DNA of 54,846 nucleotides, taken from IMG/VR virus record IMGVR_UViG_3300044846_001025, positions 1 to 54,846 of that record; one strand, written 5' to 3'. Source of the DNA: a virus. Every line of letters begins with the position of its first letter. Positions within the stretch are counted from its first letter, which is position 1. This document shows positions 1-54,846 of the stretch, one piece after another. The notes under the pieces were generated by a model. That model ran no database searches and was not told where the DNA came from. It saw nothing but the letters and a program-made list of their open reading frames with translations. A program made the translations under genes and the position numbers.

Positions 1-146
1 TCTTGGTTTGTGTCCTCATCACTTGGTAGTTCAATGGGTGTTTCAGTTTTCAAAATGTCCTCAAATGTCAAAATGTGTTCGTATAAATCACTATCTATAC
101 AAACTTGAAGCATTTTCCTTACTTGTTCTTCTGTGTATAGCTTCAT
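1..146 (-). CDS. Partial unknown protein (N-terminus only)
   Basis: The start codon overlaps the stop of the upstream gene as ATGA, and the reading frame stays open to the window edge, giving about 48 residues beginning MKLYTEEQVRKML and rich in Asp and Glu. The tight ATGA coupling and shared direction make it the next member of the left-arm operon. No family is recognised and the C-terminus lies outside the window. Confidence 0.6.
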   Translation of the reverse strand, partial: MKLYTEEQVRKMLQVCIDSDLYEHILTFEDILKTETPIELPSDEDTNQ

Positions 147-379
147 TGCTCACCTCCTCCGTAGGTTTCGTTGTAGTATTGTTCACCAGTTATTGGTAAT
201 GTACTTTCAGGATAATCAATTCCATGAACTGTTCCTTTGTTGTATGCAGTTTCAATTCTTTCTTTCTCCATTTCTTTGGCTTGGTCAATTACTTCATCTG
301 GAATTTGTGCAGTATCACCATATTTTCCGCATTCAATTAAGAACCACTCCACTGCCGTTTGTTGTTTATTGTTTGTCAT
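143..379 (-). CDS. Small conserved phage-type hypothetical protein
   Basis: A 78-residue acidic soluble protein. Residues 8-45 (TAVEWFLIE... through AKEMEKERIETAY) look like a short protein found in many Bacteroidota phages, recalled from general knowledge rather than from a search. No function is known to me. It is coupled by 4-nt ATGA overlaps both to the gene upstream (ending 376) and to the partial gene downstream, so it is co-translated within the operon. Confidence 0.7.
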   Translation of the reverse strand: MTNNKQQTAVEWFLIECGKYGDTAQIPDEVIDQAKEMEKERIETAYNKGTVHGIDYPESTLPITGEQYYNETYGGGEQ

Positions 380-660
380 AGTCTGTATTTTTTATCAATT
401 AACTCTACTACATTCCAAACGAACAGCGTTACGCCACACAGTGTCCACATCCAATGTCTAAAGCCCCAATGTGTAGTAGGCATGTGTTCTAGGTCACTTC
501 CGTAGGAACATCCTTGTATTTCATAATATCCTCTTTTGACCCCAATAATTTTACCCCCTTGACAAACCCAGTCTCCGAAGAAGTCTGGGAATGTCTCTGG
601 AATGAATGAGAATAGGATTACAATTGCAAAGATTGCTATTAGTCTTAGTTTAAGTTTCAT
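376..660 (-). CDS. Small two-segment membrane protein, unknown
   Basis: A 94-residue protein. An N-terminal hydrophobic segment (about residues 5-22, RLIAIFAIVILFSFI) and a C-terminal one (about 70-88, MWTLCGVTLFVWNVV) flank a short loop with two cysteines and several Gly and Tyr. The N-terminal segment could be an uncleaved signal anchor. It overlaps both neighbours by ATGA. No family is recognised. An inner-membrane location is inferred from hydrophobicity only. Confidence 0.6.
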   Translation of the reverse strand: MKLKLRLIAIFAIVILFSFIPETFPDFFGDWVCQGGKIIGVKRGYYEIQGCSYGSDLEHMPTTHWGFRHWMWTLCGVTLFVWNVVELIDKKYRL

Positions 661-1118
661 GGTTTAGACATTACATTAATAGCGTTAGTAGAACCACTCA
701 TTGTAAACTTATATACATCAGTAGTGCAATGAGTTTCGTTAACTCTTACTATAGCAGAAGAACATTTCTTAAAGTCAGCTAAGAACTCTTGTTGAACTAG
801 ACTAAGAATGTCATCTACTAAAAATACAGTGGTGTTGTCACTTGACTTTGAAGATAAAAAATGATAGCGTTTAGATTCTCCGTTAACAATTAAGGCTACA
901 TCTACTGAAAGTTCTTCGTCACAGAAATAACTACCAGTTATGTAAAAGGCTAGTTCTGTACCTACTAGTTCAAGTTTAAGAATTGCTTTCTTATCTGTTG
1001 ATGGACAGTAAGCTATCTTATAAGGCTCATCTAAATTGTTGTTGATTGTTTTGGCTACCCATTGTCCGTAACTTAAGTTAGAGACAAGTAAAAAGGTGAT
1101 AATTAATAAGTTTTTCAT
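657..1118 (-). CDS. Exported protein, unknown
   Basis: A 153-residue protein with a clear signal peptide: a Lys-containing N-end, a hydrophobic core (residues 4-14) and a probable cut before Gln19 (SYG|Q), the Bacteroidota pattern in which the mature protein starts with Gln. The mature part is beta-rich with four or five cysteines (about residues 38, 66, 118 and 130) that could form periplasmic disulfides. No family is recognised. Its place in the left-arm operon suggests a periplasmic or outer-membrane host-directed role made early in infection. Confidence 0.65.
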   Translation of the reverse strand: MKNLLIITFLLVSNLSYGQWVAKTINNNLDEPYKIAYCPSTDKKAILKLELVGTELAFYITGSYFCDEELSVDVALIVNGESKRYHFLSSKSSDNTTVFLVDDILSLVQQEFLADFKKCSSAIVRVNETHCTTDVYKFTMSGSTNAINVMSKP

Positions 1119-1127
1119 AATTGGTTT

Positions 1128-1463
1128 TTATATTGAGTTTCTAAATTGGTCTACTTTTCTTAAGTCTGACTTAACTTCACTTTGTTTCTGGTGTCTTTCC
1201 TTCCACTTGGTTCCTCTTAGTTCTGGGTTATGCTCCTGCAACTTTCTTCTTGTGCGGGTAATTAAATCAGAGGAAACCAATCTACCTTCTGCCATAGCTT
1301 TTATGAAGTCTAGTGCTGAACGTTTAGCTAGGTTAGGGTAATACTTATAGTAGTAGGTAGCTACCAAAAACATGTCATCATCTTTAGTTTTTGGGTACTT
1401 TGTAAGAAGTGTAGTTACATTGGCTGTAACATCGTGGTCGAAAAATTCTAATTCCTCGTTCAT
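1128..1463 (-). CDS. Conserved phage-type hypothetical protein
   Basis: A 111-residue, charged and mostly helical protein. The C-terminal half (about 65-100) contains the pattern ITRTRRKLQEHNPELRGTKW, which I associate with small conserved proteins of Bacteroidota phages of unknown role. The basic RTRRK stretch would suit nucleic-acid binding, but this is inference. Its start overlaps the stop of the downstream thioesterase gene as ATGA. Confidence 0.65.
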   Translation of the reverse strand: MNEELEFFDHDVTANVTTLLTKYPKTKDDDMFLVATYYYKYYPNLAKRSALDFIKAMAEGRLVSSDLITRTRRKLQEHNPELRGTKWKERHQKQSEVKSDLRKVDQFRNSI

Positions 1464-1861
1464 AGTTTTGAATCTGGTGGGTTAAAGGTTTCTTTTACTT
1501 GCTTAGAAATAGGAATAGGCTCTCCTTCTTCATCTACTCTTACAAAAGTCATACAGGTCTGCAAAAGAATAACTTCGTCTTCTCTAAATACATTGTATGC
1601 TCTTGCTTCTACTCTAAAAGTAGCAGAGGTGTTACCTATTTTAATCATTTGGGCGTAAATCTTAACCAAGTGTTTCTCTTTGGCTGGTTTCTTGAATACG
1701 CACTGATCTAGTGAGATTGTAATCATGTTTTGAGTATGGCATTTCTCCATTGCATAGGCGGCTAATGCTGCGTCTACCCATGCAAGGAGTTTACCACCAA
1801 AAAGATTACCGTGGAAGCCTAAATCAGACTTCTTTACTGGGTGTGTTACTAATAAATCCAT
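1460..1861 (-). CDS. Acyl-CoA thioesterase-like hotdog-fold protein
   Basis: A 133-residue protein starting MDLLVTHP. The GNLFGGKLLAWVDAALAAY stretch is the substrate-loop and helix signature of hexameric hotdog acyl-CoA thioesterases of the YciA/BACH type, followed by the expected VxVxARAYNV strand and a TCMTFVRVD strand. Family members hydrolyse acyl-CoA to free CoA and fatty acid in the cytoplasm. An upstream in-frame ATG at 1888 exists, but the chosen start forms a TAATG junction with the radical SAM gene's stop. It is an unusual phage cargo: probably a host-derived metabolic gene altering lipid or CoA pools, or a hotdog protein with another ligand. Confidence 0.75.
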   Translation of the reverse strand: MDLLVTHPVKKSDLGFHGNLFGGKLLAWVDAALAAYAMEKCHTQNMITISLDQCVFKKPAKEKHLVKIYAQMIKIGNTSATFRVEARAYNVFREDEVILLQTCMTFVRVDEEGEPIPISKQVKETFNPPDSKL

Positions 1862-2742
1862 TAGAATATGTATCTTATTGTGTTCCAAGGAATGAACTGG
1901 TCGTGTAAATCAGTCCATTGTTTAATGTACTTAGCCTTTAAGTCATGTCGGTAACGAATGTTTTTACCTCCATACTGACTTATCTTGTTTTCTTGTATCT
2001 CAGGTTGCCACAAAAGATACTCTCCTTTAGTTCCGTACATAAGGTTATGCTGATGTTTACCCTCGTTGTGTGTGAGGAAAATAACTTCAGCTTTAACTAA
2101 GTCTTTGTACTTTACATGCTCTTCTACCTGTTTAAATAGATACTCGTAGTGTTCTAACCATCTATCGTGTACTATAACTGGAGAAAAGTTAATGTGAACG
2201 TCATAACCTGCTTCTATGAATCGGTCTATCGCTTTTATCCGATCAAGTATAGGACTGGTGTTTGGCTCTAAAAAATCTGCATAGTATTGAGGCATTAAAG
2301 AAAACCTAACTCTAACTTTACCTTCAGGGTTGAACTCAAGTAGTTTATTGTTTACGTACTTGGTAGCAAATGAAGCCATAGCTTTAGGATGTTCTTTGAA
2401 GAACTGTAGAATGTACTGCCAAGGATAATACCTAAGATGTAACGCAAAATCTTCATTACAAGAGATGTCATACGTTATATACTCATCATGTGTTTGGTTA
2501 GGTTTATCTACTACGGCAAAAGTGCAGTGGTTGTTTATCTCTGTTAGTATATCATTGATATTGGTTGCCACTGTTAATCCATCAGGCTGGTGTCTTTTCA
2601 TGTAGCAGTAGGAACAGTTGAACAAACAGCCATAGCCGAAAGAAGGACTAATGAAGTCAGTCGATCTTCCGCTAGGCCGTATGTCAAATGTTTTTCTTAC
2701 AACTTCACGAATTGGTTGCCTTGCAATGTCCAATCTATCCAT
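1861..2742 (-). CDS. Spore photoproduct lyase-like radical SAM protein
   Basis: A 293-residue protein. The CLFNCSYCYMKRH motif supplies the three [4Fe-4S] ligands C39, C43 and C46 (CxxxCxxC) of radical SAM enzymes. The overall pattern (DIARQPIREVV, SPSFGYGC, RYRHD, ending in RYIF) matches the spore-photoproduct-lyase-like family common in non-sporulating Bacteroidota. C95 in YDISCNED sits where Bacillus SPL has its hydrogen-donor cysteine (EAACTSD); that alignment is mine by eye. SPL repairs a thymine-dimer photoproduct, but the role of the Bacteroidota branch is not established. The start lies 46 nt inside the helicase gene. Confidence 0.85.
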   Translation of the reverse strand: MDRLDIARQPIREVVRKTFDIRPSGRSTDFISPSFGYGCLFNCSYCYMKRHQPDGLTVATNINDILTEINNHCTFAVVDKPNQTHDEYITYDISCNEDFALHLRYYPWQYILQFFKEHPKAMASFATKYVNNKLLEFNPEGKVRVRFSLMPQYYADFLEPNTSPILDRIKAIDRFIEAGYDVHINFSPVIVHDRWLEHYEYLFKQVEEHVKYKDLVKAEVIFLTHNEGKHQHNLMYGTKGEYLLWQPEIQENKISQYGGKNIRYRHDLKAKYIKQWTDLHDQFIPWNTIRYIF

Positions 2743-3824
2743 TTTATTTTACTTATGTCAAAGTCCTCTAATGATTTTGCTACCCAGGTTTCGTCTACCG
2801 TGTTCTTAAAGCACAATACATGTACTGCTGCTACTTCATCTTTGTTTAGACGAAGTGCACGGCCGATTTTCTGGGAAGCTTTCTTCTCGTTACCGTAAGA
2901 GTGCATGATAACAATGTGTTTTAGATTAGGTACAGTAACACCCTCACTGAGTTGTTCTACTGCACTTAATCTAGTTACTTCACCACTAGCAAACTTCTGT
3001 AGGTTAATCTCATTAACTGTCTTAGAATTCTTGGAGTGGTGAGAATACTGACAGATAACATCAGCTTGTTCTGTAGTATTGGCAAATAGTAAGCACTTTT
3101 CAGTGGGAGGCACACGTTTAGATATGAAGTCGGTAAAGAACAACTTAGTCTTGAACTGTTTAAGGGCATTTAGAAGGAAGATACGCTTCATAAACACCTG
3201 CTTGTCGCTTACTGCAGATTGAATCTGACTCTGCAACCAGCTATAGTTCTTAGCTTCACTTGTAAGAAAAGTTTTATTTCCCTTCCCTACTTGTATGTTG
3301 TTTGCTGTACCTAGAGGTAAGGTATGAACAAAGATTCTGTAGTCGTTTAGAATCTCTTCACCTACAGCCTCGTCTACACCATAAGTATACTTAATGGGAT
3401 AGTACTGCTCCATCATCTGTCCTTTCTCTCCATAGGTGTACTTTGGAGGTGTACCTGTAAGTCCTAGTATTCTTCCTGTAAAGTTACTTAAGAACTCATC
3501 ATGAGAACTCTTAGTGTTGTGTGCTTCGTCTAGAATTACAATGTCATAATCTTTTGGATTATGTTTTGTTAAAGAGATATAACTTGTAAAGGTTATACTT
3601 TGTAACAAGTAGTCCAAACCAAATTTTACTGCATCGTTCTTCCATGACTCGAAGATTGTAAGCTTCGGAGCCGCTACTAATACTTTACCACCAAATTTGT
3701 TGATGTACTGTAGACCTATGTAAGTCTTACCTACACCCATACTAACATGCAGTCCTGCCCTTCTTGATGACAAGACTGCATCTAGTGCTTCTTTCTGAAT
3801 TCTTTCTCTAATTTCCTGACTCAT
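2697..3824 (-). CDS. SF2 (DEAD/DEAH, SNF2-like) helicase
   Basis: A 375-residue ATP-dependent helicase or translocase. Walker A MGVGKT lies at 29-34, the DEAH box (LDEAHN) at 99-102, motif III-like LTGTPP at 122-127, and motif VI QKIGRALR at 318-325. Compact SF2 helicases are standard in crAss-like replication modules, so a role in phage DNA replication or recombination is likely. It overlaps the downstream SPL-like gene by 46 nt and the upstream glucosaminidase gene by 17 nt, which argues for one transcript. Confidence 0.9.
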   Translation of the reverse strand: MSQEIRERIQKEALDAVLSSRRAGLHVSMGVGKTYIGLQYINKFGGKVLVAAPKLTIFESWKNDAVKFGLDYLLQSITFTSYISLTKHNPKDYDIVILDEAHNTKSSHDEFLSNFTGRILGLTGTPPKYTYGEKGQMMEQYYPIKYTYGVDEAVGEEILNDYRIFVHTLPLGTANNIQVGKGNKTFLTSEAKNYSWLQSQIQSAVSDKQVFMKRIFLLNALKQFKTKLFFTDFISKRVPPTEKCLLFANTTEQADVICQYSHHSKNSKTVNEINLQKFASGEVTRLSAVEQLSEGVTVPNLKHIVIMHSYGNEKKASQKIGRALRLNKDEVAAVHVLCFKNTVDETWVAKSLEDFDISKIKWIDWTLQGNQFVKL

Positions 3825-4332
3825 GTTTGGTCATTCCTTTTAAGATAGCTACGTAATTACCTGCAGCAGCGTATCTACCGTCTATATTACGAAGATAACG
3901 ATTTTGTATGTGAATATAACATCTAATGTTATCTTTAAAGGACTTATAACTTGCATGGTTAAGATGCTCTCCTGCTACAAACTCACACTTGTGCCACTTG
4001 ATACCAAATAGATTTTTGTTTTGCTTACAAACCTGTGATTTGTAGTTGCCTGACTCAATTCTAGCTTGAGCTATGGCAATAGAAGGTAAGACACACTTGT
4101 GTTTTACCAGTTCTTTTAGAATAGAACTGTCAGTCATTGATACATCTCCGATAGTGATTGTGTCGGTAGTGTGTGTATGTATTTTACGAATGCTTGGTTC
4201 TTTTGCAATTAATACACAAATAATAATTACAAATACAAAATTTAGTAGCAAGGAAAATTTAGCTACAATGCCTAGGTTACTGACTTTCTTTAACTTAAGG
4301 TCATCAGTTAGTTTGAAATATGTGTTTTTCAT
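3808..4332 (-). CDS. Membrane-anchored glucosaminidase-like (GH73-type) hydrolase
   Basis: A 174-residue protein. A transmembrane segment at about 25-45 (KFSLLLNFVFVIIICVL) follows a basic cytoplasmic tail, and the rest should face the periplasm. Residues 83-115 (PSIAIAQARIESGNYKS ... NKNLFGIK) match the LytF/FlgJ-like glucosaminidase core, with the catalytic Glu expected in ARIESG. Such enzymes cut glycan strands of peptidoglycan. It sits with replication genes, far from the + strand lysis genes, so it may act in entry, superinfection control or wall remodelling rather than final lysis (inference). Confidence 0.75.
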   Translation of the reverse strand: MKNTYFKLTDDLKLKKVSNLGIVAKFSLLLNFVFVIIICVLIAKEPSIRKIHTHTTDTITIGDVSMTDSSILKELVKHKCVLPSIAIAQARIESGNYKSQVCKQNKNLFGIKWHKCEFVAGEHLNHASYKSFKDNIRCYIHIQNRYLRNIDGRYAAAGNYVAILKGMTKHESGN

Positions 4333-4390
4333 AGTACTATTTTTAATGTTTTAGATTACTAATATAGTATATTAAAGGGAAAAGAAAAAA

Positions 4391-4412
4391 AGGGAAGTAC
4401 AATGACTTCCCT
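4391..4412 (-). terminator. Hairpin with T-rich tail after the ParB-like gene
   Basis: An inverted repeat AGGGAAGT/ACTTCCCT closes a short loop. On the - strand it is followed by seven T, a C and four T (4390 down to 4379), a good intrinsic terminator. It lies just past the stop of the ParB-like gene and is followed by an AT-rich spacer before the glucosaminidase gene. Confidence 0.7.
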
Positions 4413-4418
4413 GTAGAT

Positions 4419-5306
4419 TTAATCAAAAGCCTTCAATAGGAACTGTTTAAGTTCAGTTACATTGTTCAATGCAAACCTTAAGGTGTCCTTGTTAGCTGTA
4501 ACAAAACGCATCAGTTTTCTATGATGAGTTCTAGTGTAATTAACCTCATGAAACAAGTTTACGAGTGACATGACAAAATATCTATTAGCTGCACGATCCA
4601 TACGTGGCAGTTGGTTTAATATTTCGTTGATATCAGACATCTTTTGTTCACTTGATGCTAAGTTTTTGATTCTAAACTTACCTGTTTTGATGCTGTTAGC
4701 TCCTGGAGTACCTGCTTTTAAGTCTAAGCCTGCACAAATAGCAGCAATCATACTATACTCTAGGTCATACTTTTTCTGTAGTTCTAGTAGAGTTACGTAG
4801 TCACTATGTATGTTTGACCAAGCTACGATGTAATCTTTCAACTGCCATGCCTTAGAAGAAGAGTTAAGCAAAGCAATTTTCTCTACTAAAGAAGGCAAAG
4901 AATCAATACAGATTTCTACAACAGGTATCTCTGTAACTTTCAAACTCAAGAGTGCAGTGTACAGATGCTGACCATCTAAGATGTAGTAATGAGCAGTTTT
5001 TGACTTATACTTCAGCTTAACTACAACGATGGCTCTTAGATTACCCATTTTAAGCATAGACTTGCTTAATTTGTTGGCTTGTGAGGCAGCGACTTCTCTG
5101 TTTAGACTCTCAAATTGATAGAGAGGAACATCAGAAGAAATGAATTTAAGATTCTTAAGAGGATAATTGATGTCTTTACCAATCAATTGTTCATACTCTA
5201 GTTGAATCTTTTCGTCAGTTGTTAGAAACTTACTAGTTTCGGATGTGTCTAGTACCGCCTTAAGCATTTTAGCTGTATTGGCGATGTTCTCTGGAAATGT
5301 TTTCAT
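4419..5306 (-). CDS. ParB/Srx-fold domain protein
   Basis: A 295-residue protein. The stretch around residues 95-125 (VVVKLKYKS ... YYILDGQHLYTALLSL) has the DGQHR-type signature of the ParB N-terminal / sulfiredoxin-like fold, followed by a helical region with a helix-turn-helix-like spacing. ParB-fold phage proteins bind or cleave DNA or act as CTPases; the exact activity cannot be read here. It is flanked on both sides by terminator-like hairpins, so it may be its own transcription unit. Confidence 0.7.
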   Translation of the reverse strand: MKTFPENIANTAKMLKAVLDTSETSKFLTTDEKIQLEYEQLIGKDINYPLKNLKFISSDVPLYQFESLNREVAASQANKLSKSMLKMGNLRAIVVVKLKYKSKTAHYYILDGQHLYTALLSLKVTEIPVVEICIDSLPSLVEKIALLNSSSKAWQLKDYIVAWSNIHSDYVTLLELQKKYDLEYSMIAAICAGLDLKAGTPGANSIKTGKFRIKNLASSEQKMSDINEILNQLPRMDRAANRYFVMSLVNLFHEVNYTRTHHRKLMRFVTANKDTLRFALNNVTELKQFLLKAFD

Positions 5307-5336
5307 ATATTTTTTTTGTTAAGTTCAGTTAAAAAA

Positions 5337-5360
5337 AGCCCCTTGATTTCTCAAGAGGCT
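5337..5360 (-). terminator. Intrinsic terminator upstream of the ParB-like gene
   Basis: On the - strand, AGCCTCTTGA and TCAAGGGGCT pair around a GAAA loop with one mismatch and are followed by seven T. It lies directly after the TAG stop of the gene ending at 5367. Confidence 0.8.
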
Positions 5361-5366
5361 TCATGG

Positions 5367-5747
5367 CTAATCAATCCATCCCACAGTAGGTATTATTTCT
5401 TTAACCATACGTAGTTGCTCTATAAAGTTACAGGGTGTAAACTTGGGATACCCAAATCCCAAATCGCCTGTTTCTCTATAGCTAGTAGGAACAGTAGTTT
5501 TCACAGGAATAGTTACTTCCTGCTCTACTGCTAACCTATAGGTAAGGTTAACACGTGCTTCACGCTTATCAGCCAATATGGTATCGACTGTTAAACTTCT
5601 GAACATGTCACGAACTTCCCGTGTGTGGATGAATTCAAGTTTGTCTAGTGCTTTCTTAATAGAACGCGCTTTAACTCTGAAGAAACGACTGGTATCAACT
5701 TTCTCATAAGTTTTACCGTCAACTGTTTTAGATAATCTTTTTCTCAT
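5367..5747 (-). CDS. Unknown basic protein
   Basis: A 126-residue protein. The N-terminal half is rich in Arg and Lys (RKRLSK, KARSIKK, DKREARV), the C-terminal half contains Pro and Gly, and it ends in a TAG stop. No family is recognised. The basic N-terminus and the location beside a ParB-fold gene and a structured-RNA region would suit nucleic-acid binding (inference). It is bounded by terminator-like hairpins on both sides. Confidence 0.65.
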   Translation of the reverse strand: MRKRLSKTVDGKTYEKVDTSRFFRVKARSIKKALDKLEFIHTREVRDMFRSLTVDTILADKREARVNLTYRLAVEQEVTIPVKTTVPTSYRETGDLGFGYPKFTPCNFIEQLRMVKEIIPTVGWID

Positions 5748-5780
5748 AGGTCAGATATTAGTAGAAAGGGAAAGAAAAAA

Positions 5781-5797
5781 TCCGACCGAAGGGAGGA
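5781..5797 (-). terminator. Weak hairpin with T-rich tail before gene 5367-5747
   Basis: On the - strand, TCC..CC pairs with GG..GGA around CTTC and is followed by TTTTTTCTTTCCC. The stem is short and mismatched, but the tail matches the TTCTTKCY tail seen upstream of other early genes. Confidence 0.45.
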
Positions 5798-5809
5798 ATA
5801 AAAAAAGAA

Positions 5810-5835
5810 ATAGTCAGTCGGTTAAGACTGACTAT
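5810..5835 (-). terminator. Strong 10-bp hairpin terminator
   Basis: A perfect 10-bp inverted repeat ATAGTCAGTC/GACTGACTAT encloses a 6-nt loop. On the - strand it is followed by TTCTTTTTTTATT. It would end transcripts that pass through the tRNA and structured-RNA region. Confidence 0.75.
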
Positions 5836-5890
5836 CTATGAAAACCACATAAGACTAGACAATCCCATGTGGTTCTTCTTAATAACTAAA

Positions 5891-6081
5891 ACAAACTCTC
5901 TTCTACGCTCACCGTAGTTGTAGATTTTACTTATGGTTTGTTCCCCATAACCTGTTGACGTGCACATCAGAGCAGGGTCCATTACAGCTATCCTTGAGTC
6001 ATTAATGCTTATGGGTAGCTACTTCCCATAAGTCAAGTCTTCTTTCAATAGTGCTAACCTATATTCTGTAAGAGAGTTTGT
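5891..6081 (-). ncRNA. Candidate structured RNA next to tRNA-Glu
   Basis: A perfect 11-bp pair (ACAAACTCTCT at 5891-5901, AGAGAGTTTGT at 6071-6081) encloses about 170 nt with no open frame. Inside are a perfect 8-bp hairpin (CTTATGGG/CCCATAAG, 6008-6032) and a 5-bp hairpin (CTACG/CGTAG, 5903-5917). One end lies a single base from the tRNA CCA end, so it could be processed from the same precursor. Function is unknown, and the RNA status is inferred from pairing only. Confidence 0.4.
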
Positions 6082-6082
6082 T

Positions 6083-6157
6083 TGGTAGCCCGTAGAGGAG
6101 TTGAACCTCTGTTTCTAGGATGAAATCCTATTGTCCTAACCGCTAGACGAACGGGCC
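6083..6157 (-). tRNA. tRNA-Glu (anticodon UUC)
   Basis: On the - strand, 75 nt begins GGCCCGTTCG and ends ACGGGCTACCA. The acceptor stem has seven pairs (the first is G-U), the D-arm is GTCTAGCGGTTAGGAC, the anticodon loop is ATTTCAT giving UUC, and the T-arm is AGAGGTTCAACTCCTCT. The CCA end is encoded. The 27-43 pair looks like an A-G mismatch, and the rest folds normally. It is the only tRNA I found in the window. Confidence 0.93.
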
Positions 6158-6178
6158 ATTTTTACTTCCATCTGCACT

Positions 6179-6301
6179 CAGTTGTAACAGTAGCTCTTTT
6201 ACAGTATTCTTTCTGTGTTCTAAGAAGCAATGCTTCACAGATACCTTCCTGTCGTTCTGTTGGAAGAGAGCACCCTTCCGCTTATTTTGCTGTTACAACT
6301 G
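6179..6301 (-). ncRNA. Candidate structured RNA with a 12-bp closing stem
   Basis: CAGTTGTAACAG (6179-6190) and CTGTTACAACTG (6290-6301) are a perfect 12-bp pair enclosing 99 nt without an open frame. On the - strand the interior forms GGAAG/CTTCC and CTGTG/CACAG hairpins, giving a multi-branched shape. It lies 21 nt from the tRNA 5' end. The strand is assigned from its neighbours. No known RNA family is recognised. Confidence 0.42.
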
Positions 6302-6315
6302 CTCACCCTTTGGAA

Positions 6316-6360
6316 ACTAATTAAGATTGACTGGTATTCTGACGAGTGTCATTAATTAGT
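6316..6360 (-). ncRNA. Short stem element, possible structured RNA
   Basis: A 9-bp perfect inverted repeat ACTAATTAA/TTAATTAGT encloses 27 nt. It is AT-rich, so chance pairing is possible. It is listed because it is one of a row of such elements between 5891 and 6520. Confidence 0.25.
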
Positions 6361-6402
6361 GTGGTTTTATATATATCCACGTGAGTTATGGTGCATTAAA
6401 GT

Positions 6403-6453
6403 AACACAAGCCGTTGATATCCCTTTAGGGTCACAACATACTATTCTTGTGTT
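6403..6453 (-). ncRNA. Stem-loop element, possible structured RNA
   Basis: The pair AACACAAG/CTTGTGTT encloses a loop containing the small self-complementary CCCTTTAGGG hairpin at 6421-6430. There is no open frame. It is part of the same row of structured elements. Confidence 0.28.
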
Positions 6454-6470
6454 GAAACTGATAGTGCAGT

Positions 6471-6519
6471 TACTCTGACGCTATGAGAACTTTACCAGAT
6501 AACCAGTAAAGTCAGAGTA
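6471..6519 (-). ncRNA. Stem-loop element, possible structured RNA
   Basis: TACTCTGAC (6471-6479) pairs with GTCAGAGTA (6511-6519). An alternative partner pair ACTTTAC/GTAAAGT (6489-6512) overlaps the 3' arm, so two exclusive folds are possible. A purine-rich AAAGGAAAAGAAAAAAG tract follows on the + strand, which is a T-rich tail on the other side of the RNA. Confidence 0.28.
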
Positions 6520-6904
6520 TAAAGGAAAAGAAAAAAGAAAGGCCTATAAGGAAGAGATTAGTTAGCCCGTAAGATTGTAGAGCCGCTTAAATGGATTAAT
6601 CGCACACCATGGCTACTGTTAACTAACTCCCCTATATAGAACAAGTAACCATATATAGAGTAATACCCGTAGATATAAAGAGAGGTATAGTAATGTCCTA
6701 TAGAACCGTATATAGCCTTAGGTTTAGTTTATCTATATTAAGTCGTTGTCAGTTATCTTAACCTAATGCTATTTAGAGTTAAGAGTTGAAACTATGGGGG
6801 GAGAAGTCCCCATCTCTCTAATGCATTCATTATCAATTAGTTATGAGAATCAATTCTTTGCTTTTTGCTGTAGTTTAGTGCACAAATATGCAATTCTCAC
6901 AGGT

Positions 6905-6936
6905 GTAATTAAGCATTAAGATGCAAGAGTAGTTAC
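6905..6936 (-). promoter_or_regulatory. Copy of the early-region motif (copy e)
   Basis: On the - strand it reads GTAACTACTCTTGCATCTT and then TTAATTAC after a short spacer. It is related to four other copies, all in non-coding intervals of the early arm. A promoter or processing signal is inferred from repetition and position. Confidence 0.4.
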
Positions 6937-6959
6937 TTCTTCTCTATATAGAGAGACAT

Positions 6960-6992
6960 GTAATTAAGAACTGAAGATGTTAGAGTAGTTAC
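6960..6992 (-). promoter_or_regulatory. Copy of the early-region motif (copy d)
   Basis: On the - strand it reads GTAACTACTCTAACATCTT, a short spacer, then TTAATTAC. It is the closest relative of the copy 55 nt further downstream. Confidence 0.42.
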
Positions 6993-7050
6993 TTTTTTGC
7001 CCGCCTTGGTTCCTACTGTTATTGTCTCTCTCTATATAGGGAAAAACAAA

Positions 7051-7068
7051 AGCACCCCGAAGGGTGCT
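7051..7068 (-). terminator. Intrinsic terminator after the SSB-like gene
   Basis: AGCACCC/GGGTGCT pairs around CGAA and is followed on the - strand by TTTGTTTTTCCC. It lies 12 nt past the stop of the SSB-like gene. Confidence 0.85.
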
Positions 7069-7080
7069 CTTGGTTAACTG

Positions 7081-7662
7081 TTAGAAGGGAACATCGTCCG
7101 CATTCGCAGTTTCTTCTACGGGAACATTCTCTGTAAGTGCAGAGAGGTCCGCAGTAGTACGCTGTGCGACAACCATTGTCTTGTCAGCATACTCTTTTGT
7201 GTCAGGGCGCAAGAAGCACTTACGATACACGAAATTACCGCGTCCGTCAGTTACTCGGGCCTTTGTGTCTCTGTCTAACTTGTAGGCAGATTCACGCACG
7301 ATGTAGTTACCGTTAGCGTCCTTTTCATTGATGATTTTGTAACTAACGGCTTCGTTGAAGTCAGAAGTTTCAATGATTTGGATACGCACGGCACGACCGA
7401 ATACAGATTCCAAGTTTACAGGGCTGATGCCGTTTTCTTGGAATTTGAAGGGTTCTCCCGAGGAAGTGTGCGAAATGTCGTCGGCTTTAATACCGAAGGC
7501 TTTTTCGAATACATCCATAGAGAATGTGTGAATAGCGGTACGCAATAAACGAGATTGCAAACCGAGTGAGAAGGCGGATAGTGAGTCGGATTCTACGCCA
7601 CATAGAACGCTAACGGAACCTTTTCCGTTAACCCAAGCCGAATAAGCGTTAACTGTGCTCAT
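7081..7662 (-). CDS. Probable single-stranded DNA-binding protein
   Basis: A 193-residue protein whose last residues (ANADDVPF) copy the acidic, Phe-terminated tip of bacterial SSB (DDIPF), the tip that recruits replication and repair enzymes. It is preceded by an acidic linker (about 175-190). The body is beta-rich with many Val, Arg and aromatic residues, as expected for an OB-like fold, but I cannot confirm that fold by eye. Its codon use is richer in CGN Arg codons than its neighbours, which suggests high expression. It is likely an early replication protein. Confidence 0.65.
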   Translation of the reverse strand: MSTVNAYSAWVNGKGSVSVLCGVESDSLSAFSLGLQSRLLRTAIHTFSMDVFEKAFGIKADDISHTSSGEPFKFQENGISPVNLESVFGRAVRIQIIETSDFNEAVSYKIINEKDANGNYIVRESAYKLDRDTKARVTDGRGNFVYRKCFLRPDTKEYADKTMVVAQRTTADLSALTENVPVEETANADDVPF

Positions 7663-7697
7663 ACTGAATAGTAATTAGGCAGTAAAGAAAAGAAAAA

Positions 7698-7711
7698 CCC
7701 CCGTAGGGGGG
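7698..7711 (-). terminator. Hairpin with T-rich tail upstream of the SSB-like gene
   Basis: On the - strand CCCCC pairs with GGGGG around a TAC loop and is followed by TTTTTCTTTTCTTTAC. The SSB-like start codon follows about 35 nt from the hairpin. Confidence 0.65.
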
Positions 7712-7904
7712 ATATCGTCCGTAAGGCGTAAGACCGTTAAACGCAAATGACCGACCGCAGGGAGGTCTTATTGGTTTTGTTTAACTTTTGTTTGTCTTAG
7801 CACGGTGGATTTTTTGACTAGCCCTGTTTTGTTTAACTTTTTGTTTAACTTTTGGCTTATGAAGTTCCACAAAGTACAAGATTGGTAGAGGTGATTAACT
7901 AGGC

Positions 7905-7923
7905 AAGATGGTAGCGTAGTCCC
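7905..7923 (-). promoter_or_regulatory. Copy of the early-region motif (copy a)
   Basis: On the - strand it reads GGGACTACGCTACCATCTT and is followed by a TTAATC-like block. It is one of five related copies in the early arm, located in the leader of the SSB-like gene. Confidence 0.42.
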
Positions 7924-7993
7924 AGTCATTGAAGGATTGTGGTACAGTAGTATAAGTAGGAAAGAAAAACAGGTGCAATTTTATTAGGAGACC

Positions 7994-8012
7994 AAGATGT
8001 TAGCGTATTCAC
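7994..8012 (-). promoter_or_regulatory. Copy of the early-region motif (copy b)
   Basis: On the - strand it reads GTGAATACGCTAACATCTT, starting about 20 nt after the stop of the lipoprotein gene at 8031. A TTTTTCTTTCC tract follows at 7969-7959. Confidence 0.4.
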
Positions 8013-8030
8013 ATAGTTGTACCAAAGGAG

Positions 8031-8318
8031 TCAGTCAGACTCCCTTGGATACACTATGAGACCTTTTGGTGTTAGTTCCGCTAGATCCTCTACAAAGCCG
8101 TCAACAAGTGTCTCTATTAGAGTGTACTTGTCGAAGACCATTACTAGAACTACACCGTGGTGAGTTTTAGTTGCTGTGTAGGATATGGGATGCATGTCTT
8201 TTACGACATTACTTACAAAGGTTGAGTCATCTGATGTCATCTTCAATGAATCATTGACTTGTTGTCCACATGCTGTACAAGCCATGGACAAGAATAGGAT
8301 TACGAATAATGTTCTCAT
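8031..8318 (-). CDS. Small lipoprotein, unknown
   Basis: 95 residues with the start at the second in-frame Met (MRTLFVILFLSMACTACGQQ), which follows the conserved TTTTTCTTTCC tract by 7 nt. The longer frame to 8357 would run over the preceding gene. A hydrophobic core followed by TACGQQ suggests a type II signal peptide with lipidation at Cys17. The mature part is short and beta-rich. No family is recognised. It is probably attached to the outer or inner membrane and made early. Confidence 0.65.
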   Translation of the reverse strand: MRTLFVILFLSMACTACGQQVNDSLKMTSDDSTFVSNVVKDMHPISYTATKTHHGVVLVMVFDKYTLIETLVDGFVEDLAELTPKGLIVYPRESD

Positions 8319-8336
8319 AAAATAGGAAAGAAAAAC

Positions 8337-8352
8337 GGGGACCTTAGTCCCC
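8337..8352 (-). terminator. Terminator-like hairpin with a stop codon in its loop
   Basis: On the - strand GGGGAC, TAAG and GTCCCC form a hairpin followed by GTTTTTCTTTCC. The TAA in the loop is the stop codon of the 53-residue gene. The next start codon is about 18 nt beyond the stem. Confidence 0.75.
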
Positions 8353-8505
8353 CTCAAATGTTGAGTTTTCTAATGCATTGAGGTCAGATTCATTCTTCCC
8401 ATCTTCACAGCATTGTTGGCACATGTGAAATTCATCACATTGGCAGGTCAGTTCAGGAGAGATGCTATACATAGCATACATGTCCGAGGCTTCTTCAAAG
8501 GTCAT
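8344..8505 (-). CDS. Small Cys-rich protein (53 aa)
   Basis: It begins MTFEEASDMYAMY and has the cysteine pattern CQCDEFHMCQQCC (residues 21-33), with a His between, which could hold one zinc ion. It is acidic overall. The start follows the same T-rich tail and the stop sits in the loop of the next hairpin, so it fits the unit structure of the array exactly. No family is recognised. Confidence 0.65.
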   Translation of the reverse strand: MTFEEASDMYAMYSISPELTCQCDEFHMCQQCCEDGKNESDLNALENSTFEGD

Positions 8506-8522
8506 GTAAAAAGAAAGAAAAA

Positions 8523-8538
8523 AACCCCCGAAAGGGTT
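8523..8538 (-). terminator. Terminator-like hairpin of the early array
   Basis: On the - strand AACCC and GGGTT pair around a TTTCGG loop and are followed by TTTTTCTTTCTTTTT. It lies between the AT-hook-type gene and the Cys-rich gene. Confidence 0.75.
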
Positions 8539-8542
8539 CTAG

Positions 8543-8890
8543 TTAGTCTTTGCGTGGTCTACCTCGTTTGCCTTTGGGCTTGTCACACTCTTCGGGTGCT
8601 ACTGGTATTTCAGGTTCCACATAGTCCCAAGGCTTACCGAAGTACTCGAGATATGTTCTCTCCATTTCACGTAAGGTAGCACCAACGGCTTCTTGGTACT
8701 TGAATTTCTGTGTTAGCGAGTACTCGTCTTGTAATTGTCCTAGCATTTTAGAAAGAGTATTCTCTTTCGTTTTTTGGTAGAAGTCAAGTTGACGTTGGAT
8801 AACACGGCGCATTTCTTTTTCAAGATTCTCTGCATGTTTTTGAAGCATGTCGTTAATCAACGATTTAGCTTCGGGTGAGTTGGCTCTCAT
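8543..8890 (-). CDS. Coiled-coil protein with AT-hook-like tail
   Basis: 115 residues. Residues 5-85 are strongly helical and charged (coiled-coil-like), followed by a Pro-rich linker (EPEIPVAPEE) and a C-terminal KGKRGRPRKD. The GRP core flanked by Arg and Lys is the AT-hook signature for binding the minor groove of AT-rich DNA. It may be a small DNA-binding or host-takeover protein (inference). Confidence 0.7.
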   Translation of the reverse strand: MRANSPEAKSLINDMLQKHAENLEKEMRRVIQRQLDFYQKTKENTLSKMLGQLQDEYSLTQKFKYQEAVGATLREMERTYLEYFGKPWDYVEPEIPVAPEECDKPKGKRGRPRKD

Positions 8891-8910
8891 AGCATGACAG
8901 GCAAGAAAAA

Positions 8911-8928
8911 ACCCTGCATGTGCAGGGT
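8911..8928 (-). terminator. Terminator-like hairpin of the early array
   Basis: ACCCTGCA/TGCAGGGT is a perfect palindromic stem with a tiny loop, followed on the - strand by TTTTTCTTGCC and then the start codon of gene 8543-8890. Confidence 0.8.
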
Positions 8929-8938
8929 CTACTCCGAG

Positions 8939-9283
8939 TTAAGGGTTACATCCTCCGAAGGTGTCTTCCTCGTGAGCCTTTCTCAAGTCGATTTTGCCGA
9001 GCACTTTTGGGTACTCTTGCTCTTTGACGTCAGGTCCGTAGAAGTCCTCTTTGCATAGGTCGTAGTACTCTAGGGCAAACCCTATGTTTTCTAGACCATT
9101 CTCTATTTCCTGTCTATTTCCACCATACACATAAGTATGATTAATGCCTTCAGAAACTCTACTAATAGTAGTCAAGAGGGCTTGTAGTTCAGGTACACCG
9201 TTCTCTGATAGTTGCATACCTAGTACACGACGCAGAAGGGCTGTGTATTTGCCCTTTTCGATTTGGATTAAGCTGTTATTCAT
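8939..9283 (-). CDS. Unknown small protein
   Basis: 114 residues, soluble, mostly helical, acidic in the C-terminal half (residues 80-114). A YGGNRQEIENGLENIGFALEYYD segment suggests a helical hairpin. No family is recognised. It is a single gene bounded by hairpin-plus-T-tract elements on both sides. Confidence 0.65.
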   Translation of the reverse strand: MNNSLIQIEKGKYTALLRRVLGMQLSENGVPELQALLTTISRVSEGINHTYVYGGNRQEIENGLENIGFALEYYDLCKEDFYGPDVKEQEYPKVLGKIDLRKAHEEDTFGGCNP

Positions 9284-9304
9284 AGCAGTAGAGAAAAGAA
9301 AAAA

Positions 9305-9320
9305 CCTTGCGTATGCAAGG
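9305..9320 (-). terminator. Terminator-like hairpin of the early array
   Basis: CCTTGC/GCAAGG pairs around GTAT and is followed on the - strand by TTTTTTCTTTTCTC and then the start codon of gene 8939-9283. Confidence 0.8.
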
Positions 9321-9331
9321 CTTTCAGTTAG

Positions 9332-9601
9332 TTAGTCTTCGTCTTCATCGTCGGGTAGATCATAACAAAGGTCATAGGCTTTACCGAAGTATTTATACCC
9401 CAGTCTAAGAAACTCAAGTTCTTCTTTTAACTTGTTCATTTCTTCTTCTGTGTAGGGTACCTCCTCTACGTCTTTGGTTTGATATGTACCTCTCTTGATT
9501 TGAGCACGCAATCTAATTGATGCTGTTCCTGTTAACCACATTAGTTCCTCGTAGATTAGGTCTCGTACTTTGTCTGTTTGCGTTAGTTCTTTGTCTATCA
9601 T
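9332..9601 (-). CDS. Unknown small acidic protein
   Basis: 89 residues with a helical middle (EEEMNKLKEELEFLRLGYKYF, about 50-70) and an acidic tail (DDEDED). Such compact acidic proteins are common among phage host-takeover factors, including DNA mimics, but nothing here proves that. The start lies 7 nt after the conserved TTTTTTCTTTCC tract. Confidence 0.65.
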   Translation of the reverse strand: MIDKELTQTDKVRDLIYEELMWLTGTASIRLRAQIKRGTYQTKDVEEVPYTEEEMNKLKEELEFLRLGYKYFGKAYDLCYDLPDDEDED

Positions 9602-9619
9602 GTAATAGGAAAGAAAAAA

Positions 9620-9631
9620 GGTCTTACGACC
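9620..9631 (-). terminator. Small hairpin holding a stop codon
   Basis: On the - strand GGTC, GTAA and GACC form a 4-bp hairpin followed by TTTTTTCTTTCC. The TAA in the loop is the stop of gene 9624-9812. The stem is short, but the arrangement matches the other elements. Confidence 0.6.
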
Positions 9632-9812
9632 CTTTCTCTATCAACTCACGGCATTTCCTAGCCTCATGCAGTAGATCTACTACATTGGATAGGAACGACC
9701 GTTCAAGTCGAGCTAGTGCTTTGTGTGAGTCATTGTCTGACTCATTAAGTTCTAGTTGGATATCTACCACGATAGACTCCAATGCATCGAATACATATTC
9801 ATATTTCTCCAT
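9624..9812 (-). CDS. Unknown small acidic protein
   Basis: 62 residues, helical and acidic, beginning MEKYEYVFDALE. No family is recognised. Its start follows a TTTTTCTTTCC tract, but the element upstream of that tract is a copy of the early motif (9853-9871) instead of a hairpin, so this gene may begin a transcript. Confidence 0.6.
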   Translation of the reverse strand: MEKYEYVFDALESIVVDIQLELNESDNDSHKALARLERSFLSNVVDLLHEARKCRELIEKGS

Positions 9813-9852
9813 AGAACAGGAAAGAAAAACCTCTACACCTGATTACCAAGAT

Positions 9853-9871
9853 AAGATTATTGCGTAGTCCC
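9853..9871 (-). promoter_or_regulatory. Copy of the early-region motif (copy c)
   Basis: On the - strand it reads GGGACTACGCAATAATCTT followed by a GGTAATC block. It lies between the terminator of the 39-residue lipoprotein gene and gene 9624-9812, exactly where a promoter would be needed. Confidence 0.45.
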
Positions 9872-9899
9872 AATCGCTGTCCAACCTGCGTCGATTAAA

Positions 9900-9917
9900 A
9901 AGGGGCGTTAGCCCCTT
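9900..9917 (-). terminator. Intrinsic terminator after the 39-residue lipoprotein gene
   Basis: AAGGGGC/GCCCCTT pairs around GTTA and is followed by TTT on the - strand. Unlike the others it lacks the TTCTTKCY tail and is followed by the early motif. Confidence 0.75.
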
Positions 9918-9921
9918 GATG

Positions 9922-10041
9922 TTAGAACTTATTGAACTCGTTGTGCCAATATCTTTTGTTTGACTTGCTACAACTGTGACCACGACCTGATGCGCAGGAC
10001 ATCAGTCCCACAATCACCACTGCTACTATTAGATATCTCAT
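9922..10041 (-). CDS. Tiny lipoprotein (39 aa)
   Basis: It reads MRYLIVAVVIVGLMSC at the N-end: hydrophobic core and a GLMSC lipobox with Cys16, leaving a mature lipopeptide of about 24 residues, mostly polar and basic. The start follows a long T tract (TTTTTTTTTTCTTTTC) and a hairpin, like the rest of the array. Small phage lipoproteins often act in superinfection exclusion; that role here is inference. Confidence 0.6.
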   Translation of the reverse strand: MRYLIVAVVIVGLMSCASGRGHSCSKSNKRYWHNEFNKF

Positions 10042-10062
10042 ACAATAGAAAAGAAAAAAAAA

Positions 10063-10088
10063 ACAATGCTACATGAAAGTAGCATTGT
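10063..10088 (-). terminator. 10-bp hairpin overlapping the end of a gene
   Basis: ACAATGCTAC/GTAGCATTGT pairs around a 6-nt loop and is followed on the - strand by about ten T and CTTTTC. The TAG stop and the last four codons of gene 10069-10266 lie inside the stem and loop. Confidence 0.8.
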
Positions 10089-10266
10089 AGTATCGAACCC
10101 ATTCAAGTTCAGTAGCTGGTTCTGTCTTTACGACATTCTTCCAATTACCAACTTCATTCTTGGGAACTATCATCTCTTCGAGATAGGGTTCACAAGCAAT
10201 GTCTTCAAATGGGTTATCAGGATTCAACATCGTTGACATCCTGATAAATAGACGAAAGTATTCCAT
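10069..10266 (-). CDS. Unknown small protein
   Basis: 65 residues, beginning MEYFRLFIRMSTM and ending YYNATFM, soluble, with several Pro and Glu. No family is recognised. Its last codons are shared with the terminator hairpin. Confidence 0.6.
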   Translation of the reverse strand: MEYFRLFIRMSTMLNPDNPFEDIACEPYLEEMIVPKNEVGNWKNVVKTEPATELEWVRYYNATFM

Positions 10267-10283
10267 AGAATAAGAAAGAAAAA

Positions 10284-10301
10284 AAAGCCCGTGAGGGCTT
10301 T
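10284..10301 (-). terminator. Terminator-like hairpin of the early array
   Basis: AAAGCCC/GGGCTTT pairs around a GTGA loop and is followed on the - strand by TTTTTCTTTCTTATTC and then the start of gene 10069-10266. Confidence 0.8.
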
Positions 10302-10304
10302 CTT

Positions 10305-10532
10305 TTACTCCTTGTTAGAGAAGTACGTAAGCGTTGCTACAAGTGATACGAGACACATCAGTACTGTGATGTTGCCTAGTATTCCTTGGAAGCAACTAGT
10401 GAAAGTGTTATGTCCCATCAAATATCCTATACTAGCGAATAATGCGCTCAGGATAATAGAAGTGACAACAGCGAAGGCAGGTGGAAGCACTACTGTCAGC
10501 AATGCTTTTCCGATGATTTTGTATGTACTCAT
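10305..10532 (-). CDS. Small membrane protein with two predicted segments
   Basis: 75 residues. Segments at about 9-33 (LLTVVLPPAFAVVTSIILSAL...) and 50-69 (GNITVLMCLVSLVATLTYF) are hydrophobic enough to span the membrane. No signal cleavage site is evident. Function unknown; the inner membrane is likely. Confidence 0.6.
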   Translation of the reverse strand: MSTYKIIGKALLTVVLPPAFAVVTSIILSALFASIGYLMGHNTFTSCFQGILGNITVLMCLVSLVATLTYFSNKE

Positions 10533-10551
10533 AGCACGAACGGCAAGAACA

Positions 10552-10569
10552 ACCCGTCGTTAGACGGGT
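10552..10569 (-). terminator. Hairpin with stop codon in loop
   Basis: On the - strand ACCCGTC, TAAC and GACGGGT form a perfect 7-bp hairpin followed by TGTTCTTGCC. The TAA in the loop is the stop codon of gene 10560-10787. Confidence 0.75.
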
Positions 10570-10787
10570 CTTCTCTTCGTGTGTGCCATGTCAATCCAGG
10601 TCAGCACTGCAATTGGCACCATCCATCCGAAGGCGAAGACCCACTCTACGACCTTGGTGAACTCCTCGCCCCAATCCGCGACCATTCCTGCTCTGAAGTA
10701 CACAGTCATGAAGCCACTTGCTACTACCCAAACCAAACCACTGATTGCCGCAATGGCAATCAATGTACTCTTTAATATTCTATTCAT
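10560..10787 (-). CDS. Small membrane protein with two predicted segments
   Basis: 75 residues with the start at MNRILKSTL, which follows the TTTTTTCTTTCTTATTCT leader. The longer frame to 10808 would start inside the upstream hairpin. Segments at about 7-31 (TLIAIAAISGLVWVVASGF) and 47-68 are hydrophobic. It ends KRRPV with the stop in a hairpin loop. Similar in size and topology to its neighbour at 10305, but I see no clear sequence identity. Function unknown. Confidence 0.6.
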   Translation of the reverse strand: MNRILKSTLIAIAAISGLVWVVASGFMTVYFRAGMVADWGEEFTKVVEWVFAFGWMVPIAVLTWIDMAHTKRRPV

Positions 10788-10803
10788 AGAATAAGAAAGA
10801 AAA

Positions 10804-10829
10804 AACAATAGGACTAATGTCCTATTGTT
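10804..10829 (-). terminator. 11-bp hairpin of the early array
   Basis: AACAATAGGAC/GTCCTATTGTT pairs around a 4-nt loop and is followed on the - strand by TTTTCTTTCTTATTC and then the start codon of gene 10560-10787. Confidence 0.82.
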
Positions 10830-10835
10830 TCTTAC

Positions 10836-11012
10836 TTACAATGACTTTGACTTACAATAATAGTAGGCATCCATAGCATCGGATGTTGTTTCATCCCAAT
10901 CTACTCTTGTCTCTAGTTGTGGGTTCTTCTCGCAGAACTCATTGTAAGTCATTCCTTCTGTGTAGACCAATGACTCGTCATTGTATGCTACTTGCGTGAT
11001 TGTAATCTTCAT
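10836..11012 (-). CDS. Unknown small protein (58 aa)
   Basis: It begins MKITITQVAYNDESLVY and ends CKSKSL, acidic in the middle (ETRVDWDETTSDAMDAYYY). No family is recognised. The start lies directly after the hairpin and TTGTTCTTGC leader, and the stop lies just before the next hairpin, which supports the call. Confidence 0.6.
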   Translation of the reverse strand: MKITITQVAYNDESLVYTEGMTYNEFCEKNPQLETRVDWDETTSDAMDAYYYCKSKSL

Positions 11013-11029
11013 GCAATCAGCAAGAACAA

Positions 11030-11047
11030 CCTGCCCCGAAGGGCAGG
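11030..11047 (-). terminator. Hairpin of the early array
   Basis: CCTGCCC/GGGCAGG pairs around a UUCG-type loop (TTCG on the - strand), followed by TTGTTCTTGC. The loop sequence gives an especially stable RNA tetraloop. Confidence 0.8.
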
Positions 11048-11055
11048 CTCTCTCT

Positions 11056-11370
11056 CTAGAACGGCAGCTCGTCGACCTCTTCTTCTCTTGCCTCGAATGG
11101 ACTTGCTGCTCCTACTATCATTGGCTCGTCCTTCACCCAACCATACTCACCCCAAGTGTAGTAGAAACTACTGTAATCCATAGCATACTCAGGCATGTAC
11201 TGGTTCTCGTCTGGATAGTATACAGCATACTCTCTCATCATTCCCAGACGAACGATGCCTCCGTGTCCTTCCACTTGGACTTCGATTCCATCCACATCAA
11301 AACCCATCTCGTTCCACTCTGTTGCCATGGCTTCCGCCACAGCAACTAACTTTTTAAATTTATCTATCAT
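11056..11370 (-). CDS. Unknown early protein with SSB-like acidic tip
   Basis: 104 residues. The body (AVAEAMATEWNEMGFDVDGI ...) is helical then beta-rich and aromatic. The C-terminus EEEVDELPF resembles the acidic, Phe-ended tip by which SSB binds partners, as also seen in the gene at 7081. No family is recognised. It is the first gene of the hairpin array and uses the TTGTTCTTGC version of the leader. Confidence 0.65.
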   Translation of the reverse strand: MIDKFKKLVAVAEAMATEWNEMGFDVDGIEVQVEGHGGIVRLGMMREYAVYYPDENQYMPEYAMDYSSFYYTWGEYGWVKDEPMIVGAASPFEAREEEVDELPF

Positions 11371-11567
11371 AGCAGAAGCAGCAAGAACAACCCCCTTTCT
11401 GGAGTTGACGGGGGTACGTCGGCATTGCTTTTTGTGACGGGGGACTTCAATTCTACATCCCCCACCCTCTTATAGATATGGAAAATTTTGGGGTATATGA
11501 AAATTGGGGGTTGAAAATTTTGGGGGTGATTTGGCTGTTGAGATGCTTGGGACCGAAATAGGTAAGA
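11371..11567. other. 197-nt control interval with G-rich direct repeats
   Basis: It holds two GTGACGGGGG/TTGACGGGGG-like blocks (about 11405-11445), a CCCCC-rich patch, and three direct repeats of the form GAAAATTTTGGGG (11481-11493, 11499-11510 and 11513-11526; the middle copy is two bases shorter). The repeats look like iterons or protein-binding sites. No gene is seen. Confidence 0.45.
11390..11415 (-). terminator. Hairpin at the head of the early array
   Basis: ACCCCC/GGGGGT encloses a 14-nt loop and is followed on the - strand by TGTTCTTGCTGCTTCTGCT and the start codon of gene 11056-11370. Confidence 0.6.
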
Positions 11568-12182
11568 TTAGTTACCAGGAACTACATCGTAGTAGTAGCT
11601 ATCGGTATCTTCTGATACCCATCTGTCTGATTGGTTTTCTACGCTTGGTAGTTCTGTGTCTACTTTTATAGCAGTAGGGTAGACGGGAAAGGGTTTAGTT
11701 ACCCAGTTAGAATCTTTCCAGAATATGCGGTTGTTAGGCATGCATAGTAGGTATCCCTCATCTGCTACTAGTATATGCCCTGCTTTATAGTCGGAAGGCT
11801 CATCACTGTATGGGTTATTGTACCAATCTACTGTAAAGAGGTAGTTAGCCCATACTAGGGTTTTGTCTTTAAGGATTACTTGGCATCTATGTTCGCTTAG
11901 GAAATCATAATGGACTATGCTTACGTTTTCACTAAAGCAATCCCATAGTTGTTTGAAGTGATAAGGGATGTCGGACTCAGGTTCTTTTAAGTAGAGTTCA
12001 CTTATAGGTACTCTAGATCTTACCATACCGTAATCAGTAATAACGTGAAAGGTAAGAATTTTACCTGCTACACTCTGTATGGCAAAGGCGTATACGTTGT
12101 CGTATTCTAAATCTTCAGAGTTCTTAGTAAAGTAGGAACGTTTGACTAGAGCCTTGAAGTGTGGGATGTTAGAGTTTAGCAT
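11568..12182 (-). CDS. Conserved crAss-like hypothetical protein
   Basis: 204 residues, beta-rich and aromatic, beginning MLNSNIPHFKALVKRSYFT. I associate this N-terminus with a conserved protein family of crAss-like phages with no known function; this is recall, not a search. Several short Trp- and Tyr-rich strands (WANYLFTVDWYNNP, about 112-125) suggest a small beta domain. It follows the KilA-N gene with no spacer (1 nt), so the two are probably co-transcribed. Confidence 0.7.
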   Translation of the reverse strand: MLNSNIPHFKALVKRSYFTKNSEDLEYDNVYAFAIQSVAGKILTFHVITDYGMVRSRVPISELYLKEPESDIPYHFKQLWDCFSENVSIVHYDFLSEHRCQVILKDKTLVWANYLFTVDWYNNPYSDEPSDYKAGHILVADEGYLLCMPNNRIFWKDSNWVTKPFPVYPTAIKVDTELPSVENQSDRWVSEDTDSYYYDVVPGN

Positions 12183-12183
12183 A

Positions 12184-12870
12184 TTAATAAGTTCTGATTA
12201 GTTTAAGTATATCGTCTTCAGTTTTTACCCATCCGTGTTGAATAGCTTTAGTTACTGTGTTTTCTATTTCACTAATTAATCTTAACTCTTTAGCACTTGC
12301 TAGGTTTCTCATACCTGTAATGTGTTCTCCAAATACACGCATGTTAATCTCACGTGCGTAAGTAGGGTAGTCTGGTTTTGAAAGTAACTTACAGATTGCA
12401 GCATTCATGGGTTTGAATTTGTCTCCTGCATCCATTCTATCAAAGATTAAACTATCGGTCAACCAAATAATTACTTTAGCATACAGCATAGGATTAAGCT
12501 CCATAGCAAGTAGAGTCCAAATGTAAGGATCACATACTACGTTTCTGTTTGTTCCTCTTCCTGTAGTCTTCCAGACTCCTAATCCTTTCATTACGGTTAT
12601 AAGTCCTTTACTTTCAACAAGTTCGGTAAAGTTAGGAAATCCTAAGTTTATGAGATTGCGCTCCTTAAGTAAATGATAGACTTTCTCTTGCGTTCCAGAA
12701 GCTTGTAAGACCGTATGGATATTTCTGTCAGACCAGCCATGCATCCATCGAGCTTTCTCGTAGGCTTGTTGAAGATCCGTCACAGACATAAATCCATTCT
12801 TTGTTTCTTGTCTTACAGTAATACCAAAGACTTCTCTGTCTTGGGATTTCATTGTTACATTTGTTTTCAT
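12184..12870 (-). CDS. KilA-N domain protein
   Basis: About 228 residues. The segment with WKTTGRGTNRNVVCDPYIWTL and the following AMELNPMLYAKVIIWLTDSL (about 100-145) matches the KilA-N core, a DNA-binding-like module of phage antirepressors and host-takeover proteins. A GTG at 12873 and an ATG at 12852 (MKSQDREVF) are alternative starts. The -10-like box TAACTTTG ends only 7 nt upstream of 12870, so the transcript may start at or inside this codon, which would favour 12852. It is the first gene of the left arm and probably regulatory. Confidence 0.75.
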   Translation of the reverse strand: MKTNVTMKSQDREVFGITVRQETKNGFMSVTDLQQAYEKARWMHGWSDRNIHTVLQASGTQEKVYHLLKERNLINLGFPNFTELVESKGLITVMKGLGVWKTTGRGTNRNVVCDPYIWTLLAMELNPMLYAKVIIWLTDSLIFDRMDAGDKFKPMNAAICKLLSKPDYPTYAREINMRVFGEHITGMRNLASAKELRLISEIENTVTKAIQHGWVKTEDDILKLIRTY

Positions 12871-12876
12871 CACTTA

Positions 12877-12884
12877 CAAAGTTA
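12877..12884 (-). promoter_or_regulatory. Host-type -10 box for the left arm
   Basis: On the - strand TAACTTTG matches the Bacteroidota -7 consensus TAnnTTTG. No TTG-type element is present 22 nt upstream. It would start transcripts at or just inside the KilA-N gene. Confidence 0.5.
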
Positions 12885-13200
12885 GTGTATAGATTACTAT
12901 ACATAGATTTATGTAAAATGTTTTATCCACAATAAAGATTACTAGTTTTTTCTTATTGTAGTTTTACGATGAAACTAGTGTTTAGCTATGTTTATCGTAA
13001 ATAAGCGGGTCCCTGCGGGGTTCTCTCTATCCTTAGTTGTTAATAACTTCTTCTTTCCTTTCTCTTGATTTTCTACTTACCTTTGGGGGACTACAGGGGG
13101 TTAGGATGACATACCAAGTAAACTGTAGTTAAATCCTTGGGTCCTACTAGTAGTTGAGTTTTCCTTATTAAGGGGTAGTGTGCCTTGTTGGTTTTACCTC

Positions 13201-13230
13201 TTGACTTTAATCTGTAAAGTGATATATTTG
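13201..13230 (+). promoter_or_regulatory. Host-type promoter for the right arm
   Basis: TTGAC at 13201 and TATATTTG at 13223 (22 nt start to start) match the Bacteroidota primary sigma pattern. The first gene of the + arm begins 18 nt beyond. Confidence 0.8.
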
Positions 13231-13248
13231 TAGTAAGTATCTTTAACT

Positions 13249-13587
13249 ATGAGAGAAAGGCTTCACTTAATGGGTAATGGCTATGCTGGTGAGCTGGTTA
13301 GTCTTATAAAAAGTAAGAGAAGCGAGAATGTAATGATGAGTCCTTATGACTTTAATGTAATTAGAGCTAAGGTTCACTTACTAGATGGGGTTAGTTTGAG
13401 TGGAAAGGAATTGTACATTGAGTCGGTTGATGGGAACTATACAACGTATATTGGAATTAGTTCTACAATGCCGAATGGCAGTATGTACTTTAGCGATCCA
13501 TACAGAACAGTAGCCTATCTGCTTTATGACGGCATAGACGAGAATGGATACTTAGTCACAGAAAATGACGAAAGGCTTTTGATATAA
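13249..13587 (+). CDS. Unknown protein at the start of the tail-fibre operon
   Basis: 112 residues, soluble, beta-rich, beginning MRERLHLMGNGYAGELVSL. The stop overlaps the start of the fibre gene (TAATG), so the two are translationally coupled. No family is recognised. From context it may be a structural or assembly protein for the fibre (inference). Confidence 0.7.
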   Translation: MRERLHLMGNGYAGELVSLIKSKRSENVMMSPYDFNVIRAKVHLLDGVSLSGKELYIESVDGNYTTYIGISSTMPNGSMYFSDPYRTVAYLLYDGIDENGYLVTENDERLLI

Positions 13588-14888
13588 TGGCAACCAAAGA
13601 AACAAGAACATCCCAATTACCTCAAGCAGGGTCTTTAGCAAGTACTGACAAAGTAGTTGTTATAAAGGCTGGTATTACGTCAATTGCTGATGTGGGTACA
13701 GTTACCTCTGCTGCTTTCTTGGGAAAGACTACAGATGCATTGCCTGAAGGAGGAAATCTTTACTTTACAAACAGTAGAGTTAAAGCTAAGGTCTTCCAAA
13801 TGATTCAAGCTGGTACTGGTGTTTCTTTTGCAATCAACGATACAGCCGAAACAATTACAATCAGTGCACTAGGAGATGTAAGAAGCGTCAATACCAAAAC
13901 AGGATTCGTAAGTTTGAATACAGACGATATCCCTGAGGGCACTACTAATAAATACATTACCAATCCAAGAATTGATGCTAGAGTAGCAGACTTGTTAAAA
14001 GCAGGTGCCAATGTTACTCTGAACTATAACCCAGGATTGGGGATATTGACGATTAATAGTACGGGTAATGTAAGAAGTGTAAACACGTTAACAGGAGATG
14101 TTATACTCACTACTGATACTATAACTCAGGGAGTTAGTAATTTCTATTATACAGAAACAAAGTTTGATGCTTCGTTAACTACCAAAACAACAACCAACTT
14201 AGCTGAAGGCACTAACCAATACTTTACTCCAGCTAGAGTTCGCACTACTGTCCTTACGGGATTTAGCAGTGGAGCCGATGCTCAAGTAGAGGGAACTGAT
14301 ACTGTATTACAAGGTTTTGGTAAATTACAGACTCAAGTTAGTTCTGCTAAAAACACAACAAACGCACACATAGCAAATACGTCTAATCCTCACAACGTCA
14401 CTAAGGCACAGGTAGGATTGGATAACGTACCTAACGTAAATGCTACAATTGCTTCAAACATAACAAGTGGATTACTTCCAGATGCGAGACTATCGGCAAA
14501 CGTAACCCAACAAGGAAATACGTTTAACGGAGTAAACCAGTTATTAAAATTAGACGGGTTAGGAAAGCTTCCTGCAATTGATGGTTCTCAGTTGACAGGA
14601 TTGATTTCTCAAATCGCTAATCTTTCAGACGTTCAACTCACAGACCTACAGATAGGACAAAGCTTATCCTACAACGGAAGCAAATGGGTCAACTCTGCTG
14701 TGACGGCAACTGTACGACACGATTATCAAGGAGTGTATTCTTACGTAGGAAGAGCACCTCAGTTAAGTTCTGAAGGGGCAAACGTTTGGAAGATAACAAG
14801 GATTCAAGTCCTAACAGATGGTAACGTACTAATCACCCAAGCATTGAGTGTGTCTTGGAGTGGCAGATTAACACATACATATTCATAA
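13587..14888 (+). CDS. Tail fibre protein with repeated stalk modules
   Basis: 433 residues. About residues 35-225 hold four imperfect repeats of the type TDxIxEGxxNxYYTxxR, two of them preceded by VRSVNTxTGxV, typical of trimeric fibre stalks. A NPHNVTKAQVGLDNVPN motif at about 270-286 is a widespread phage fibre repeat. The C-terminal part is Ser, Thr and Gly-rich and likely the distal domain. It probably forms a trimeric appendage that contacts the host. No chaperone gene is evident next to it. Confidence 0.8.
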   Translation: MATKETRTSQLPQAGSLASTDKVVVIKAGITSIADVGTVTSAAFLGKTTDALPEGGNLYFTNSRVKAKVFQMIQAGTGVSFAINDTAETITISALGDVRSVNTKTGFVSLNTDDIPEGTTNKYITNPRIDARVADLLKAGANVTLNYNPGLGILTINSTGNVRSVNTLTGDVILTTDTITQGVSNFYYTETKFDASLTTKTTTNLAEGTNQYFTPARVRTTVLTGFSSGADAQVEGTDTVLQGFGKLQTQVSSAKNTTNAHIANTSNPHNVTKAQVGLDNVPNVNATIASNITSGLLPDARLSANVTQQGNTFNGVNQLLKLDGLGKLPAIDGSQLTGLISQIANLSDVQLTDLQIGQSLSYNGSKWVNSAVTATVRHDYQGVYSYVGRAPQLSSEGANVWKITRIQVLTDGNVLITQALSVSWSGRLTHTYS

Positions 14889-14907
14889 ATTAGAAAATTA
14901 GAAAATT

Positions 14908-15204
14908 ATGGCAATACAATCAACAAACCCAACCATTGTAGACGGAGTAGAGTATCCTCTACTTCTAGTTAACCTAGCTATATCTCCTCTAGTTCAAGAA
15001 GGAGGAATCATCGGTGCATCAGTTGCTATGCGTTTGACTCCTTACAGAGACTTAGGAGGAAACATCGAACAACTTCCTGACTACGCTAAGGCTGTTTCTT
15101 ACTTTGACGTGTTCAAAGAAGCCGAGTCAGACCCTGAAATTGCTTCTGCGGTAGGTAAGATAATGGAAGGTCTACAAGAGTTTATTACTGATAAAGGACT
15201 TTAA
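14908..15204 (+). CDS. Small protein of the tail-fibre operon
   Basis: 98 residues, starting MAIQSTNPTIVDGVEY and ending in a helical, acidic segment. It sits between the fibre and the two receptor-binding-type proteins with short spacers. No family is recognised. It may be a minor virion or assembly protein. Confidence 0.65.
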   Translation: MAIQSTNPTIVDGVEYPLLLVNLAISPLVQEGGIIGASVAMRLTPYRDLGGNIEQLPDYAKAVSYFDVFKEAESDPEIASAVGKIMEGLQEFITDKGL

Positions 15205-15206
15205 TT

Positions 15207-16898
15207 ATGGCGTTAAGGGCAGCAGTAGCGAATGGAAACTGGAGTAGCACAGCTACTTGGAACGGGGGTGTTGTACCTACCGTAGGAGATGTTGTTGCTT
15301 CTAACGGATTTACTGTAACCATTAATCAGAATATAAACGTAGATTCTATTACAAATGCTGCACAAGCTGTAGTGGGAGCAGTTCCTGATATGACTTCTGC
15401 AACTACACCAAGTGGTATTGTAACAGCTAGTCAATCAGAAACAGGCCTTCGTGCAGCTTTTAATGCTTTTGAGGGAGATTTTAACACAGAGTGGTGGCCT
15501 TCTGGAGCAGCATGGATAGCATACGAGTTTCCTACACCTAAAGCAATTGATCAGTATACTGTAGGTACTTATGGAGGTACAGGGAGTTGGACATTTGAGG
15601 GATGGAATGGAAGCACTTGGATAGTGCTCCACACTGTTGTTAATACAAGTTTTGGTTATACCTCACCTTTGATTGGGAATAGCGTTGCTTATATCAAGTA
15701 TCGTTTAAACTATAATCCAAGTGCACCTAGTCGATTACATACTATTCAATTCTATGAATACCTAGGTACATCAGCAGCAGTAGCAGGAGGAACATTTATA
15801 CTTAATGATGGAGTAACTGTTACATGCACAAACGCTACCAAAGGACTTGCAGCCCAAAATACAAACTCTTTAAATCTTCTTACATATTCTGGAACAGGAA
15901 CGGCAACGATAAATGCAAACGCTTTATATCAAAATAACACTAGTTCTAGGGATATTTTATTTAATAGTTCAGGTACATTGAATATAGTTGGTAATTTTAA
16001 GACAAACGTTACTTCATTTCAATCCTCAATTGCTAAAACTGGTACTGGGATATTGAATTTTACAGGAAGCATGGAGATGGTTTCTGGGTATTGTAAAGTT
16101 CTTGATTCTACCGCAGGAACTGTGAATATTACAGGAGACTGTACAATCACTTTTTGTAATGGTAATAGTGGATCATTAATTAATTTATCTCAAACTACAG
16201 CTAATATTTCTGGTAATTTGTATTTATATAACTGTACAGATAGAGTAACAATTTATGTTATAAGCAATAGTAATAATTCTATTCTTACAATTACGGGGAC
16301 ACTTACTGCTCAAGATCCTCCTACCCAAACAGCAAGTGGTAATTTTGTAATAAATAATAGTGCATACTGTAAAGTTATAGGTGCAATTATTTGTTTGTAC
16401 TATAGAAATCAAGGATATAACTCAACTTCTGCATCTGCTATAAATATACTAACAGGTCCTTTTGTTAGTGGACCGAATGGAGTACAACCAATCTACGTCA
16501 CTCGTATGCACTACCAAAGAACTATGGGTTCTTATTACGAGTTTAGAGATAATTCTACCAATGGAGCTTTACCTCCTGCTGCATCTGCTCCTGCTACTAG
16601 ATTAGTTAGTCCAGATACAATAGCTGATTCTCCTATTCCTGCAAACGTAAGACAAGGAACAGTTTATTCATTAGGTTCACAAACAGGCACAATGATAGTA
16701 CCTTCTCCCTCTAACGTAGCCAACAACGTACCTGTAGACAACACAGTAGGAACAGCAGTTCTTGACCCTACTGCTATATGGGCTGTCCCTTTGACTTCCA
16801 TTAACACGCTTAATAGTATAGGAAGAAGAGTTAAAAACGCTGCTACAGTTGAAACTACTGGAGCACAAATTCAAACCACATTAAATAATAATCCATAA
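15207..16898 (+). CDS. Receptor-binding-type protein A
   Basis: 563 residues. The N-terminal 55 residues (MALRAAVANGNWSST... QNINVDSITNAAQ) are nearly shared with the next gene and are probably the virion-attachment part. Residues about 60-185 resemble an F5/8-type (discoidin-like) carbohydrate-binding domain (AWIAYEFPTPKAIDQYTV, SWTFEGWNGSTWIVL). A long Asn, Thr and Gly-rich beta-helix-like region follows (about 190-430), then a C-terminal domain again shared with the next gene. It probably recognises host surface glycans. Confidence 0.7.
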   Translation: MALRAAVANGNWSSTATWNGGVVPTVGDVVASNGFTVTINQNINVDSITNAAQAVVGAVPDMTSATTPSGIVTASQSETGLRAAFNAFEGDFNTEWWPSGAAWIAYEFPTPKAIDQYTVGTYGGTGSWTFEGWNGSTWIVLHTVVNTSFGYTSPLIGNSVAYIKYRLNYNPSAPSRLHTIQFYEYLGTSAAVAGGTFILNDGVTVTCTNATKGLAAQNTNSLNLLTYSGTGTATINANALYQNNTSSRDILFNSSGTLNIVGNFKTNVTSFQSSIAKTGTGILNFTGSMEMVSGYCKVLDSTAGTVNITGDCTITFCNGNSGSLINLSQTTANISGNLYLYNCTDRVTIYVISNSNNSILTITGTLTAQDPPTQTASGNFVINNSAYCKVIGAIICLYYRNQGYNSTSASAINILTGPFVSGPNGVQPIYVTRMHYQRTMGSYYEFRDNSTNGALPPAASAPATRLVSPDTIADSPIPANVRQGTVYSLGSQTGTMIVPSPSNVANNVPVDNTVGTAVLDPTAIWAVPLTSINTLNSIGRRVKNAATVETTGAQIQTTLNNNP

Positions 16899-16904
16899 CA
16901 GATT

Positions 16905-18560
16905 ATGGCACTAAGAGTAGCAGTCGCAACAGGTAACTGGTCAAATCCAGCAATATGGAATGGAGGTGTACTTCCTTCTGCTGGAGATGTTGTTGCGTCT
17001 AATAACTTTACAGTTACAATAGATCAAAATATTAACGTTGATATACTTACGAATGCTGCACAAAGTATTGTTGGGATGGTTCCAAACATGACTTCAAATA
17101 CCTTACCTAGTGGTATTGTAGATCAATCTTCTTTTCTTGTTGGCTTTGAAGGTTGGAAAGCTTTTGGTAGTGGAGAGTGGCGATTTAATTTGGACGGTTG
17201 GGTTTCCTATGAATTTACAAGTCCTAAAGCTGTTAATCAATATTATTTCCAAGGAGATAGTATTAAATCTGCTTGGAATTTTGAAGCATGGAATGGTAGT
17301 AATTGGATTGTTTTACATTCAGTTACAGGAGCAAGTACAGGGGTTTATACCAGTCCGTTAATTGGAAATTCAACATCTTATATTAAATACAGATTATTTT
17401 TTTTCCATACTACCAACGGTAACAGAGTTGATACTGTTCAATTTTATGAATACTTAGGAACCACAGCAGCAGTAGCAGGTGGTGGGTTTTTAATAACAGG
17501 AAACAACATCACTGTTACTTGTACTACTACTTACAATGAAAATACCTACGGTACTGTAACTTTATTAACTGTAAATTCTACAGGTACTGTAAATATTAAT
17601 TTAAATTATGTCGGCAATAATATACTAAAAGACGTTGTTCTACTTAGCATAATAAATACTGGTATTGTTAATTACACAGGAAATTTTTATGCAGGTGGTT
17701 CCCCAGCTCCAATTAGTATTACTGCTGCGTGTACGTTTAATTTTACAGGTAATATTAGACAAATTTCAAATGGTACTGCGAGAGGTGTAATCTCTGTAAC
17801 AGCTACTAATTATACATTAAATATTACAGGTGATGTAGGGTTTGCCACGGGAGGACAAACAGGTTATTGTATTTTGATAAATGGAAATGGTAATATAAAT
17901 GTAACTGGTAGTCTAATTGGTAACGGTACAACTAATCAATCCGCTATTTCTATTAATTCTATTGCAACATTAAATGTAACAGGTTCTTGTATAGGTAATG
18001 GTATTGGTTCTGGTATTTTTACAGGGACTGCAAGTTATGTTAAAGTCATTGGTTCTATTATATCGAACGGGTCAGCAGGAGTAAATTCCTCAAATGCTTC
18101 TGCAATTAATCTATTTACAGGACCTTTTGTGTGTAGTCCTTATGGATTTGTTCCATTGCAAGTTGTAAGAATGCATTTGATTCCTACAGCAAATTCTTAT
18201 ATTGAGTTTAGAGACGAGACAACTAATGGAGCACTAAGTCCAGGAGCAATAGCACCTGCAACTCAATTAGTATCTCCTGCAACTCTAGTAAGTAACCTAG
18301 CAACCTCTGATGTAAGGTTTGGAATTGTATATGCTTTAGGAACTCTAACAGGAACTTTAAGAATGCCTACTGCAAACCAAGTAACCTTTGGCATACCTGT
18401 TGATACTACTTTTGGAAACGCAGTATTAACCGCTGCTTCTGTTTGGGATTACTTAGTAGCAAACATAACTACAGCAGATAGTATAGGAATGAGACTAAAG
18501 AATGTAGCCACTCCTCAAACAACAGGAGAACAGTTAGAAGCTTTTCTAAGATTAGATTAA
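16905..18560 (+). CDS. Receptor-binding-type protein B (paralogue of A)
   Basis: 551 residues with the same layout as the gene before it: conserved N-terminus (GDVVASNNFTVTIDQNINVD), discoidin-like domain (WVSYEFTSPKAVNQYYF, NFEAWNGSNWIVL), beta-helix-like middle with very different sequence, and a related C-terminal part (FRDETTNGALSPGA). The shared ends and diverged centre mark a tandem duplication that separated binding specificity. Six bases separate the two genes. Confidence 0.7.
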   Translation: MALRVAVATGNWSNPAIWNGGVLPSAGDVVASNNFTVTIDQNINVDILTNAAQSIVGMVPNMTSNTLPSGIVDQSSFLVGFEGWKAFGSGEWRFNLDGWVSYEFTSPKAVNQYYFQGDSIKSAWNFEAWNGSNWIVLHSVTGASTGVYTSPLIGNSTSYIKYRLFFFHTTNGNRVDTVQFYEYLGTTAAVAGGGFLITGNNITVTCTTTYNENTYGTVTLLTVNSTGTVNINLNYVGNNILKDVVLLSIINTGIVNYTGNFYAGGSPAPISITAACTFNFTGNIRQISNGTARGVISVTATNYTLNITGDVGFATGGQTGYCILINGNGNINVTGSLIGNGTTNQSAISINSIATLNVTGSCIGNGIGSGIFTGTASYVKVIGSIISNGSAGVNSSNASAINLFTGPFVCSPYGFVPLQVVRMHLIPTANSYIEFRDETTNGALSPGAIAPATQLVSPATLVSNLATSDVRFGIVYALGTLTGTLRMPTANQVTFGIPVDTTFGNAVLTAASVWDYLVANITTADSIGMRLKNVATPQTTGEQLEAFLRLD

Positions 18561-18568
18561 TAAAGCAC

Positions 18569-18598
18569 TTGACTTATTTTTTCAATAGTTTATTTTTG
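18569..18598 (+). promoter_or_regulatory. Host-type promoter for the lysis and export genes
   Basis: TTGAC at 18569 and TATTTTTG at 18591 (22 nt apart) match the Bacteroidota pattern. The holin-like gene starts 23 nt downstream. An inverted TTGTTCTTGAACAA lies just after the box. Confidence 0.78.
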
Positions 18599-18621
18599 TT
18601 CTTGAACAAAAAACTATACTT

Positions 18622-18870
18622 ATGAAATTTCTAAACTTTATTGGAGGCCTTTTCAAAGACGAGAAGGGTAATGTCTCCATGAAACGTTTGTGCGGCTTAT
18701 TTTGCACATTGACCTTGTGTGCTACTTTGTACGCCAATTCATTTACTGAAGCTCACTTTGCTCCATCTGTTCCATTAGTAGATGCTGTTGCCTTACTTGC
18801 GTTCGGTTGTCTTTCTTTGACTAGTGCAGAGAAAATCATGAAAAAGAAAGAAGGGGACTCTGCTGAATAA
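18622..18870 (+). CDS. Holin-like small membrane protein
   Basis: 82 residues with two hydrophobic segments (about 21-37, RLCGLFCTLTLCATLYA, and 52-69, VDAVALLAFGCLSLTSA), a short polar loop and a charged tail (KKKEGD). Size, topology and position just before a lysin candidate fit a holin of the two-segment class. No specific family is claimed. Confidence 0.6.
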   Translation: MKFLNFIGGLFKDEKGNVSMKRLCGLFCTLTLCATLYANSFTEAHFAPSVPLVDAVALLAFGCLSLTSAEKIMKKKEGDSAE

Positions 18871-18872
18871 AC

Positions 18873-19574
18873 ATGGCTTATGTCTACAGACATATCAGGT
18901 TAGATAAGAATGTACCTTTCTATATTGGATTAGGTACAGATTCTAATTATTCTAGAGCACACCAAACTAAAAGTAGAAATCAACACTGGCATAATGTTGT
19001 AAAACACTCTGAGTATAGAGTAGAGATTATGTTAGACGATTTATCCTTTGAGGAGGCTTGTGCAAAAGAAGTAGAACTGATAAGTGTGTATGGCAGAGTA
19101 GATACTTGTGGGGGTACTCTAGTTAATTGGACTGATGGAGGACAAGGTACTTTAGGTTGGAGACATGAGGTAGGTTACTGGACAGGTAAGACTTTACCAG
19201 AATTTATGCGTAAGAATCTATCTGAAGTAGCTAAATTAAGAGTGGGAGAAAAGAACCACTTTTATGGAAAGAATCATTCTGAGGAAACAAAAGAGAAACT
19301 TAAACAGAGTAGATTAGGTAGCACCCTTACAGAAGAAACTAAACTTAAGATAAAAGAGTCTTTAAAGAACTCTGAAGCTTTTAAGAATAGAGTTCAGGCT
19401 GTTAGGCTAGGGGCAGACAATCCTAAATCTAAACAAGTAATCAATACCGAAACAGGAGAGACTTATGAGAACCTTAGAATAGCTTCAGAAACTACTGGAA
19501 TAGGCTACAATAAGTTAAGATCTTACTGCCAAGGAAAAGTTAAAAGCAAGACAAATTGGAATTATAAACTATAA
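18873..19574 (+). CDS. GIY-YIG homing endonuclease with NUMOD motifs
   Basis: 233 residues. The N-terminus (YVYRHI ... VPFYIGLG, about 3-21) is the GIY-YIG core, with Arg and His residues after it and a Glu-containing helix (AKEVELISVYG). The middle carries HFYGKNHSEETKEKLKQSRLG, a NUMOD3-type DNA-binding repeat, and the end (TGETYENLRIASETTGIGY) is NUMOD1-like. It is a free-standing mobile gene inserted between the holin-like and lysin genes, cutting DNA of related phages to spread itself. Confidence 0.85.
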   Translation: MAYVYRHIRLDKNVPFYIGLGTDSNYSRAHQTKSRNQHWHNVVKHSEYRVEIMLDDLSFEEACAKEVELISVYGRVDTCGGTLVNWTDGGQGTLGWRHEVGYWTGKTLPEFMRKNLSEVAKLRVGEKNHFYGKNHSEETKEKLKQSRLGSTLTEETKLKIKESLKNSEAFKNRVQAVRLGADNPKSKQVINTETGETYENLRIASETTGIGYNKLRSYCQGKVKSKTNWNYKL

Positions 19575-19587
19575 ACTATAAATAATC

Positions 19588-20226
19588 ATGAACTATACAA
19601 GAGAACAAATTGAAGCCGCAGTAAAAGCCAAGGGCTATGCTTACTTTGATGGCACAAAAGACTACGATGTAAATATCATCGGAGTACGTAACTCTTCTAC
19701 TGGTAACGATGTTACTAACTTGTTTGATGACACTATGACTGTTGCTTACAAAGTAGGAGGCAAATGGGTATTTCACCAATGGATGGCTACCACAGATCCA
19801 GGTACTAAAGGTGTTAAAGAATTTCACAATGCTGGTGGAGTAGCAAGACTAGTTCCAGGTCAGTACAGAGGTTCACACGGTATTGGTTTACACCAAGGTA
19901 AGTACGAAGCTTTGAAGCAAGCTAAACCAGTTAAGGTTTATCGTGATGCTAACAAAGACATGACTTACGATGAGGCTACCATCACTGAGGGTATCTACGG
20001 TATCAACATCCACAAAGCTGGTGCAGATTCTACTTTTGTAGAAAACTGGAGCGAAGGATGCCAAGTGTTTAAGCGTGAGAAAGATTTTAACCAATTTATG
20101 GAAATCTGTAAACAGGCTCGTGGCATTCATGGTAACTCTTTCACTTACACCTTGATTGAGTCTGGTGACTTTATTGTTGCTGATAAAGTAAAAGGCGAAG
20201 CTAAAAGAGCTGCTAAGAAAAAATAA
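19588..20226 (+). CDS. L,D-transpeptidase-fold protein, candidate endolysin
   Basis: 212 residues. H142, S155, G157 and C158 (IHKAG ... WSEGCQVF) reproduce the catalytic HxnSxGC pattern of the YkuD/L,D-transpeptidase fold. There is no signal peptide, and the C-terminus is Lys-rich. With a holin-like gene upstream, it most likely acts on cell-wall peptides after holin release. Whether it cuts or cross-links peptide bridges cannot be told from sequence. The C-terminus overlaps the next start by one base. Confidence 0.65.
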   Translation: MNYTREQIEAAVKAKGYAYFDGTKDYDVNIIGVRNSSTGNDVTNLFDDTMTVAYKVGGKWVFHQWMATTDPGTKGVKEFHNAGGVARLVPGQYRGSHGIGLHQGKYEALKQAKPVKVYRDANKDMTYDEATITEGIYGINIHKAGADSTFVENWSEGCQVFKREKDFNQFMEICKQARGIHGNSFTYTLIESGDFIVADKVKGEAKRAAKKK

Positions 20227-20681
20227 TGAAAAGACTACTCGTTAGTCTTTTAATATTCTTGACTATCTCCTGCAAAGCACAAACTATTGCTAAGGCAGGA
20301 GATGGTTGGGATTTAAAGATTGACTCAGCCATACAACTTATAAAGACCATTGACCCTGAAAAGTACAAAGTCTTTACAGATGTGTGTCAAAGAGTTGATT
20401 TTTGGAAAAGTTCTTTTTCTTCCACAGGTGTAGTTGATGGAGACTACACGATATTTATAGCAGATGCAGACATTAAGTTAAAGTCTATCAATAACTTAGC
20501 GGCTGTGTTAGTTCACGAAAGTATGCATTTAGTATTTGTTTTAGAAGATGCAGTCATGAGTGAAAAGGAAGAAGAATTTAAGTGCTATTTGTATGAATTA
20601 TCCTTCATTAAAAACATTCCAACCCCCGAGCCTTGGTTACTGGCAAACCTTTATGAAAAATTGCAAAAATATAAACCATGA
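20226..20681 (+). CDS. Exported HExxH zincin-type protein, possible lipoprotein
   Basis: 151 residues. The N-terminal signal (RLLVSLLIFLTISC) ends in an LTISC lipobox-like site with Cys16, or could be cut before Gln19. HESMH at 97-101 supplies the zinc ligands and Glu of a zincin metallopeptidase, with Glu116-118 as a possible third ligand. It is coupled by one base to the lysin gene and by ATGA to the T9SS-tail gene. A role in cutting envelope proteins during lysis or surface change is inferred. Confidence 0.65.
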   Translation: MKRLLVSLLIFLTISCKAQTIAKAGDGWDLKIDSAIQLIKTIDPEKYKVFTDVCQRVDFWKSSFSSTGVVDGDYTIFIADADIKLKSINNLAAVLVHESMHLVFVLEDAVMSEKEEEFKCYLYELSFIKNIPTPEPWLLANLYEKLQKYKP

Positions 20682-22567
20682 AAAAAATACTTTTGTTTGT
20701 ATTGGGGTTGCTTATCCTCACTACTAGCCTCATTGCACAAAGTGCAAACACTTCTCCTGGAACTGGTCATTGGGTTGTTATAGACTCAGGTTATCAAGTT
20801 GCTACAACTACTGTAGGTAAAACAGTAGCACCCCTGCATTTTTACAACACTTCTACTTCAGAGAAAATTACAGGTATGCAGTTTCGTGTATTCTATGATA
20901 AGACTGCATTTACTGGTGTTGTGCCTACTTTAAAAATCTCTACTTCAGATCAATACCTTCAGTATGTAGATAGTAATTTACAAGGATTCTTAACTGTAAC
21001 TCTAGCTTACACAGGTTCTAATTCTTCATTTAATTATTCTGACGGTGCTACATTTGATTTAACTTTTACTCACGCTGCCGAAGCTATATTTAACAACTTA
21101 GATTCAATCAAGACTTTGAAAGTTGCAGGTGTAAAATCATTTGCAAATAGAGCTGCTACTAACTGGGGTAACGATACCACTTTGGTTGTCTACTCTTATG
21201 GTGGTCGTTTTAACCAAAAGGTTCTTCGCTTTGCTGCTAAGTTTAAAAACGTTACGGGTTCTGATGCTAAGAATCTTTGGGTGTCTTTAGAAAAGAAAAC
21301 TCCTACAGGTTCTTGGACACACGTAGAGTCAAAATCAACTAACTCATTGGGCCACGTAGTATTTAAGAAATTTATTGATACTACCTACTGGGATGTAAGA
21401 ATGGTTGTTAAAGGGGATACAATGACTCCTGGTAACGTATTCTCTACTGCTGACGCACAGAAGATTAACCAAGCAATCCTTGCACAATATACTCCAACAG
21501 GATTTGACTACTACACTATGGATGTAAACGGAACTAGCGGAGACATTTCTATTGCTGACGTTTACTCTGTTTATGGTCGTTTGGCAGGAAGATTTTCTTC
21601 TTGGCCCAACTCTAAAAAGGACGTAATGTTCTTTACAGTAGCTGAGTACAATGCTATCAACGGTGCTACTGCTAATCCAACCTCTACTTACGCAACTGTC
21701 AACAACTTCAACTATTCTATTGACGGTAGAGACTCTATTACTTACTACGTAGCAGTTAAAGGAGACGCAAACTCTACAGGATTTAAAATGGCTCGTCTGA
21801 CTCCTATTAAAATTGTCAATCAAGCAAATGCTAAGAACTACATCATTGACAAAACAGTAAGTTATGATGACCCTTCTTTGGAGACAGTAGAAATCAATAT
21901 GCCCAAAGTAAAAGTAGAGGACGGTAATTTGGTGAGCGTACCAGTTAAAGTTTTGACTAACGGTAGAGACCTTACTGCTCTTCAGTTAGACCTTAAATAC
22001 GATACTGCTTACTTGTCTTTCAAACAGATTGAAGTAACAGAAAAAATTATGAAGTGGACTGCTTACACAAATCCTTCTAATGGAGTTGTGTCTTGGGGAG
22101 GAGCTGACCTTACAAATGCCAATCTGTTAAAAGACGGAGAACAAGTATTTACTCTTCAGTTCATTGCTAAGAAACCACAGGATTCTTGGGCTACAGCAGC
22201 CATCTGGACAGCAGAAAAGTACGTAGGTGATAACAAGGCTAAGGATATGAACATTAAACCTACTATGGGCATTATTGAGGTTCGTAGAAAAGGATTGGTA
22301 TCTATCAACCAAGTAAGTGACCTAATGGCATTTCCAAATCCTTCAGAAGGTGCTGTCCAAGTACAATTCAAGATAGCCGAAGAGTCTGACGTAAACTTGT
22401 CTTTGTACAATGAGGTAGGTCAGTTAGTCCAAAATATTCTAGACAAGCACATGCCTGTAGGAAACTATAAGTACAGCGTGGACTTAGAAAGATTACCTGA
22501 CGGAGTTTATATCTTAACTCTTAAAACAGAAAAACAAGTCCTAGATTCTAAACTATTAATCATATGA
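20678..22567 (+). CDS. Secreted cohesin/dockerin protein with T9SS C-terminal sorting domain
   Basis: 629 residues. Signal peptide 1-20, cut before Gln21. A cohesin-like beta domain (about 30-175) is followed by an Ig-like or prealbumin-like region, a dockerin-like Ca-binding loop DVNGTSGDISIADVY (282-296), then RFSSWPNSKKDVMFFT and a second cohesin-like domain (about 400-535). The last ~80 residues (MAFPNPSEG at 550-558, then YNEVGQLVQ, GVYILTLKT, KLLII) are a textbook type A T9SS sorting domain. It should be exported through the host T9SS and fixed to the cell surface or released. Finding this on a phage is unusual. Confidence 0.85.
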   Translation: MKKILLFVLGLLILTTSLIAQSANTSPGTGHWVVIDSGYQVATTTVGKTVAPLHFYNTSTSEKITGMQFRVFYDKTAFTGVVPTLKISTSDQYLQYVDSNLQGFLTVTLAYTGSNSSFNYSDGATFDLTFTHAAEAIFNNLDSIKTLKVAGVKSFANRAATNWGNDTTLVVYSYGGRFNQKVLRFAAKFKNVTGSDAKNLWVSLEKKTPTGSWTHVESKSTNSLGHVVFKKFIDTTYWDVRMVVKGDTMTPGNVFSTADAQKINQAILAQYTPTGFDYYTMDVNGTSGDISIADVYSVYGRLAGRFSSWPNSKKDVMFFTVAEYNAINGATANPTSTYATVNNFNYSIDGRDSITYYVAVKGDANSTGFKMARLTPIKIVNQANAKNYIIDKTVSYDDPSLETVEINMPKVKVEDGNLVSVPVKVLTNGRDLTALQLDLKYDTAYLSFKQIEVTEKIMKWTAYTNPSNGVVSWGGADLTNANLLKDGEQVFTLQFIAKKPQDSWATAAIWTAEKYVGDNKAKDMNIKPTMGIIEVRRKGLVSINQVSDLMAFPNPSEGAVQVQFKIAEESDVNLSLYNEVGQLVQNILDKHMPVGNYKYSVDLERLPDGVYILTLKTEKQVLDSKLLII

Positions 22568-22914
22568 AACTAAAAGAAAAACTTGGTTTTGGCCAAGCAG
22601 AGCCCGTAGCAGTACCAGATAACAATCGTTTCTACTACATGCTACAACAAATGCAAGCCAATCGTTGGAAAATTACCGCTATCGTATTGGGCTTGTTTAC
22701 TCTAATCATTGTAGGTATTAATGCTGCTGTCTTTGTAGGAGCTTCTATTGGAGAAGACTGGAAAGAAATGTTACTTATCCTCTTAGGAGCTTTTGTAGGT
22801 AACTTGAACAAAGTAGTTGACTACTGGTTCAACTCTGAAGACAGAGACAAAATGTTAATACAGAAGGTGGATGAGGAGGATGGTGTATCTTTGTCAAACA
22901 CAACTAATCCATAA
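22564..22914 (+). CDS. Small membrane protein, holin-like
   Basis: 116 residues with two hydrophobic segments (about 38-59, TAIVLGLFTLIIVGINAAVF, and 68-84, EMLLILLGAFVGNLNKVV), then a polar tail with DYWFNS, an ending often seen in phage holin-type proteins. It starts on an ATGA overlap. It could be a second holin or antiholin. It would sit in the inner membrane. Confidence 0.6.
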   Translation: MKLKEKLGFGQAEPVAVPDNNRFYYMLQQMQANRWKITAIVLGLFTLIIVGINAAVFVGASIGEDWKEMLLILLGAFVGNLNKVVDYWFNSEDRDKMLIQKVDEEDGVSLSNTTNP

Positions 22915-22918
22915 TATT

Positions 22919-23242
22919 ATGTCAGAAGAACAAGAAGAAGGCGGAATGTCTGGTGTAAAGAAAGCAATCATCGGAGCAATTACCACAGCGGTAACTGCAG
23001 GTGGTGCTTGGTTTGCTACTCACTTAGGTGGTGGCGAAGATGAAAAGCCAGAAACTCCAGCAGCTGTAGCTGCTCCCGCACCTGTGATTAACATCACTAC
23101 GAACAACGAACAGAAGCAACAGGCAAACACTGGTGGCGGTAATACCGTTATCATTAAGGAAAAGGCAGCACCTGCTGCATCTACTCCTGCCCCTGCTGCT
23201 CCTGCGTCTAAACCCCAAGCAGATGAAGAAGATCCTTGGTAG
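22919..23242 (+). CDS. Single-pass membrane protein with Ala/Pro-rich tail
   Basis: 107 residues from ATG 22919. One transmembrane segment (about 14-33, IIGAITTAVTAGGAWFATHL) follows a short acidic N-end. The rest is Ala, Pro and Gln-rich and disordered-looking, ending EEDPW. The shape (one anchor plus a long flexible arm) would fit a spanin-like or envelope-bridging protein, but no family is recognised. Its last 20 nt overlap the CsgG-like gene. Confidence 0.55.
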   Translation: MSEEQEEGGMSGVKKAIIGAITTAVTAGGAWFATHLGGGEDEKPETPAAVAAPAPVINITTNNEQKQQANTGGGNTVIIKEKAAPAASTPAPAAPASKPQADEEDPW

Positions 23243-23912
23243 CCTACTGTTAATAATCCTTATCTATGGTTGTGGTTCTATGAAGACCACAACCGAGGAT
23301 GAGGTTATTGAGAAAAAAGATATTTCTAGCGTGTCTGGATATACTGATTCTATTAAGAAGAACGTACAAGTAATTAGCATGGACATGACTAAAGTGTTGG
23401 CTATGTACCCAAGTCTTCAAGAGAAGAATGTAGGTTTAGGTTTTGCAGAATCCGTATTAGATTATTTAGATGAAACAAATCGTTTTGTATTTACTGAAGA
23501 GAAGGGTGAAATCAAGGAAAGGATGGTAACTCAATTCAAAGCTTCTAAAAAAGGAGTCTTTGAAGAACCTATTGACGGCAAAGGAAAAATTAAAGCTGCC
23601 CACTACTTTGTTTATGTAACCGTTGCTGATTTTGCAGTAGACGAGGACGAGACCGTACAAGGTGGAAAAGCTAAAGTAGTGGTAACTACTTTTATCCGTT
23701 TGCAAGTTCGATTTGTAGACGCTAAAACAGGACAAATTTACATTGGTTCTGGTGAAGGCGAATCTATAAAAGTAGGAGAGTCATTCTTAAAATCTCTAGA
23801 CGATATGAAGTTTTCTCAAAGTACCGTAGGTAAGGCAACACGAAAGTCGCTTGAAACAGCAACTACCAAAGTGATTGAAAACCTTATTAGAAACGGTGTC
23901 TTTAAGAGCTAA
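23223..23912 (+). CDS. CsgG-like outer-membrane lipoprotein
   Basis: 229 residues from ATG 23223. The signal ends in LIYGC with Cys17 as lipidation site. The middle and end follow the CsgG/HfaB pattern: GLGFAESVLDYLDETNRFVF, then a conserved KAAHYFVYVTVADF strand pair, VVVTTFIRLQVRFVDAKTGQ, and a C-terminal helix STVGKATRKSLETATTKV. CsgG proteins assemble as lipidated outer-membrane export pores for curli. Short CsgG-like lipoproteins without a pore also exist, so pore function is inferred. Confidence 0.68.
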   Translation: MKKILGSLLLIILIYGCGSMKTTTEDEVIEKKDISSVSGYTDSIKKNVQVISMDMTKVLAMYPSLQEKNVGLGFAESVLDYLDETNRFVFTEEKGEIKERMVTQFKASKKGVFEEPIDGKGKIKAAHYFVYVTVADFAVDEDETVQGGKAKVVVTTFIRLQVRFVDAKTGQIYIGSGEGESIKVGESFLKSLDDMKFSQSTVGKATRKSLETATTKVIENLIRNGVFKS

Positions 23913-25338
23913 CATATTAATCTTACTATTGAGTATAGGACTGAGTTTAAAAGCTCAGTCCTTTACCTACTCGTACACAGACCCGTGTACAAAACAATTA
24001 AAGTTCATTCTTGCTGATATGAACTCTCCGATAGTAATAAGTTACTACGGACAAGTAAAAAACTTCAGTTACACAGAATTGCAAGATGGTACATTTGACG
24101 CTTGGTTAAATTATACTTATGCCAATTACAAAACAACAACCCCATGTCAAGGAGTTTTTGCAACAACTACTACAACTACAAGCACAACAACTATAACTTC
24201 TTTAGTAAATAATGTGATGAATCTTAACTCTTTAACGAGTTTAGATTTATCTTCGACTTCGCTAGGATCAAGTACTTCAATAGGAAGTACAACATCTTCT
24301 GGCACAAATGTAAAAAATGACTCTAAAAATGGAAGCTCGAATAACAAAGTTGGTAGTAATGGAAACAATAGTACTACTGATAATTCTGGGAATAATTCTA
24401 GTAACAGTGACCAGTCATCTGGACAAGGGTCCAATACGTCGTCAGAAGGACAAGTAGGCAATGGAAGCAACTCAAGTAATAATTCTAATGGCTCTAATGA
24501 TGCTGGGGGTAACTCTGGGAGTGGCTCTAGTTCTTCTTCTAGTGGTGGTGGTAATGGTTCTGGTGGAGGTGGTGGTTCAGGCACCGCAGGTGATAAGAAA
24601 CCTGAAGAAAAAACTCCTGAAAAGATAGAAGAACAAAAGAGTGAAACCCAACAAGCAGGTGGAAGTTCATCCGCAAAAGCCGCTGCTAAAGGTAAAGTAG
24701 AAACTCAAAAACCAGCTATTCTAGTTACAGGGGATATAGTTGGAGTCCAAACTGTTAAAGATCAAGCACAAGACGCTAGAGCAACAATGTCCTTTACTAG
24801 AGTTAAAGGAGATGGTACTGCCTCTATAGGACTTGCAGCTGACTATATGATCAATGCTAAAATAGGAAACTTTAATGGTGTACGTTCTTGGATGGGTGTC
24901 AACAAGAAAGGTAACAAACATATCAATGTTCTTTCGGCAGGAATTAACCTCATGCCAAAGTCCTACAATGGTTCTTTGTTGTTTGTGAGGGTAAACTCGC
25001 TAAAGAACTTTACAGCACTCTACGGAGCCGCTGCATCGTATGGCGAGTTATTTCAAGAAGAAGTTATATCTACCCTACTGATAGGCGGTTTTATGTATAA
25101 GGGACAACTTACCAAACACATAGACGCTACTATTATTGCCGCTAGTGTTTACGCTCCTTATACAAAGTATTACACAGAGTCTCTATTTGAATCTCAACCA
25201 ATTATAGTTCCTTTTTTAAACATCAACTATTCTCTAACTAAGACTTTTAAGGTGGGATTCACAGGAGGAGGAACTTACATTGCAAACCAAGATGTTGTAA
25301 ACTATCAATTACTTATAGGAGGGAAGTTAAAGATATGA
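23896..25338 (+). CDS. Exported protein with low-complexity linker and probable outer-membrane barrel
   Basis: 480 residues from GTG 23896 (MSLRANILILLLSIGLSLKAQ), chosen over TTG 23875 because it places a standard signal peptide at the N-end. A short Cys-containing N-domain is followed by a long Thr/Ser/Asn/Gly-rich stretch (about 80-230), a charged Lys/Glu segment, and a C-terminal part (about 275-480) of alternating hydrophobic strands ending LLIGGKLKI, as in outer-membrane barrels. It overlaps the CsgG-like gene by 17 nt, which suggests joint work. No family is recognised. Confidence 0.6.
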   Translation: MSLRANILILLLSIGLSLKAQSFTYSYTDPCTKQLKFILADMNSPIVISYYGQVKNFSYTELQDGTFDAWLNYTYANYKTTTPCQGVFATTTTTTSTTTITSLVNNVMNLNSLTSLDLSSTSLGSSTSIGSTTSSGTNVKNDSKNGSSNNKVGSNGNNSTTDNSGNNSSNSDQSSGQGSNTSSEGQVGNGSNSSNNSNGSNDAGGNSGSGSSSSSSGGGNGSGGGGGSGTAGDKKPEEKTPEKIEEQKSETQQAGGSSSAKAAAKGKVETQKPAILVTGDIVGVQTVKDQAQDARATMSFTRVKGDGTASIGLAADYMINAKIGNFNGVRSWMGVNKKGNKHINVLSAGINLMPKSYNGSLLFVRVNSLKNFTALYGAAASYGELFQEEVISTLLIGGFMYKGQLTKHIDATIIAASVYAPYTKYYTESLFESQPIIVPFLNINYSLTKTFKVGFTGGGTYIANQDVVNYQLLIGGKLKI

Positions 25339-26318
25339 GATGGTTAATCGTATTTTTGCTATGGACAGTTGATTTATCTGCCCAGTTTACCTATTCAGGA
25401 TACTTATATAATGCTAATGGGTCAGGAGCTGTTAATGTTCCTATTAGACTTTATCGTAGGACGAACGCAACCATTACAGGCTTTACTAACCAACAGAACT
25501 ACAACGGACACTCTTATTATCGTTCTACAGGAACTGCTACATGGACTACTGCTAGATCTAACTGTGCAGCTATGGGTGGTTATCTAGTAACTATTACTAC
25601 TGCAGCTGAACAAAGTTTTATATTTAATATATGGCCTTCTGGATGGATAGGATTAACAGATGAAGTGACTGAGGGTACTTGGAGATGGGTGACAGGAGAA
25701 ACTTACTCTTATAAAAACTGGAACTCTGGAGAACCTAATAACGCAGGTAACGAAGACTACGTTCAATTTGTATCTAACGGAAGGTGGAATGACTTACCTA
25801 ACAATGTTTCATTACCTTACGTGTTAGAGTTTGACTATGTAGTTACAACTTCTTCTTGGGCACTATATAAGACTATATATACTAACTCTTCGGGTTACTA
25901 TTCTATATCTGAGGCTTATGACCCGTCTAAAGAATACTACATAGAAATAGTAGCGCCTACAAGAATACAAGCTTACACAACTTCAGATGTACAAGCTGTT
26001 TCTAACATTGTTCTTAACAAAACTGCGAGGAATGGTCTTTCTTTTCATATGTTTGACGTAAACGATGATGGTATAATATCAGTAGCAGATAAGTACTATA
26101 TAGCTGCAAGAAAGGCTGGGAGATTTTCTAGATGGAGATTAGCCCCAGATGTTCGTATCTTTACAACAGCACAATACAATACAATTAAAGCAGCTACTAC
26201 AAATGTAAGAGGAACTTATCCTGGAGTCAGTACTCATACTACTTCTACTCTTACCTCAGGAGGAAGTTTAAGTCTTTACCTAATAGCACCTGGTTATGCA
26301 GGACAAGTAACATACTAA
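25335..26318 (+). CDS. Secreted C-type lectin with dockerin-like module
   Basis: 327 residues. Signal peptide 1-16, cut before Gln17. A C-type lectin domain covers about 52-166, with WIGLTDE (104-110), the mannose-type Ca-site motif EPN (133-135) and WND (151-153). Cys77 has no clear partner cysteine. A DVNDDGIISVAD Ca-binding loop (241-252) and the following RFSRW...DVRIFTTAQYN resemble the same module in the T9SS-tail protein. There is no T9SS tail, so it may be released or bind the first protein. It is coupled by ATGA to the barrel gene. Confidence 0.8.
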   Translation: MRWLIVFLLWTVDLSAQFTYSGYLYNANGSGAVNVPIRLYRRTNATITGFTNQQNYNGHSYYRSTGTATWTTARSNCAAMGGYLVTITTAAEQSFIFNIWPSGWIGLTDEVTEGTWRWVTGETYSYKNWNSGEPNNAGNEDYVQFVSNGRWNDLPNNVSLPYVLEFDYVVTTSSWALYKTIYTNSSGYYSISEAYDPSKEYYIEIVAPTRIQAYTTSDVQAVSNIVLNKTARNGLSFHMFDVNDDGIISVADKYYIAARKAGRFSRWRLAPDVRIFTTAQYNTIKAATTNVRGTYPGVSTHTTSTLTSGGSLSLYLIAPGYAGQVTY

Positions 26319-26319
26319 C

Positions 26320-26760
26320 ATGAAAAAACTAATCATACTCTTAATCCTAGCATTTGCAGGTTCGTTGAATGCACAATGCTACAAAATTGACACCGTTAGA
26401 AACCACACACAACTAAGAACTATTGCAGGTAGGCCTGTAGACTTTGGTATAGTGGCAACGGCTGAACAACTTATCTCTGCCAAGTATTCTTTGTGCGATA
26501 CAGGCATTGGAGTTGACCTTGCAATTAACACAATTGCTATGCCTCAAAGACTAATTAACATTGCAGGGTTGCAGTTACTAAAAAGGGATTATGTAGTTAA
26601 TATGTCCATCACAGCTAATAACATTACACATTATTCTAGGAACGTAAAGACCGTTTATGTCAATGCTATGTTCCTAACTGTAGAGGACATTCCTCACAAC
26701 AAAAAAGCATACTCTAGGGCGGTAGAGAAGTGCTTAATAGATTTAGTTAAGGAGTTGTAG
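26320..26760 (+). CDS. Small exported protein, unknown
   Basis: 146 residues. The signal (KLIILLILAFAGSLNAQ) is cut before Gln19, next to Cys20. The mature part has a beta-alpha-beta look (IAGRPVDFGIVATAEQL, KRDYVVNMSITANN) and ends in an amphipathic helix. No family is recognised. It ends with TAG and closes the exported-protein block. Confidence 0.6.
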   Translation: MKKLIILLILAFAGSLNAQCYKIDTVRNHTQLRTIAGRPVDFGIVATAEQLISAKYSLCDTGIGVDLAINTIAMPQRLINIAGLQLLKRDYVVNMSITANNITHYSRNVKTVYVNAMFLTVEDIPHNKKAYSRAVEKCLIDLVKEL

Positions 26761-26849
26761 CCCGTATTTACTGGGGTTTCCAGTTATAATCTTATCTTAA
26801 CTTTAGTTGTTAAGTTTTTAGCTTAACTTACTTAGTTATAACTTTAGAC

Positions 26850-26879
26850 TTGACTTTTTATATTAGGATAGTATATTTG
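26850..26879 (+). promoter_or_regulatory. Host-type promoter for the packaging genes
   Basis: TTGAC at 26850 and TATATTTG at 26872 (22 nt apart). It lies in a 149-nt AT-rich gap with TTAACTTTAG-like repeats, 30 nt before the first gene of the packaging block. Confidence 0.8.
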
Positions 26880-26909
26880 CATTAGTTGTAACAGACAACC
26901 AACCATATT

Positions 26910-27290
26910 ATGAAAAAACTTTTGCGAAAGTACCCTGACCCTATTTTAATTCACAGGGATTACATTGATGTCTTGCTGAGGCTAGCAGGTTATCGCTTAT
27001 CTGATTTATCAGTAACAATTTTAGCATACTCTAGTTACAGAAAAGCACTGACCTCTGAGACTAAGAAAGAGATTGCGGAAAAGTTTAACACAAGCATCCA
27101 AGTAATTTCTAACACAATCACCAAGTTAAGAAAACAACAGTTATTGTTGAAGAACAACTTGAATCCTAAACTTAAACCCGAAAACGACAACCAATCAGCA
27201 TTAACCATTTATTTTACTTTAGAGCCTAAAACTAAAATAAGAAAAACTGTATTGTCGGAAAGTAACATAACGGAACAGACTCCTGCATGA
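26910..27290 (+). CDS. Small winged-helix-like DNA-binding protein
   Basis: 126 residues. Residues 50-85 (ETKKEIAEKFNTSIQVISNTITKLRKQQLL) have a helix-turn-helix pattern: EIAEKF then a recognition-helix-like QVISNTITKL, followed by a basic wing-like segment. The C-terminus is flexible. It heads the packaging operon and overlaps the next gene by ATGA. A role as small terminase or transcription factor is possible but not shown. Confidence 0.65.
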   Translation: MKKLLRKYPDPILIHRDYIDVLLRLAGYRLSDLSVTILAYSSYRKALTSETKKEIAEKFNTSIQVISNTITKLRKQQLLLKNNLNPKLKPENDNQSALTIYFTLEPKTKIRKTVLSESNITEQTPA

Positions 27291-27847
27291 GAAAAGACCT
27301 TCAAATAGAACTCAAGGTATTTGGATTGTATAGTACGGCAGCCAAAGAGTTAAAGTGCACTAGCTCAGAGGTAGATGAAGTTTATTCTTGGTATTTAGGA
27401 GAAATCGTAGAATCCCTAAAGAAGACCGAGACCAAACAAGTCTACCTCAAAGGCTTAGGACGCTTGAGAGCTAATCCTGCATGCATACCAAATATCCTGT
27501 ACTATAATATTGTAAGGTACATAGATATGGCTGGGTTTATGGTAAAGTTCCCAAAATATCACACCAAGAGTAGAGCAAACTTTATGACTGTTATCTACGA
27601 GAACTACAAAAAACTATACGAAGAGGGTTTGAAGAAGATGGACATTCTTATAAATGAACCTATATTTGATAAGCCTATGTACCATAAACAAAGACAAAGG
27701 CTAGTTAACTTTAACCAAGACAGATTAGAAAAACTATATGAATCCATTTGCAGACTACATGAAGCTGCTGAAGCAGGGAGTAAAGAACGCGGACAAGATA
27801 ATCGAGGGGATCAGCAACAAGACATTGAAAGAATTCAATTTACTTAA
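27287..27847 (+). CDS. IHF/HU-like DNA-binding protein (packaging block)
   Basis: 186 residues. The N-terminal part (residues about 25-65) fits the HU/IHF fold as seen in crAss-like phages: a helix (VDEVYSWYLGEIVESLKKT) then the strand motif VYLKGLGRLRANP. A long helical C-terminal region follows, and the last ~36 residues (HEAAEAGSKERGQDNRGDQQ) are low-complexity because they overlap the next gene. Such proteins bend DNA, here perhaps for packaging or injection. Confidence 0.6.
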   Translation: MRKDLQIELKVFGLYSTAAKELKCTSSEVDEVYSWYLGEIVESLKKTETKQVYLKGLGRLRANPACIPNILYYNIVRYIDMAGFMVKFPKYHTKSRANFMTVIYENYKKLYEEGLKKMDILINEPIFDKPMYHKQRQRLVNFNQDRLEKLYESICRLHEAAEAGSKERGQDNRGDQQQDIERIQFT

Positions 27848-28112
27848 TGAAGATGATCAGAACCGTATCTCAGACCGAATGGACATATGTAACGCTTGTC
27901 CCTTCAACTCTACTAATGCTAGAGTATCTCCAGAGTACATGGCACTCACGGGTGTCCCATACGCTACTGGAAGGACCGAATCACACTGTGCGTTATGTGG
28001 TTGTGTAATTGAATTTAAAACATCTTGTTTGAGTTGTAACTGTGGAATAGAAACTTGGAACCAAAGACATCCAGAAAAGAAACAAGAACTAAAGTGGACC
28101 AAAAAACCTTAA
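27738..28112 (+). CDS. Zinc-ribbon-type protein conserved in crAss-like phages
   Basis: 124 residues with three Cys pairs, CNAC (52-55), CALCGC and CLSCNCG, likely two zinc sites. The N-terminal helix (MNPFADYMKLLKQGVKNADKI) resembles the N-end of related phage proteins as I recall them, which supports the early start even though 110 nt overlap the IHF-like gene in another frame. Function is unknown. It stands shortly upstream of the terminase genes. Confidence 0.7.
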   Translation: MNPFADYMKLLKQGVKNADKIIEGISNKTLKEFNLLNEDDQNRISDRMDICNACPFNSTNARVSPEYMALTGVPYATGRTESHCALCGCVIEFKTSCLSCNCGIETWNQRHPEKKQELKWTKKP

Positions 28113-28123
28113 CACCTACTAAT

Positions 28124-28282
28124 ATGAAAAAACCATCAATCAAATCAAGAGCTAACAAGGTAGAAAACCTTAAGAAAGCTTTCCGCATCCTTAACGGTTG
28201 CGGAGGAAACAAAGGCACTAAGTGCGGAGTTGAAGTTTACTATATGCCAGCAGATAGTAAGCTACAAGAGATTAAAGCTTAA
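28124..28282 (+). CDS. Small basic protein with GCGGNKGTKCG motif
   Basis: 52 residues from ATG 28124; an earlier in-frame ATG at 28055 lies inside the upstream gene. The basic N-end (KKPSIKSRANK) and the Cys-containing core GCGGNKGTKCG are compact. No family is recognised. Confidence 0.6.
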   Translation: MKKPSIKSRANKVENLKKAFRILNGCGGNKGTKCGVEVYYMPADSKLQEIKA

Positions 28283-28285
28283 CCA

Positions 28286-28489
28286 ATGACAAAACAACCA
28301 ACCAACCGTTTAAAACCTGAGAGTCAACCTACTTTCCAAGACAATTTATTTATGGTAACTAAAGTCTTTTGGAAAGCAGGTTACTCCTATGGTAAAACAG
28401 GACGGAATGAAGATTTTTATGCTCGAGTATTAGATGATTTTGGTAATCTTCCTATCAATGAGTTTATAGCCAAATACGAGTCACTATAA
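28286..28489 (+). CDS. Unknown small protein of the packaging block
   Basis: 67 residues, mixed helix and coil, beginning MTKQPTNRLKPESQ. Short spacers on both sides place it in the terminase operon. No family is recognised. Confidence 0.6.
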   Translation: MTKQPTNRLKPESQPTFQDNLFMVTKVFWKAGYSYGKTGRNEDFYARVLDDFGNLPINEFIAKYESL

Positions 28490-28490
28490 T

Positions 28491-28808
28491 ATGGCACAGA
28501 AAAAACAATCTTACATCTCAGCTGAACTAGAGTGGGCAGAAGAGAAACTTAGAGAATGGAGACAGTATGTAGATTCTAATCCACTACATTCTTTAAAAGA
28601 CCGAGTAGAATGGAAGCCAACTTCTAAAGGAGGTTCTATTCCTATGGTAATTGCTTCAATTGAACAGCAAATTAAATCAATCCGTGATACCATGAAAGAG
28701 TATCTTGCTCTTTTAGATGTGGTAGATAAACTTCGGGAGAAAGAAGAAGCCAAACTTGAAATACGTGGTTCTCAAGAAGTTAATGGCAAGATGAGTAAAT
28801 TTATGTAA
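28491..28808 (+). CDS. Candidate small terminase subunit (coiled-coil)
   Basis: 105 residues, strongly helical (SAELEWAEEKLREWRQYVD; IASIEQQIKSIRDTMKEYLALLDVVDKL), ending one base before the large terminase gene. Size, helicity and position directly upstream of the large terminase gene fit a small terminase, but no sequence signature proves it. The same protein may instead be a packaging accessory factor. Confidence 0.5.
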   Translation: MAQKKQSYISAELEWAEEKLREWRQYVDSNPLHSLKDRVEWKPTSKGGSIPMVIASIEQQIKSIRDTMKEYLALLDVVDKLREKEEAKLEIRGSQEVNGKMSKFM

Positions 28809-28809
28809 T

Positions 28810-30810
28810 ATGCATTTAGATAGTCCAGAGTTTTTTGTTAATATGAAGTCGGTTCCTGATAAGGAATCGTCAGAATATGTTTCTTTTTGGGAAGCAGAAG
28901 ATAAGAAGATTACAGAGGGTATTACCATTAATGGGTTTCACTTTTCTCCTTTTATCTATTGGCATTTAAATTACTGGTCTATTTATGTAGATACAATGGT
29001 AGGCAAAAGACAAGTTCGTAAGTTAGATCGCCCTCAGTTGTGGGATACTTACTTGGCTGTCGATGAAACTATCAATAGAGCAGAAAATCATTCTGACGGA
29101 AAGAAGGGAGTTGTGATGGTAGGTTCACGACGTATCTCTAAATCAGTATTGACTTCCTCGTATATGACCCATAAAGCAGTAACCCAAAAAGGTAGTGACA
29201 ATCTTATCTCTGCTTTGAATGGGCCTGACTTAAAAATTATAACAGAGTACGTAGACTTAGGTTTACGTAATCTTCCAGAATACTTTAAGTTTCCTCGTAT
29301 TGAAGATGATTGGAAGAGACAAGTAACTCTTGGATACAAAGACAAACAAAACGTAAGACATGAATGGTCTAAATTTCACATCCGAAACTTTGACGAAGGC
29401 AACAATACGGAAGCAGCTGCTGGTCTTACTCTATCTTCTTTTATGTTGGAGGAGGGAGGAAAAGGAAAGATTCTCAATTGTTTGGCGGCAACTACTCCTT
29501 GTTTTGACAGTCCATATGGATGGCGTTGTTCTCCTTTTGTCATTGGGACTTCGGGAGATATGACAAAGGCAGGGGATTTGGAAGAGCTTTTCAATAACCC
29601 TGAAGCATATAATTTTCTTCCTGTAGAGTCACTTGACTCTGGTAAATCCTATGGTTTGTTTATCCCAGGAACTAAATCTTTGAAGGTACCAAAAGAACCA
29701 AAATCTCTTGGACTTTACTTAGAGAATGCGGAACCATCGGAATTAGACGATATAACAATTTGGGTATCTGATGAAGACAAAGGAAAAGAATTAATCTTAA
29801 AGTCTAGAGAACAGATTAAGAAATCTAGTGGTCTAGAAGCATACTTGAAGGAGGTAATGTATTATCCTCTGACACACGAAGAATGTTTCTTAGAACTTTC
29901 CCAAAACATCTTTCCTGTGGATCTTCTTCAGGAACAATTGCAAAAGATCACAGCATTAGACGCAAATCCAGATTACGTAGAACTAGTGCAGAAATCAGAT
30001 GGAAGCATTGGTCATAAGTTTACAGATAAGAAACCAGTTCAAAACTTCCCTTCTAAACCAACAGATAACTTAGAAGGTGCAGTTCAGATTTGGGAGTACC
30101 CTATACTAGGGGCACCCTATGGACTTTATACAGCAGGGACTGACCCATATAAACAGTCACAAGCTAAGTACTCAACCTCTTTAGGCTCTACTTATATTTA
30201 CAAACGTGTGCATGATATTGCAGGGGAAGGATGGCAGAACATAGTAGTAGCAGCGTATACAGGTCGTCCTAAAAAGATTGAACAGTGGTATGAGATGACA
30301 AAGATGTTATTAAAGTACTATAACGCTAAAACACTTTGTGAAAACATGGATATGGGATTCATTCAGCATTGTATTGAAAAGAACGAATCTGCTTTTTTCT
30401 TAGAACGCACACCTTCATTCTTGAATGACATCCACCCTAGTAGTGCAGTAAATCGTGAGTATGGAATACATATGACCAGTGATATTAAGGATTACTTGAA
30501 CTCACTGATTATAGAATACATCACAGAAGTTATAGAAAGAGAGACAGATGCAGAGGGTAACGTCGTAAAAGAAAGATTAGGAGTTACTAGAATACTTGAC
30601 CCTCTACTGCTTAAAGAATTAATTAAGTTTACTCCCAAATTAAACGTCGACCGAGTTATTTCTTTTGGCCTTACTCTTGCTATGGCAAAATCCTTAAACA
30701 GCAAATCAGTAATAGTATCTTCTACACAGGATTCTCGCATGCAAGAGTACTTTAAATCCATGAAATCAAAACAACTTTTCAGGACAACAAGAAGCCCTTT
30801 TAGGTATTAA
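28810..30810 (+). CDS. terL: Large terminase subunit
   Basis: 666 residues. VGSRRISKS (104-112) is a modified Walker A of the kind found in crAss-like terminases, and SSFMLEEGG (209-217) is Walker B with its Glu pair. The nuclease part starts with TAGTDPYKQ (441-449, Asp445 a metal ligand) and CENMDMGF (510-517) gives further acidic residues. It packages DNA into proheads and cuts the concatemer. The upstream coiled-coil gene and downstream portal gene support the call. Confidence 0.93.
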   Translation: MHLDSPEFFVNMKSVPDKESSEYVSFWEAEDKKITEGITINGFHFSPFIYWHLNYWSIYVDTMVGKRQVRKLDRPQLWDTYLAVDETINRAENHSDGKKGVVMVGSRRISKSVLTSSYMTHKAVTQKGSDNLISALNGPDLKIITEYVDLGLRNLPEYFKFPRIEDDWKRQVTLGYKDKQNVRHEWSKFHIRNFDEGNNTEAAAGLTLSSFMLEEGGKGKILNCLAATTPCFDSPYGWRCSPFVIGTSGDMTKAGDLEELFNNPEAYNFLPVESLDSGKSYGLFIPGTKSLKVPKEPKSLGLYLENAEPSELDDITIWVSDEDKGKELILKSREQIKKSSGLEAYLKEVMYYPLTHEECFLELSQNIFPVDLLQEQLQKITALDANPDYVELVQKSDGSIGHKFTDKKPVQNFPSKPTDNLEGAVQIWEYPILGAPYGLYTAGTDPYKQSQAKYSTSLGSTYIYKRVHDIAGEGWQNIVVAAYTGRPKKIEQWYEMTKMLLKYYNAKTLCENMDMGFIQHCIEKNESAFFLERTPSFLNDIHPSSAVNREYGIHMTSDIKDYLNSLIIEYITEVIERETDAEGNVVKERLGVTRILDPLLLKELIKFTPKLNVDRVISFGLTLAMAKSLNSKSVIVSSTQDSRMQEYFKSMKSKQLFRTTRSPFRY

Positions 30811-30909
30811 ACTACACTTATTTTAAAATTTTGGGTATCAAAATTAAGATTTGGTATTATTTTTACCGCTAGTTATACTTTATAAGTTAATACATTAACA
30901 TCCATTGTT
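30811..30909. other. Short spacer before the portal gene
   Basis: 99 nt, AT-rich. It contains a weak promoter-like pair (TTTGG, then TATACTTT, about 23 nt apart), but the second box does not match TAnnTTTG at its last position, so I do not call a promoter. Confidence 0.4.
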
Positions 30910-33360
30910 ATGATCATAGAAGCACTCAAAGAGTACACTGATGCACTGAATCACGCATACTTTTATCCAGAGCAATTTGTTTCTGCAGCCAAGAAACAAA
31001 AGCCTCAGTGGATTAAATCTACCCTTGACTACTTTGCAAATATTGCATTTGCCCAGTACCGACAAAACATAAAATTCAGAAAAAACTACCGTCTATTTAA
31101 CGGAGAGTTTAACTTTGATGATTACACCAATGAGCCCCAGATACAAGAAATTATTAGTTACCTTTCAGATACTCCTGATCAAGAGCCAGAAATTCCTCAG
31201 CATCTTAAGCATTATCCAATAGTCAACCCACCTATCAATCAATTGAAGGGGGAGTTAATTAACAGACCGTTTAAGTATAAGGTTAAAGCTGTTGACGATG
31301 CGAGTGTAGATGAGAACATTGACTTCCGTACTGACTTAATTAAAGAGTTCTTCATGAATAAAATGATGGCTCGTTTAGAAGGAGTACCTGAAGAACAGTT
31401 ACAGCAGATTCAAGAAGAGATGATGGCTGAGATTCAAAACAAAATCTTGGACTACACTTCTACTGCCGAAGAGTGGGGCAATAAAGTACTTAACGCACTT
31501 AAGTATAGTTTCCGTTTAAAAGAAAAGTCTAGTCAAGGTTTCTTGGATTTTTTGATTACAGGACAAGAGTTTCACCACTTCTACCCAGACAATTCAAGAA
31601 TTGGATTTAACTACAAAGTAGAAAACCCATCTAACGTATGGTACTTAGCAAATCGTAATGCTATGTATACTACTGATTGTTGGGCTTTAGGTACTATTGA
31701 AGTTCTTTCTATGTCTGAAATAGTAGAGAGATATAATCTTTCTGGTGAAGAAGTTAAGCACTTGAATAGTCGTTCTTTACAGAACCTTCGTAACAACGAA
31801 TATTCTCCATTGTCTCCTGCACTTCCAGACCCTAACGACCCATTGTGGCAGTTGACATTTGAGAACGTGGGTGACTTTGCCAATGGAGGTATTGACCACA
31901 ACGTATTCTCGTTTAACTCTCAACACGCCTACACAGTAGTTACTTGTTACTGGCAGTCTAAAAAGAAGATATATAAACGTCAGTACATAGACGAACAAGG
32001 ATACCTTCAAGAACAATTTGTAAGTGAAGACTACAAGTACGATAAAACTATGGGCGATATTGCTCTAGATGAGTTGTGGATTAACGAATGGTGGAAAGGT
32101 ATTAAGATTGGTGCTGACATCTACATTGATGTAGAACCTTTAGAGTATAGCCAAACTCCTCCAATTGTAGGTATTGTAAACACTACTCGTAATACCCAAG
32201 GCAAATCTTTGCTTGATCTTCTTAAGCCTTACCAAGTTCTTTACAACATTTGTATGAACCAGTTGTGGGAGTTGCTTGAGAAAGAGATTGGTGTGGTATT
32301 CTTGGGTGACTTAAAAGTAGTGCCTAAGAAAGATTCTCAAGATCCAATTGAGACAATGCTTTGGAATGCAAAGAATCGTGGTACTTTGTTTATTGATACA
32401 TCTCCAGAGAATACTGGTGGAGCTGTTCAGTTCAACCAAATGTCTCGTGTAGACTTGACGAGAACTGGAGAAATCCAATCTCGTATCCAATTGGCACAAG
32501 CTCTCCGTACAGAGGCATACGAACTTATTGGTGTAACTCGCCAGCGTCTAGGATCAGTAACTCCCTCCGAGACGGCTACTGCTACTAAAGAAGGACTTAC
32601 TCAATCATTCTCTCAAACAGAAACATGGTTTGCTTGGCATGATAACGTAATGCAACAAGTATATCAAACAATGCTTGAGATGGCTCAATACACAGAATTG
32701 CAAAAGCCTACCTCTACTTTGAACTACTTAAACTCAGAATTGGAAACTGTATTCTTACGTATAACTAAGAATGAGTTACTTCGTGAGTTGTTTGTATTTG
32801 TAACATCATACGCTGAGGATAGAGTAACACTTGAGCAGTTGCGTTCATTGGCTCAACCTGCACTTCAGAATGGTGCAGAGTTGATTGAGATTTTTGACTT
32901 GTATACTGCTGCCTCAGAACGTTCACTCCGTCACGTATTAGAAGGCGTACAAGAACGTAAAGCTCAATTGCAACAACAGCAAATGGCACAACAGCAACAA
33001 CAGATGGAAATGCAACAACAACAATTCCAAACTAAACTTGCTGCAGATGCTGAACAAAAACAACAAGATGCACAACGTGAGGATATGAACAAAGAACTCG
33101 ACCGTCAGAACAGACTTGACGTAGAGCGTCTACGTGGTATTGCTAATGAAGGTTCATTCTCACAAGAAAAAGATTTGACTCCTCTATTGATACAACAGGC
33201 TAACCTGGCTAAGGAACAATCTAAGATGCGATTTGAGCAACTTAAGAATGCTGACCAAGTTAGTCTTAAGAGTAGAGAGTTGGATTTAAAGGAAAAAGAC
33301 ATCGATACTAAGCTGCAAATAGCTAAGCAAAACAAGAATAAATACGATAAGAAGAAATAA
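30910..33360 (+). CDS. Portal protein (crAss-like)
   Basis: 816 residues. It follows the large terminase and has the general portal layout: an N-terminal region with YPEQFVSAAKKQ and RLFNGEF, a beta-rich central domain, a helical stretch with the TPSETATATKEGL motif (around 550), then a long Gln-rich coiled-coil tail (about 675-740, QQQMAQQQQQMEMQQ) and a Lys-rich end. Twelve copies should form the DNA entry channel. The Gln-rich tail is unusually long for portals generally, but similar tails occur in this order. Confidence 0.88.
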   Translation: MIIEALKEYTDALNHAYFYPEQFVSAAKKQKPQWIKSTLDYFANIAFAQYRQNIKFRKNYRLFNGEFNFDDYTNEPQIQEIISYLSDTPDQEPEIPQHLKHYPIVNPPINQLKGELINRPFKYKVKAVDDASVDENIDFRTDLIKEFFMNKMMARLEGVPEEQLQQIQEEMMAEIQNKILDYTSTAEEWGNKVLNALKYSFRLKEKSSQGFLDFLITGQEFHHFYPDNSRIGFNYKVENPSNVWYLANRNAMYTTDCWALGTIEVLSMSEIVERYNLSGEEVKHLNSRSLQNLRNNEYSPLSPALPDPNDPLWQLTFENVGDFANGGIDHNVFSFNSQHAYTVVTCYWQSKKKIYKRQYIDEQGYLQEQFVSEDYKYDKTMGDIALDELWINEWWKGIKIGADIYIDVEPLEYSQTPPIVGIVNTTRNTQGKSLLDLLKPYQVLYNICMNQLWELLEKEIGVVFLGDLKVVPKKDSQDPIETMLWNAKNRGTLFIDTSPENTGGAVQFNQMSRVDLTRTGEIQSRIQLAQALRTEAYELIGVTRQRLGSVTPSETATATKEGLTQSFSQTETWFAWHDNVMQQVYQTMLEMAQYTELQKPTSTLNYLNSELETVFLRITKNELLRELFVFVTSYAEDRVTLEQLRSLAQPALQNGAELIEIFDLYTAASERSLRHVLEGVQERKAQLQQQQMAQQQQQMEMQQQQFQTKLAADAEQKQQDAQREDMNKELDRQNRLDVERLRGIANEGSFSQEKDLTPLLIQQANLAKEQSKMRFEQLKNADQVSLKSRELDLKEKDIDTKLQIAKQNKNKYDKKK

Positions 33361-33405
33361 GAATTTCACTTTATCTATATTTACACACTCACTTTTTTTA
33401 ACCTA

Positions 33406-33435
33406 TTGTGTTAATTTTTTAATAGGTTAACTTTG
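33406..33435 (+). promoter_or_regulatory. Host-type promoter for scaffold and capsid genes
   Basis: TTGTG at 33406 and TAACTTTG at 33428 (22 nt apart). The -33 half differs from TTGAC, so it is somewhat weaker in match. The scaffold-like gene starts 29 nt downstream. Confidence 0.65.
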
Positions 33436-33464
33436 AAAACAGACAAACCAACCAACTAATTGTC

Positions 33465-34667
33465 ATGAATAACAACCCAAACGACGACCAATTAGGTTTA
33501 GACAACCTAGAGTTCTTTGAAAATTTTGCTACTGATGATCCCCTAGAGGATCCCCAGTTTGATCCCAACGCTAATCTTGCCCCTGATATTTTGGGTGGTG
33601 AGAAGATGGACTTAGAAGACGATGACCTTCCTATGGGAGGACAAGGTAAAAAACCAGCGGCTCCTGTCACTCCTCCAGCCCCTACTCCTAATGAAGAAGA
33701 AGAGGAAGAAGAAGACGATGACAACAAGTCTACAGGCAACCAAGAGCTAGAAGATGATGACTTAGAAGATGATTCTGATGACATTAACTACTACGAAGCT
33801 TTTGGTAAAGGATTGCTGAAGTCAGGACATTTTGATTTAGGTGAGGAATTTGATCCTGACCAAGTAGAATGGACTGAAGAAAGTTTCCTTGAAATGATGT
33901 CTGCTACCGTTGAGAACAAAGCGTGGAAACAACTAGAGGAAATTGCTACTGAGGCTTATGGTCCAGAAGGACTTGAATTGGTGAAAGATCTTTTCATTAA
34001 TAAAGTCCCTGTACAACAATACCTTTCTAAGTTCAACGAACAAGTTGCACTTGAAAACGTTGACTTGACTAATCCTCAGAACCAAGAAGCTATCTTCCGT
34101 GAGTATCTTTCTCGCACTGGTTTAGACCAAGATGAGATTGATGAACAACTTGAATATGCTGTCAAGACTAATAAACTTGAGAACTTCTCAGAAAAGTACT
34201 ACGTAAAATTACTTGAACGTAGTAGACAAGAAAGAGAAGTGTTAGCAGAACAAAGTGCTCAGAAACAAAGAGAAGCACAAGAAAGAGAAAATGCAAGACA
34301 AGAGTCTTACATTAAAACTTTAGAAGATGCAATCAAAACAGGAGATATTAATGGCTTCCCTATCAATCAGAATGAAGCAGCTAACTTATTTGACTATGTA
34401 ACTAACAGAAGTTATCAGTTACCTAACGGTCAAAAGATTAGCGAGTTTGAGTTTACCTTGGCAAAGATGCGTCAAGAAGATCCTCAAAAGTTTCTAGCAG
34501 TAGCAAGGTTAGTTCAATCTAACTTAGACCTAGCTCCAGTTAAGAAGAAAGGTGTAAGTGAGGAGACTAACTCAATTTTCCAAGAATTGCAAAAAAAGTC
34601 TAAAAAAGGACCTAAAGGAGAACCTAGGAAAGAGACCCAACTCTTTAGTAATTTCTTCGGTAGATAA
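33465..34667 (+). CDS. Acidic scaffold-like capsid assembly protein
   Basis: 400 residues. Residues 1-110 are very acidic, with runs EEEEEEEDDD and LEDDDLEDDSDD, and the rest is helical and charged (QERENARQ, KTLEDAIKTGDI), ending with KKGPKGEPRKETQ and FFGR. Position between portal and major capsid, acidity and helical content fit a scaffolding protein. It should help prohead assembly and leave or be cut before maturation (inference). No protease gene is seen nearby. Confidence 0.65.
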   Translation: MNNNPNDDQLGLDNLEFFENFATDDPLEDPQFDPNANLAPDILGGEKMDLEDDDLPMGGQGKKPAAPVTPPAPTPNEEEEEEEDDDNKSTGNQELEDDDLEDDSDDINYYEAFGKGLLKSGHFDLGEEFDPDQVEWTEESFLEMMSATVENKAWKQLEEIATEAYGPEGLELVKDLFINKVPVQQYLSKFNEQVALENVDLTNPQNQEAIFREYLSRTGLDQDEIDEQLEYAVKTNKLENFSEKYYVKLLERSRQEREVLAEQSAQKQREAQERENARQESYIKTLEDAIKTGDINGFPINQNEAANLFDYVTNRSYQLPNGQKISEFEFTLAKMRQEDPQKFLAVARLVQSNLDLAPVKKKGVSEETNSIFQELQKKSKKGPKGEPRKETQLFSNFFGR

Positions 34668-34696
34668 AACATAAGCACACATAAACTAAAAATAAA

Positions 34697-36226
34697 ATGC
34701 CTAATCAATCCATTACCAGAGTTAACGGTCGCGTTATAGCTAATGCGCACGTTACCAGCTCTTACTATTCTAAGAATAGTTTGGGTAAGTTGACTGACAA
34801 AAACTTTGTCGAGTCAATGTTGAAAACTAAACCAGACCAGTATGACAAAGTTATGTTGCGTCTGTTCACTGACACTCGCTTGTATTCTAACGATTTGTTG
34901 GATCTTGTGATGAAGAACGGTAAGCCATTTATGGTTAACGACCCTAATGGTGTCTTCACTTACAAAATCAAGAAGCGTGCTGAACTTCCAAAAATCATTG
35001 CCAACTTTGCTACAACTGTTGCAAAACCTGGTATTGATGGTCAAGAGTTCGAAATCGTATTTGACAAACAAGGTTTTGTTGTAAACGATATCATCAGCGC
35101 ACACCGTTATGAGCAAGAGACTTTGGTACAAATTGTATCTGAGCCTGAGCGTTACCAAAATGGTTTCAAATACCGTTGCCGTGCCGTTGCCGCTAGTAGC
35201 ACTGACTTCGTTAACCAACGTTTCTTGGTTGTAGGTACTGAGTACTTCAAAGTAGGTAACGTATTGGGTGAGTACACCACTTCATTCTCTAGCTTGGGAT
35301 TGTTCGATGGTCACTTGGAAGTTATGGCTGATGTATTGAGTCAATATGGTGTTGAACACACTATCACTGACTGGGCTGATGCTACTAAACTTGGTATGCA
35401 AACTGACGCTACTGGTAATCCTATGGACTTGACTTACTACACTTTGACTGATCCTACTGCTGAAGCAGAGAAGACAAAGATCGTAGGTTGGGAACCAACT
35501 GTATCTCGTTTGTTGCGTATGGAAATGATGCGCATGAAAGCAAACATGTTGATGTGGGGTCGCCAAGGCCAAGCTAAAGACGAAAGAGGTCGCTCTACTC
35601 GTATGAAGCAAGGTTTGTGGCAGCAATTGCACTTGGGTAACATTATCCAATACGATCGTGGTCAATTCTCTTTGAACTTGATTCGTACTGCAATTGGTGA
35701 CTTGTTCTACAACCGTGTATTGATTGCTGATCGTAAAGTAAAAGTTTACACCAACCGTGCAGGTATGGAGTTGGCTTCTTCTGCTATCAAGAAAGACTTC
35801 AACAGTGCGAACTTCATGGTGAACGCTGATAAGTTCATGGATGGTAAAGATCGCTTGAAGCAAGGTTATGCTTTCCAATTTGACCACTACATGACTACCG
35901 AAACTGGTCCTGTTGAGTTCGTAGAATTGGAACAGTTGAACATGCATGCTACTTTCTTGGAATTGGGACCTAATAAGAAAACTCCTCCAATCTTTATCGT
36001 ACTTGACGTATCTGGTCAAGAAGATTCAGGTATCCGTGAGGTTAAGTTGTCTACTCGTCCTAACATGTACTACCAGTACATCCCAGGTTCAGTAGGATTC
36101 GGAAGCCAACAGACTGTAATTGCTAACAAAGATCCTTATAGCACTTACATCATGAAAGACTTCTGTGGTGTCTTCTTGGAAGATCCAACCAGAACTGTAA
36201 TCATTAAAGAATACCCACGCCTCTAA
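34697..36226 (+). CDS. Major capsid protein (HK97 fold expected)
   Basis: 509 residues. Position after portal and scaffold, length, and very biased codon use (CGT and CGC for most Arg, AAC, TTG) compared with AGA-rich neighbours all point to the major capsid protein. Patterns such as FMVNDPNGVFTYKI, GFKYRCRAVA and LQQGYAFQF-type strands are in line with crAss-like capsid proteins as I recall them. It forms the icosahedral shell of T=9-type heads in this order. Confidence 0.85.
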   Translation: MPNQSITRVNGRVIANAHVTSSYYSKNSLGKLTDKNFVESMLKTKPDQYDKVMLRLFTDTRLYSNDLLDLVMKNGKPFMVNDPNGVFTYKIKKRAELPKIIANFATTVAKPGIDGQEFEIVFDKQGFVVNDIISAHRYEQETLVQIVSEPERYQNGFKYRCRAVAASSTDFVNQRFLVVGTEYFKVGNVLGEYTTSFSSLGLFDGHLEVMADVLSQYGVEHTITDWADATKLGMQTDATGNPMDLTYYTLTDPTAEAEKTKIVGWEPTVSRLLRMEMMRMKANMLMWGRQGQAKDERGRSTRMKQGLWQQLHLGNIIQYDRGQFSLNLIRTAIGDLFYNRVLIADRKVKVYTNRAGMELASSAIKKDFNSANFMVNADKFMDGKDRLKQGYAFQFDHYMTTETGPVEFVELEQLNMHATFLELGPNKKTPPIFIVLDVSGQEDSGIREVKLSTRPNMYYQYIPGSVGFGSQQTVIANKDPYSTYIMKDFCGVFLEDPTRTVIIKEYPRL

Positions 36227-36240
36227 TCTAGGCGGTCTTT

Positions 36241-36269
36241 AGAGGGGGAGGGTTCTCGGACTCTCCCCT
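36241..36269 (+). terminator. Hairpin after the capsid gene
   Basis: GGGGAG and CTCCCC pair around a loop with GGGTTCTCGGACT. No T tract follows, so it may be an mRNA stability or processing element rather than a full terminator. Confidence 0.5.
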
Positions 36270-36309
36270 GATAAAGATATTAGATTAACCAAAACAATCA
36301 ACCAAAATA

Positions 36310-37251
36310 ATGAAAGGACAAGAAATCGCACGCGGAACAAAGGTTATTAAACCTTACCGCAAAGAACCTGCAAACTCTAGGAGTTTAGAAGGATCACTGT
36401 ACAGGGAGGGATTTAATTTCATCCCAGGTACATCAAAAAAGTTTTACCCTCGTGTTGATTCACGTGGAGTAATACGAACAGGACTAGATGAAAACGCAAT
36501 GAAGTTGCGAGCAATCGAAGACCCTGAAGTAAAAGAGCAAGAGATGAACCGTATTAAGACTTTAAAAACTTACTACGAATCTATTTTAGATGAATCTCTT
36601 GACCCTACTAGTACGTTCTATGACGAAATAAAAGAGAATGGGTACACCCTAGAAGATGGAGACAATATCTTTAACTTAGAGAATCCCCGTGATGCAATTA
36701 ACTTCTTTTGGTTACTTGAAACGGATATGGTTGCTCACAGTATAGACGATATTGAAACTGGAAAAGCTGACGGATCTATTGTACGTTTTTATGTACACGA
36801 TGGTGAAGTAGAATCTAAATCCGCTTTTGAACGTAAAAAGCGAATTAACAGTGCGATTGCAGAGTTAGATAGAATGACTGCAGTTAAACGTAAGAAGATT
36901 CAAAAGCTTTTAGGTCTAGGATTGGCTGGAGATTCAAGTGAGGAAGAAGTATACAATGCTCTTGATGAGTATTTGCGTATTCCTGCTACTGCTCTTGACC
37001 AAGACCCAATCGCTGCGTTTACGAAAATCACTAAGTACAGTGAAGAGACCTTGGCTATCAAGTCTCTAATCCGTGAGTTGATTGACTACAACGTTATAAG
37101 AGTTAAAGGTTCTGTAGTTTATGAAGGAGAACACGTATGGGCTAGATCAGTAGAAGAGTTAGAATTAACTTTGACTGACCCTAAGAACTCCGACATTTAT
37201 GATGCCTTTAAAGACAAAGTAAAAAACAAAATGAAACTATCCGTTATCTAA
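36310..37251 (+). CDS. Conserved virion-block protein, unknown
   Basis: 313 residues, charged and mostly helical, beginning MKGQEIARGTKVIKPY. The Lys/Arg-rich segment ERKKRINSAIAELDRMTAVKRKK (about 180-205) and many acidic residues suggest a protein that contacts DNA or assembles inside the head. It lies directly after the capsid gene, as expected for a minor head or connector protein. No exact role is recognised. Confidence 0.65.
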   Translation: MKGQEIARGTKVIKPYRKEPANSRSLEGSLYREGFNFIPGTSKKFYPRVDSRGVIRTGLDENAMKLRAIEDPEVKEQEMNRIKTLKTYYESILDESLDPTSTFYDEIKENGYTLEDGDNIFNLENPRDAINFFWLLETDMVAHSIDDIETGKADGSIVRFYVHDGEVESKSAFERKKRINSAIAELDRMTAVKRKKIQKLLGLGLAGDSSEEEVYNALDEYLRIPATALDQDPIAAFTKITKYSEETLAIKSLIRELIDYNVIRVKGSVVYEGEHVWARSVEELELTLTDPKNSDIYDAFKDKVKNKMKLSVI

Positions 37252-37260
37252 TAACCGAAG

Positions 37261-37977
37261 ATGATACCAGTACAAGAGTTGATATACGAGTTTAAGTTAA
37301 GCTTAAATAAGATGGACAGGCAAGACAACGTGCAAGTCCCTCTAGAAGATATTTTGGTTTTCTTAAATCAGGCTCAATTATCTTGGGTAGAATCTAAAGT
37401 AGGAGAAAACAACATTTTCAGACACGGATACGAAGGGACAAGAAAGAGAATTGAAGACTTACAAGGATTGAAAGTTGACGATGTTTCTTTGCCACTAATA
37501 AAAACAACAGACGTTCTTTATAAAGGCTACAAAGCCAGTTTGAAATCTCTCCCTAACTACATGATGTATGTAATGTCACATGTAGGTGCAAGGAAAGAAG
37601 ATTGTAAAGCAGGTTTAACAGTAGATTTAATTAGACAAAACGATCTGTCAACATTATACTTTGATGCAAACTTTAGCCCCTCCTTTGAATGGAGAAATAC
37701 ATTTGCAACAATCGGCCAAGATAACATCACTGTATACACTGACGAAAGTTTTGAAATTGAGAATCTTTACCTTACTTACTTAAGATATCCAAAGCCAATA
37801 GATTCAGAAGGCTACATCAACTTAGATGGATTGGATTCAGTAAATATGGACTGTGAACTTCCTTACTATGCTAAATCAGATATTCTGAATTTAGCTATTA
37901 AGTTTGCCGCACAATCAGTAGACAATCAAGGCCAAGCAGCTTTTGCAGAGGACAGAAGTGTTAAAAACTCAGAATAA
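37261..37977 (+). CDS. Putative head-tail connector ring protein
   Basis: 238 residues. The N-terminal helix (VQELIYEFKLSLNK) and LEDILVFLNQAQLSWV look like the connector proteins (gp11/gp4-like) of podoviruses, and the C-end has a long helix (SDILNLAIKFAAQSV). The spacing and order in the virion block fit a ring below the portal. The call is structural inference. Confidence 0.55.
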   Translation: MIPVQELIYEFKLSLNKMDRQDNVQVPLEDILVFLNQAQLSWVESKVGENNIFRHGYEGTRKRIEDLQGLKVDDVSLPLIKTTDVLYKGYKASLKSLPNYMMYVMSHVGARKEDCKAGLTVDLIRQNDLSTLYFDANFSPSFEWRNTFATIGQDNITVYTDESFEIENLYLTYLRYPKPIDSEGYINLDGLDSVNMDCELPYYAKSDILNLAIKFAAQSVDNQGQAAFAEDRSVKNSE

Positions 37978-37994
37978 ACTAATAATATAAAAAA

Positions 37995-39413
37995 ATGAAC
38001 TACGATTTCACCCAAGTATTTGTTCCTACTAACAAATACACTACAACTGGAAACGGATTCGATGCACTAGGTGCTCGTATCTTCGGCGTATTTACTCCTA
38101 CCTATGTCGCTAACACCGATCAGTTGGTAGGCTTTCAATCTGTTAACTACACTACTGGTGCTCCAACTCCTTCTACTACACAACCTTTCAAAGAGATTGT
38201 GTTGGCTATGGGTACAGGTACTTCTTACCCTGCCAATAAGTTTGGTAGCTTTAAGTCTCCTGTAATCAGAAAAGGTAAGTTGACTCAAGTTTCTTACGTG
38301 CCTGCTGATGCAAGTGCTGCTAAACAACAAATTACTTATCTTGGTTATGATGAGGTTAACGATTTCAAATCACCTAGTTTTTCTTGTGATGAGGAATACG
38401 TTGTAACCATCAAAATCGATGAGTACTGGTCTAAAGGTGTATTCCAACCAATGATTCAAGAGTCAGTTCGTGTTAAAACTGTAAACTGCTCAGAGTGCGG
38501 TGGCGGTTGTGATGCATTGGATTGCTATGATATTATGGCTTCTGTAGCTAGTAAGATCAACGCTAATCCTTTGTTGAGCAAGTACGTAAATGCTACTCAC
38601 GTATTCAAAGGTTCTGCACCTTCTTACAAGTACACTTTGACTTTGCCTGATGCTGGTAACTCTACTGCAGAGAACGCTGTGTTGACTGCTTTGCAAGCTT
38701 ACTACCCATCTGGTACTTACGGTACTATTGCTATCACAACTACTGATACTGATGGTGACACTGATGCTGATGCATTGGGTAACATCTTGTACGAAATTGC
38801 AACTCCTTTGATTGCAAACGTAGCTGATATGCCTACTTACTTAGGTGTAGCTTGGGAGTCAGTTAAGTCAAGTGCTGGTTCAGTAACTGCTTGTGGTGTT
38901 AAATTGGAAGGTAAAGCATTGGATGCTTTCGGAAACGCTTGTGTTCCTGATGCTGTTCCTTACGTATTCAACTTGGTTCGTTTCCAAGTAGTTGCGGCTA
39001 AAGGTCCTTTCACTACCCAAGACTTCGATATCAACGACTTGACTGGTCCTTGGTATGTTACTAAAACTCAAGATGTTAAGTATGCAATTGGTGCTGGTTC
39101 TGCTATGGCTGAATTGGAGCGTCACTTCTTCCGTAACAACTTGCCTAACGTAGCTGAGTCTGTGTACTACTGGAATCCTATCTACAACGAGGATGTAAAC
39201 CAGTTCTTGTATGTAAACAGCACTTTGTTGTACAACGTACTTTCTGTTAAATTCTTGGATGATTCTCCAGTAGGATTTGAAAAGAAATCAGTAAATAGCC
39301 ATGAGGTATTGATTATGGTAGACACAACTAACGAAGCTGCTAATAGTGTTATTAGTAGTGCAGGTAGTGTTTCTGCAAACATTCTTGCCTTCTTTAACTA
39401 TTTCGCTGCCTAA
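37995..39413 (+). CDS. Abundant structural protein, unknown (Cys-rich centre)
   Basis: 472 residues, strong codon bias like the capsid gene, so likely abundant in the virion. A central Cys-rich patch (VNCSECGGGCDALDCYD, about 163-180) and beta-rich flanks are seen. No family is recognised. It could be a capsid-decorating or tail-tube-like protein. It is followed by a strong terminator. Confidence 0.65.
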   Translation: MNYDFTQVFVPTNKYTTTGNGFDALGARIFGVFTPTYVANTDQLVGFQSVNYTTGAPTPSTTQPFKEIVLAMGTGTSYPANKFGSFKSPVIRKGKLTQVSYVPADASAAKQQITYLGYDEVNDFKSPSFSCDEEYVVTIKIDEYWSKGVFQPMIQESVRVKTVNCSECGGGCDALDCYDIMASVASKINANPLLSKYVNATHVFKGSAPSYKYTLTLPDAGNSTAENAVLTALQAYYPSGTYGTIAITTTDTDGDTDADALGNILYEIATPLIANVADMPTYLGVAWESVKSSAGSVTACGVKLEGKALDAFGNACVPDAVPYVFNLVRFQVVAAKGPFTTQDFDINDLTGPWYVTKTQDVKYAIGAGSAMAELERHFFRNNLPNVAESVYYWNPIYNEDVNQFLYVNSTLLYNVLSVKFLDDSPVGFEKKSVNSHEVLIMVDTTNEAANSVISSAGSVSANILAFFNYFAA

Positions 39414-39426
39414 TTAGACGAATAAT

Positions 39427-39446
39427 GGGGGGACTGAACTCCCCCC
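39427..39446 (+). terminator. Intrinsic terminator after the abundant structural protein
   Basis: GGGGGG/CCCCCC pairs around an 8-nt loop and is followed by TTTTTC, a strong terminator separating highly expressed genes. Confidence 0.9.
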
Positions 39447-39475
39447 TTTTTCTAACTTTTAAAAAATAAAAAATC

Positions 39476-39925
39476 ATGGCAAAAGATATTATTCTTAAAC
39501 TCGGCACCTACATGACCACTGTTAGTAACAAAGACATTGCTGCAGGTGCTATCCCAGGAGCTTCTTTAGAGAAGTTTGTTGTTAACCTTTTAAAGAGCCC
39601 CACTTGCTGCGTTAAGTATATAACGTTAAGCAAAGGAACTGTAACACAGTCAGGTAGTATTACTACTGCAGTTACATTGAACCAGCCTGCTGGTGAGATT
39701 ACAACTGTAAGTGCTACTATTGCTGCAGGTGCAATGTCCTCTTTTACACTTAACAATAGTTTTATTAAAGCTGATTCTGTAATTATAGCTACAGTTAACG
39801 ACACTACTGGTTCTGGCTTATTGGCAGTACAAGTTGATGGTATTGTTGCAGGTTCTTGCACAGTATCTCTTGGAGGTGTTGTTGCGAATACTGGAGTTGT
39901 AATCGTTGGATTTGCAATTATGTAA
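39476..39925 (+). CDS. Small structural protein, decoration-like
   Basis: 149 residues, Val, Thr and Ala-rich beta strands (ITTVSATIAAGAMSSFTLNN), no transmembrane segment despite hydrophobicity. Terminators on both sides isolate its mRNA, fitting an abundant virion protein such as a capsid decoration or spike domain (inference). Confidence 0.6.
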   Translation: MAKDIILKLGTYMTTVSNKDIAAGAIPGASLEKFVVNLLKSPTCCVKYITLSKGTVTQSGSITTAVTLNQPAGEITTVSATIAAGAMSSFTLNNSFIKADSVIIATVNDTTGSGLLAVQVDGIVAGSCTVSLGGVVANTGVVIVGFAIM

Positions 39926-39931
39926 TTAACA

Positions 39932-39949
39932 GGGGAGAGAAATCTCCCC
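39932..39949 (+). terminator. Intrinsic terminator
   Basis: GGGGAGA/TCTCCCC pairs around GAAA and is followed by TTTT, just after the decoration-like gene. Confidence 0.88.
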
Positions 39950-39965
39950 TTTTAAAATGAATTAA

Positions 39966-40475
39966 ATGGCTAACTTACAAAGAAACATAGAAGTTTTAAA
40001 AGCTAAGGATTGTGCTTACTTGTCAATCCTAGATACCTCGTACTATCCTGAAACTTTAGACGAGGCAAACATTCAAATCACTGCACCTGGTTATGATATT
40101 CCATTTGAATTTGCTTTTACTTTAAATGAAGTAAACGTATACAATTCATATACTTTTGGATTCACTACCAATGCAACGGCAGATTTTGTAGAATTGCCAG
40201 ATGGTTTATATACTTTGAACTTAACTACTTGCCCTGACACAGGAGTATGCACTAGATATCACCTACGCACTTGTAGGATTGATTGTAGACTTGCTGTACA
40301 ATGGGCTAAGTATGCACAAGATTGTGAGGATGAAAAAATCCTTTACTATCTAGATAAGATTGAGTTTCTGCTACGGGGAGGAGAAGCTAACGCAGATTTA
40401 TGTAACCCCGAGAAAGCAATTGAATTATACAGAAAAGCAGATGACTTACTCAGAAGATTTGAACTTGACTGTTAA
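39966..40475 (+). CDS. Virion-block protein, unknown
   Basis: 169 residues. The first 100 residues are beta-rich (PFEFAFTLNEVNVYNSYTFGF), and the end has four to five cysteines and helices (ARYHLRTCRIDCRL; CEDEKILYYLDKIEFLL). No family is recognised. It probably belongs to the appendage or neck set. It overlaps the next gene by 35 nt. Confidence 0.6.
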   Translation: MANLQRNIEVLKAKDCAYLSILDTSYYPETLDEANIQITAPGYDIPFEFAFTLNEVNVYNSYTFGFTTNATADFVELPDGLYTLNLTTCPDTGVCTRYHLRTCRIDCRLAVQWAKYAQDCEDEKILYYLDKIEFLLRGGEANADLCNPEKAIELYRKADDLLRRFELDC

Positions 40476-40629
40476 AGAGAAACTTGCTAAAGCGGCAGTA
40501 AAGGAAATGCAGCATATCAAGTACTTAACAAAACCATACTACAAAAAATCTAGGAAGTATATGCGTTTTTTGAAACTAGCACATTGCTTAGATTGTGTGG
40601 ACACAAACAACCTTAAAATTAAACTATAA
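40441..40629 (+). CDS. Small basic helical protein
   Basis: 62 residues from ATG 40441 (MTYSEDLNLTVKEKL), basic in the middle (KKSRKYMRFLK) with a CLDCVD pair. A TTG start at 40360 is possible but would overlap far more. No family is recognised. Confidence 0.55.
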   Translation: MTYSEDLNLTVKEKLAKAAVKEMQHIKYLTKPYYKKSRKYMRFLKLAHCLDCVDTNNLKIKL

Positions 40630-40641
40630 CTACGAAAAATA

Positions 40642-41205
40642 ATGGCAAACAAAGCATACAAACCTTGCTGCGAACCTAACAACTGTGGAGAAATTATTCC
40701 TTCAAAGTGTGTTAAGTATACTGGGACTCCTACTACAGATGGTCCTATTGATAAAGAGTTTACTTGTACTCCTTATCTGAATGACGTTATTCATTTATTT
40801 GATGACAACTTTAAAGACATTATTGAAAAAATTGGTATTAGCAAAACCGCACTTGACGGTGCTAACGCATCTTGTGGTCTTGGTCTGGTTAATACTAGTG
40901 CTCTTACAACATATACGGTTAACGATACTCGCTACGTTCAAAGTGAAGTAGTAGTGCAGTTATTAAATGTGGTTTGTGCATTGCAAAAACAAGTTAACTA
41001 CTTGAAAAACGAGAATGCTACTACAGATAGTGGAAACGTTTTTTGGATGGATTTGCCTTTAGATCAAGACTTTAAAACTTGGTTAAGTATAAATGGTCAA
41101 TGTATTTTGACTGAACCTTGTGTACCTGCTGGTGGTATTACTACTTTACGTGGTTTACTTCAAGCTATGATAACTAAACTTTGTAACTGTTGCCCAAATC
41201 CATAA
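40642..41205 (+). CDS. Cys-rich virion-block protein
   Basis: 187 residues. It opens YKPCCEPNNCGEIIPSKC and ends CNCCPNP, with a helical middle (VVQLLNVVCALQKQVNYLKNE). The terminal Cys clusters suggest disulfide or metal-linked contacts with the neighbouring Cys-rich proteins. It is probably an adaptor or fibre base (inference). Confidence 0.6.
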   Translation: MANKAYKPCCEPNNCGEIIPSKCVKYTGTPTTDGPIDKEFTCTPYLNDVIHLFDDNFKDIIEKIGISKTALDGANASCGLGLVNTSALTTYTVNDTRYVQSEVVVQLLNVVCALQKQVNYLKNENATTDSGNVFWMDLPLDQDFKTWLSINGQCILTEPCVPAGGITTLRGLLQAMITKLCNCCPNP

Positions 41206-41216
41206 TCTAAAATATA

Positions 41217-43142
41217 ATGAGTACTTGTCTTGACTGCTACGGAACCAACAACATAGAACCATGTGCTGAAATTGGATGTCTTTCCACAAATTTTGGAAAG
41301 TGCGTTACTTACTCAGGCACAGGTTTGTATTGTTCTTTAGGTCCAATTAATACCTTTACCCATTCGGGTACTGCTGTTGCTATAGTTTCTGAAGTTACCG
41401 TGGTAGTTGGTGCTACTGGCGGTTCTGGTTCAGGTGCTACTTTTAGTGTAACTAGAGGACCATCTTCTACATCATACACAATCTCTATTGTAAATAAAGG
41501 TAGCGGATATGCAGTAGGAGAAACTCTTACCATTGCTGGTACAGCGGTAGGTGGTACGGCTCCTGCTAACAACATTTCAATTGTAGTAACTACACTTGCA
41601 GCTATTATTGATAGCACCTATACAATGGATGCGGCTATCAAGAATTTGCATGATCGTATCTGTAACTTAACTCCAACTGGTCTTTTATACAGTGGATTTA
41701 ACTATGCTTGTCTTCGTCAAGGAGGTAACTTAGAATCAGTAGGTGCGTCTATTACTACTGCACAAGGATTTGCTGAATCTTCTTCTGCTGCATTGTGTGC
41801 GTTAAACACACGTTTAAAAGCAGTAGAGACTCCAACCTTTAGTGTACCTAGCTGTGTTGTAGGATTAACTTCTGGTGTATCTACACTAGGTGCAATCTTA
41901 ACTGAGTATGGTAACAAACTTTGTGCTATTGCAGGAGGAACAGGAGGTATTACTATTACTGGAGTATCAGTTCCAGGTAGTTGTACAATGACTACTATCC
42001 CCTCATCAACTGCTCCTATTGGTACTTGGTTTGATTGGGTAGTAGACAACATGTGCTCAATCACTACAGGATTGAATGCAGCAATTACTTCAACTAACTC
42101 AACCGTAAGTACTATAACTACTTTCTTGGGTAGTACCACGAAATTTAATAACAGTGCAAACTGTTTGACTGCCTTGGGAGGTACAGCAACTGATTCTGCT
42201 CATGCTACTATTGGCTATCTTACCACTAAGGTATGTGCAGTAGATACAACCGTTAACGCTATTCCTTCTTATATTAAGACTGATAGTGTTGCTCTTAACT
42301 GGGTAGGTTGTTTTGGTTCTGCACCATATAGTTACGCTAACACTGCAACTACAATTCAAACTCAATTACAGAGAATTGTAGCCGTATTGAATGCTGAGAA
42401 AACTGCATACTCTGCGGACTTTGTAGTAACTACAGCAGGTTGTGGTTCTAAGATTGTGTCTTTGGCCCCTACTGCTGCTTTTTCTTGTAGTTCACTTTCT
42501 ACTTGTTCCATCGATTCTCTAGGAGATGTAGTTATTACTGCTCCTTCAAATCCCCACGTACTTTACTACAACGGAACTAACTGGGTTAATAAAAATATTA
42601 ACGCATTGGTTACTATGTCAAGCACCGATGGTACAATAGCAGTTACTACAACTACAACTGCAGGTAACGTAAATTATGATTTAAGTGTTTTAGGACTCAC
42701 TGCTACTAGAGCAAACCTTACAGCAATAGCAGTTTCAGGAGCAAATAATACATTTAACGGTGCTTTTCCTGCTACTCCTGGAAGTGGATACGCACTGGCA
42801 ACTAAACAAGGTAGTATCGTAACTTTGTCAGGAAGTATTGAGTTAGTTGTAACTAGCGGACTTACTTTGTCATCTGGATCTTCTGTTCCTCTTGCAACAG
42901 TGCCTGCAGGTTACAGACCAGTTGCAGGTTCTATTAGTTTCTATTGTAGAGTGTTTAAGAAAGCGACTGCTCCTTACACAGATCCTGACGGTTCATTTGA
43001 TGCAAGAATTACAATTGATACTGCTGGTACATTAATTATGATTCCATTCCCCGTATACCCTGCAGCAAGTTTGATTCTTTCTACAGTTGGAAGTAAAGTA
43101 GAAGTATTGTTAGGAGCATATACCTACAGCGTTCTACCATAA
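41217..43142 (+). CDS. Large fibre-like appendage protein
   Basis: 641 residues. A Cys-rich start (CLDCYGTNNIEPCAEIGC) is followed by a beta domain with GATFSVTRG ... KGSGYAVGETLTIAG, found in many phage fibres, several helical stretches ending in Cys repeats, and a C-terminal knob (QGSIVTLSGSIEL; TVPAGYRPVAGSISF) typical of fibre tips. It likely forms a trimeric appendage on head or tail. Codon use is less biased than the capsid gene. Confidence 0.7.
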   Translation: MSTCLDCYGTNNIEPCAEIGCLSTNFGKCVTYSGTGLYCSLGPINTFTHSGTAVAIVSEVTVVVGATGGSGSGATFSVTRGPSSTSYTISIVNKGSGYAVGETLTIAGTAVGGTAPANNISIVVTTLAAIIDSTYTMDAAIKNLHDRICNLTPTGLLYSGFNYACLRQGGNLESVGASITTAQGFAESSSAALCALNTRLKAVETPTFSVPSCVVGLTSGVSTLGAILTEYGNKLCAIAGGTGGITITGVSVPGSCTMTTIPSSTAPIGTWFDWVVDNMCSITTGLNAAITSTNSTVSTITTFLGSTTKFNNSANCLTALGGTATDSAHATIGYLTTKVCAVDTTVNAIPSYIKTDSVALNWVGCFGSAPYSYANTATTIQTQLQRIVAVLNAEKTAYSADFVVTTAGCGSKIVSLAPTAAFSCSSLSTCSIDSLGDVVITAPSNPHVLYYNGTNWVNKNINALVTMSSTDGTIAVTTTTTAGNVNYDLSVLGLTATRANLTAIAVSGANNTFNGAFPATPGSGYALATKQGSIVTLSGSIELVVTSGLTLSSGSSVPLATVPAGYRPVAGSISFYCRVFKKATAPYTDPDGSFDARITIDTAGTLIMIPFPVYPAASLILSTVGSKVEVLLGAYTYSVLP

Positions 43143-43188
43143 GACCTTGACAGTTTACTAGGGTTGGTTGTCTGTCAAAACCCCGAAT

Positions 43189-43210
43189 AGAGCCTAGGCA
43201 ACTAGGCTCT
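43189..43210 (+). terminator. Terminator after the appendage gene
   Basis: AGAGCCTAG/CTAGGCTCT pairs around GCAA and is followed by TTTGGTTT. A weaker TTGACAG/CTGTCAA hairpin lies just before (43147-43178). Confidence 0.82.
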
Positions 43211-43230
43211 TTTGGTTTAATTAAAAGTAA

Positions 43231-43261
43231 TTGACATTAGTAACAGTTTAAATTATATTTG
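43231..43261 (+). promoter_or_regulatory. Host-type promoter for the tail genes
   Basis: TTGAC at 43231 and TATATTTG at 43254 (23 nt apart), directly after a terminator and 25 nt before the next gene. Confidence 0.8.
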
Positions 43262-43286
43262 TACAAAAACTAACTTCAAGTAAATT

Positions 43287-43916
43287 ATGACAATATCAGA
43301 TGTAATATCCAGAGTTAGGATTTCTAATAAGTTCATTAGCGATGATGATTTCATGTCTGATAGATTTATTTACAATACCTTAAAAACTAAGGCAAGTGCA
43401 ATTCTTAGAAGAGAAATTAATCTTCGTAAGTTATTAAATTCAGACAATGTATACAGTGCGTATGAATGCATTGACTTAATACTAGCTCCAGGTGCTGAGT
43501 GTGATTTGAATTGTGACATTCGTCGTAGTAAGAAAAAACTGCCTAAAATAGAAGAAGGGCTATATTCTTACTTTATTCAAGGGGTATTCAATACATCTAA
43601 CTCAGAAGAACTCTTCCCTACTACTATCAGGGATTTTATTAACCACACTAGACTTAGAGTTAAGACTAACCGTTCTTATTACACAATAAGAAACGGCTAC
43701 TTGTATGTGTTGAATCCAGATGTAGAGGCAGTCAATATGTACGCTTACTTTACAGAACCTTTAAATCCTAAACCTTGTTCAAGTATGTATGAGCAAGATT
43801 TTAAATTTCCTGAGTACTTGTTGGATAGTTTATTAGAAATGACTAATCAAAGTTTAGTTAACTTCCATAAACTTCCTCAAGAACCATTTAGTGATAATAA
43901 GGATGACGCAATCTAA
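43287..43916 (+). CDS. Tail ring protein (crAss-like)
   Basis: 209 residues. MTISDVISRVR ... SDRFIYNTLKTKASAILRREINLRKLL and a C-end rich in acidic and aromatic residues follow the layout of the ring protein encoded before the IHF-like and stabilisation genes in crAss-like phages (recalled, not searched). It would join the portal complex to the tail. Confidence 0.65.
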   Translation: MTISDVISRVRISNKFISDDDFMSDRFIYNTLKTKASAILRREINLRKLLNSDNVYSAYECIDLILAPGAECDLNCDIRRSKKKLPKIEEGLYSYFIQGVFNTSNSEELFPTTIRDFINHTRLRVKTNRSYYTIRNGYLYVLNPDVEAVNMYAYFTEPLNPKPCSSMYEQDFKFPEYLLDSLLEMTNQSLVNFHKLPQEPFSDNKDDAI

Positions 43917-44343
43917 GGAAAAACTCTCTTTGAAGTCGGATGTCAATCCTTCTTCAATACAGGCTTATAAGAAGTTTGTAAAGGAGACAGGTCGCTCTGA
44001 CATTTCCTATGACAAGTTCCGAAACATTATTCTAAAGGTAAATGAGAAAGTTCTTGAAAAAGTAATGACAGGTAGATACAAGATTAGATTTCCTAAGATT
44101 GGACTACTGTCGCTTATCAAGGTAACTCCTACTAAATTATTGAAGAAGATAGACTGGGGACGTTATCACAAGGATGGAGTGTACACAACATTTAAAAACT
44201 ACCATACAGATGGTATGATGTATAGAATTTTCTTTTACTTATACGAAAGAAAGTATCCTTACTTTGGTTTTTATAATTTTAGGTTAAGCAAACCTAACCA
44301 AGTAATGTTAGGTCAAAAAATTAAAAACAATGAAATACGATAA
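43903..44343 (+). CDS. IHF-like DNA-binding protein (tail block)
   Basis: 146 residues from ATG 43903. The GRYKIRFPKIGLLSLIKVTP stretch and the basic surround (KKIDWGRYHKDG) fit the DNA-binding arm region of phage IHF-like proteins. A second, less similar IHF-like gene lies at 27287. It overlaps both neighbours by about 14 nt. It may bind packaged DNA near the tail (inference). Confidence 0.6.
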   Translation: MTQSKEKLSLKSDVNPSSIQAYKKFVKETGRSDISYDKFRNIILKVNEKVLEKVMTGRYKIRFPKIGLLSLIKVTPTKLLKKIDWGRYHKDGVYTTFKNYHTDGMMYRIFFYLYERKYPYFGFYNFRLSKPNQVMLGQKIKNNEIR

Positions 44344-45163
44344 CATTAACTATATAACCTCTGAGCCTTTGATTGCTGAAGTTAAGCAAGAGTTAAAGAC
44401 TTACTTTGAAGCTGGTGCTGTAAGTGAGGTTTTAATACCTTCGTTTATAGATCAAGCCCTAAGAAAACTTAAGGTACTTGCTCTTAAGCCTGAAGAGGCA
44501 GTTATTCGTTTTGAGGATTATAAGTCAGAGTTGCCTTATGATTTTTATTTATTAGATTATGCTATTTCGTATTCATCAGATGTTTACTGGGACAATGCAG
44601 TGAACTCTCTAACAGGTTCTTGGTATAAAAGTATACAAGCTGACGGTTGTGTTACTGATGCTACTAGCATAGAAATGTACGAAGCAATTACAGTACCCAT
44701 GCCTGGTTTTAGAATCTCTCTTAAACAACCTAGATGGGTTAGAGTTTATGCTGACTCTACTTCTTTGTGTGTGGATGGATGTCCTAACTTAAAAGCATCT
44801 AGTACTGATATCATTAAAATTAATCAACATAAGAAAGCAAGTGCCACCTTTCAAGAGGGTTGTGTATATCTTAAATACTTTTCAAGACCTGTAGATGACT
44901 ACGGTATTCCAATGATTCCAGAAATTTTGGAAGTAGAAGAGTATATTAAAGCTTACTTAAAGTATAAATTCTTTGAACAAATGTGGCATTCAGTAATGGA
45001 TGAGTCCACAAAACAAGTAACTGATAAATTAACCTACTACAAAAGAGAGCAGTTAGAGAAACTTCAAGCTGCATTTAACTATCTGATGACTAAATCTAAG
45101 CAACAGATAGCAGACTCAATTGTACGTACTCGTAATCGTTTTAGTAAATTCCACATTAAATAA
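44330..45163 (+). CDS. Tail stabilisation / ring protein
   Basis: 277 residues, helical start (IAEVKQELKTYFEAGAVSEVLIPSFIDQALRKL) and a C-terminal helical region ending RTRNRFSKFHIK. Located between the IHF-like gene and the giant tail gene, as the stabilisation (gp4-like) protein is in crAss-like phages. It overlaps the next start by one base. Confidence 0.7.
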   Translation: MKYDNINYITSEPLIAEVKQELKTYFEAGAVSEVLIPSFIDQALRKLKVLALKPEEAVIRFEDYKSELPYDFYLLDYAISYSSDVYWDNAVNSLTGSWYKSIQADGCVTDATSIEMYEAITVPMPGFRISLKQPRWVRVYADSTSLCVDGCPNLKASSTDIIKINQHKKASATFQEGCVYLKYFSRPVDDYGIPMIPEILEVEEYIKAYLKYKFFEQMWHSVMDESTKQVTDKLTYYKREQLEKLQAAFNYLMTKSKQQIADSIVRTRNRFSKFHIK

Positions 45164-48100
45164 TGGAAATTAAAGGTAATCAAAATACCAAAGGTCTTAA
45201 CCTAGACTCTTTAAACTGGCAAGTAGAAGGTAGCCAGTTGACATGGGCATTGAACGCAAATATCATGTCCCATGATGGTAATACATTTACCTATACAAAC
45301 GAGATGTCCAACCAAGTTTGTGTGGACTTTAGCTCGTTTAAGAACGGATACAAAATTAACGGCCTACTAAATATAATAGAACAGAATAAAGTAGTTGTGT
45401 TCTTAGTAGGTCCAGATGGAAAAGGAGAGATAGGAGTAATTACAAACAATGGATTAGACTGTGTTGAGTTAGATTCAATAGAAACTGACTGTGGTTGTGT
45501 AGGTGGTAAAGTAATTAAAGATACGGTAGTAAAAGCATCTACTACAATTACATCAAACTCAACTACTTGTTTCTATGGTATTATTAACGAGACTATAGAT
45601 GATGGTTCTGGTAACTACGTAAATAACTATGCATTCCATTATGTAGATTGTAATGGAAATAGAGTAAGTGGTAATACAAGTAGCCTCGTATTTAAAACAA
45701 TACAAGAGTGGTATACTGATTTAGGATACACGACTATTGATCCTAGCGTAGGATCTAGTTATTTGAATAGAGTAGTGTCAGTAGTGTGTTTTGATTCTGT
45801 TGCAACAAATGATTATTCAAGTGAGTTAGGAACTTATAGCAATGTTAGCTACATGCAACATCCACAGCCAAACTTGTATGATACATTTCCTTGTGAAGCT
45901 ACAGTTGTAGAAAAGACTTGTTGTGATTATGAGTCTGTATTAATTGACGAGTGTTGTCAAGATTGCTGTCAGGATTGTTACACCGTTACTTTGCAAACAG
46001 TAAATCCATCAGTACCTTCTGGAGGATCTACAGGTCAAGTAGTAATTGAGTACACAGATTGCAATGGTATAGTTAGAGGTATTGAAAGTCCTAATAATAC
46101 ATTTGAAGGATACGGTTCATTTAACATGATCAAAGACTCTTGGAGAGTAATCCAAAGAGGAAAACCTGGTGTTGATGTAGTAGTTGCAGTAGAACAAGTT
46201 TACTCTACAGGAAACTGCAATCCCTGTTTGAATCCTTCTCCTGAGAATTGCTGTTTGAACTTTGACATTGACTATCCTATTTATGCGACTTATAGAGTAG
46301 ATCAATGTGAAACTAGAGTATACTTTGTACAGAAAAATAATCCTCCTCGTTATCTTTCTTTAGAGTTTCCTCTAAATAGAGATTCCTGTGGTGAGTCACA
46401 AGATTGTGGAGGCAAGAAACTTGTAACAAAGAAGACTTGTAAAGAGTTAAATATTTTTCCTGATACCTGCCATCCTAAAGTAACTCCAACCAATGTTTCT
46501 AATGGAGGTCAACTTAAAGCAGGTAACTATCAGTTTGCTATTGCATATACAGACGAAGAAGGTGCTGAGTTGACTGACTATTTTGACTTCAGTCAACCTA
46601 TTCCAATCTTTGAAAAGAAACTTACTAATCTTACTGACTATCAAACCAACTATTCTATTACAGTTCAGATAGATCATAAGGTTAATATCTTTGACTACTT
46701 TAACCTAGTAGTAGCGGAGACAATCCAAGGTACTACTACAAACTATCATTTGATTGGCAACTATCGAGTACAAAAACAGTACTTGATGGATTCTATTGTT
46801 TACACAGGAGAATACAAATCTACCTTTAGTTCTATTTCTCCTTTGATTAGAACCCCGCACTATAAAAATGCAGGTATCATTGAGAATCAGAATGATATCT
46901 TGATGATTGCAGATTTGGAAAGAGAGTATCAATACAACTTCCAGCCTTTTGCAAACAAACTTAAATTGCAGTGGGAAACAGTAAAGATGCCTCACGGAGA
47001 TAAGTGGGACTACTCTAATCCTGAGATAGTACACATGTTCCGTACTTATCAGAGGGATGAAGTGTATGCTTTCGGTATTAAGTTTAAACTAAAGACAGGT
47101 AAGTATACTGAAGTATTCCATATTCCTGGCAGAGCAAAGAACGCTGCACTTGGAGATACCACTTCGGTTCCTACTTCTAGTACCGATTACTTTATAGAAG
47201 AAGGAGACTGTTCTGATGTAGCAGCACCTAAAGAAAAGTGGGAAGTATACAACACGGCAGGACAGGGTAATATATTTGTATCAAACAATCCTACAGAGCT
47301 AGAGAAACAATTCTCTTGTGCAATCTTTAACGATAAGCGTGGTGAGTTTGCTTACTGGGAATCAAAAGAACTCTATCCATGTAATGAAGAGATTTGGGAT
47401 ACAGATGCTTATGGTAATCCTTTGGCAGGACAACCTATTCGTTTTCACAAGTTTCCTGATTCTTTAGTATCTCACATTCATGATGGTTTATTTAGTACGG
47501 GCAATGTTTTTCCTGCTTTTGATAACCAATCTAATATCTATCCTATAGGAGTAAGAGTAGACGCAGATGCATTCAACAATCTACTCAACACTTTAACTAT
47601 TGCTAATCCTGGAGATCCTGCTAACCCTTTCTATGCCAAAGACCTTATCTGCGGATTTGAGTTAGTGTTTGCTTCTCGTGTAGGACATAAGTCAGTTGTA
47701 GCAAAAGGACTTCTTTATGACGTAGGACACTATACCACAGATGATGGTAGTAAAGAATATTACTATCCTAACTATCCTTTCAATGATATTAACTGGAGAG
47801 GAAGCAGTTCTGTAACAGATCCTTACTTAAGAACCTCTGCAGATTGGTACAAACGTCAAGATAGAAGACGTGCTTTTAGTGGAGACCTAGGAGAGTTTGC
47901 ACACAATGGTTTTGCAGATAACAACATCATTAACTACAAGCATAATAGATTTACATTCCATTCTCCTGATACACACTTCTCATATCCTAAGATTGGTTCA
48001 GAACTTAAATTAGAGACACTTGAGATTGGTTCTGTATTGGGACATTTTGTAGAAGTAGAGGAGCATAGCAAGATTAAGTTGTACACGGATAAAGTACAAA

Positions 48101-50760
48101 CTGTATCTAATCTGCTGTCTATGATACTCAATATCAAAGACTATCGTATTATGACTGAGAACTACTTTCCAGATAAGGAAATGTTTGCTCAGTTGATAGA
48201 AAGATTTACTCCTAAAGTAAACCTTGCTTGGCAGTATAATGGTGTTGCTAAATACAATGGGTACTTAACTATTCCAAACTCAGGACACAAACGTAGGTCT
48301 GTTAAGTTCGGTAATTACGCTCCTAGTGAAATTCTAAACTTCGGACAAGGAGAAAAACCATTCCACAACAGATACAGAGAGTCTAGTGTGTATCTTTCAC
48401 TGAATAGTTCTTTCGATCATCATCACCCTACTCTTTTAGACAACTCTAGATACCTAGCATCTGAACACAACAAGTCTAATCCAACTGATATAGATGATAG
48501 CAGAACTACTAGAGCATACTATGGTTCAGTAAAAGTTTATCGTCCTAACCAATATGGACCGTTGACTAATCTTCGTTACCTATCTACAGGATATTCTGTT
48601 GATATTGAAATAAATCCGAATAATGGTTTAGGTCAAGTAGTACAAACTTACTACCCTGCATTTGGCGGTGATACGTTTATCAATGCATTTGCCCTTAAAC
48701 GTAAGCATGCTTTCTTCCGCCAGAATCTTGCAGGCAAACCAGATGATATTCCATTTAACTATTATCTATTCCCTAACTTAGGATATCCTAGTCACTTCTA
48801 TGGATTCAATGCTGCAGCTCAAGACGTAGAAGCAGTATTGCAAAGTAGACTTGATCTTATGGTTGCTGCTATAGCAATTGTTGCAGCTGGAGCTCTTCTT
48901 AATTCTGCATTTGGTGATGGTATTGCATTTGGAGAAACAACTACTGCTTTAGCTACAACTGCAGGAAAGATTCTAGTACTTGACATAGTCAACGATTTGT
49001 TAGCGTCTACTAAACCTTACATATTCCTAGATAAGGATGAGACGTTTGACAATACTTGGTTAGGAGTAGGTGTAGGCGGAACATACTTCTACTACAAGGG
49101 AATGGTGTATCTGTTCTCCTATGGACTTCCTATCTTCTTTGTAGAGTCTGATGTAAACGTAGATTTCCGTCATGGTAGAAATGACCGTGAAGAAAATTTC
49201 TACGGAGCAAAAGAATTAGGAGAAATTCCTGATGCGTGGTTACAAGAAGTAAACGTACCAATTAAGTACGATAACTTCTACCACTACAATCCTACCTATT
49301 CTGCTCAGAACGTAATCAATCCAAACTTTGTATATAACGAAGATTGGCCAGAGTTGTATTGCGAAACTGATCTCTACAATAGAGTAGTATACTCTGATGC
49401 TGCAGGTAAGTATGGTAAAGGAGATCCTTGGTTAAACTTTAGAAGAGGTAACTTCTACGACTTTCCTAAAACACATGGTAGGTTAATTGCTTTGAATGGT
49501 GTAGAGAATAGCAAAGTGTATGCTCGTTTTGAGAATAACACTAAGGTATACAACGCTATCATTACACTCGACAGCACTAATCCTATTGCAATGGAGATTG
49601 GTGACGCCAGTATGTTTAAAAGCAAGCCTTTGGAAATGTCTACTGCAGACATTGGATACTTAGGAAGCCAACACAAAGCATTTATTAAGACAACTCATGG
49701 TGGGTTCTGGGTAGACGCACGTAGAGGTCATGTGTATCAAGTAACTAGTGGAGGTATAGATGAGATCTCTTTGAGAGGTTCTATGCAATGGTTCAAGGAG
49801 AATTTACCATTTAAGATTCTTAAGGACTTTCCTAACTTTCCTGTAGACAATAACTTTAAAGGTATTGGTATTGCATTAGGATGGGATGAGCGTTTCCACC
49901 GTGTGTTCCTAACTAAACTTGACTTTAGAGTTAAGGAACAATACAGAGGTTTTGTTACTTACGAGAACAAGAAGTTCTACTACAATGATACTGAGATTGC
50001 ATTTGCAGATTTGACTTATTTCGAGAATCATTCATTTACAATCTCTTATAGCGTTCTTCTTAAAGCATGGATTTCATTCCACTCTTTCTTGCCAAACGCT
50101 TACATATCTTTTATAGACCATTTCCAAACAACAACACAGACTGGAACGTGGAACCACAACTTGTCTCCACTTACTTACCAAACTTATTACAATCGTTTCT
50201 ATTCTTACATTATTGAATATACTGTAAATAATCTACCTAACACACACGTAGTTAATTCAATTACTTACAATCAAGATATCCATAAGTACTATAATAGAAA
50301 CGACTATTACTCTTTGGGTTCTTACAACGATAAGAATACTCCAAACTTTACTAAGGCTATTGTTTATAACAAAGAGCAAACATCAGGATTGGTTAATCTA
50401 ATACCTCAACTTCCTAATGACGCTCGCCAACGTTTGTTGTATCCTAGAGTAACTAGATTTGGTATGGAAGTATTAGTAGGCAAGAGAGACAATAAGAATA
50501 CCTTTAACGGATTCTGGGACTCTACTAATAACAAAGAAAACTTCCAAACACTATTTAGTACTAAGTGGGACGATTTAAGTGCTGACTATCCAATCGATAA
50601 AGTAGTGAATCCAAAAGCAATTATCACAACTACTAGATTGGGGGGAAAGCAAAAGATTCGTGCACCATTCTGTAAGGTTCGTCTTATTCAAGATAAATTT
50701 AACAGATACAAATTCATCAATAACCTACAACTAACACAAACCACTAACTCAGCAATATGA
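45163..50760 (+). CDS. Giant tail (muzzle-like) protein
   Basis: 1865 residues. Position after the stabilisation gene and great length match the muzzle protein that closes the short tail of crAss-like phages. The N-terminal part has two related beta domains with FHYVDCNG (158-165) and IEYTDCNG (295-302) and a Cys-dense link CCQDCCQDC (264-272). A hydrophobic stretch at about 1231-1247 (LMVAAIAIVAAGALL) could meet a membrane. The rest is long and beta-rich with many Tyr and Asn. Confidence 0.82.
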   Translation: MEIKGNQNTKGLNLDSLNWQVEGSQLTWALNANIMSHDGNTFTYTNEMSNQVCVDFSSFKNGYKINGLLNIIEQNKVVVFLVGPDGKGEIGVITNNGLDCVELDSIETDCGCVGGKVIKDTVVKASTTITSNSTTCFYGIINETIDDGSGNYVNNYAFHYVDCNGNRVSGNTSSLVFKTIQEWYTDLGYTTIDPSVGSSYLNRVVSVVCFDSVATNDYSSELGTYSNVSYMQHPQPNLYDTFPCEATVVEKTCCDYESVLIDECCQDCCQDCYTVTLQTVNPSVPSGGSTGQVVIEYTDCNGIVRGIESPNNTFEGYGSFNMIKDSWRVIQRGKPGVDVVVAVEQVYSTGNCNPCLNPSPENCCLNFDIDYPIYATYRVDQCETRVYFVQKNNPPRYLSLEFPLNRDSCGESQDCGGKKLVTKKTCKELNIFPDTCHPKVTPTNVSNGGQLKAGNYQFAIAYTDEEGAELTDYFDFSQPIPIFEKKLTNLTDYQTNYSITVQIDHKVNIFDYFNLVVAETIQGTTTNYHLIGNYRVQKQYLMDSIVYTGEYKSTFSSISPLIRTPHYKNAGIIENQNDILMIADLEREYQYNFQPFANKLKLQWETVKMPHGDKWDYSNPEIVHMFRTYQRDEVYAFGIKFKLKTGKYTEVFHIPGRAKNAALGDTTSVPTSSTDYFIEEGDCSDVAAPKEKWEVYNTAGQGNIFVSNNPTELEKQFSCAIFNDKRGEFAYWESKELYPCNEEIWDTDAYGNPLAGQPIRFHKFPDSLVSHIHDGLFSTGNVFPAFDNQSNIYPIGVRVDADAFNNLLNTLTIANPGDPANPFYAKDLICGFELVFASRVGHKSVVAKGLLYDVGHYTTDDGSKEYYYPNYPFNDINWRGSSSVTDPYLRTSADWYKRQDRRRAFSGDLGEFAHNGFADNNIINYKHNRFTFHSPDTHFSYPKIGSELKLETLEIGSVLGHFVEVEEHSKIKLYTDKVQTVSNLLSMILNIKDYRIMTENYFPDKEMFAQLIERFTPKVNLAWQYNGVAKYNGYLTIPNSGHKRRSVKFGNYAPSEILNFGQGEKPFHNRYRESSVYLSLNSSFDHHHPTLLDNSRYLASEHNKSNPTDIDDSRTTRAYYGSVKVYRPNQYGPLTNLRYLSTGYSVDIEINPNNGLGQVVQTYYPAFGGDTFINAFALKRKHAFFRQNLAGKPDDIPFNYYLFPNLGYPSHFYGFNAAAQDVEAVLQSRLDLMVAAIAIVAAGALLNSAFGDGIAFGETTTALATTAGKILVLDIVNDLLASTKPYIFLDKDETFDNTWLGVGVGGTYFYYKGMVYLFSYGLPIFFVESDVNVDFRHGRNDREENFYGAKELGEIPDAWLQEVNVPIKYDNFYHYNPTYSAQNVINPNFVYNEDWPELYCETDLYNRVVYSDAAGKYGKGDPWLNFRRGNFYDFPKTHGRLIALNGVENSKVYARFENNTKVYNAIITLDSTNPIAMEIGDASMFKSKPLEMSTADIGYLGSQHKAFIKTTHGGFWVDARRGHVYQVTSGGIDEISLRGSMQWFKENLPFKILKDFPNFPVDNNFKGIGIALGWDERFHRVFLTKLDFRVKEQYRGFVTYENKKFYYNDTEIAFADLTYFENHSFTISYSVLLKAWISFHSFLPNAYISFIDHFQTTTQTGTWNHNLSPLTYQTYYNRFYSYIIEYTVNNLPNTHVVNSITYNQDIHKYYNRNDYYSLGSYNDKNTPNFTKAIVYNKEQTSGLVNLIPQLPNDARQRLLYPRVTRFGMEVLVGKRDNKNTFNGFWDSTNNKENFQTLFSTKWDDLSADYPIDKVVNPKAIITTTRLGGKQKIRAPFCKVRLIQDKFNRYKFINNLQLTQTTNSAI

Positions 50761-51134
50761 CACCAGAAGTAATTAGCTCTATGAGACCTGAAGTGTACTT
50801 AGGGCAATTTTTCCAATCGAGAGATATCATACATCTTGCACATCTCCAAACAACTTCATACTCAGAACATAAAGCTTTAAACAAATACTATGACGGCTTA
50901 CTTGATCTTCTAGATAGTATGATTGAATCTTACTTTGGCTGTATCGGAAAAAGAGTCAATATTAAGATTCCTGCATCTGATTACATAAATGCAGAAACAC
51001 ATCTAAAACAGTTTAAAGAATATGTCAAGAAACATCGCGGAGTTCTAGGTATGGACAGGACAGATGTACAGAATATTTTAGATGAAATAATCGCTTTGAT
51101 TAATAAGACATTATATTTGCTTAGCTTAACTTAA
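50757..51134 (+). CDS. Small tail- or cargo-block protein
   Basis: 125 residues, mostly helical (FQSRDIIHLAHLQTTSYSEHKALNKYYDGLLDLLDSM), ending in a hydrophobic tail. It starts on an ATGA overlap with the giant tail gene. No family is recognised. It may be a small virion or assembly factor. Confidence 0.6.
   Translation: MTPEVISSMRPEVYLGQFFQSRDIIHLAHLQTTSYSEHKALNKYYDGLLDLLDSMIESYFGCIGKRVNIKIPASDYINAETHLKQFKEYVKKHRGVLGMDRTDVQNILDEIIALINKTLYLLSLT
51112..51119 (+). promoter_or_regulatory. Possible host-type -10 box for cargo genes
   Basis: TATATTTG fits TAnnTTTG, but no TTG-type element lies at the usual distance, and the box is inside the end of a gene. It may still support transcription of the cargo block. 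Confidence 0.35.
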
Positions 51135-51142
51135 TTATTAGT

Positions 51143-51382
51143 ATGAATAACTCTAGTTTAAAAGATATGTACTATGCCAAGAAAGGCATGGAGATGAAAA
51201 AAGGGGGTAAGTGGATTCAAAAAGCTATTCAAAAGCCAGGATCATTTACAGCACAAGCGAAGCGTGCAGGTATGTCTACTAGTGCATTCAGAGAAAAAGT
51301 ATTAGCTAACAAAGGAAAGTTTTCATCAACTACAGTAAAAAGAGCTAACCTAGCTAAAACTTTATCTAAAATGAAAAAGTAA
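51143..51382 (+). CDS. Short cargo-type protein with DMYYxKKG motif
   Basis: 79 basic residues: MNNSSLKDMYYAKKG, a KKGGKW step, then a region KPGSFTAQAKRAGMS and a Lys-rich tail. The DMYYxKKG motif reappears in the large protein at 52812, which suggests a shared targeting or docking element. It ends one base into the next gene. Confidence 0.6.
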   Translation: MNNSSLKDMYYAKKGMEMKKGGKWIQKAIQKPGSFTAQAKRAGMSTSAFREKVLANKGKFSSTTVKRANLAKTLSKMKK

Positions 51383-52815
51383 TGAAGTCTTCTCTATTTG
51401 AACACTACAAAAAGAAGTATTCGTCTGGTGGTAAACTACCAGTACGTAAGACTGGTATGTGGTATCAAGACGGGGACGTTGTAGTTCCCTCGAACGATAT
51501 TACTATGAAAGGTCCAAATGGAGAGAAAGATTACTTTGATTCCCCAATTTTAGGTATTGGACTTTTGTCTGGAGACACACAAGTAATGGAACCAGGTAAG
51601 GACTACTTGTTTCCTAAAGACAATGCAGTACTAGAAAAGAAAATGCAGATGGGTGCAAATGTTGCTTCTAAGGATATGACTCCTGAGCAACAAGCAAGAT
51701 TCAATGCATATATGAAAGGTACCGCACCAAAAAATATCTCTACTCCTGAGTGGTTAGATCTCTCCTCTGGCGCTACTAATTATGCCCGTAGACTTAATAA
51801 CATGAGTCAAGAAGATATGATGGGTATGCCTGGAGATATATCAGGCAGAGTAAGTGATGCATTTAAGAGTGGCATAGATTACTCTGTTAATGTTCCAACA
51901 AGTGCAGGTCAACTTAGTACAGAAGGTTCTTACAACCCATTTGGTGAGAATACAGTACAAGACATGTACAGTGGATTAACCTACACAAAGAATTTGTCAA
52001 AAGGTTCTATTAGACTTAGTCCTGAAGAACAACAGTTGATGTATAGAACCAAAGGAGGAAACATAAGTTACAAGAAAAAGATGTCTGACGAAGAACAGAT
52101 ATCTGAATTAGCTTTTAACTTAAATGTTTTACCAGAGGCCCTTAGTATCTATGGGGGAGGTAAGACATCTAATGGTCTTGTGTCTGCCACAGGTTCGGAT
52201 CCTAAGTTTCAACTAAACGATAACTATAACTTTAGAGCAGGGGTTAGAGGTGACGCAGGTCCATTGTCTTATGACATAAGTGGTAACTATAATCCTGAAA
52301 CAGGTTATGGTTATAGTGGAGATGCACAACTCTCTCTACTTAAAGATAGATTACAGTTATCAGGTAGTGTAGAAGGAAGTCAAGAATCAGGTCTTGAATC
52401 TATGTCTGCAGAGGCAAGAGCTAGACTATTAAAGAATCTAAATGTCCAAGCTGGTTATAGACAAAGCGGAAACAATTCAGGTTCTTATAACATTGGTTTA
52501 AGTTATAACAAGTCTTTTCAAGAGGGAGGTGAAGTTGAAGACGAAGAAGACGAACGTGAGGATGACAAGGAAATGGTAGAAGGTATCGCAGATATCTTGA
52601 GAAGAGTTAAAGATAAAAAGAACAGAAAACAGATTGCCAAGAAAATGGTAGAAGACTTTGACGAAGAAGAAGTTGAATACAATCTTGACAATTTTATGAA
52701 GGCTGCTAAACTCATGCAAATGGGTGGCATGTCTATACCAGGAGTAAATGGTGTTATTGTAGCTAACAGTAGCCCAACAAGTTTAAAAAGTACCTACAAG
52801 AATAAGAAAAAATGA
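51382..52815 (+). CDS. Cargo-type virion protein with barrel-like repeats
   Basis: 477 residues. Basic N-end with YSSGGKLP, a middle with repeated SGxYxYxxxxG strands (about 275-380, NYNPETGYGYSGD, YRQSGNNSGSYN) as in barrel-like folds, then an acidic linker (GGEVEDEEDEREDD) and a helical tail with a MQMGGMSIPG step. It probably belongs to the set ejected with DNA (inference). Confidence 0.6.
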   Translation: MKSSLFEHYKKKYSSGGKLPVRKTGMWYQDGDVVVPSNDITMKGPNGEKDYFDSPILGIGLLSGDTQVMEPGKDYLFPKDNAVLEKKMQMGANVASKDMTPEQQARFNAYMKGTAPKNISTPEWLDLSSGATNYARRLNNMSQEDMMGMPGDISGRVSDAFKSGIDYSVNVPTSAGQLSTEGSYNPFGENTVQDMYSGLTYTKNLSKGSIRLSPEEQQLMYRTKGGNISYKKKMSDEEQISELAFNLNVLPEALSIYGGGKTSNGLVSATGSDPKFQLNDNYNFRAGVRGDAGPLSYDISGNYNPETGYGYSGDAQLSLLKDRLQLSGSVEGSQESGLESMSAEARARLLKNLNVQAGYRQSGNNSGSYNIGLSYNKSFQEGGEVEDEEDEREDDKEMVEGIADILRRVKDKKNRKQIAKKMVEDFDEEEVEYNLDNFMKAAKLMQMGGMSIPGVNGVIVANSSPTSLKSTYKNKKK

Positions 52816-54836
52816 AAAAGCAAATGATAAAACGGGCTGACGGTTCCTACTCTCAACGAGGATTGTGGGATAACATTAGAGCGAATAGAGGTAGTGGTAA
52901 GAAACCCACTGCAGAAATGCTTAAGCAAGAACGTAAGATTAAATCTAAAATGGAAGATGGCGGTGTCAACAACCCAGGTTTCAAAGCATTGTCAGGATAT
53001 GTTCAAGCTAAAATCAAAGCCAACATGCAGGAAGGTGGAATGACAGGTTCTGCTGTTGTAGATATCATGGGTAATCAAATGCAAAAACCTATGATGCAGA
53101 TGGGAGCAGTAATGCCTCAAACATCAGCAGGACAATCAGTACTTCAAGAAGCTATGATGAACAAAATGCAGTCTGGTGGTAAGATGCCAACCGACATTGC
53201 ACGTGCTCGTTTTATGGCTGCTGCTAAAGGTAATGTAAGTCAAGCTAAAGAAACTGCATCTAGGTATGGATACAAAATGCAGAACGGTGCTATGAACTTA
53301 ATGGGAGTTCCTAACATGAATGCAGGTACAGCAGGATTTGATTTCTCTAAAGCCTCAGCATATGCTATGGCACCCAAAGAGGAGGTTCCTACTGATATAG
53401 AAAGAATGGAAGCCGTAGACATCAGAAGAAAACGTTCTTTCTTTGATAAAGTAAAAGGCAACATAAGAAAAGCAGGAAGAGCAGTAGGTATAGGTAGTCC
53501 AGCTCCTAAGACAGATTCTCAGCAAGTAATGGATGAAGTGATCGGTCAAGTTAGAGCAGACGAACAAGCACGTATAAAATCTAATGCACCTACTAGTGCC
53601 GAGAAAAGTAGAACTGCATTTAATAAAATTAAGTCAGGTGATGTATCAATGCAAAACATTGGTGACTACATGGAAGGTTTTGGTACTTACTTAAATGCAA
53701 GTAGCGATAGAAATGTAGTAACCGACTTGTTTGATATCACAGCAAAAGGTGCTGCTGCAGTTGGTGCTGGCAGTGCAGCAAGTAATATTCTACAAACTAA
53801 ACAAGCTGCACAAGCAGCAATGCAATCTCCTGTTGGAGCAGCCGTAGATTTGGTAAATCCACTTAGTATTGGAGCTAACTTGTTATCAGGCACAACCGAT
53901 GCAATAGGAGAATTGTCTGCAGGTAACTATGAAGAAGCTACTGGCGTTGCTGCTAAAACAGCAGCACTTGCCGCTTTAAAAGGTAGAGCAGGAAATGTAT
54001 CTAAAAATGCCCTAGGCAGAACAGCTAGTGCTATAGGTAGAACTAAAGTAGGAAGTGCTGCAAGTAACGCTATTGGTTCTGCTACTAGACATGGAGTAGG
54101 ACATCAACTTGAGCATGCAGGACAGCATATGCTTCTTTCCCCTCTCCTAGCACATAAGAATGGAGGCAGTATCAAAGGTAAGTATTCTAAAAAATATATG
54201 GCATTGGGAGCAAAAGCTATAGATACCTATGCAGCAGATGGTAACGATCCTAGATTTGAACAGTATTACAATCAGCAGATTCAAAAACTAAATCAATCAG
54301 GAGTAACTAAAGCTGACTTGCCGACTAGAAACGCTGTATACGATTACTACAAGTCTTCTAACCCTAACTCATATGCAGACCAAACAGGTCGTATGATGTT
54401 TGACTCTCCTTCTGCTAAACCTATGTTAAAGTCTAACACTTTTACAGAGGCAGTAGATCCTAATACAGGACAAGTAGCAATGCAACCCACTAACTTAAAG
54501 AAGGAGATATTCAATCAAGAGGTTAAGAAGTTTGAAAGTGGAGGCACTATCAAAGATATGTACTACATGAAGAAGGGTGGACAGTTCCCAGACCGTTATA
54601 AGAAGATGGGATTCAAAGGAGTGGATCAACCAAAGAGAACTACTAGTGGTGGAAAAAGTCATGCAGTAGTTACTAAGGTTGGTGGAAACTATAAGTTGAT
54701 TCGCTTTGGTCAAGCAGGGGTATCAGGTTCTCCTGAAGGTTCTGCAAGAAACAAAGCATTCAAAGCACGTCACGCAAAGAATATAGCTAAAGGAAAATCT
54801 TCAGCTGCATACTGGGCTAATAAAGTAAAGTGGTAA
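52812..54836 (+). CDS. Large cargo-type protein with GG steps and conserved C-terminal domain
   Basis: 674 residues starting on an ATGA overlap. It carries recurring short steps of the kind MEDGGVNNPG, MQEGGMTG, MQSGGKMP, HKNGGSIKG and FESGGTIKD, separated by helical or Ala-rich segments with a hydrophobic part (about 310-385). The C-end (YKLIRFGQAGVSGS ... FKARHAKNIAKG ... AYWANKVKW) is a small domain found in diverse phages as I recall it. It is likely a virion cargo or injection protein. Confidence 0.62.
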   Translation: MKKQMIKRADGSYSQRGLWDNIRANRGSGKKPTAEMLKQERKIKSKMEDGGVNNPGFKALSGYVQAKIKANMQEGGMTGSAVVDIMGNQMQKPMMQMGAVMPQTSAGQSVLQEAMMNKMQSGGKMPTDIARARFMAAAKGNVSQAKETASRYGYKMQNGAMNLMGVPNMNAGTAGFDFSKASAYAMAPKEEVPTDIERMEAVDIRRKRSFFDKVKGNIRKAGRAVGIGSPAPKTDSQQVMDEVIGQVRADEQARIKSNAPTSAEKSRTAFNKIKSGDVSMQNIGDYMEGFGTYLNASSDRNVVTDLFDITAKGAAAVGAGSAASNILQTKQAAQAAMQSPVGAAVDLVNPLSIGANLLSGTTDAIGELSAGNYEEATGVAAKTAALAALKGRAGNVSKNALGRTASAIGRTKVGSAASNAIGSATRHGVGHQLEHAGQHMLLSPLLAHKNGGSIKGKYSKKYMALGAKAIDTYAADGNDPRFEQYYNQQIQKLNQSGVTKADLPTRNAVYDYYKSSNPNSYADQTGRMMFDSPSAKPMLKSNTFTEAVDPNTGQVAMQPTNLKKEIFNQEVKKFESGGTIKDMYYMKKGGQFPDRYKKMGFKGVDQPKRTTSGGKSHAVVTKVGGNYKLIRFGQAGVSGSPEGSARNKAFKARHAKNIAKGKSSAAYWANKVKW

Positions 54837-54837
54837 T

Positions 54838-54846
54838 ATGGCAACT
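54838..54846 (+). CDS. Start of the next gene (three codons only)
   Basis: ATGGCAACT follows the stop of the large cargo-type gene by one base, in the compact spacing typical of this arm. In crAss-like phages the next genes in this direction often encode the virion RNA polymerase, but nothing of it is visible here. Confidence 0.4.

Follow-up and report, generated by a model that had tools for sequence, protein, structure and literature searches.

The 54,846-nucleotide window, the whole stretch of viral DNA analysed here (IMG/VR record IMGVR_UViG_3300044846_001025), contains a block of eight genes at positions 20226-26760 that is a real, single unit. We consider this block probably to be a horizontally mobile phage cassette for surface display on Bacteroidota-type hosts, acting through a T9SS scaffold and a binding protein docked onto it. 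The features of the block and of its upstream flank are as follows.

18622..18870, + strand: holin-like two-segment membrane protein (ORF), an upstream lysis neighbour outside the cassette
19588..20226, + strand: endolysin-like gene (phrog_3000, 4.6e-37; phrog_33083 endolysin, 2.5e-12), upstream flank, outside the cassette
20226..20681, + strand: gene 1, exported HExxH protein, 151 aa, putative zinc metallopeptidase
20678..22567, + strand: gene 2, T9SS-type scaffold, 629 aa (Pfam and NCBIfam matches)
20807..21145, + strand: gene 2 cohesin-like domain 1, residues 44-156 (Cohesin, E=3.4e-4)
21416..21604, + strand: gene 2 dockerin-like module (DVNGTSGDISIADVY...GRF), homologous to the gene 7 module
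21890..22276, + strand: gene 2 cohesin domain 2, residues 405-533 (Cohesin, 5.9e-11 for the whole protein)
22331..22561, + strand: gene 2 T9SS type A C-terminal sorting domain (PF18962, 1.7e-11; TIGR04183, 2e-9)
22564..22914, + strand: gene 3, 116-aa membrane protein with two hydrophobic segments (ORF; order conserved)
22919..23242, + strand: gene 4, single-pass membrane protein, 107 aa, kept in every lineage, phage immuto among them
23223..23912, + strand: gene 5, CsgG-like outer-membrane lipoprotein, 229 aa (lipobox ...IYGC; predicted fold)
23896..25338, + strand: gene 6, signal peptide and predicted C-terminal outer-membrane barrel (alignment, AlphaFold, Foldseek)
25335..26318, + strand: gene 7, exported dockerin-bearing binding protein, 327 aa (Lectin_C, 7.1e-18)
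25536..25823, + strand: gene 7 C-type lectin domain; EPN and WND motifs for sugar and Ca binding (Lectin_C, 7.1e-18)
25947..26135, + strand: gene 7 dockerin-like module (DVNDDGIISVADKYY...GRF), homologous to the gene 2 module
26320..26760, + strand: gene 8, small exported protein, 146 aa (signal peptide; homologue in immuto by alignment)

In the ORF list of the window the eight ORFs are contiguous and all on the positive strand. Overlaps of 4 bases join genes 1 and 2, 2 and 3, and 6 and 7, and the 3′ end of gene 4 runs 20 bases into gene 5; most relatives share this pattern, which agrees with the initial annotation of starts that overlap or lie a few bases apart. A promoter scan of the window stayed below shuffled expectation, and the terminator-like sites (14 versus 5.3 in shuffles) fall mostly inside genes; the operon call therefore rests on the gene overlaps. 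The same annotation had placed the block behind lysis genes and assigned a signal peptide or lipobox to six of its members. Both statements hold: endolysin-like and holin-like genes, each kept in block-less relatives as well, lie upstream, and a crude scan with a check in representatives recovers the six exported proteins, the other two (genes 3 and 4) being membrane proteins. About 10 exported-type proteins were counted by this crude scan among the 62 ORFs of the window, and the probability of six clustering by chance within the eight-gene block is about 8e-5. The cassette is under purifying selection, with dN/dS of about 0.03-0.27 when the swapped gene 7 is excluded and one value of 0.35 (TM108). 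Defence-system models gave no match.

Gene 2 encodes, in order, a signal peptide, a first cohesin-like domain, an Ig/CnaB-like domain, a dockerin-like module, a second cohesin and a T9SS type A sorting tail. It is conserved in the 80 contigs retrieved, and all 19 representatives have a hydrophobic N-terminus with an (x)Q site. The tail scores above both curated cut-offs (PF18962, 44.7 versus 27 bits; TIGR04183, 37.3 versus 23) and matches the solved chain 8glk_D. Por_Secre_tail and TIGR04183 matches are also present in immuto, and Por_Secre_tail occurs once per genome in 10 of 10 block-bearing genomes and in 0 of 10 block-less relatives. A T9SS sorting tail makes sense only on the surface of Bacteroidota. 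This protein had been described as a T9SS-tailed cohesin/dockerin protein; the tail and the cohesin stand, the dockerin is degenerate and below the Pfam cut-off, and there are two cohesin-like domains, not one. The second alone reaches 7e-9 (36.4 bits versus a cut-off of 24.1), and the first, at 21.3 bits, lies just below the gathering score of 24.1.

The product of gene 7 has a C-type lectin inserted into an Ig/CnaB-like domain, and its earlier identification as a lectin is reinforced by the retention of both EPN and WND in all 30 distinct lectin variants counted. Across relatives, gene 7 combines one conserved dockerin-like base with four exchangeable binding-domain types, namely the C-type lectin (EPN/WND), PA14, GEVED and one further unnamed type. 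The dockerin-like modules of genes 2 and 7 match each other (33% over 159 aa, E=2.3e-16) and could also be aligned. Dockerin_1 matches were obtained in 6 of 16 members, the best (2.6e-4) being below the Pfam cut-off; the first EF-hand repeat is degenerate and only the second keeps DVNxDG. As neither module has the two calcium-binding EF-hand repeats of a dockerin, the cassette is described as working like a cellulosome-type scaffold and is not classed as a member. A repeat match of the dockerin profile to PDB chains was discarded as an artefact. No coupling was seen between the gene 7 domain type and the adjacent tail-region gene, in a comparison where that gene is not always receptor-binding and a few rows are gene 7 itself; loci L126 and L073, for example, share the same tail-region neighbour, yet carry a lectin and a PA14 domain, respectively. 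A lack of coupling would weaken receptor masking as a purpose.

In gene 1, HESxH and E116/E117 are invariant in 18 of 18 sequences, with EE..CYxYE downstream, and there is a weak match to phrog_1365 (best 2.9e-4). Its previous designation as a lipoprotein is not upheld, the lipobox cysteine not being conserved and a signal peptide with a signal-peptidase-I-like AQ/SQ/GQ cleavage site being found in 26/26 representatives. Gene 3 is holin-like in size and layout, with no significant match in family searches. Gene 4 is Pro/Ala-rich, ends in a conserved (D)EEDPW and on inspection has no evident coiled coil; a two-component spanin made up of genes 4 and 5 was rejected on this ground and on the 229-aa CsgG-like fold of gene 5. 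Secretion of gene 8, as first proposed, agrees with a signal peptide in all 26 representatives by hydropathy. Neither the gene 1 profile nor those of the small proteins gave anything usable against PDB chains.

The lipobox of gene 5 is present in 10 of 11 representatives and lost in immuto only. By sequence, CsgG was not detected in the gene 5 of the window, and within the gene 5 family 2 of 12 members match PF03783, the best (E=0.025) not reaching the cut-off. The best PDB matches of the gene 5 model are CsgG (4uv2/4uv3; E 1.5e-6, probability 1.0, TM 0.3-0.45, pLDDT 68). As proposed, gene 5 may encode a CsgG-like lipoprotein: the lipobox is present, the fold is modelled with moderate confidence, and the Pfam sequence match falls short. 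Gene 6 probably starts at a GTG (the ORF list gives a TTG at 23875) and encodes a signal peptide, a small two-Cys N-terminal domain, a long Ser/Asn/Gly-rich linker and the barrel (24709-25335). The suspected barrel is predicted by AlphaFold to have 12 antiparallel strands (mean pLDDT 80.6), with Foldseek matches to KdgM, NanC, FapF, NalP and EstA, a set in which autotransporter pores are represented. Sequence profiles of the CsgG-like protein and the barrel returned nothing usable from PDB chains, a low-complexity match of the latter being an artefact.

The cassette occurs in about a hundred environmental contigs. Within the lineage of the window it is present whole or absent whole at a fixed site: in 14 relatives (TerL 64-85%) the entire block is missing, the next gene is kept, the endolysin is visibly kept in most, and no gene 2 homologue was found anywhere in their records. 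It was also found in a second crAss-like lineage, with TerL only 28-29% identical to that of the window, and in T4-like phages, whose capsid is of the gp23 type (matches of 5.6e-74 to 5.3e-63); outside the lineage of the window, TerL is unrelated or 28-29%. In three further carriers (L105, L112 and L087) neither window-type TerL nor gp23 was found. The gene 2 scaffold is about 72-78% identical between the window and the cassettes of the second crAss-like lineage and the T4-like phages. Gene order is the same in every comparable locus except immuto, two further apparent exceptions arising from gene 2 matching the gene 7 module. The initial annotation had taken the genes for one system at the host envelope, and had pointed to scattered or randomly absent genes in related phages as evidence against it. 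Such scattering was not seen; the fixed order, all-or-none presence, transfer as a unit and T9SS tail instead favour one system. Since crAss-like phages, T4-like phages and immuto share the cassette, it is a mobile, non-structural module, and since these groups differ in capsid and packaging genes, it must help in a general way. A scan of 84,980 species genomes with two short peptide patterns gave a single CsgG-like relative, on a 16.5-kb contig of a "Sphingomonadaceae" MAG; that contig itself carries a phage lysis/cassette segment, and a bacterial origin was therefore rejected.

Immuto (MW353176), which infects Flavobacterium sp. LMO8, represents the only isolated phages found to carry the cassette, and its possession of the core makes the idea directly testable. 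It has homologues of genes 2, 4, 5, 6, 7 and 8 in a reordered core that begins with gene 7, genes 1 and 3 not being found there, and these are annotated only by domains or as hypothetical. Gene 2 is split into two signal-peptide-bearing proteins, one cohesin-like/dockerin-like and the other with the cohesin and T9SS tail; this fission or fusion suggests that the parts work together. In a test of kinship, the RNR of immuto gave no match to the large phages, and both have gp23 capsids (1.6e-85 in immuto).

Based on the tail, the domains and their conservation, we propose that the cassette proteins are exported by Sec and that gene 2 would then leave the cell through the host T9SS and be anchored at the surface. 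Gene 7 would dock onto it through its dockerin-like module by a putative cohesin-dockerin interaction and display an exchangeable ligand-binding domain, which in the window is a mannose-type C-type lectin. Genes 5 and 6 with the inner-membrane gene 4 may make up a channel or assembly platform of the cassette's own in the outer membrane, which would probably bring out genes 7 and 8, neither of which has a T9SS tail, so that both would be surface-exposed; genes 1 and 3, absent from immuto, would be accessories. A bolder version, possible although we would not favour it, is a self-contained viral surface organelle in which the hijacked host T9SS anchors a cellulosome-like scaffold and a CsgG/FapF-like outer-membrane exporter of the phage loads that scaffold with swappable lectins, the whole moving as a unit between T4-like and crAss-like phages of Bacteroidota. 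If display is the function, the leading candidate for its benefit, put forward tentatively, is a late coating of the infected cell that stops surface sugars, including those on post-lysis debris, from adsorbing competing or progeny virions.

The location of the block invites an unlikely but substantive alternative, a lysis or egress accessory in which the peptidase, holin-like gene 3, gene 4, lipoprotein and barrel stand in for spanins in breaching the outer membrane, and cells are detached or their surface layer loosened by the T9SS scaffold and lectin. The crAss-like block lies behind a phrog_3000-type endolysin, and elsewhere (L107, L133, L105 and L112) it precedes an endolysin of another type, PG_binding plus GH19; L107 and L112 have Phage_holin_4_1 genes as well. 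These are two independent placements beside lysis genes, and the two different endolysins point to late expression, as judged from gene neighbourhoods. The overlap of genes 4 and 5 also resembles an i-spanin/o-spanin arrangement, and block-less relatives have small membrane-anchored, coiled-coil-looking proteins at the site. However, a spanin-like gene is retained in some block-bearing phages (L105), and immuto keeps six of the genes without 1 and 3, about 28 kb from its chitinase and holin. Moreover, we know of no role in lysis for sugar-binding domains, cohesins or a T9SS tail.

Somewhat less probable again is that sticky infected cells bind neighbouring cells, algae or particles and thereby increase encounters between progeny and hosts. 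The displayed domains are of adhesin type (C-type lectin, PA14, GEVED), and the invariant sugar site of the lectin variants suggests that the ligand is constant and not a receptor that varies. That the proteins are virion components, as decorations or receptor-binding proteins, is very improbable; tail-fibre-like genes lie just upstream (15207-18560) and phage tails often bear C-type lectin and Ig-like domains, but six proteins with signal peptides, an outer-membrane barrel, a lipobox and a T9SS tail argue against it, as do the sharing of the cassette between gp23-type and crAss-like structural backgrounds and its place next to nucleotide-metabolism genes in immuto.

An eight-gene package such as the display cassette is apparently without precedent. 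Host-surface remodelling by phages is mostly known as the work of single small proteins. The package found here is conserved, mobile and made up of several genes, and it appears to draw on the T9SS, which is specific to Bacteroidota, and on cellulosome-like scaffold chemistry, a reading that offers functions for many unannotated genes of aquatic phages. In cellulosomes, surface-anchored cohesins hold a separate dockerin-bearing functional protein, and in immuto the anchor cohesin and the cohesin-like/dockerin-like adaptor are likewise separate proteins; unlike cellulosomes, the cassette has no enzymes that were found, its dockerins are degenerate, its anchor is a T9SS tail and it is phage-encoded. 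The gene 5 model recalls CsgG of curli, and FapF of the Fap system is among the 12-stranded pore matches of the gene 6 barrel; identity to these pores is about 5-15%, pore formation is a prediction from models, and no amyloid subunit, CsgE or CsgF was recognised in the cassette.

T9SS type A-tailed proteins, including a PA14-domain protein, are encoded by Cryophage, for which hijacking of the host system, possibly in superinfection exclusion, was suggested (Bellas et al. 2020, PMC7468147), and T9SS-tailed ORFs are found in a crAss-BACON cluster (PMC6949934). The likeness lies in Bacteroidota phages encoding T9SS type A sorting tails. Those phages have separate cargo genes, whereas here one T9SS-tailed cohesin scaffold belongs to a conserved eight-gene unit that also has a CsgG-like protein, a barrel and a dockerin-like partner and has been transferred between unrelated phages. 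The proposed coating finds a parallel in Llp of phage T5, a phage-made envelope lipoprotein that blocks adsorption both to infected cells and to the fragments left after lysis (PMC9586334). Llp, a single small lipoprotein made early, has a protein receptor as its target, whereas the present system is a display cassette of eight genes that adjoins lysis genes.

All eight ORFs proposed in the initial annotation at 20226-26760 were found, closely packed on the same strand, as were the export signals it had assigned to six of them; on a crude scan, which gave about 10 such proteins among the 62 ORFs of the window, the chance of six falling within these eight genes is about 8e-5. Two more small export-signal proteins lie outside the block on the opposite strand (657-1118 and 8031-8357, both minus). 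Genes 1/2, 2/3 and 6/7 overlap by 4 bases and genes 4/5 by 20 bases, and these overlaps are seen again in most relatives. Viral-contig scans for gene 2 and gene 5 gave 97 and 156 relatives, respectively, of which 80 were retained in each case. Among the 173 loci carrying at least four block genes, a count in which many contigs were fetched repeatedly, order and strand are kept at 170; of the three exceptions, one is the isolated Flavobacterium phage immuto (MW353176) and two arise from gene 2 matching the homologous module of gene 7.

Within the window's own lineage the block occurs as a set or is wholly missing, the latter in 14 relatives that retain wH, the gene downstream, and in most cases the endolysin. 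These 14 records, which include fragments, contain no gene-2 homologue elsewhere, and the T9SS tail family is present in exactly one copy in all ten block-bearing records and in none of ten block-less ones. Inheritance of the cassette in this lineage is all-or-none, and the cassette is under purifying selection. A NUMOD3-type homing endonuclease at 18873-19574 separates the holin-like gene from the endolysin; in L157, L063, L152, L095, L191 and L198, endonuclease-like relatives of it have inserted into the cassette itself, at the 3/4 and 5/6 gene junctions.

The window phage is crAss-like, its large terminase (TerL) and portal sharing approximately 25-30% identity with members of Crassvirales. 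The closest annotated relative by these proteins is Leptolyngbya phage Lbo-JY46 (PP438436.1; TerL 38.5%, portal 28.9%), whose listed cyanobacterial host is unexpected for a phage of this type; the culture possibly contained a Bacteroidota bacterium. Gene 2 is 73-78% identical to that of the window in L126, L072 and L071 despite TerL identities of only 28-29%, and the cassette also occurs in 166-176 kb records (L107 and L133, gene 2 approximately 72-73%; L162, gene 5 89%) that encode gp23 capsid proteins of the T4 type (E from 5.6e-74 to 5.3e-63); immuto encodes one too (E 1.6e-85). The cassette therefore moves between phages whose capsid genes and packaging genes differ, a finding that speaks against a role in the virion. 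Even inside the window lineage, L052/L060 shows TerL at 74% against 93% for gene 5 and 96% for gene 4. A holin-like gene, an endolysin and the cassette on L135 (RFPL01000028.1), a contig from a "Sphingomonadaceae" MAG, identify it as phage DNA that was probably mis-binned.

In crAss-like lineages the block follows a phrog_3000-type endolysin. In L107, L133, L105 and L112, a PG_binding endolysin (its GH19 match tested in L107, L105 and L112) lies within a few genes after the block, with Phage_holin_4_1 genes nearby in L107 and L112. That the same cassette adjoins two non-homologous lysis modules suggests that it is expressed late or linked to egress; however, the immuto chitinase and holin lie approximately 28 kb from its cassette. 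The following coiled-coil-looking features at or inside the cassette site are possibly spanin-like:

L020, 6261-7265: small membrane-anchored protein(s) at the site, block-less relative
L033, 1564-3217: the same
L037, 6757-7432: the same
L105, 12261-13715: related gene(s) inserted inside the cassette
L180, between genes 3 and 4: related gene(s) inserted inside the cassette

The T9SS tail reported on the cohesin/dockerin-type protein (gene 2) was borne out, together with its cohesins. In immuto, which infects Flavobacterium sp. LMO8, the cassette is arranged differently:

Immuto genome, 10.5-16.4 kb: homologues of genes 7, 2, 4, 5, 6 and 8

This cassette yielded no counterpart of gene 1 or gene 3, which are thus considered accessory. 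Gene 2 is here two proteins. ORF14 combines a signal peptide with the N-terminal region of gene 2 (a part that is cohesin-like in the window but goes undetected by Pfam in immuto), an Ig-like domain and a dockerin-like module. ORF15 has a separate signal peptide, followed by a cohesin (36.6 bits) and a T9SS tail (36.7 bits) that each exceed the Pfam cut-off. Of the evidence from sequence, this fission or fusion points most strongly to joint action of the dockerin-like and cohesin parts. Judged by sequence, "dockerin-like" is the proper term for the modules of genes 2 and 7, because they retain one DVNxDG loop, match Dockerin_1 in 6/16 members, all below cut-off, and have weak PDB matches, cellulosomal dockerins included, via that loop only.

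In gene 7 the C-terminal half, an Ig/CnaB-like strand set followed by the dockerin-like module, shares homology with the central part of gene 2, and the ligand-binding part is exchanged among relatives. The 71 distinct sequences comprise 30 C-type lectins and two lectin variants, 22 of unknown type, nine PA14 and eight GEVED; inspection of the sequences places the lectin, PA14 and unknown-type domains inside the Ig-like domain. The C-type lectin call holds, and the EPN and WND motifs, which form the calcium- and sugar-binding site of mannose-type C-type lectins, are intact in all 30. L003-L006 have TerL 100% identical to that of the window and a different gene-7 type (unknown versus lectin). 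An exchange hot spot is formed by two tandem paralogous tail-fibre-like genes (15207-18560; MALR.A.A.GNWS..ATWNGG), approximately 43-52% identical to their counterparts in otherwise near-identical phages.

Gene 5, described initially as a CsgG-like lipoprotein, has a lipobox in 10/11 representatives and likely resembles CsgG in its predicted fold, any pore being putative: its AlphaFold model (pLDDT 68) has only CsgG among its top Foldseek matches (E 1.5e-6, probability 1.0), with low TM-scores and with PelC and other ring lipoproteins ranking lower. The probable barrel of gene 6 was supported by prediction of its C-terminal 209 residues as a 12-stranded barrel (pLDDT 80.6) resembling KdgM, NanC, FapF and autotransporter barrels, preceded by a small two-cysteine N-terminal domain and a long flexible linker. 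Gene 4 encodes a single-pass membrane protein with an EEDPW end, and gene 3 has two hydrophobic segments. For gene 1, which encodes the HExxH protein, 26/26 representatives show an AQ/SQ/GQ cleavage site; its "lipoprotein" label was dropped because the lipobox cysteine is not conserved. Near the cassette's site, block-less L045 encodes an HExxH protein (7387-7773; MIAHESFHV...EEAFAYLLG) without an evident signal peptide, of which gene 1 may be an exported cousin.

In the proposed mechanism, gene 2 would leave via the host T9SS and be anchored at the surface, where gene 7 would dock onto it, with genes 4-6 as a putative outer-membrane export or assembly platform; the resulting sugar-binding scaffold would coat the infected cell. 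Candidate purposes are masking or exclusion, including protection from debris, for which T5 Llp is a precedent (PMC9586334), adhesion, or egress. T9SS cargo encoded by a phage is on record for Cryophage (PMC7468147), described there as a "unique occurrence", and a crAss-BACON cluster has been reported to contain ORFs with T9SS tails (PMC6949934). Searches of the open-access literature turned up no phage cassette with cohesin/dockerin, CsgG-like or barrel proteins, and within the annotated phage collection the only records matching genes 2, 6 and 7 are the four of immuto. The cassette is best placed with host-surface remodelling by phages, which is already known, though there is a fair possibility that it is new in kind.

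Follow-up and report, generated by a model that had tools for sequence, protein, structure and literature searches.

The putative scaffold protein and its neighbouring genes

The window (the whole stretch of DNA analysed, 54,846 nucleotides of an IMG/VR virus record) contained an open reading frame at 20678–22567, which starts with ATG in an ATGA overlap with the preceding gene and encodes a 629-aa protein, here called the scaffold. The parts of the scaffold and the neighbouring genes from the endolysin to the small exported protein, described below, lay, like this frame, on the plus strand. The scaffold consisted of a signal peptide, cohesin 1, a beta-sandwich, a dockerin-like module, cohesin 2 and a type A sorting domain (CTD) of the type IX secretion system (T9SS). 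An earlier note on this DNA had picked out the signal peptide and the T9SS tail, but two cohesin domains, a dockerin-like module and a conserved gene set were missing from it.

The sorting domain occupied the very C-terminus (residues 552–628, 22331–22561). Searches with the Por secretion C-terminal domain models gave significant matches to the same residues, for PF18962 (Por_Secre_tail, profile positions 2–75 of 75) with E 1.7e-11 and 44.7 bits against a curated cut-off of 27 bits, and for TIGR04183 (T9SS type A) with E 2e-9 and 37.3 bits against 23 bits, confirming the type A tail. The scaffold family profile also matched T9SS sorting-domain chains in the PDB (8glk_D, E 5e-4; 8glj_D, E 0.01). 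When all six frames of the record were searched, a single T9SS-tail match emerged, at 22331–22561, with 48.3 bits. At the other end of the protein, the predicted signal peptide covered residues 1–20 (20678–20737) and read MKKILLFVLGLLILTTSLIA, followed by a glutamine, Q21, that was invariant in scaffold alignments. Such a glutamine after the hydrophobic stretch is of the Bacteroidota type. The N-terminal signal peptide named in the earlier note is present.

The Pfam Cohesin model (PF00963) matched the scaffold in two stretches (E 5.9e-11, 43.2 bits, cut-off 24.1). Cohesin 1 covered about residues 24–180 (20747–21217), with boundaries taken from the alignment, and cohesin 2 covered residues 405–533 (21890–22276). 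The full-length AF2 model of the scaffold was poor (mean pLDDT 47) and was used for the cohesin 2 region only, where pLDDT was mostly about 60–80; Foldseek aligned this region to type I cohesins of cellulosomes with a target TM-score of about 0.8. Between the cohesins (21218–21793) lay a beta-sandwich, resembling PITM1-3/CarboxypepD_reg domains below threshold, and then the dockerin-like module. One intact calcium-type loop was visible in this module, DVNGTSGDISIAD, and its first loop was degenerate. The Pfam dockerin model (PF00404) had no match in the window scaffold at E 0.1. Weak Dockerin_1 matches were obtained in 9 of 26 scaffold homologues (best E 2.3e-4) and in 9 of 44 proteins from the lectin slot described below, and positions 243–308 of the scaffold family profile aligned to the PDB dockerin 4uyp_B (E 0.023). 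Because a single loop was visible, the homologue matches were weak and the window sequence had none, the module is designated dockerin-like and not dockerin. It was common to the scaffold and the lectin protein.

The genes around the scaffold were tightly ordered and overlapping. A probable endolysin (19588–20226; phrog_33083 endolysin, 2.5e-12; phrog_3000, 4.6e-37) was a neighbour of the set. The gene overlapping the scaffold start by ATGA (20226–20681) encoded an exported HExxH protein (motif HESMH), conserved beside the scaffold and possibly a zinc peptidase. Downstream were a co-conserved protein with hydrophobic segments (22564–22914), holin-like by appearance only, and a co-conserved single-TM protein (22919–23242) with a Pro/Ala/Gln-rich tail ending in EEDPW, whose homologue in Flavobacterium phage immuto matched phrog_2658 (‘hol-like’, E 6e-4). 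The most conserved member of the set was a lipoprotein of no recognisable family (23223–23912), which was a Q-rule protein (see below) in other lineages; its AF2 model was unusable (pLDDT 39.7). A CsgG/curli-like channel had been considered for this gene, prompted by its helix/strand order and a VDAKTGQ motif, and was rejected after every test failed: there was no Pfam or PDB profile match, and hhalign to E. coli CsgG gave a probability of 1.5. Next came an exported protein with a low-complexity middle and a C-terminal part resembling an outer-membrane barrel by appearance (23875–25338), an exported C-type lectin (25335–26318; PF00059, 7.1e-18) with a dockerin-like C-terminal module, and a small, co-conserved exported protein (26320–26760). 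An anti-phage defence system was also considered for the set and rejected; PADLOC gave one weak match and nothing more.

All Crassvirales hallmarks (major capsid, portal, terminase and ring proteins) were found in the window phage. The capsid was of crAss type (PF23898, E 3.5e-28, in a Pfam search of the window), PF25710 matched at its cut-off, and the terminase and portal matched phrog_6681 and phrog_6547, respectively. Since the nearest named capsids were only 21–28% identical, the window phage is a distant member of the crAss order. The best named match to its capsid (27% identity) came from Leptolyngbya phage Lbo-JY46 (PP438436.1, L094), whose recorded host is a cyanobacterium, an unexpected host for a phage with a capsid of this type.

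In the window, the scaffold sat between tail-fibre genes and the terminase. Comparison with a near-identical phage (L003) gave about 50% identity for two tail-fibre genes (window 15207–18560) and 97–100% for the scaffold and most of its neighbours; fibre exchange between these phages appears to be recent. A homing endonuclease gene (NUMOD3, phrog_314) lay near the gene set at 18873–19574, and its relatives were inserted at differing places inside the set in three other loci (L010, L035 and L043).

Distribution, conservation and export signals of the gene set

The set, of roughly eight genes, was found in about 80 IMG/VR loci through the scaffold, and in about 80 further loci when the search started from the lipoprotein's counterpart in immuto. 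Set-bearing records included contigs of 270–308 kb. Gene order within the set differed between lineages, and the set was often adjacent to lysis genes. A crAss capsid match was detected in only 3 of the 29 large set-bearing records searched, a count in which fragmentary contigs may lack the capsid trivially. The complete genome of immuto had no crAss capsid match either; as a different phage, it indicates that carriage of the set is not confined to a single phage type.

In immuto and its relatives the scaffold was split into two genes, one with cohesin 1, a middle part and the dockerin-like module (COH1-X-Doc) and the other with cohesin 2 and the sorting domain (COH2-CTD), each having its own signal peptide. 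The tail of immuto was on the COH2 half and scored over the Pfam cut-off. The two halves of the scaffold can thus exist as separate chains. The immuto set was placed among DNA-metabolism genes. Relatives of the tested endolysins were nearby in 58 of 63 loci of the fused type versus 2 of 13 of the split type, and endolysins matching phrog_181 (1.8e-67 and 4.2e-63) adjoined the set in two further lineages. No PHROG structural match was obtained.

The T9SS tail was kept in 148 of 151 distinct cohesin-2 frames. Of the three exceptions, one was truncated where its contig ended, one (L176) had an in-frame stop before an intact tail and one (L050) was probably frameshifted. The L176 frame (6946–7680) was a scaffold half with a single stop ahead of the tail, which is either a sequencing error or a rare tail-less form. 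Among the larger virus records, 55 were searched and exactly one PF18962 match per record was found (32/32 and 23/23), on scaffold-length frames or, in the split type, on the cohesin-2 half. The lectin-slot proteins therefore had no T9SS tail. Over 56 close pairs the dN/dS of the CTD was 0.20, compared with 0.08–0.19 for other scaffold domains and 0.32 for the linker, values that point to purifying selection on the tail.

An exposed glutamine is characteristic of signal peptidase I substrates of Bacteroidota (the Q-rule, PMC5837995). Distinct homologues were scored for a small residue and a glutamine after the hydrophobic stretch. This pattern was present in 78/78 scaffolds, 93/93 lectin-slot proteins, 83/83 barrel-like proteins and 42/44 HExxH protein homologues, but in only 12/83 and 1/46 homologues of the two TM proteins of the set, and in 14/34 other phage ORFs with an N-terminal hydrophobic stretch; the sequences counted are related and hence not independent. 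In the scaffold the glutamine was retained within an otherwise variable signal peptide (dN/dS about 0.45). Q-rule signal peptides have been noted in phages of Porphyromonas gingivalis (PMC10367356).

The same tail was present in many IMG/VR records and in immuto, which carries the gene set and was isolated on Flavobacterium sp. LMO8. Flavobacterium is a genus known to have a T9SS. A Sphingomonadaceae host, suggested by one MAG contig (L083, RFPL01000028.1), was rejected; the contig was 99.9% covered by viral loci and had a GC content of 33%, and its T9SS tail was the sole one in the 3.4-Mb MAG. It is a mis-binned phage contig contaminating a public Sphingomonadaceae MAG, and apart from it no scaffold relatives were found in bacterial genome contigs.

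The lectin-slot protein had a constant signal peptide and dockerin-like end, and its front was swapped between unrelated folds. Among 44 diverse members, the fronts comprised C-type lectin (29), GEVED (8), laminin-G (7) and PA14 (3) domains. Close scaffold pairs had wholly different fronts in 13 of 32 cases, with the dockerin-like end still similar. Front swaps were seen in the window (25335–26318) and in five other loci (L002, L019, L044, L061 and L063), some of the fronts being unclassified. The lectin front also differed between the window and L003, where the core was 97–100% and the two fibres about 50% identical, and this prompted the idea that the payload co-varies with the tail fibres. 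It was rejected by a partial Mantel test across 34 loci after stricter removal of duplicate contigs (0.04, p 0.18); a p of 0.01 with duplicates retained was inflated. The notion that the payload is matched to the receptor of the phage itself thus gains no support.

A possible surface scaffold and its alternatives

The cohesin and dockerin-like architecture, together with the gene set, says more about function than the T9SS tail does. We put at about even chances the reading that the protein is a phage-encoded, T9SS-anchored cohesin scaffold showing exchangeable lectins on the infected cell. More tentatively, and at somewhat under even chances, many phages of aquatic Bacteroidota would use a cellulosome-like display, in which the one tailed scaffold per genome takes tail-less, dockerin-tagged and freely exchangeable lectins with it through the host T9SS and presents them on the surface of the infected cell.

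The scaffold would be exported by Sec with its Bacteroidota-type signal peptide and would then cross the outer membrane through the host T9SS by means of its tail. Like other type A cargo, the scaffold would subsequently lose its tail and be anchored at the cell surface. Export by Sec and the host T9SS is the best-supported step and is strongly supported in silico. The earlier note had also predicted that the protein uses the host T9SS to reach the surface, and this reading is borne out in part: the sorting models, purifying selection, the Q-rule and the Flavobacterium phage support export well.

The cohesins would then hold partners equipped with a signal peptide and a dockerin-like end but no tail, chiefly the lectin encoded nearby. 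Such binding is what a lone tailed scaffold beside tail-less partners most naturally suggests, and it agrees with the split in immuto. Since each genome has a single tail, the partners would either be passengers of the scaffold during export or join it on the cell surface. Cohesin-dockerin assembly of the scaffold and its partners is plausible but unproven. Finally, the sugar-binding fronts (C-type lectin, GEVED, laminin-G and PA14) would coat glycans of the infected cell. We infer that the purpose is receptor masking, with the likely benefits that superinfection would be blocked and that receptors on the dying cell, or on its debris, would no longer trap progeny. The Llp lipoprotein of phage T5 is an analogue that blocks superinfection and progeny capture by receptors. 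The frequent position beside endolysin genes fits glycan masking. Counted against the surface scaffold are the lack of a dockerin match in the window at E 0.1 with its degenerate first loop, the null result of the payload/fibre test, the scarcity of endolysin relatives at immuto-type loci (2/13) and the poor AF2 model.

The endolysin relatives near most fused-type loci and the phrog_181 endolysins beside other lineages also suit an outer-envelope lysis module, in which holin- and spanin-like proteins act while the T9SS-delivered scaffold and lectins cause the outer membrane to break by loosening or cross-linking the capsule or surface layer. The ‘hol-like’ match of the immuto TM protein and the tight, overlapping genes point the same way. 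However, lectin and cohesin are binding modules with no lytic enzyme fused to them, the split type mostly has no endolysin relatives nearby, and payload swapping suits recognition better, so we consider this role unlikely, at about one chance in five. Similarly unlikely is an adhesin system that would aid spread, not masking, by sticking infected cells, or released virions attached to scaffold that has been shed, to algae, particles or other cells. It would have the same anatomy, lectin, PA14, laminin-G and GEVED fronts are often found in adhesins, and payloads that do not track tail fibres may track environmental glycans; but infected cells are short-lived, barring a carrier state.

Two further explanations fare worse. 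The place of the scaffold between tail-fibre genes and the terminase in the window would suit a component of the virion whose likeness to T9SS cargo is superficial. Such a role is very improbable because of the Q-rule signal peptides, which are found on most exported members of the set, and it is also opposed by the place of the immuto set among DNA-metabolism genes, by the absence of a PHROG structural match and by the conservation of the tail with its low dN/dS. Domains like these are common in Bacteroidota surface proteins, as would be expected if a host gene had been caught by chance and had no phage function. Strong purifying selection, long-term conservation in several phage types and the lack of relatives in bacterial genome contigs beyond the one mis-binned phage contig make this explanation extremely improbable.

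If the surface scaffold is real, phages would alter the host surface beyond the Sec and lipoprotein routes, through the trans-outer-membrane machine specific to Bacteroidota and their relatives. Their design would be modular and of the cohesin-dockerin kind, with interchangeable sugar-binding parts that share one exported anchor. A further question, for the T9SS, is whether a tail-less protein can be secreted by binding tailed cargo. Such questions are directly testable because the set is present in a cultured Flavobacterium phage, immuto.

Comparison with known systems

Phage T9SS cargo is already known. The open-access literature was searched for phage cohesin-dockerin systems and for this gene set, and neither turned up; papers elsewhere are possible. 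The earlier note had treated the tail as unusual in a phage, a view tempered by T9SS sorting domains in Cryophage (PMC7468147) and in one gut crAss-like cluster (PMC6949934).

Cryophage resembles the window phage as a Bacteroidota phage encoding proteins with T9SS type A sorting domains. Its cargo genes vary between strains, and superinfection exclusion was suggested for them (PMC7468147). There, three cargo genes (endoglucanase, GH39 and PA14) have a tail each (PMC7468147), whereas the window phage has a single tail on the scaffold and variable domains on tail-less, dockerin-like partners. The crAss-BACON cluster 2 proteins likewise come from crAss-like phages, carry a T9SS sorting domain and are encoded near head genes, but they belong to gut phages and have BACON carbohydrate-binding domains; in the passages of that paper on this cluster, cohesin and dockerin are not mentioned and the function is left open by the authors (PMC6949934).

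The isolated phage immuto (MW353176.1) and its relatives share most of the gene set at about 25–54% identity, and differ in having the scaffold as two genes. The immuto record is annotated with cohesin, C-type lectin and hypothetical proteins only, and the T9SS tail is unmentioned.

The scaffold resembles the cellulosome scaffoldins of Clostridia, with an anchored cohesin scaffold, separate binding modules with a dockerin-like end and a cohesin 2 of the type I fold. It differs from them in that no cellulase was found, it is phage-encoded, its dockerin-like module is weakly matched, the interaction is predicted, and a T9SS tail replaces the Gram-positive anchor.
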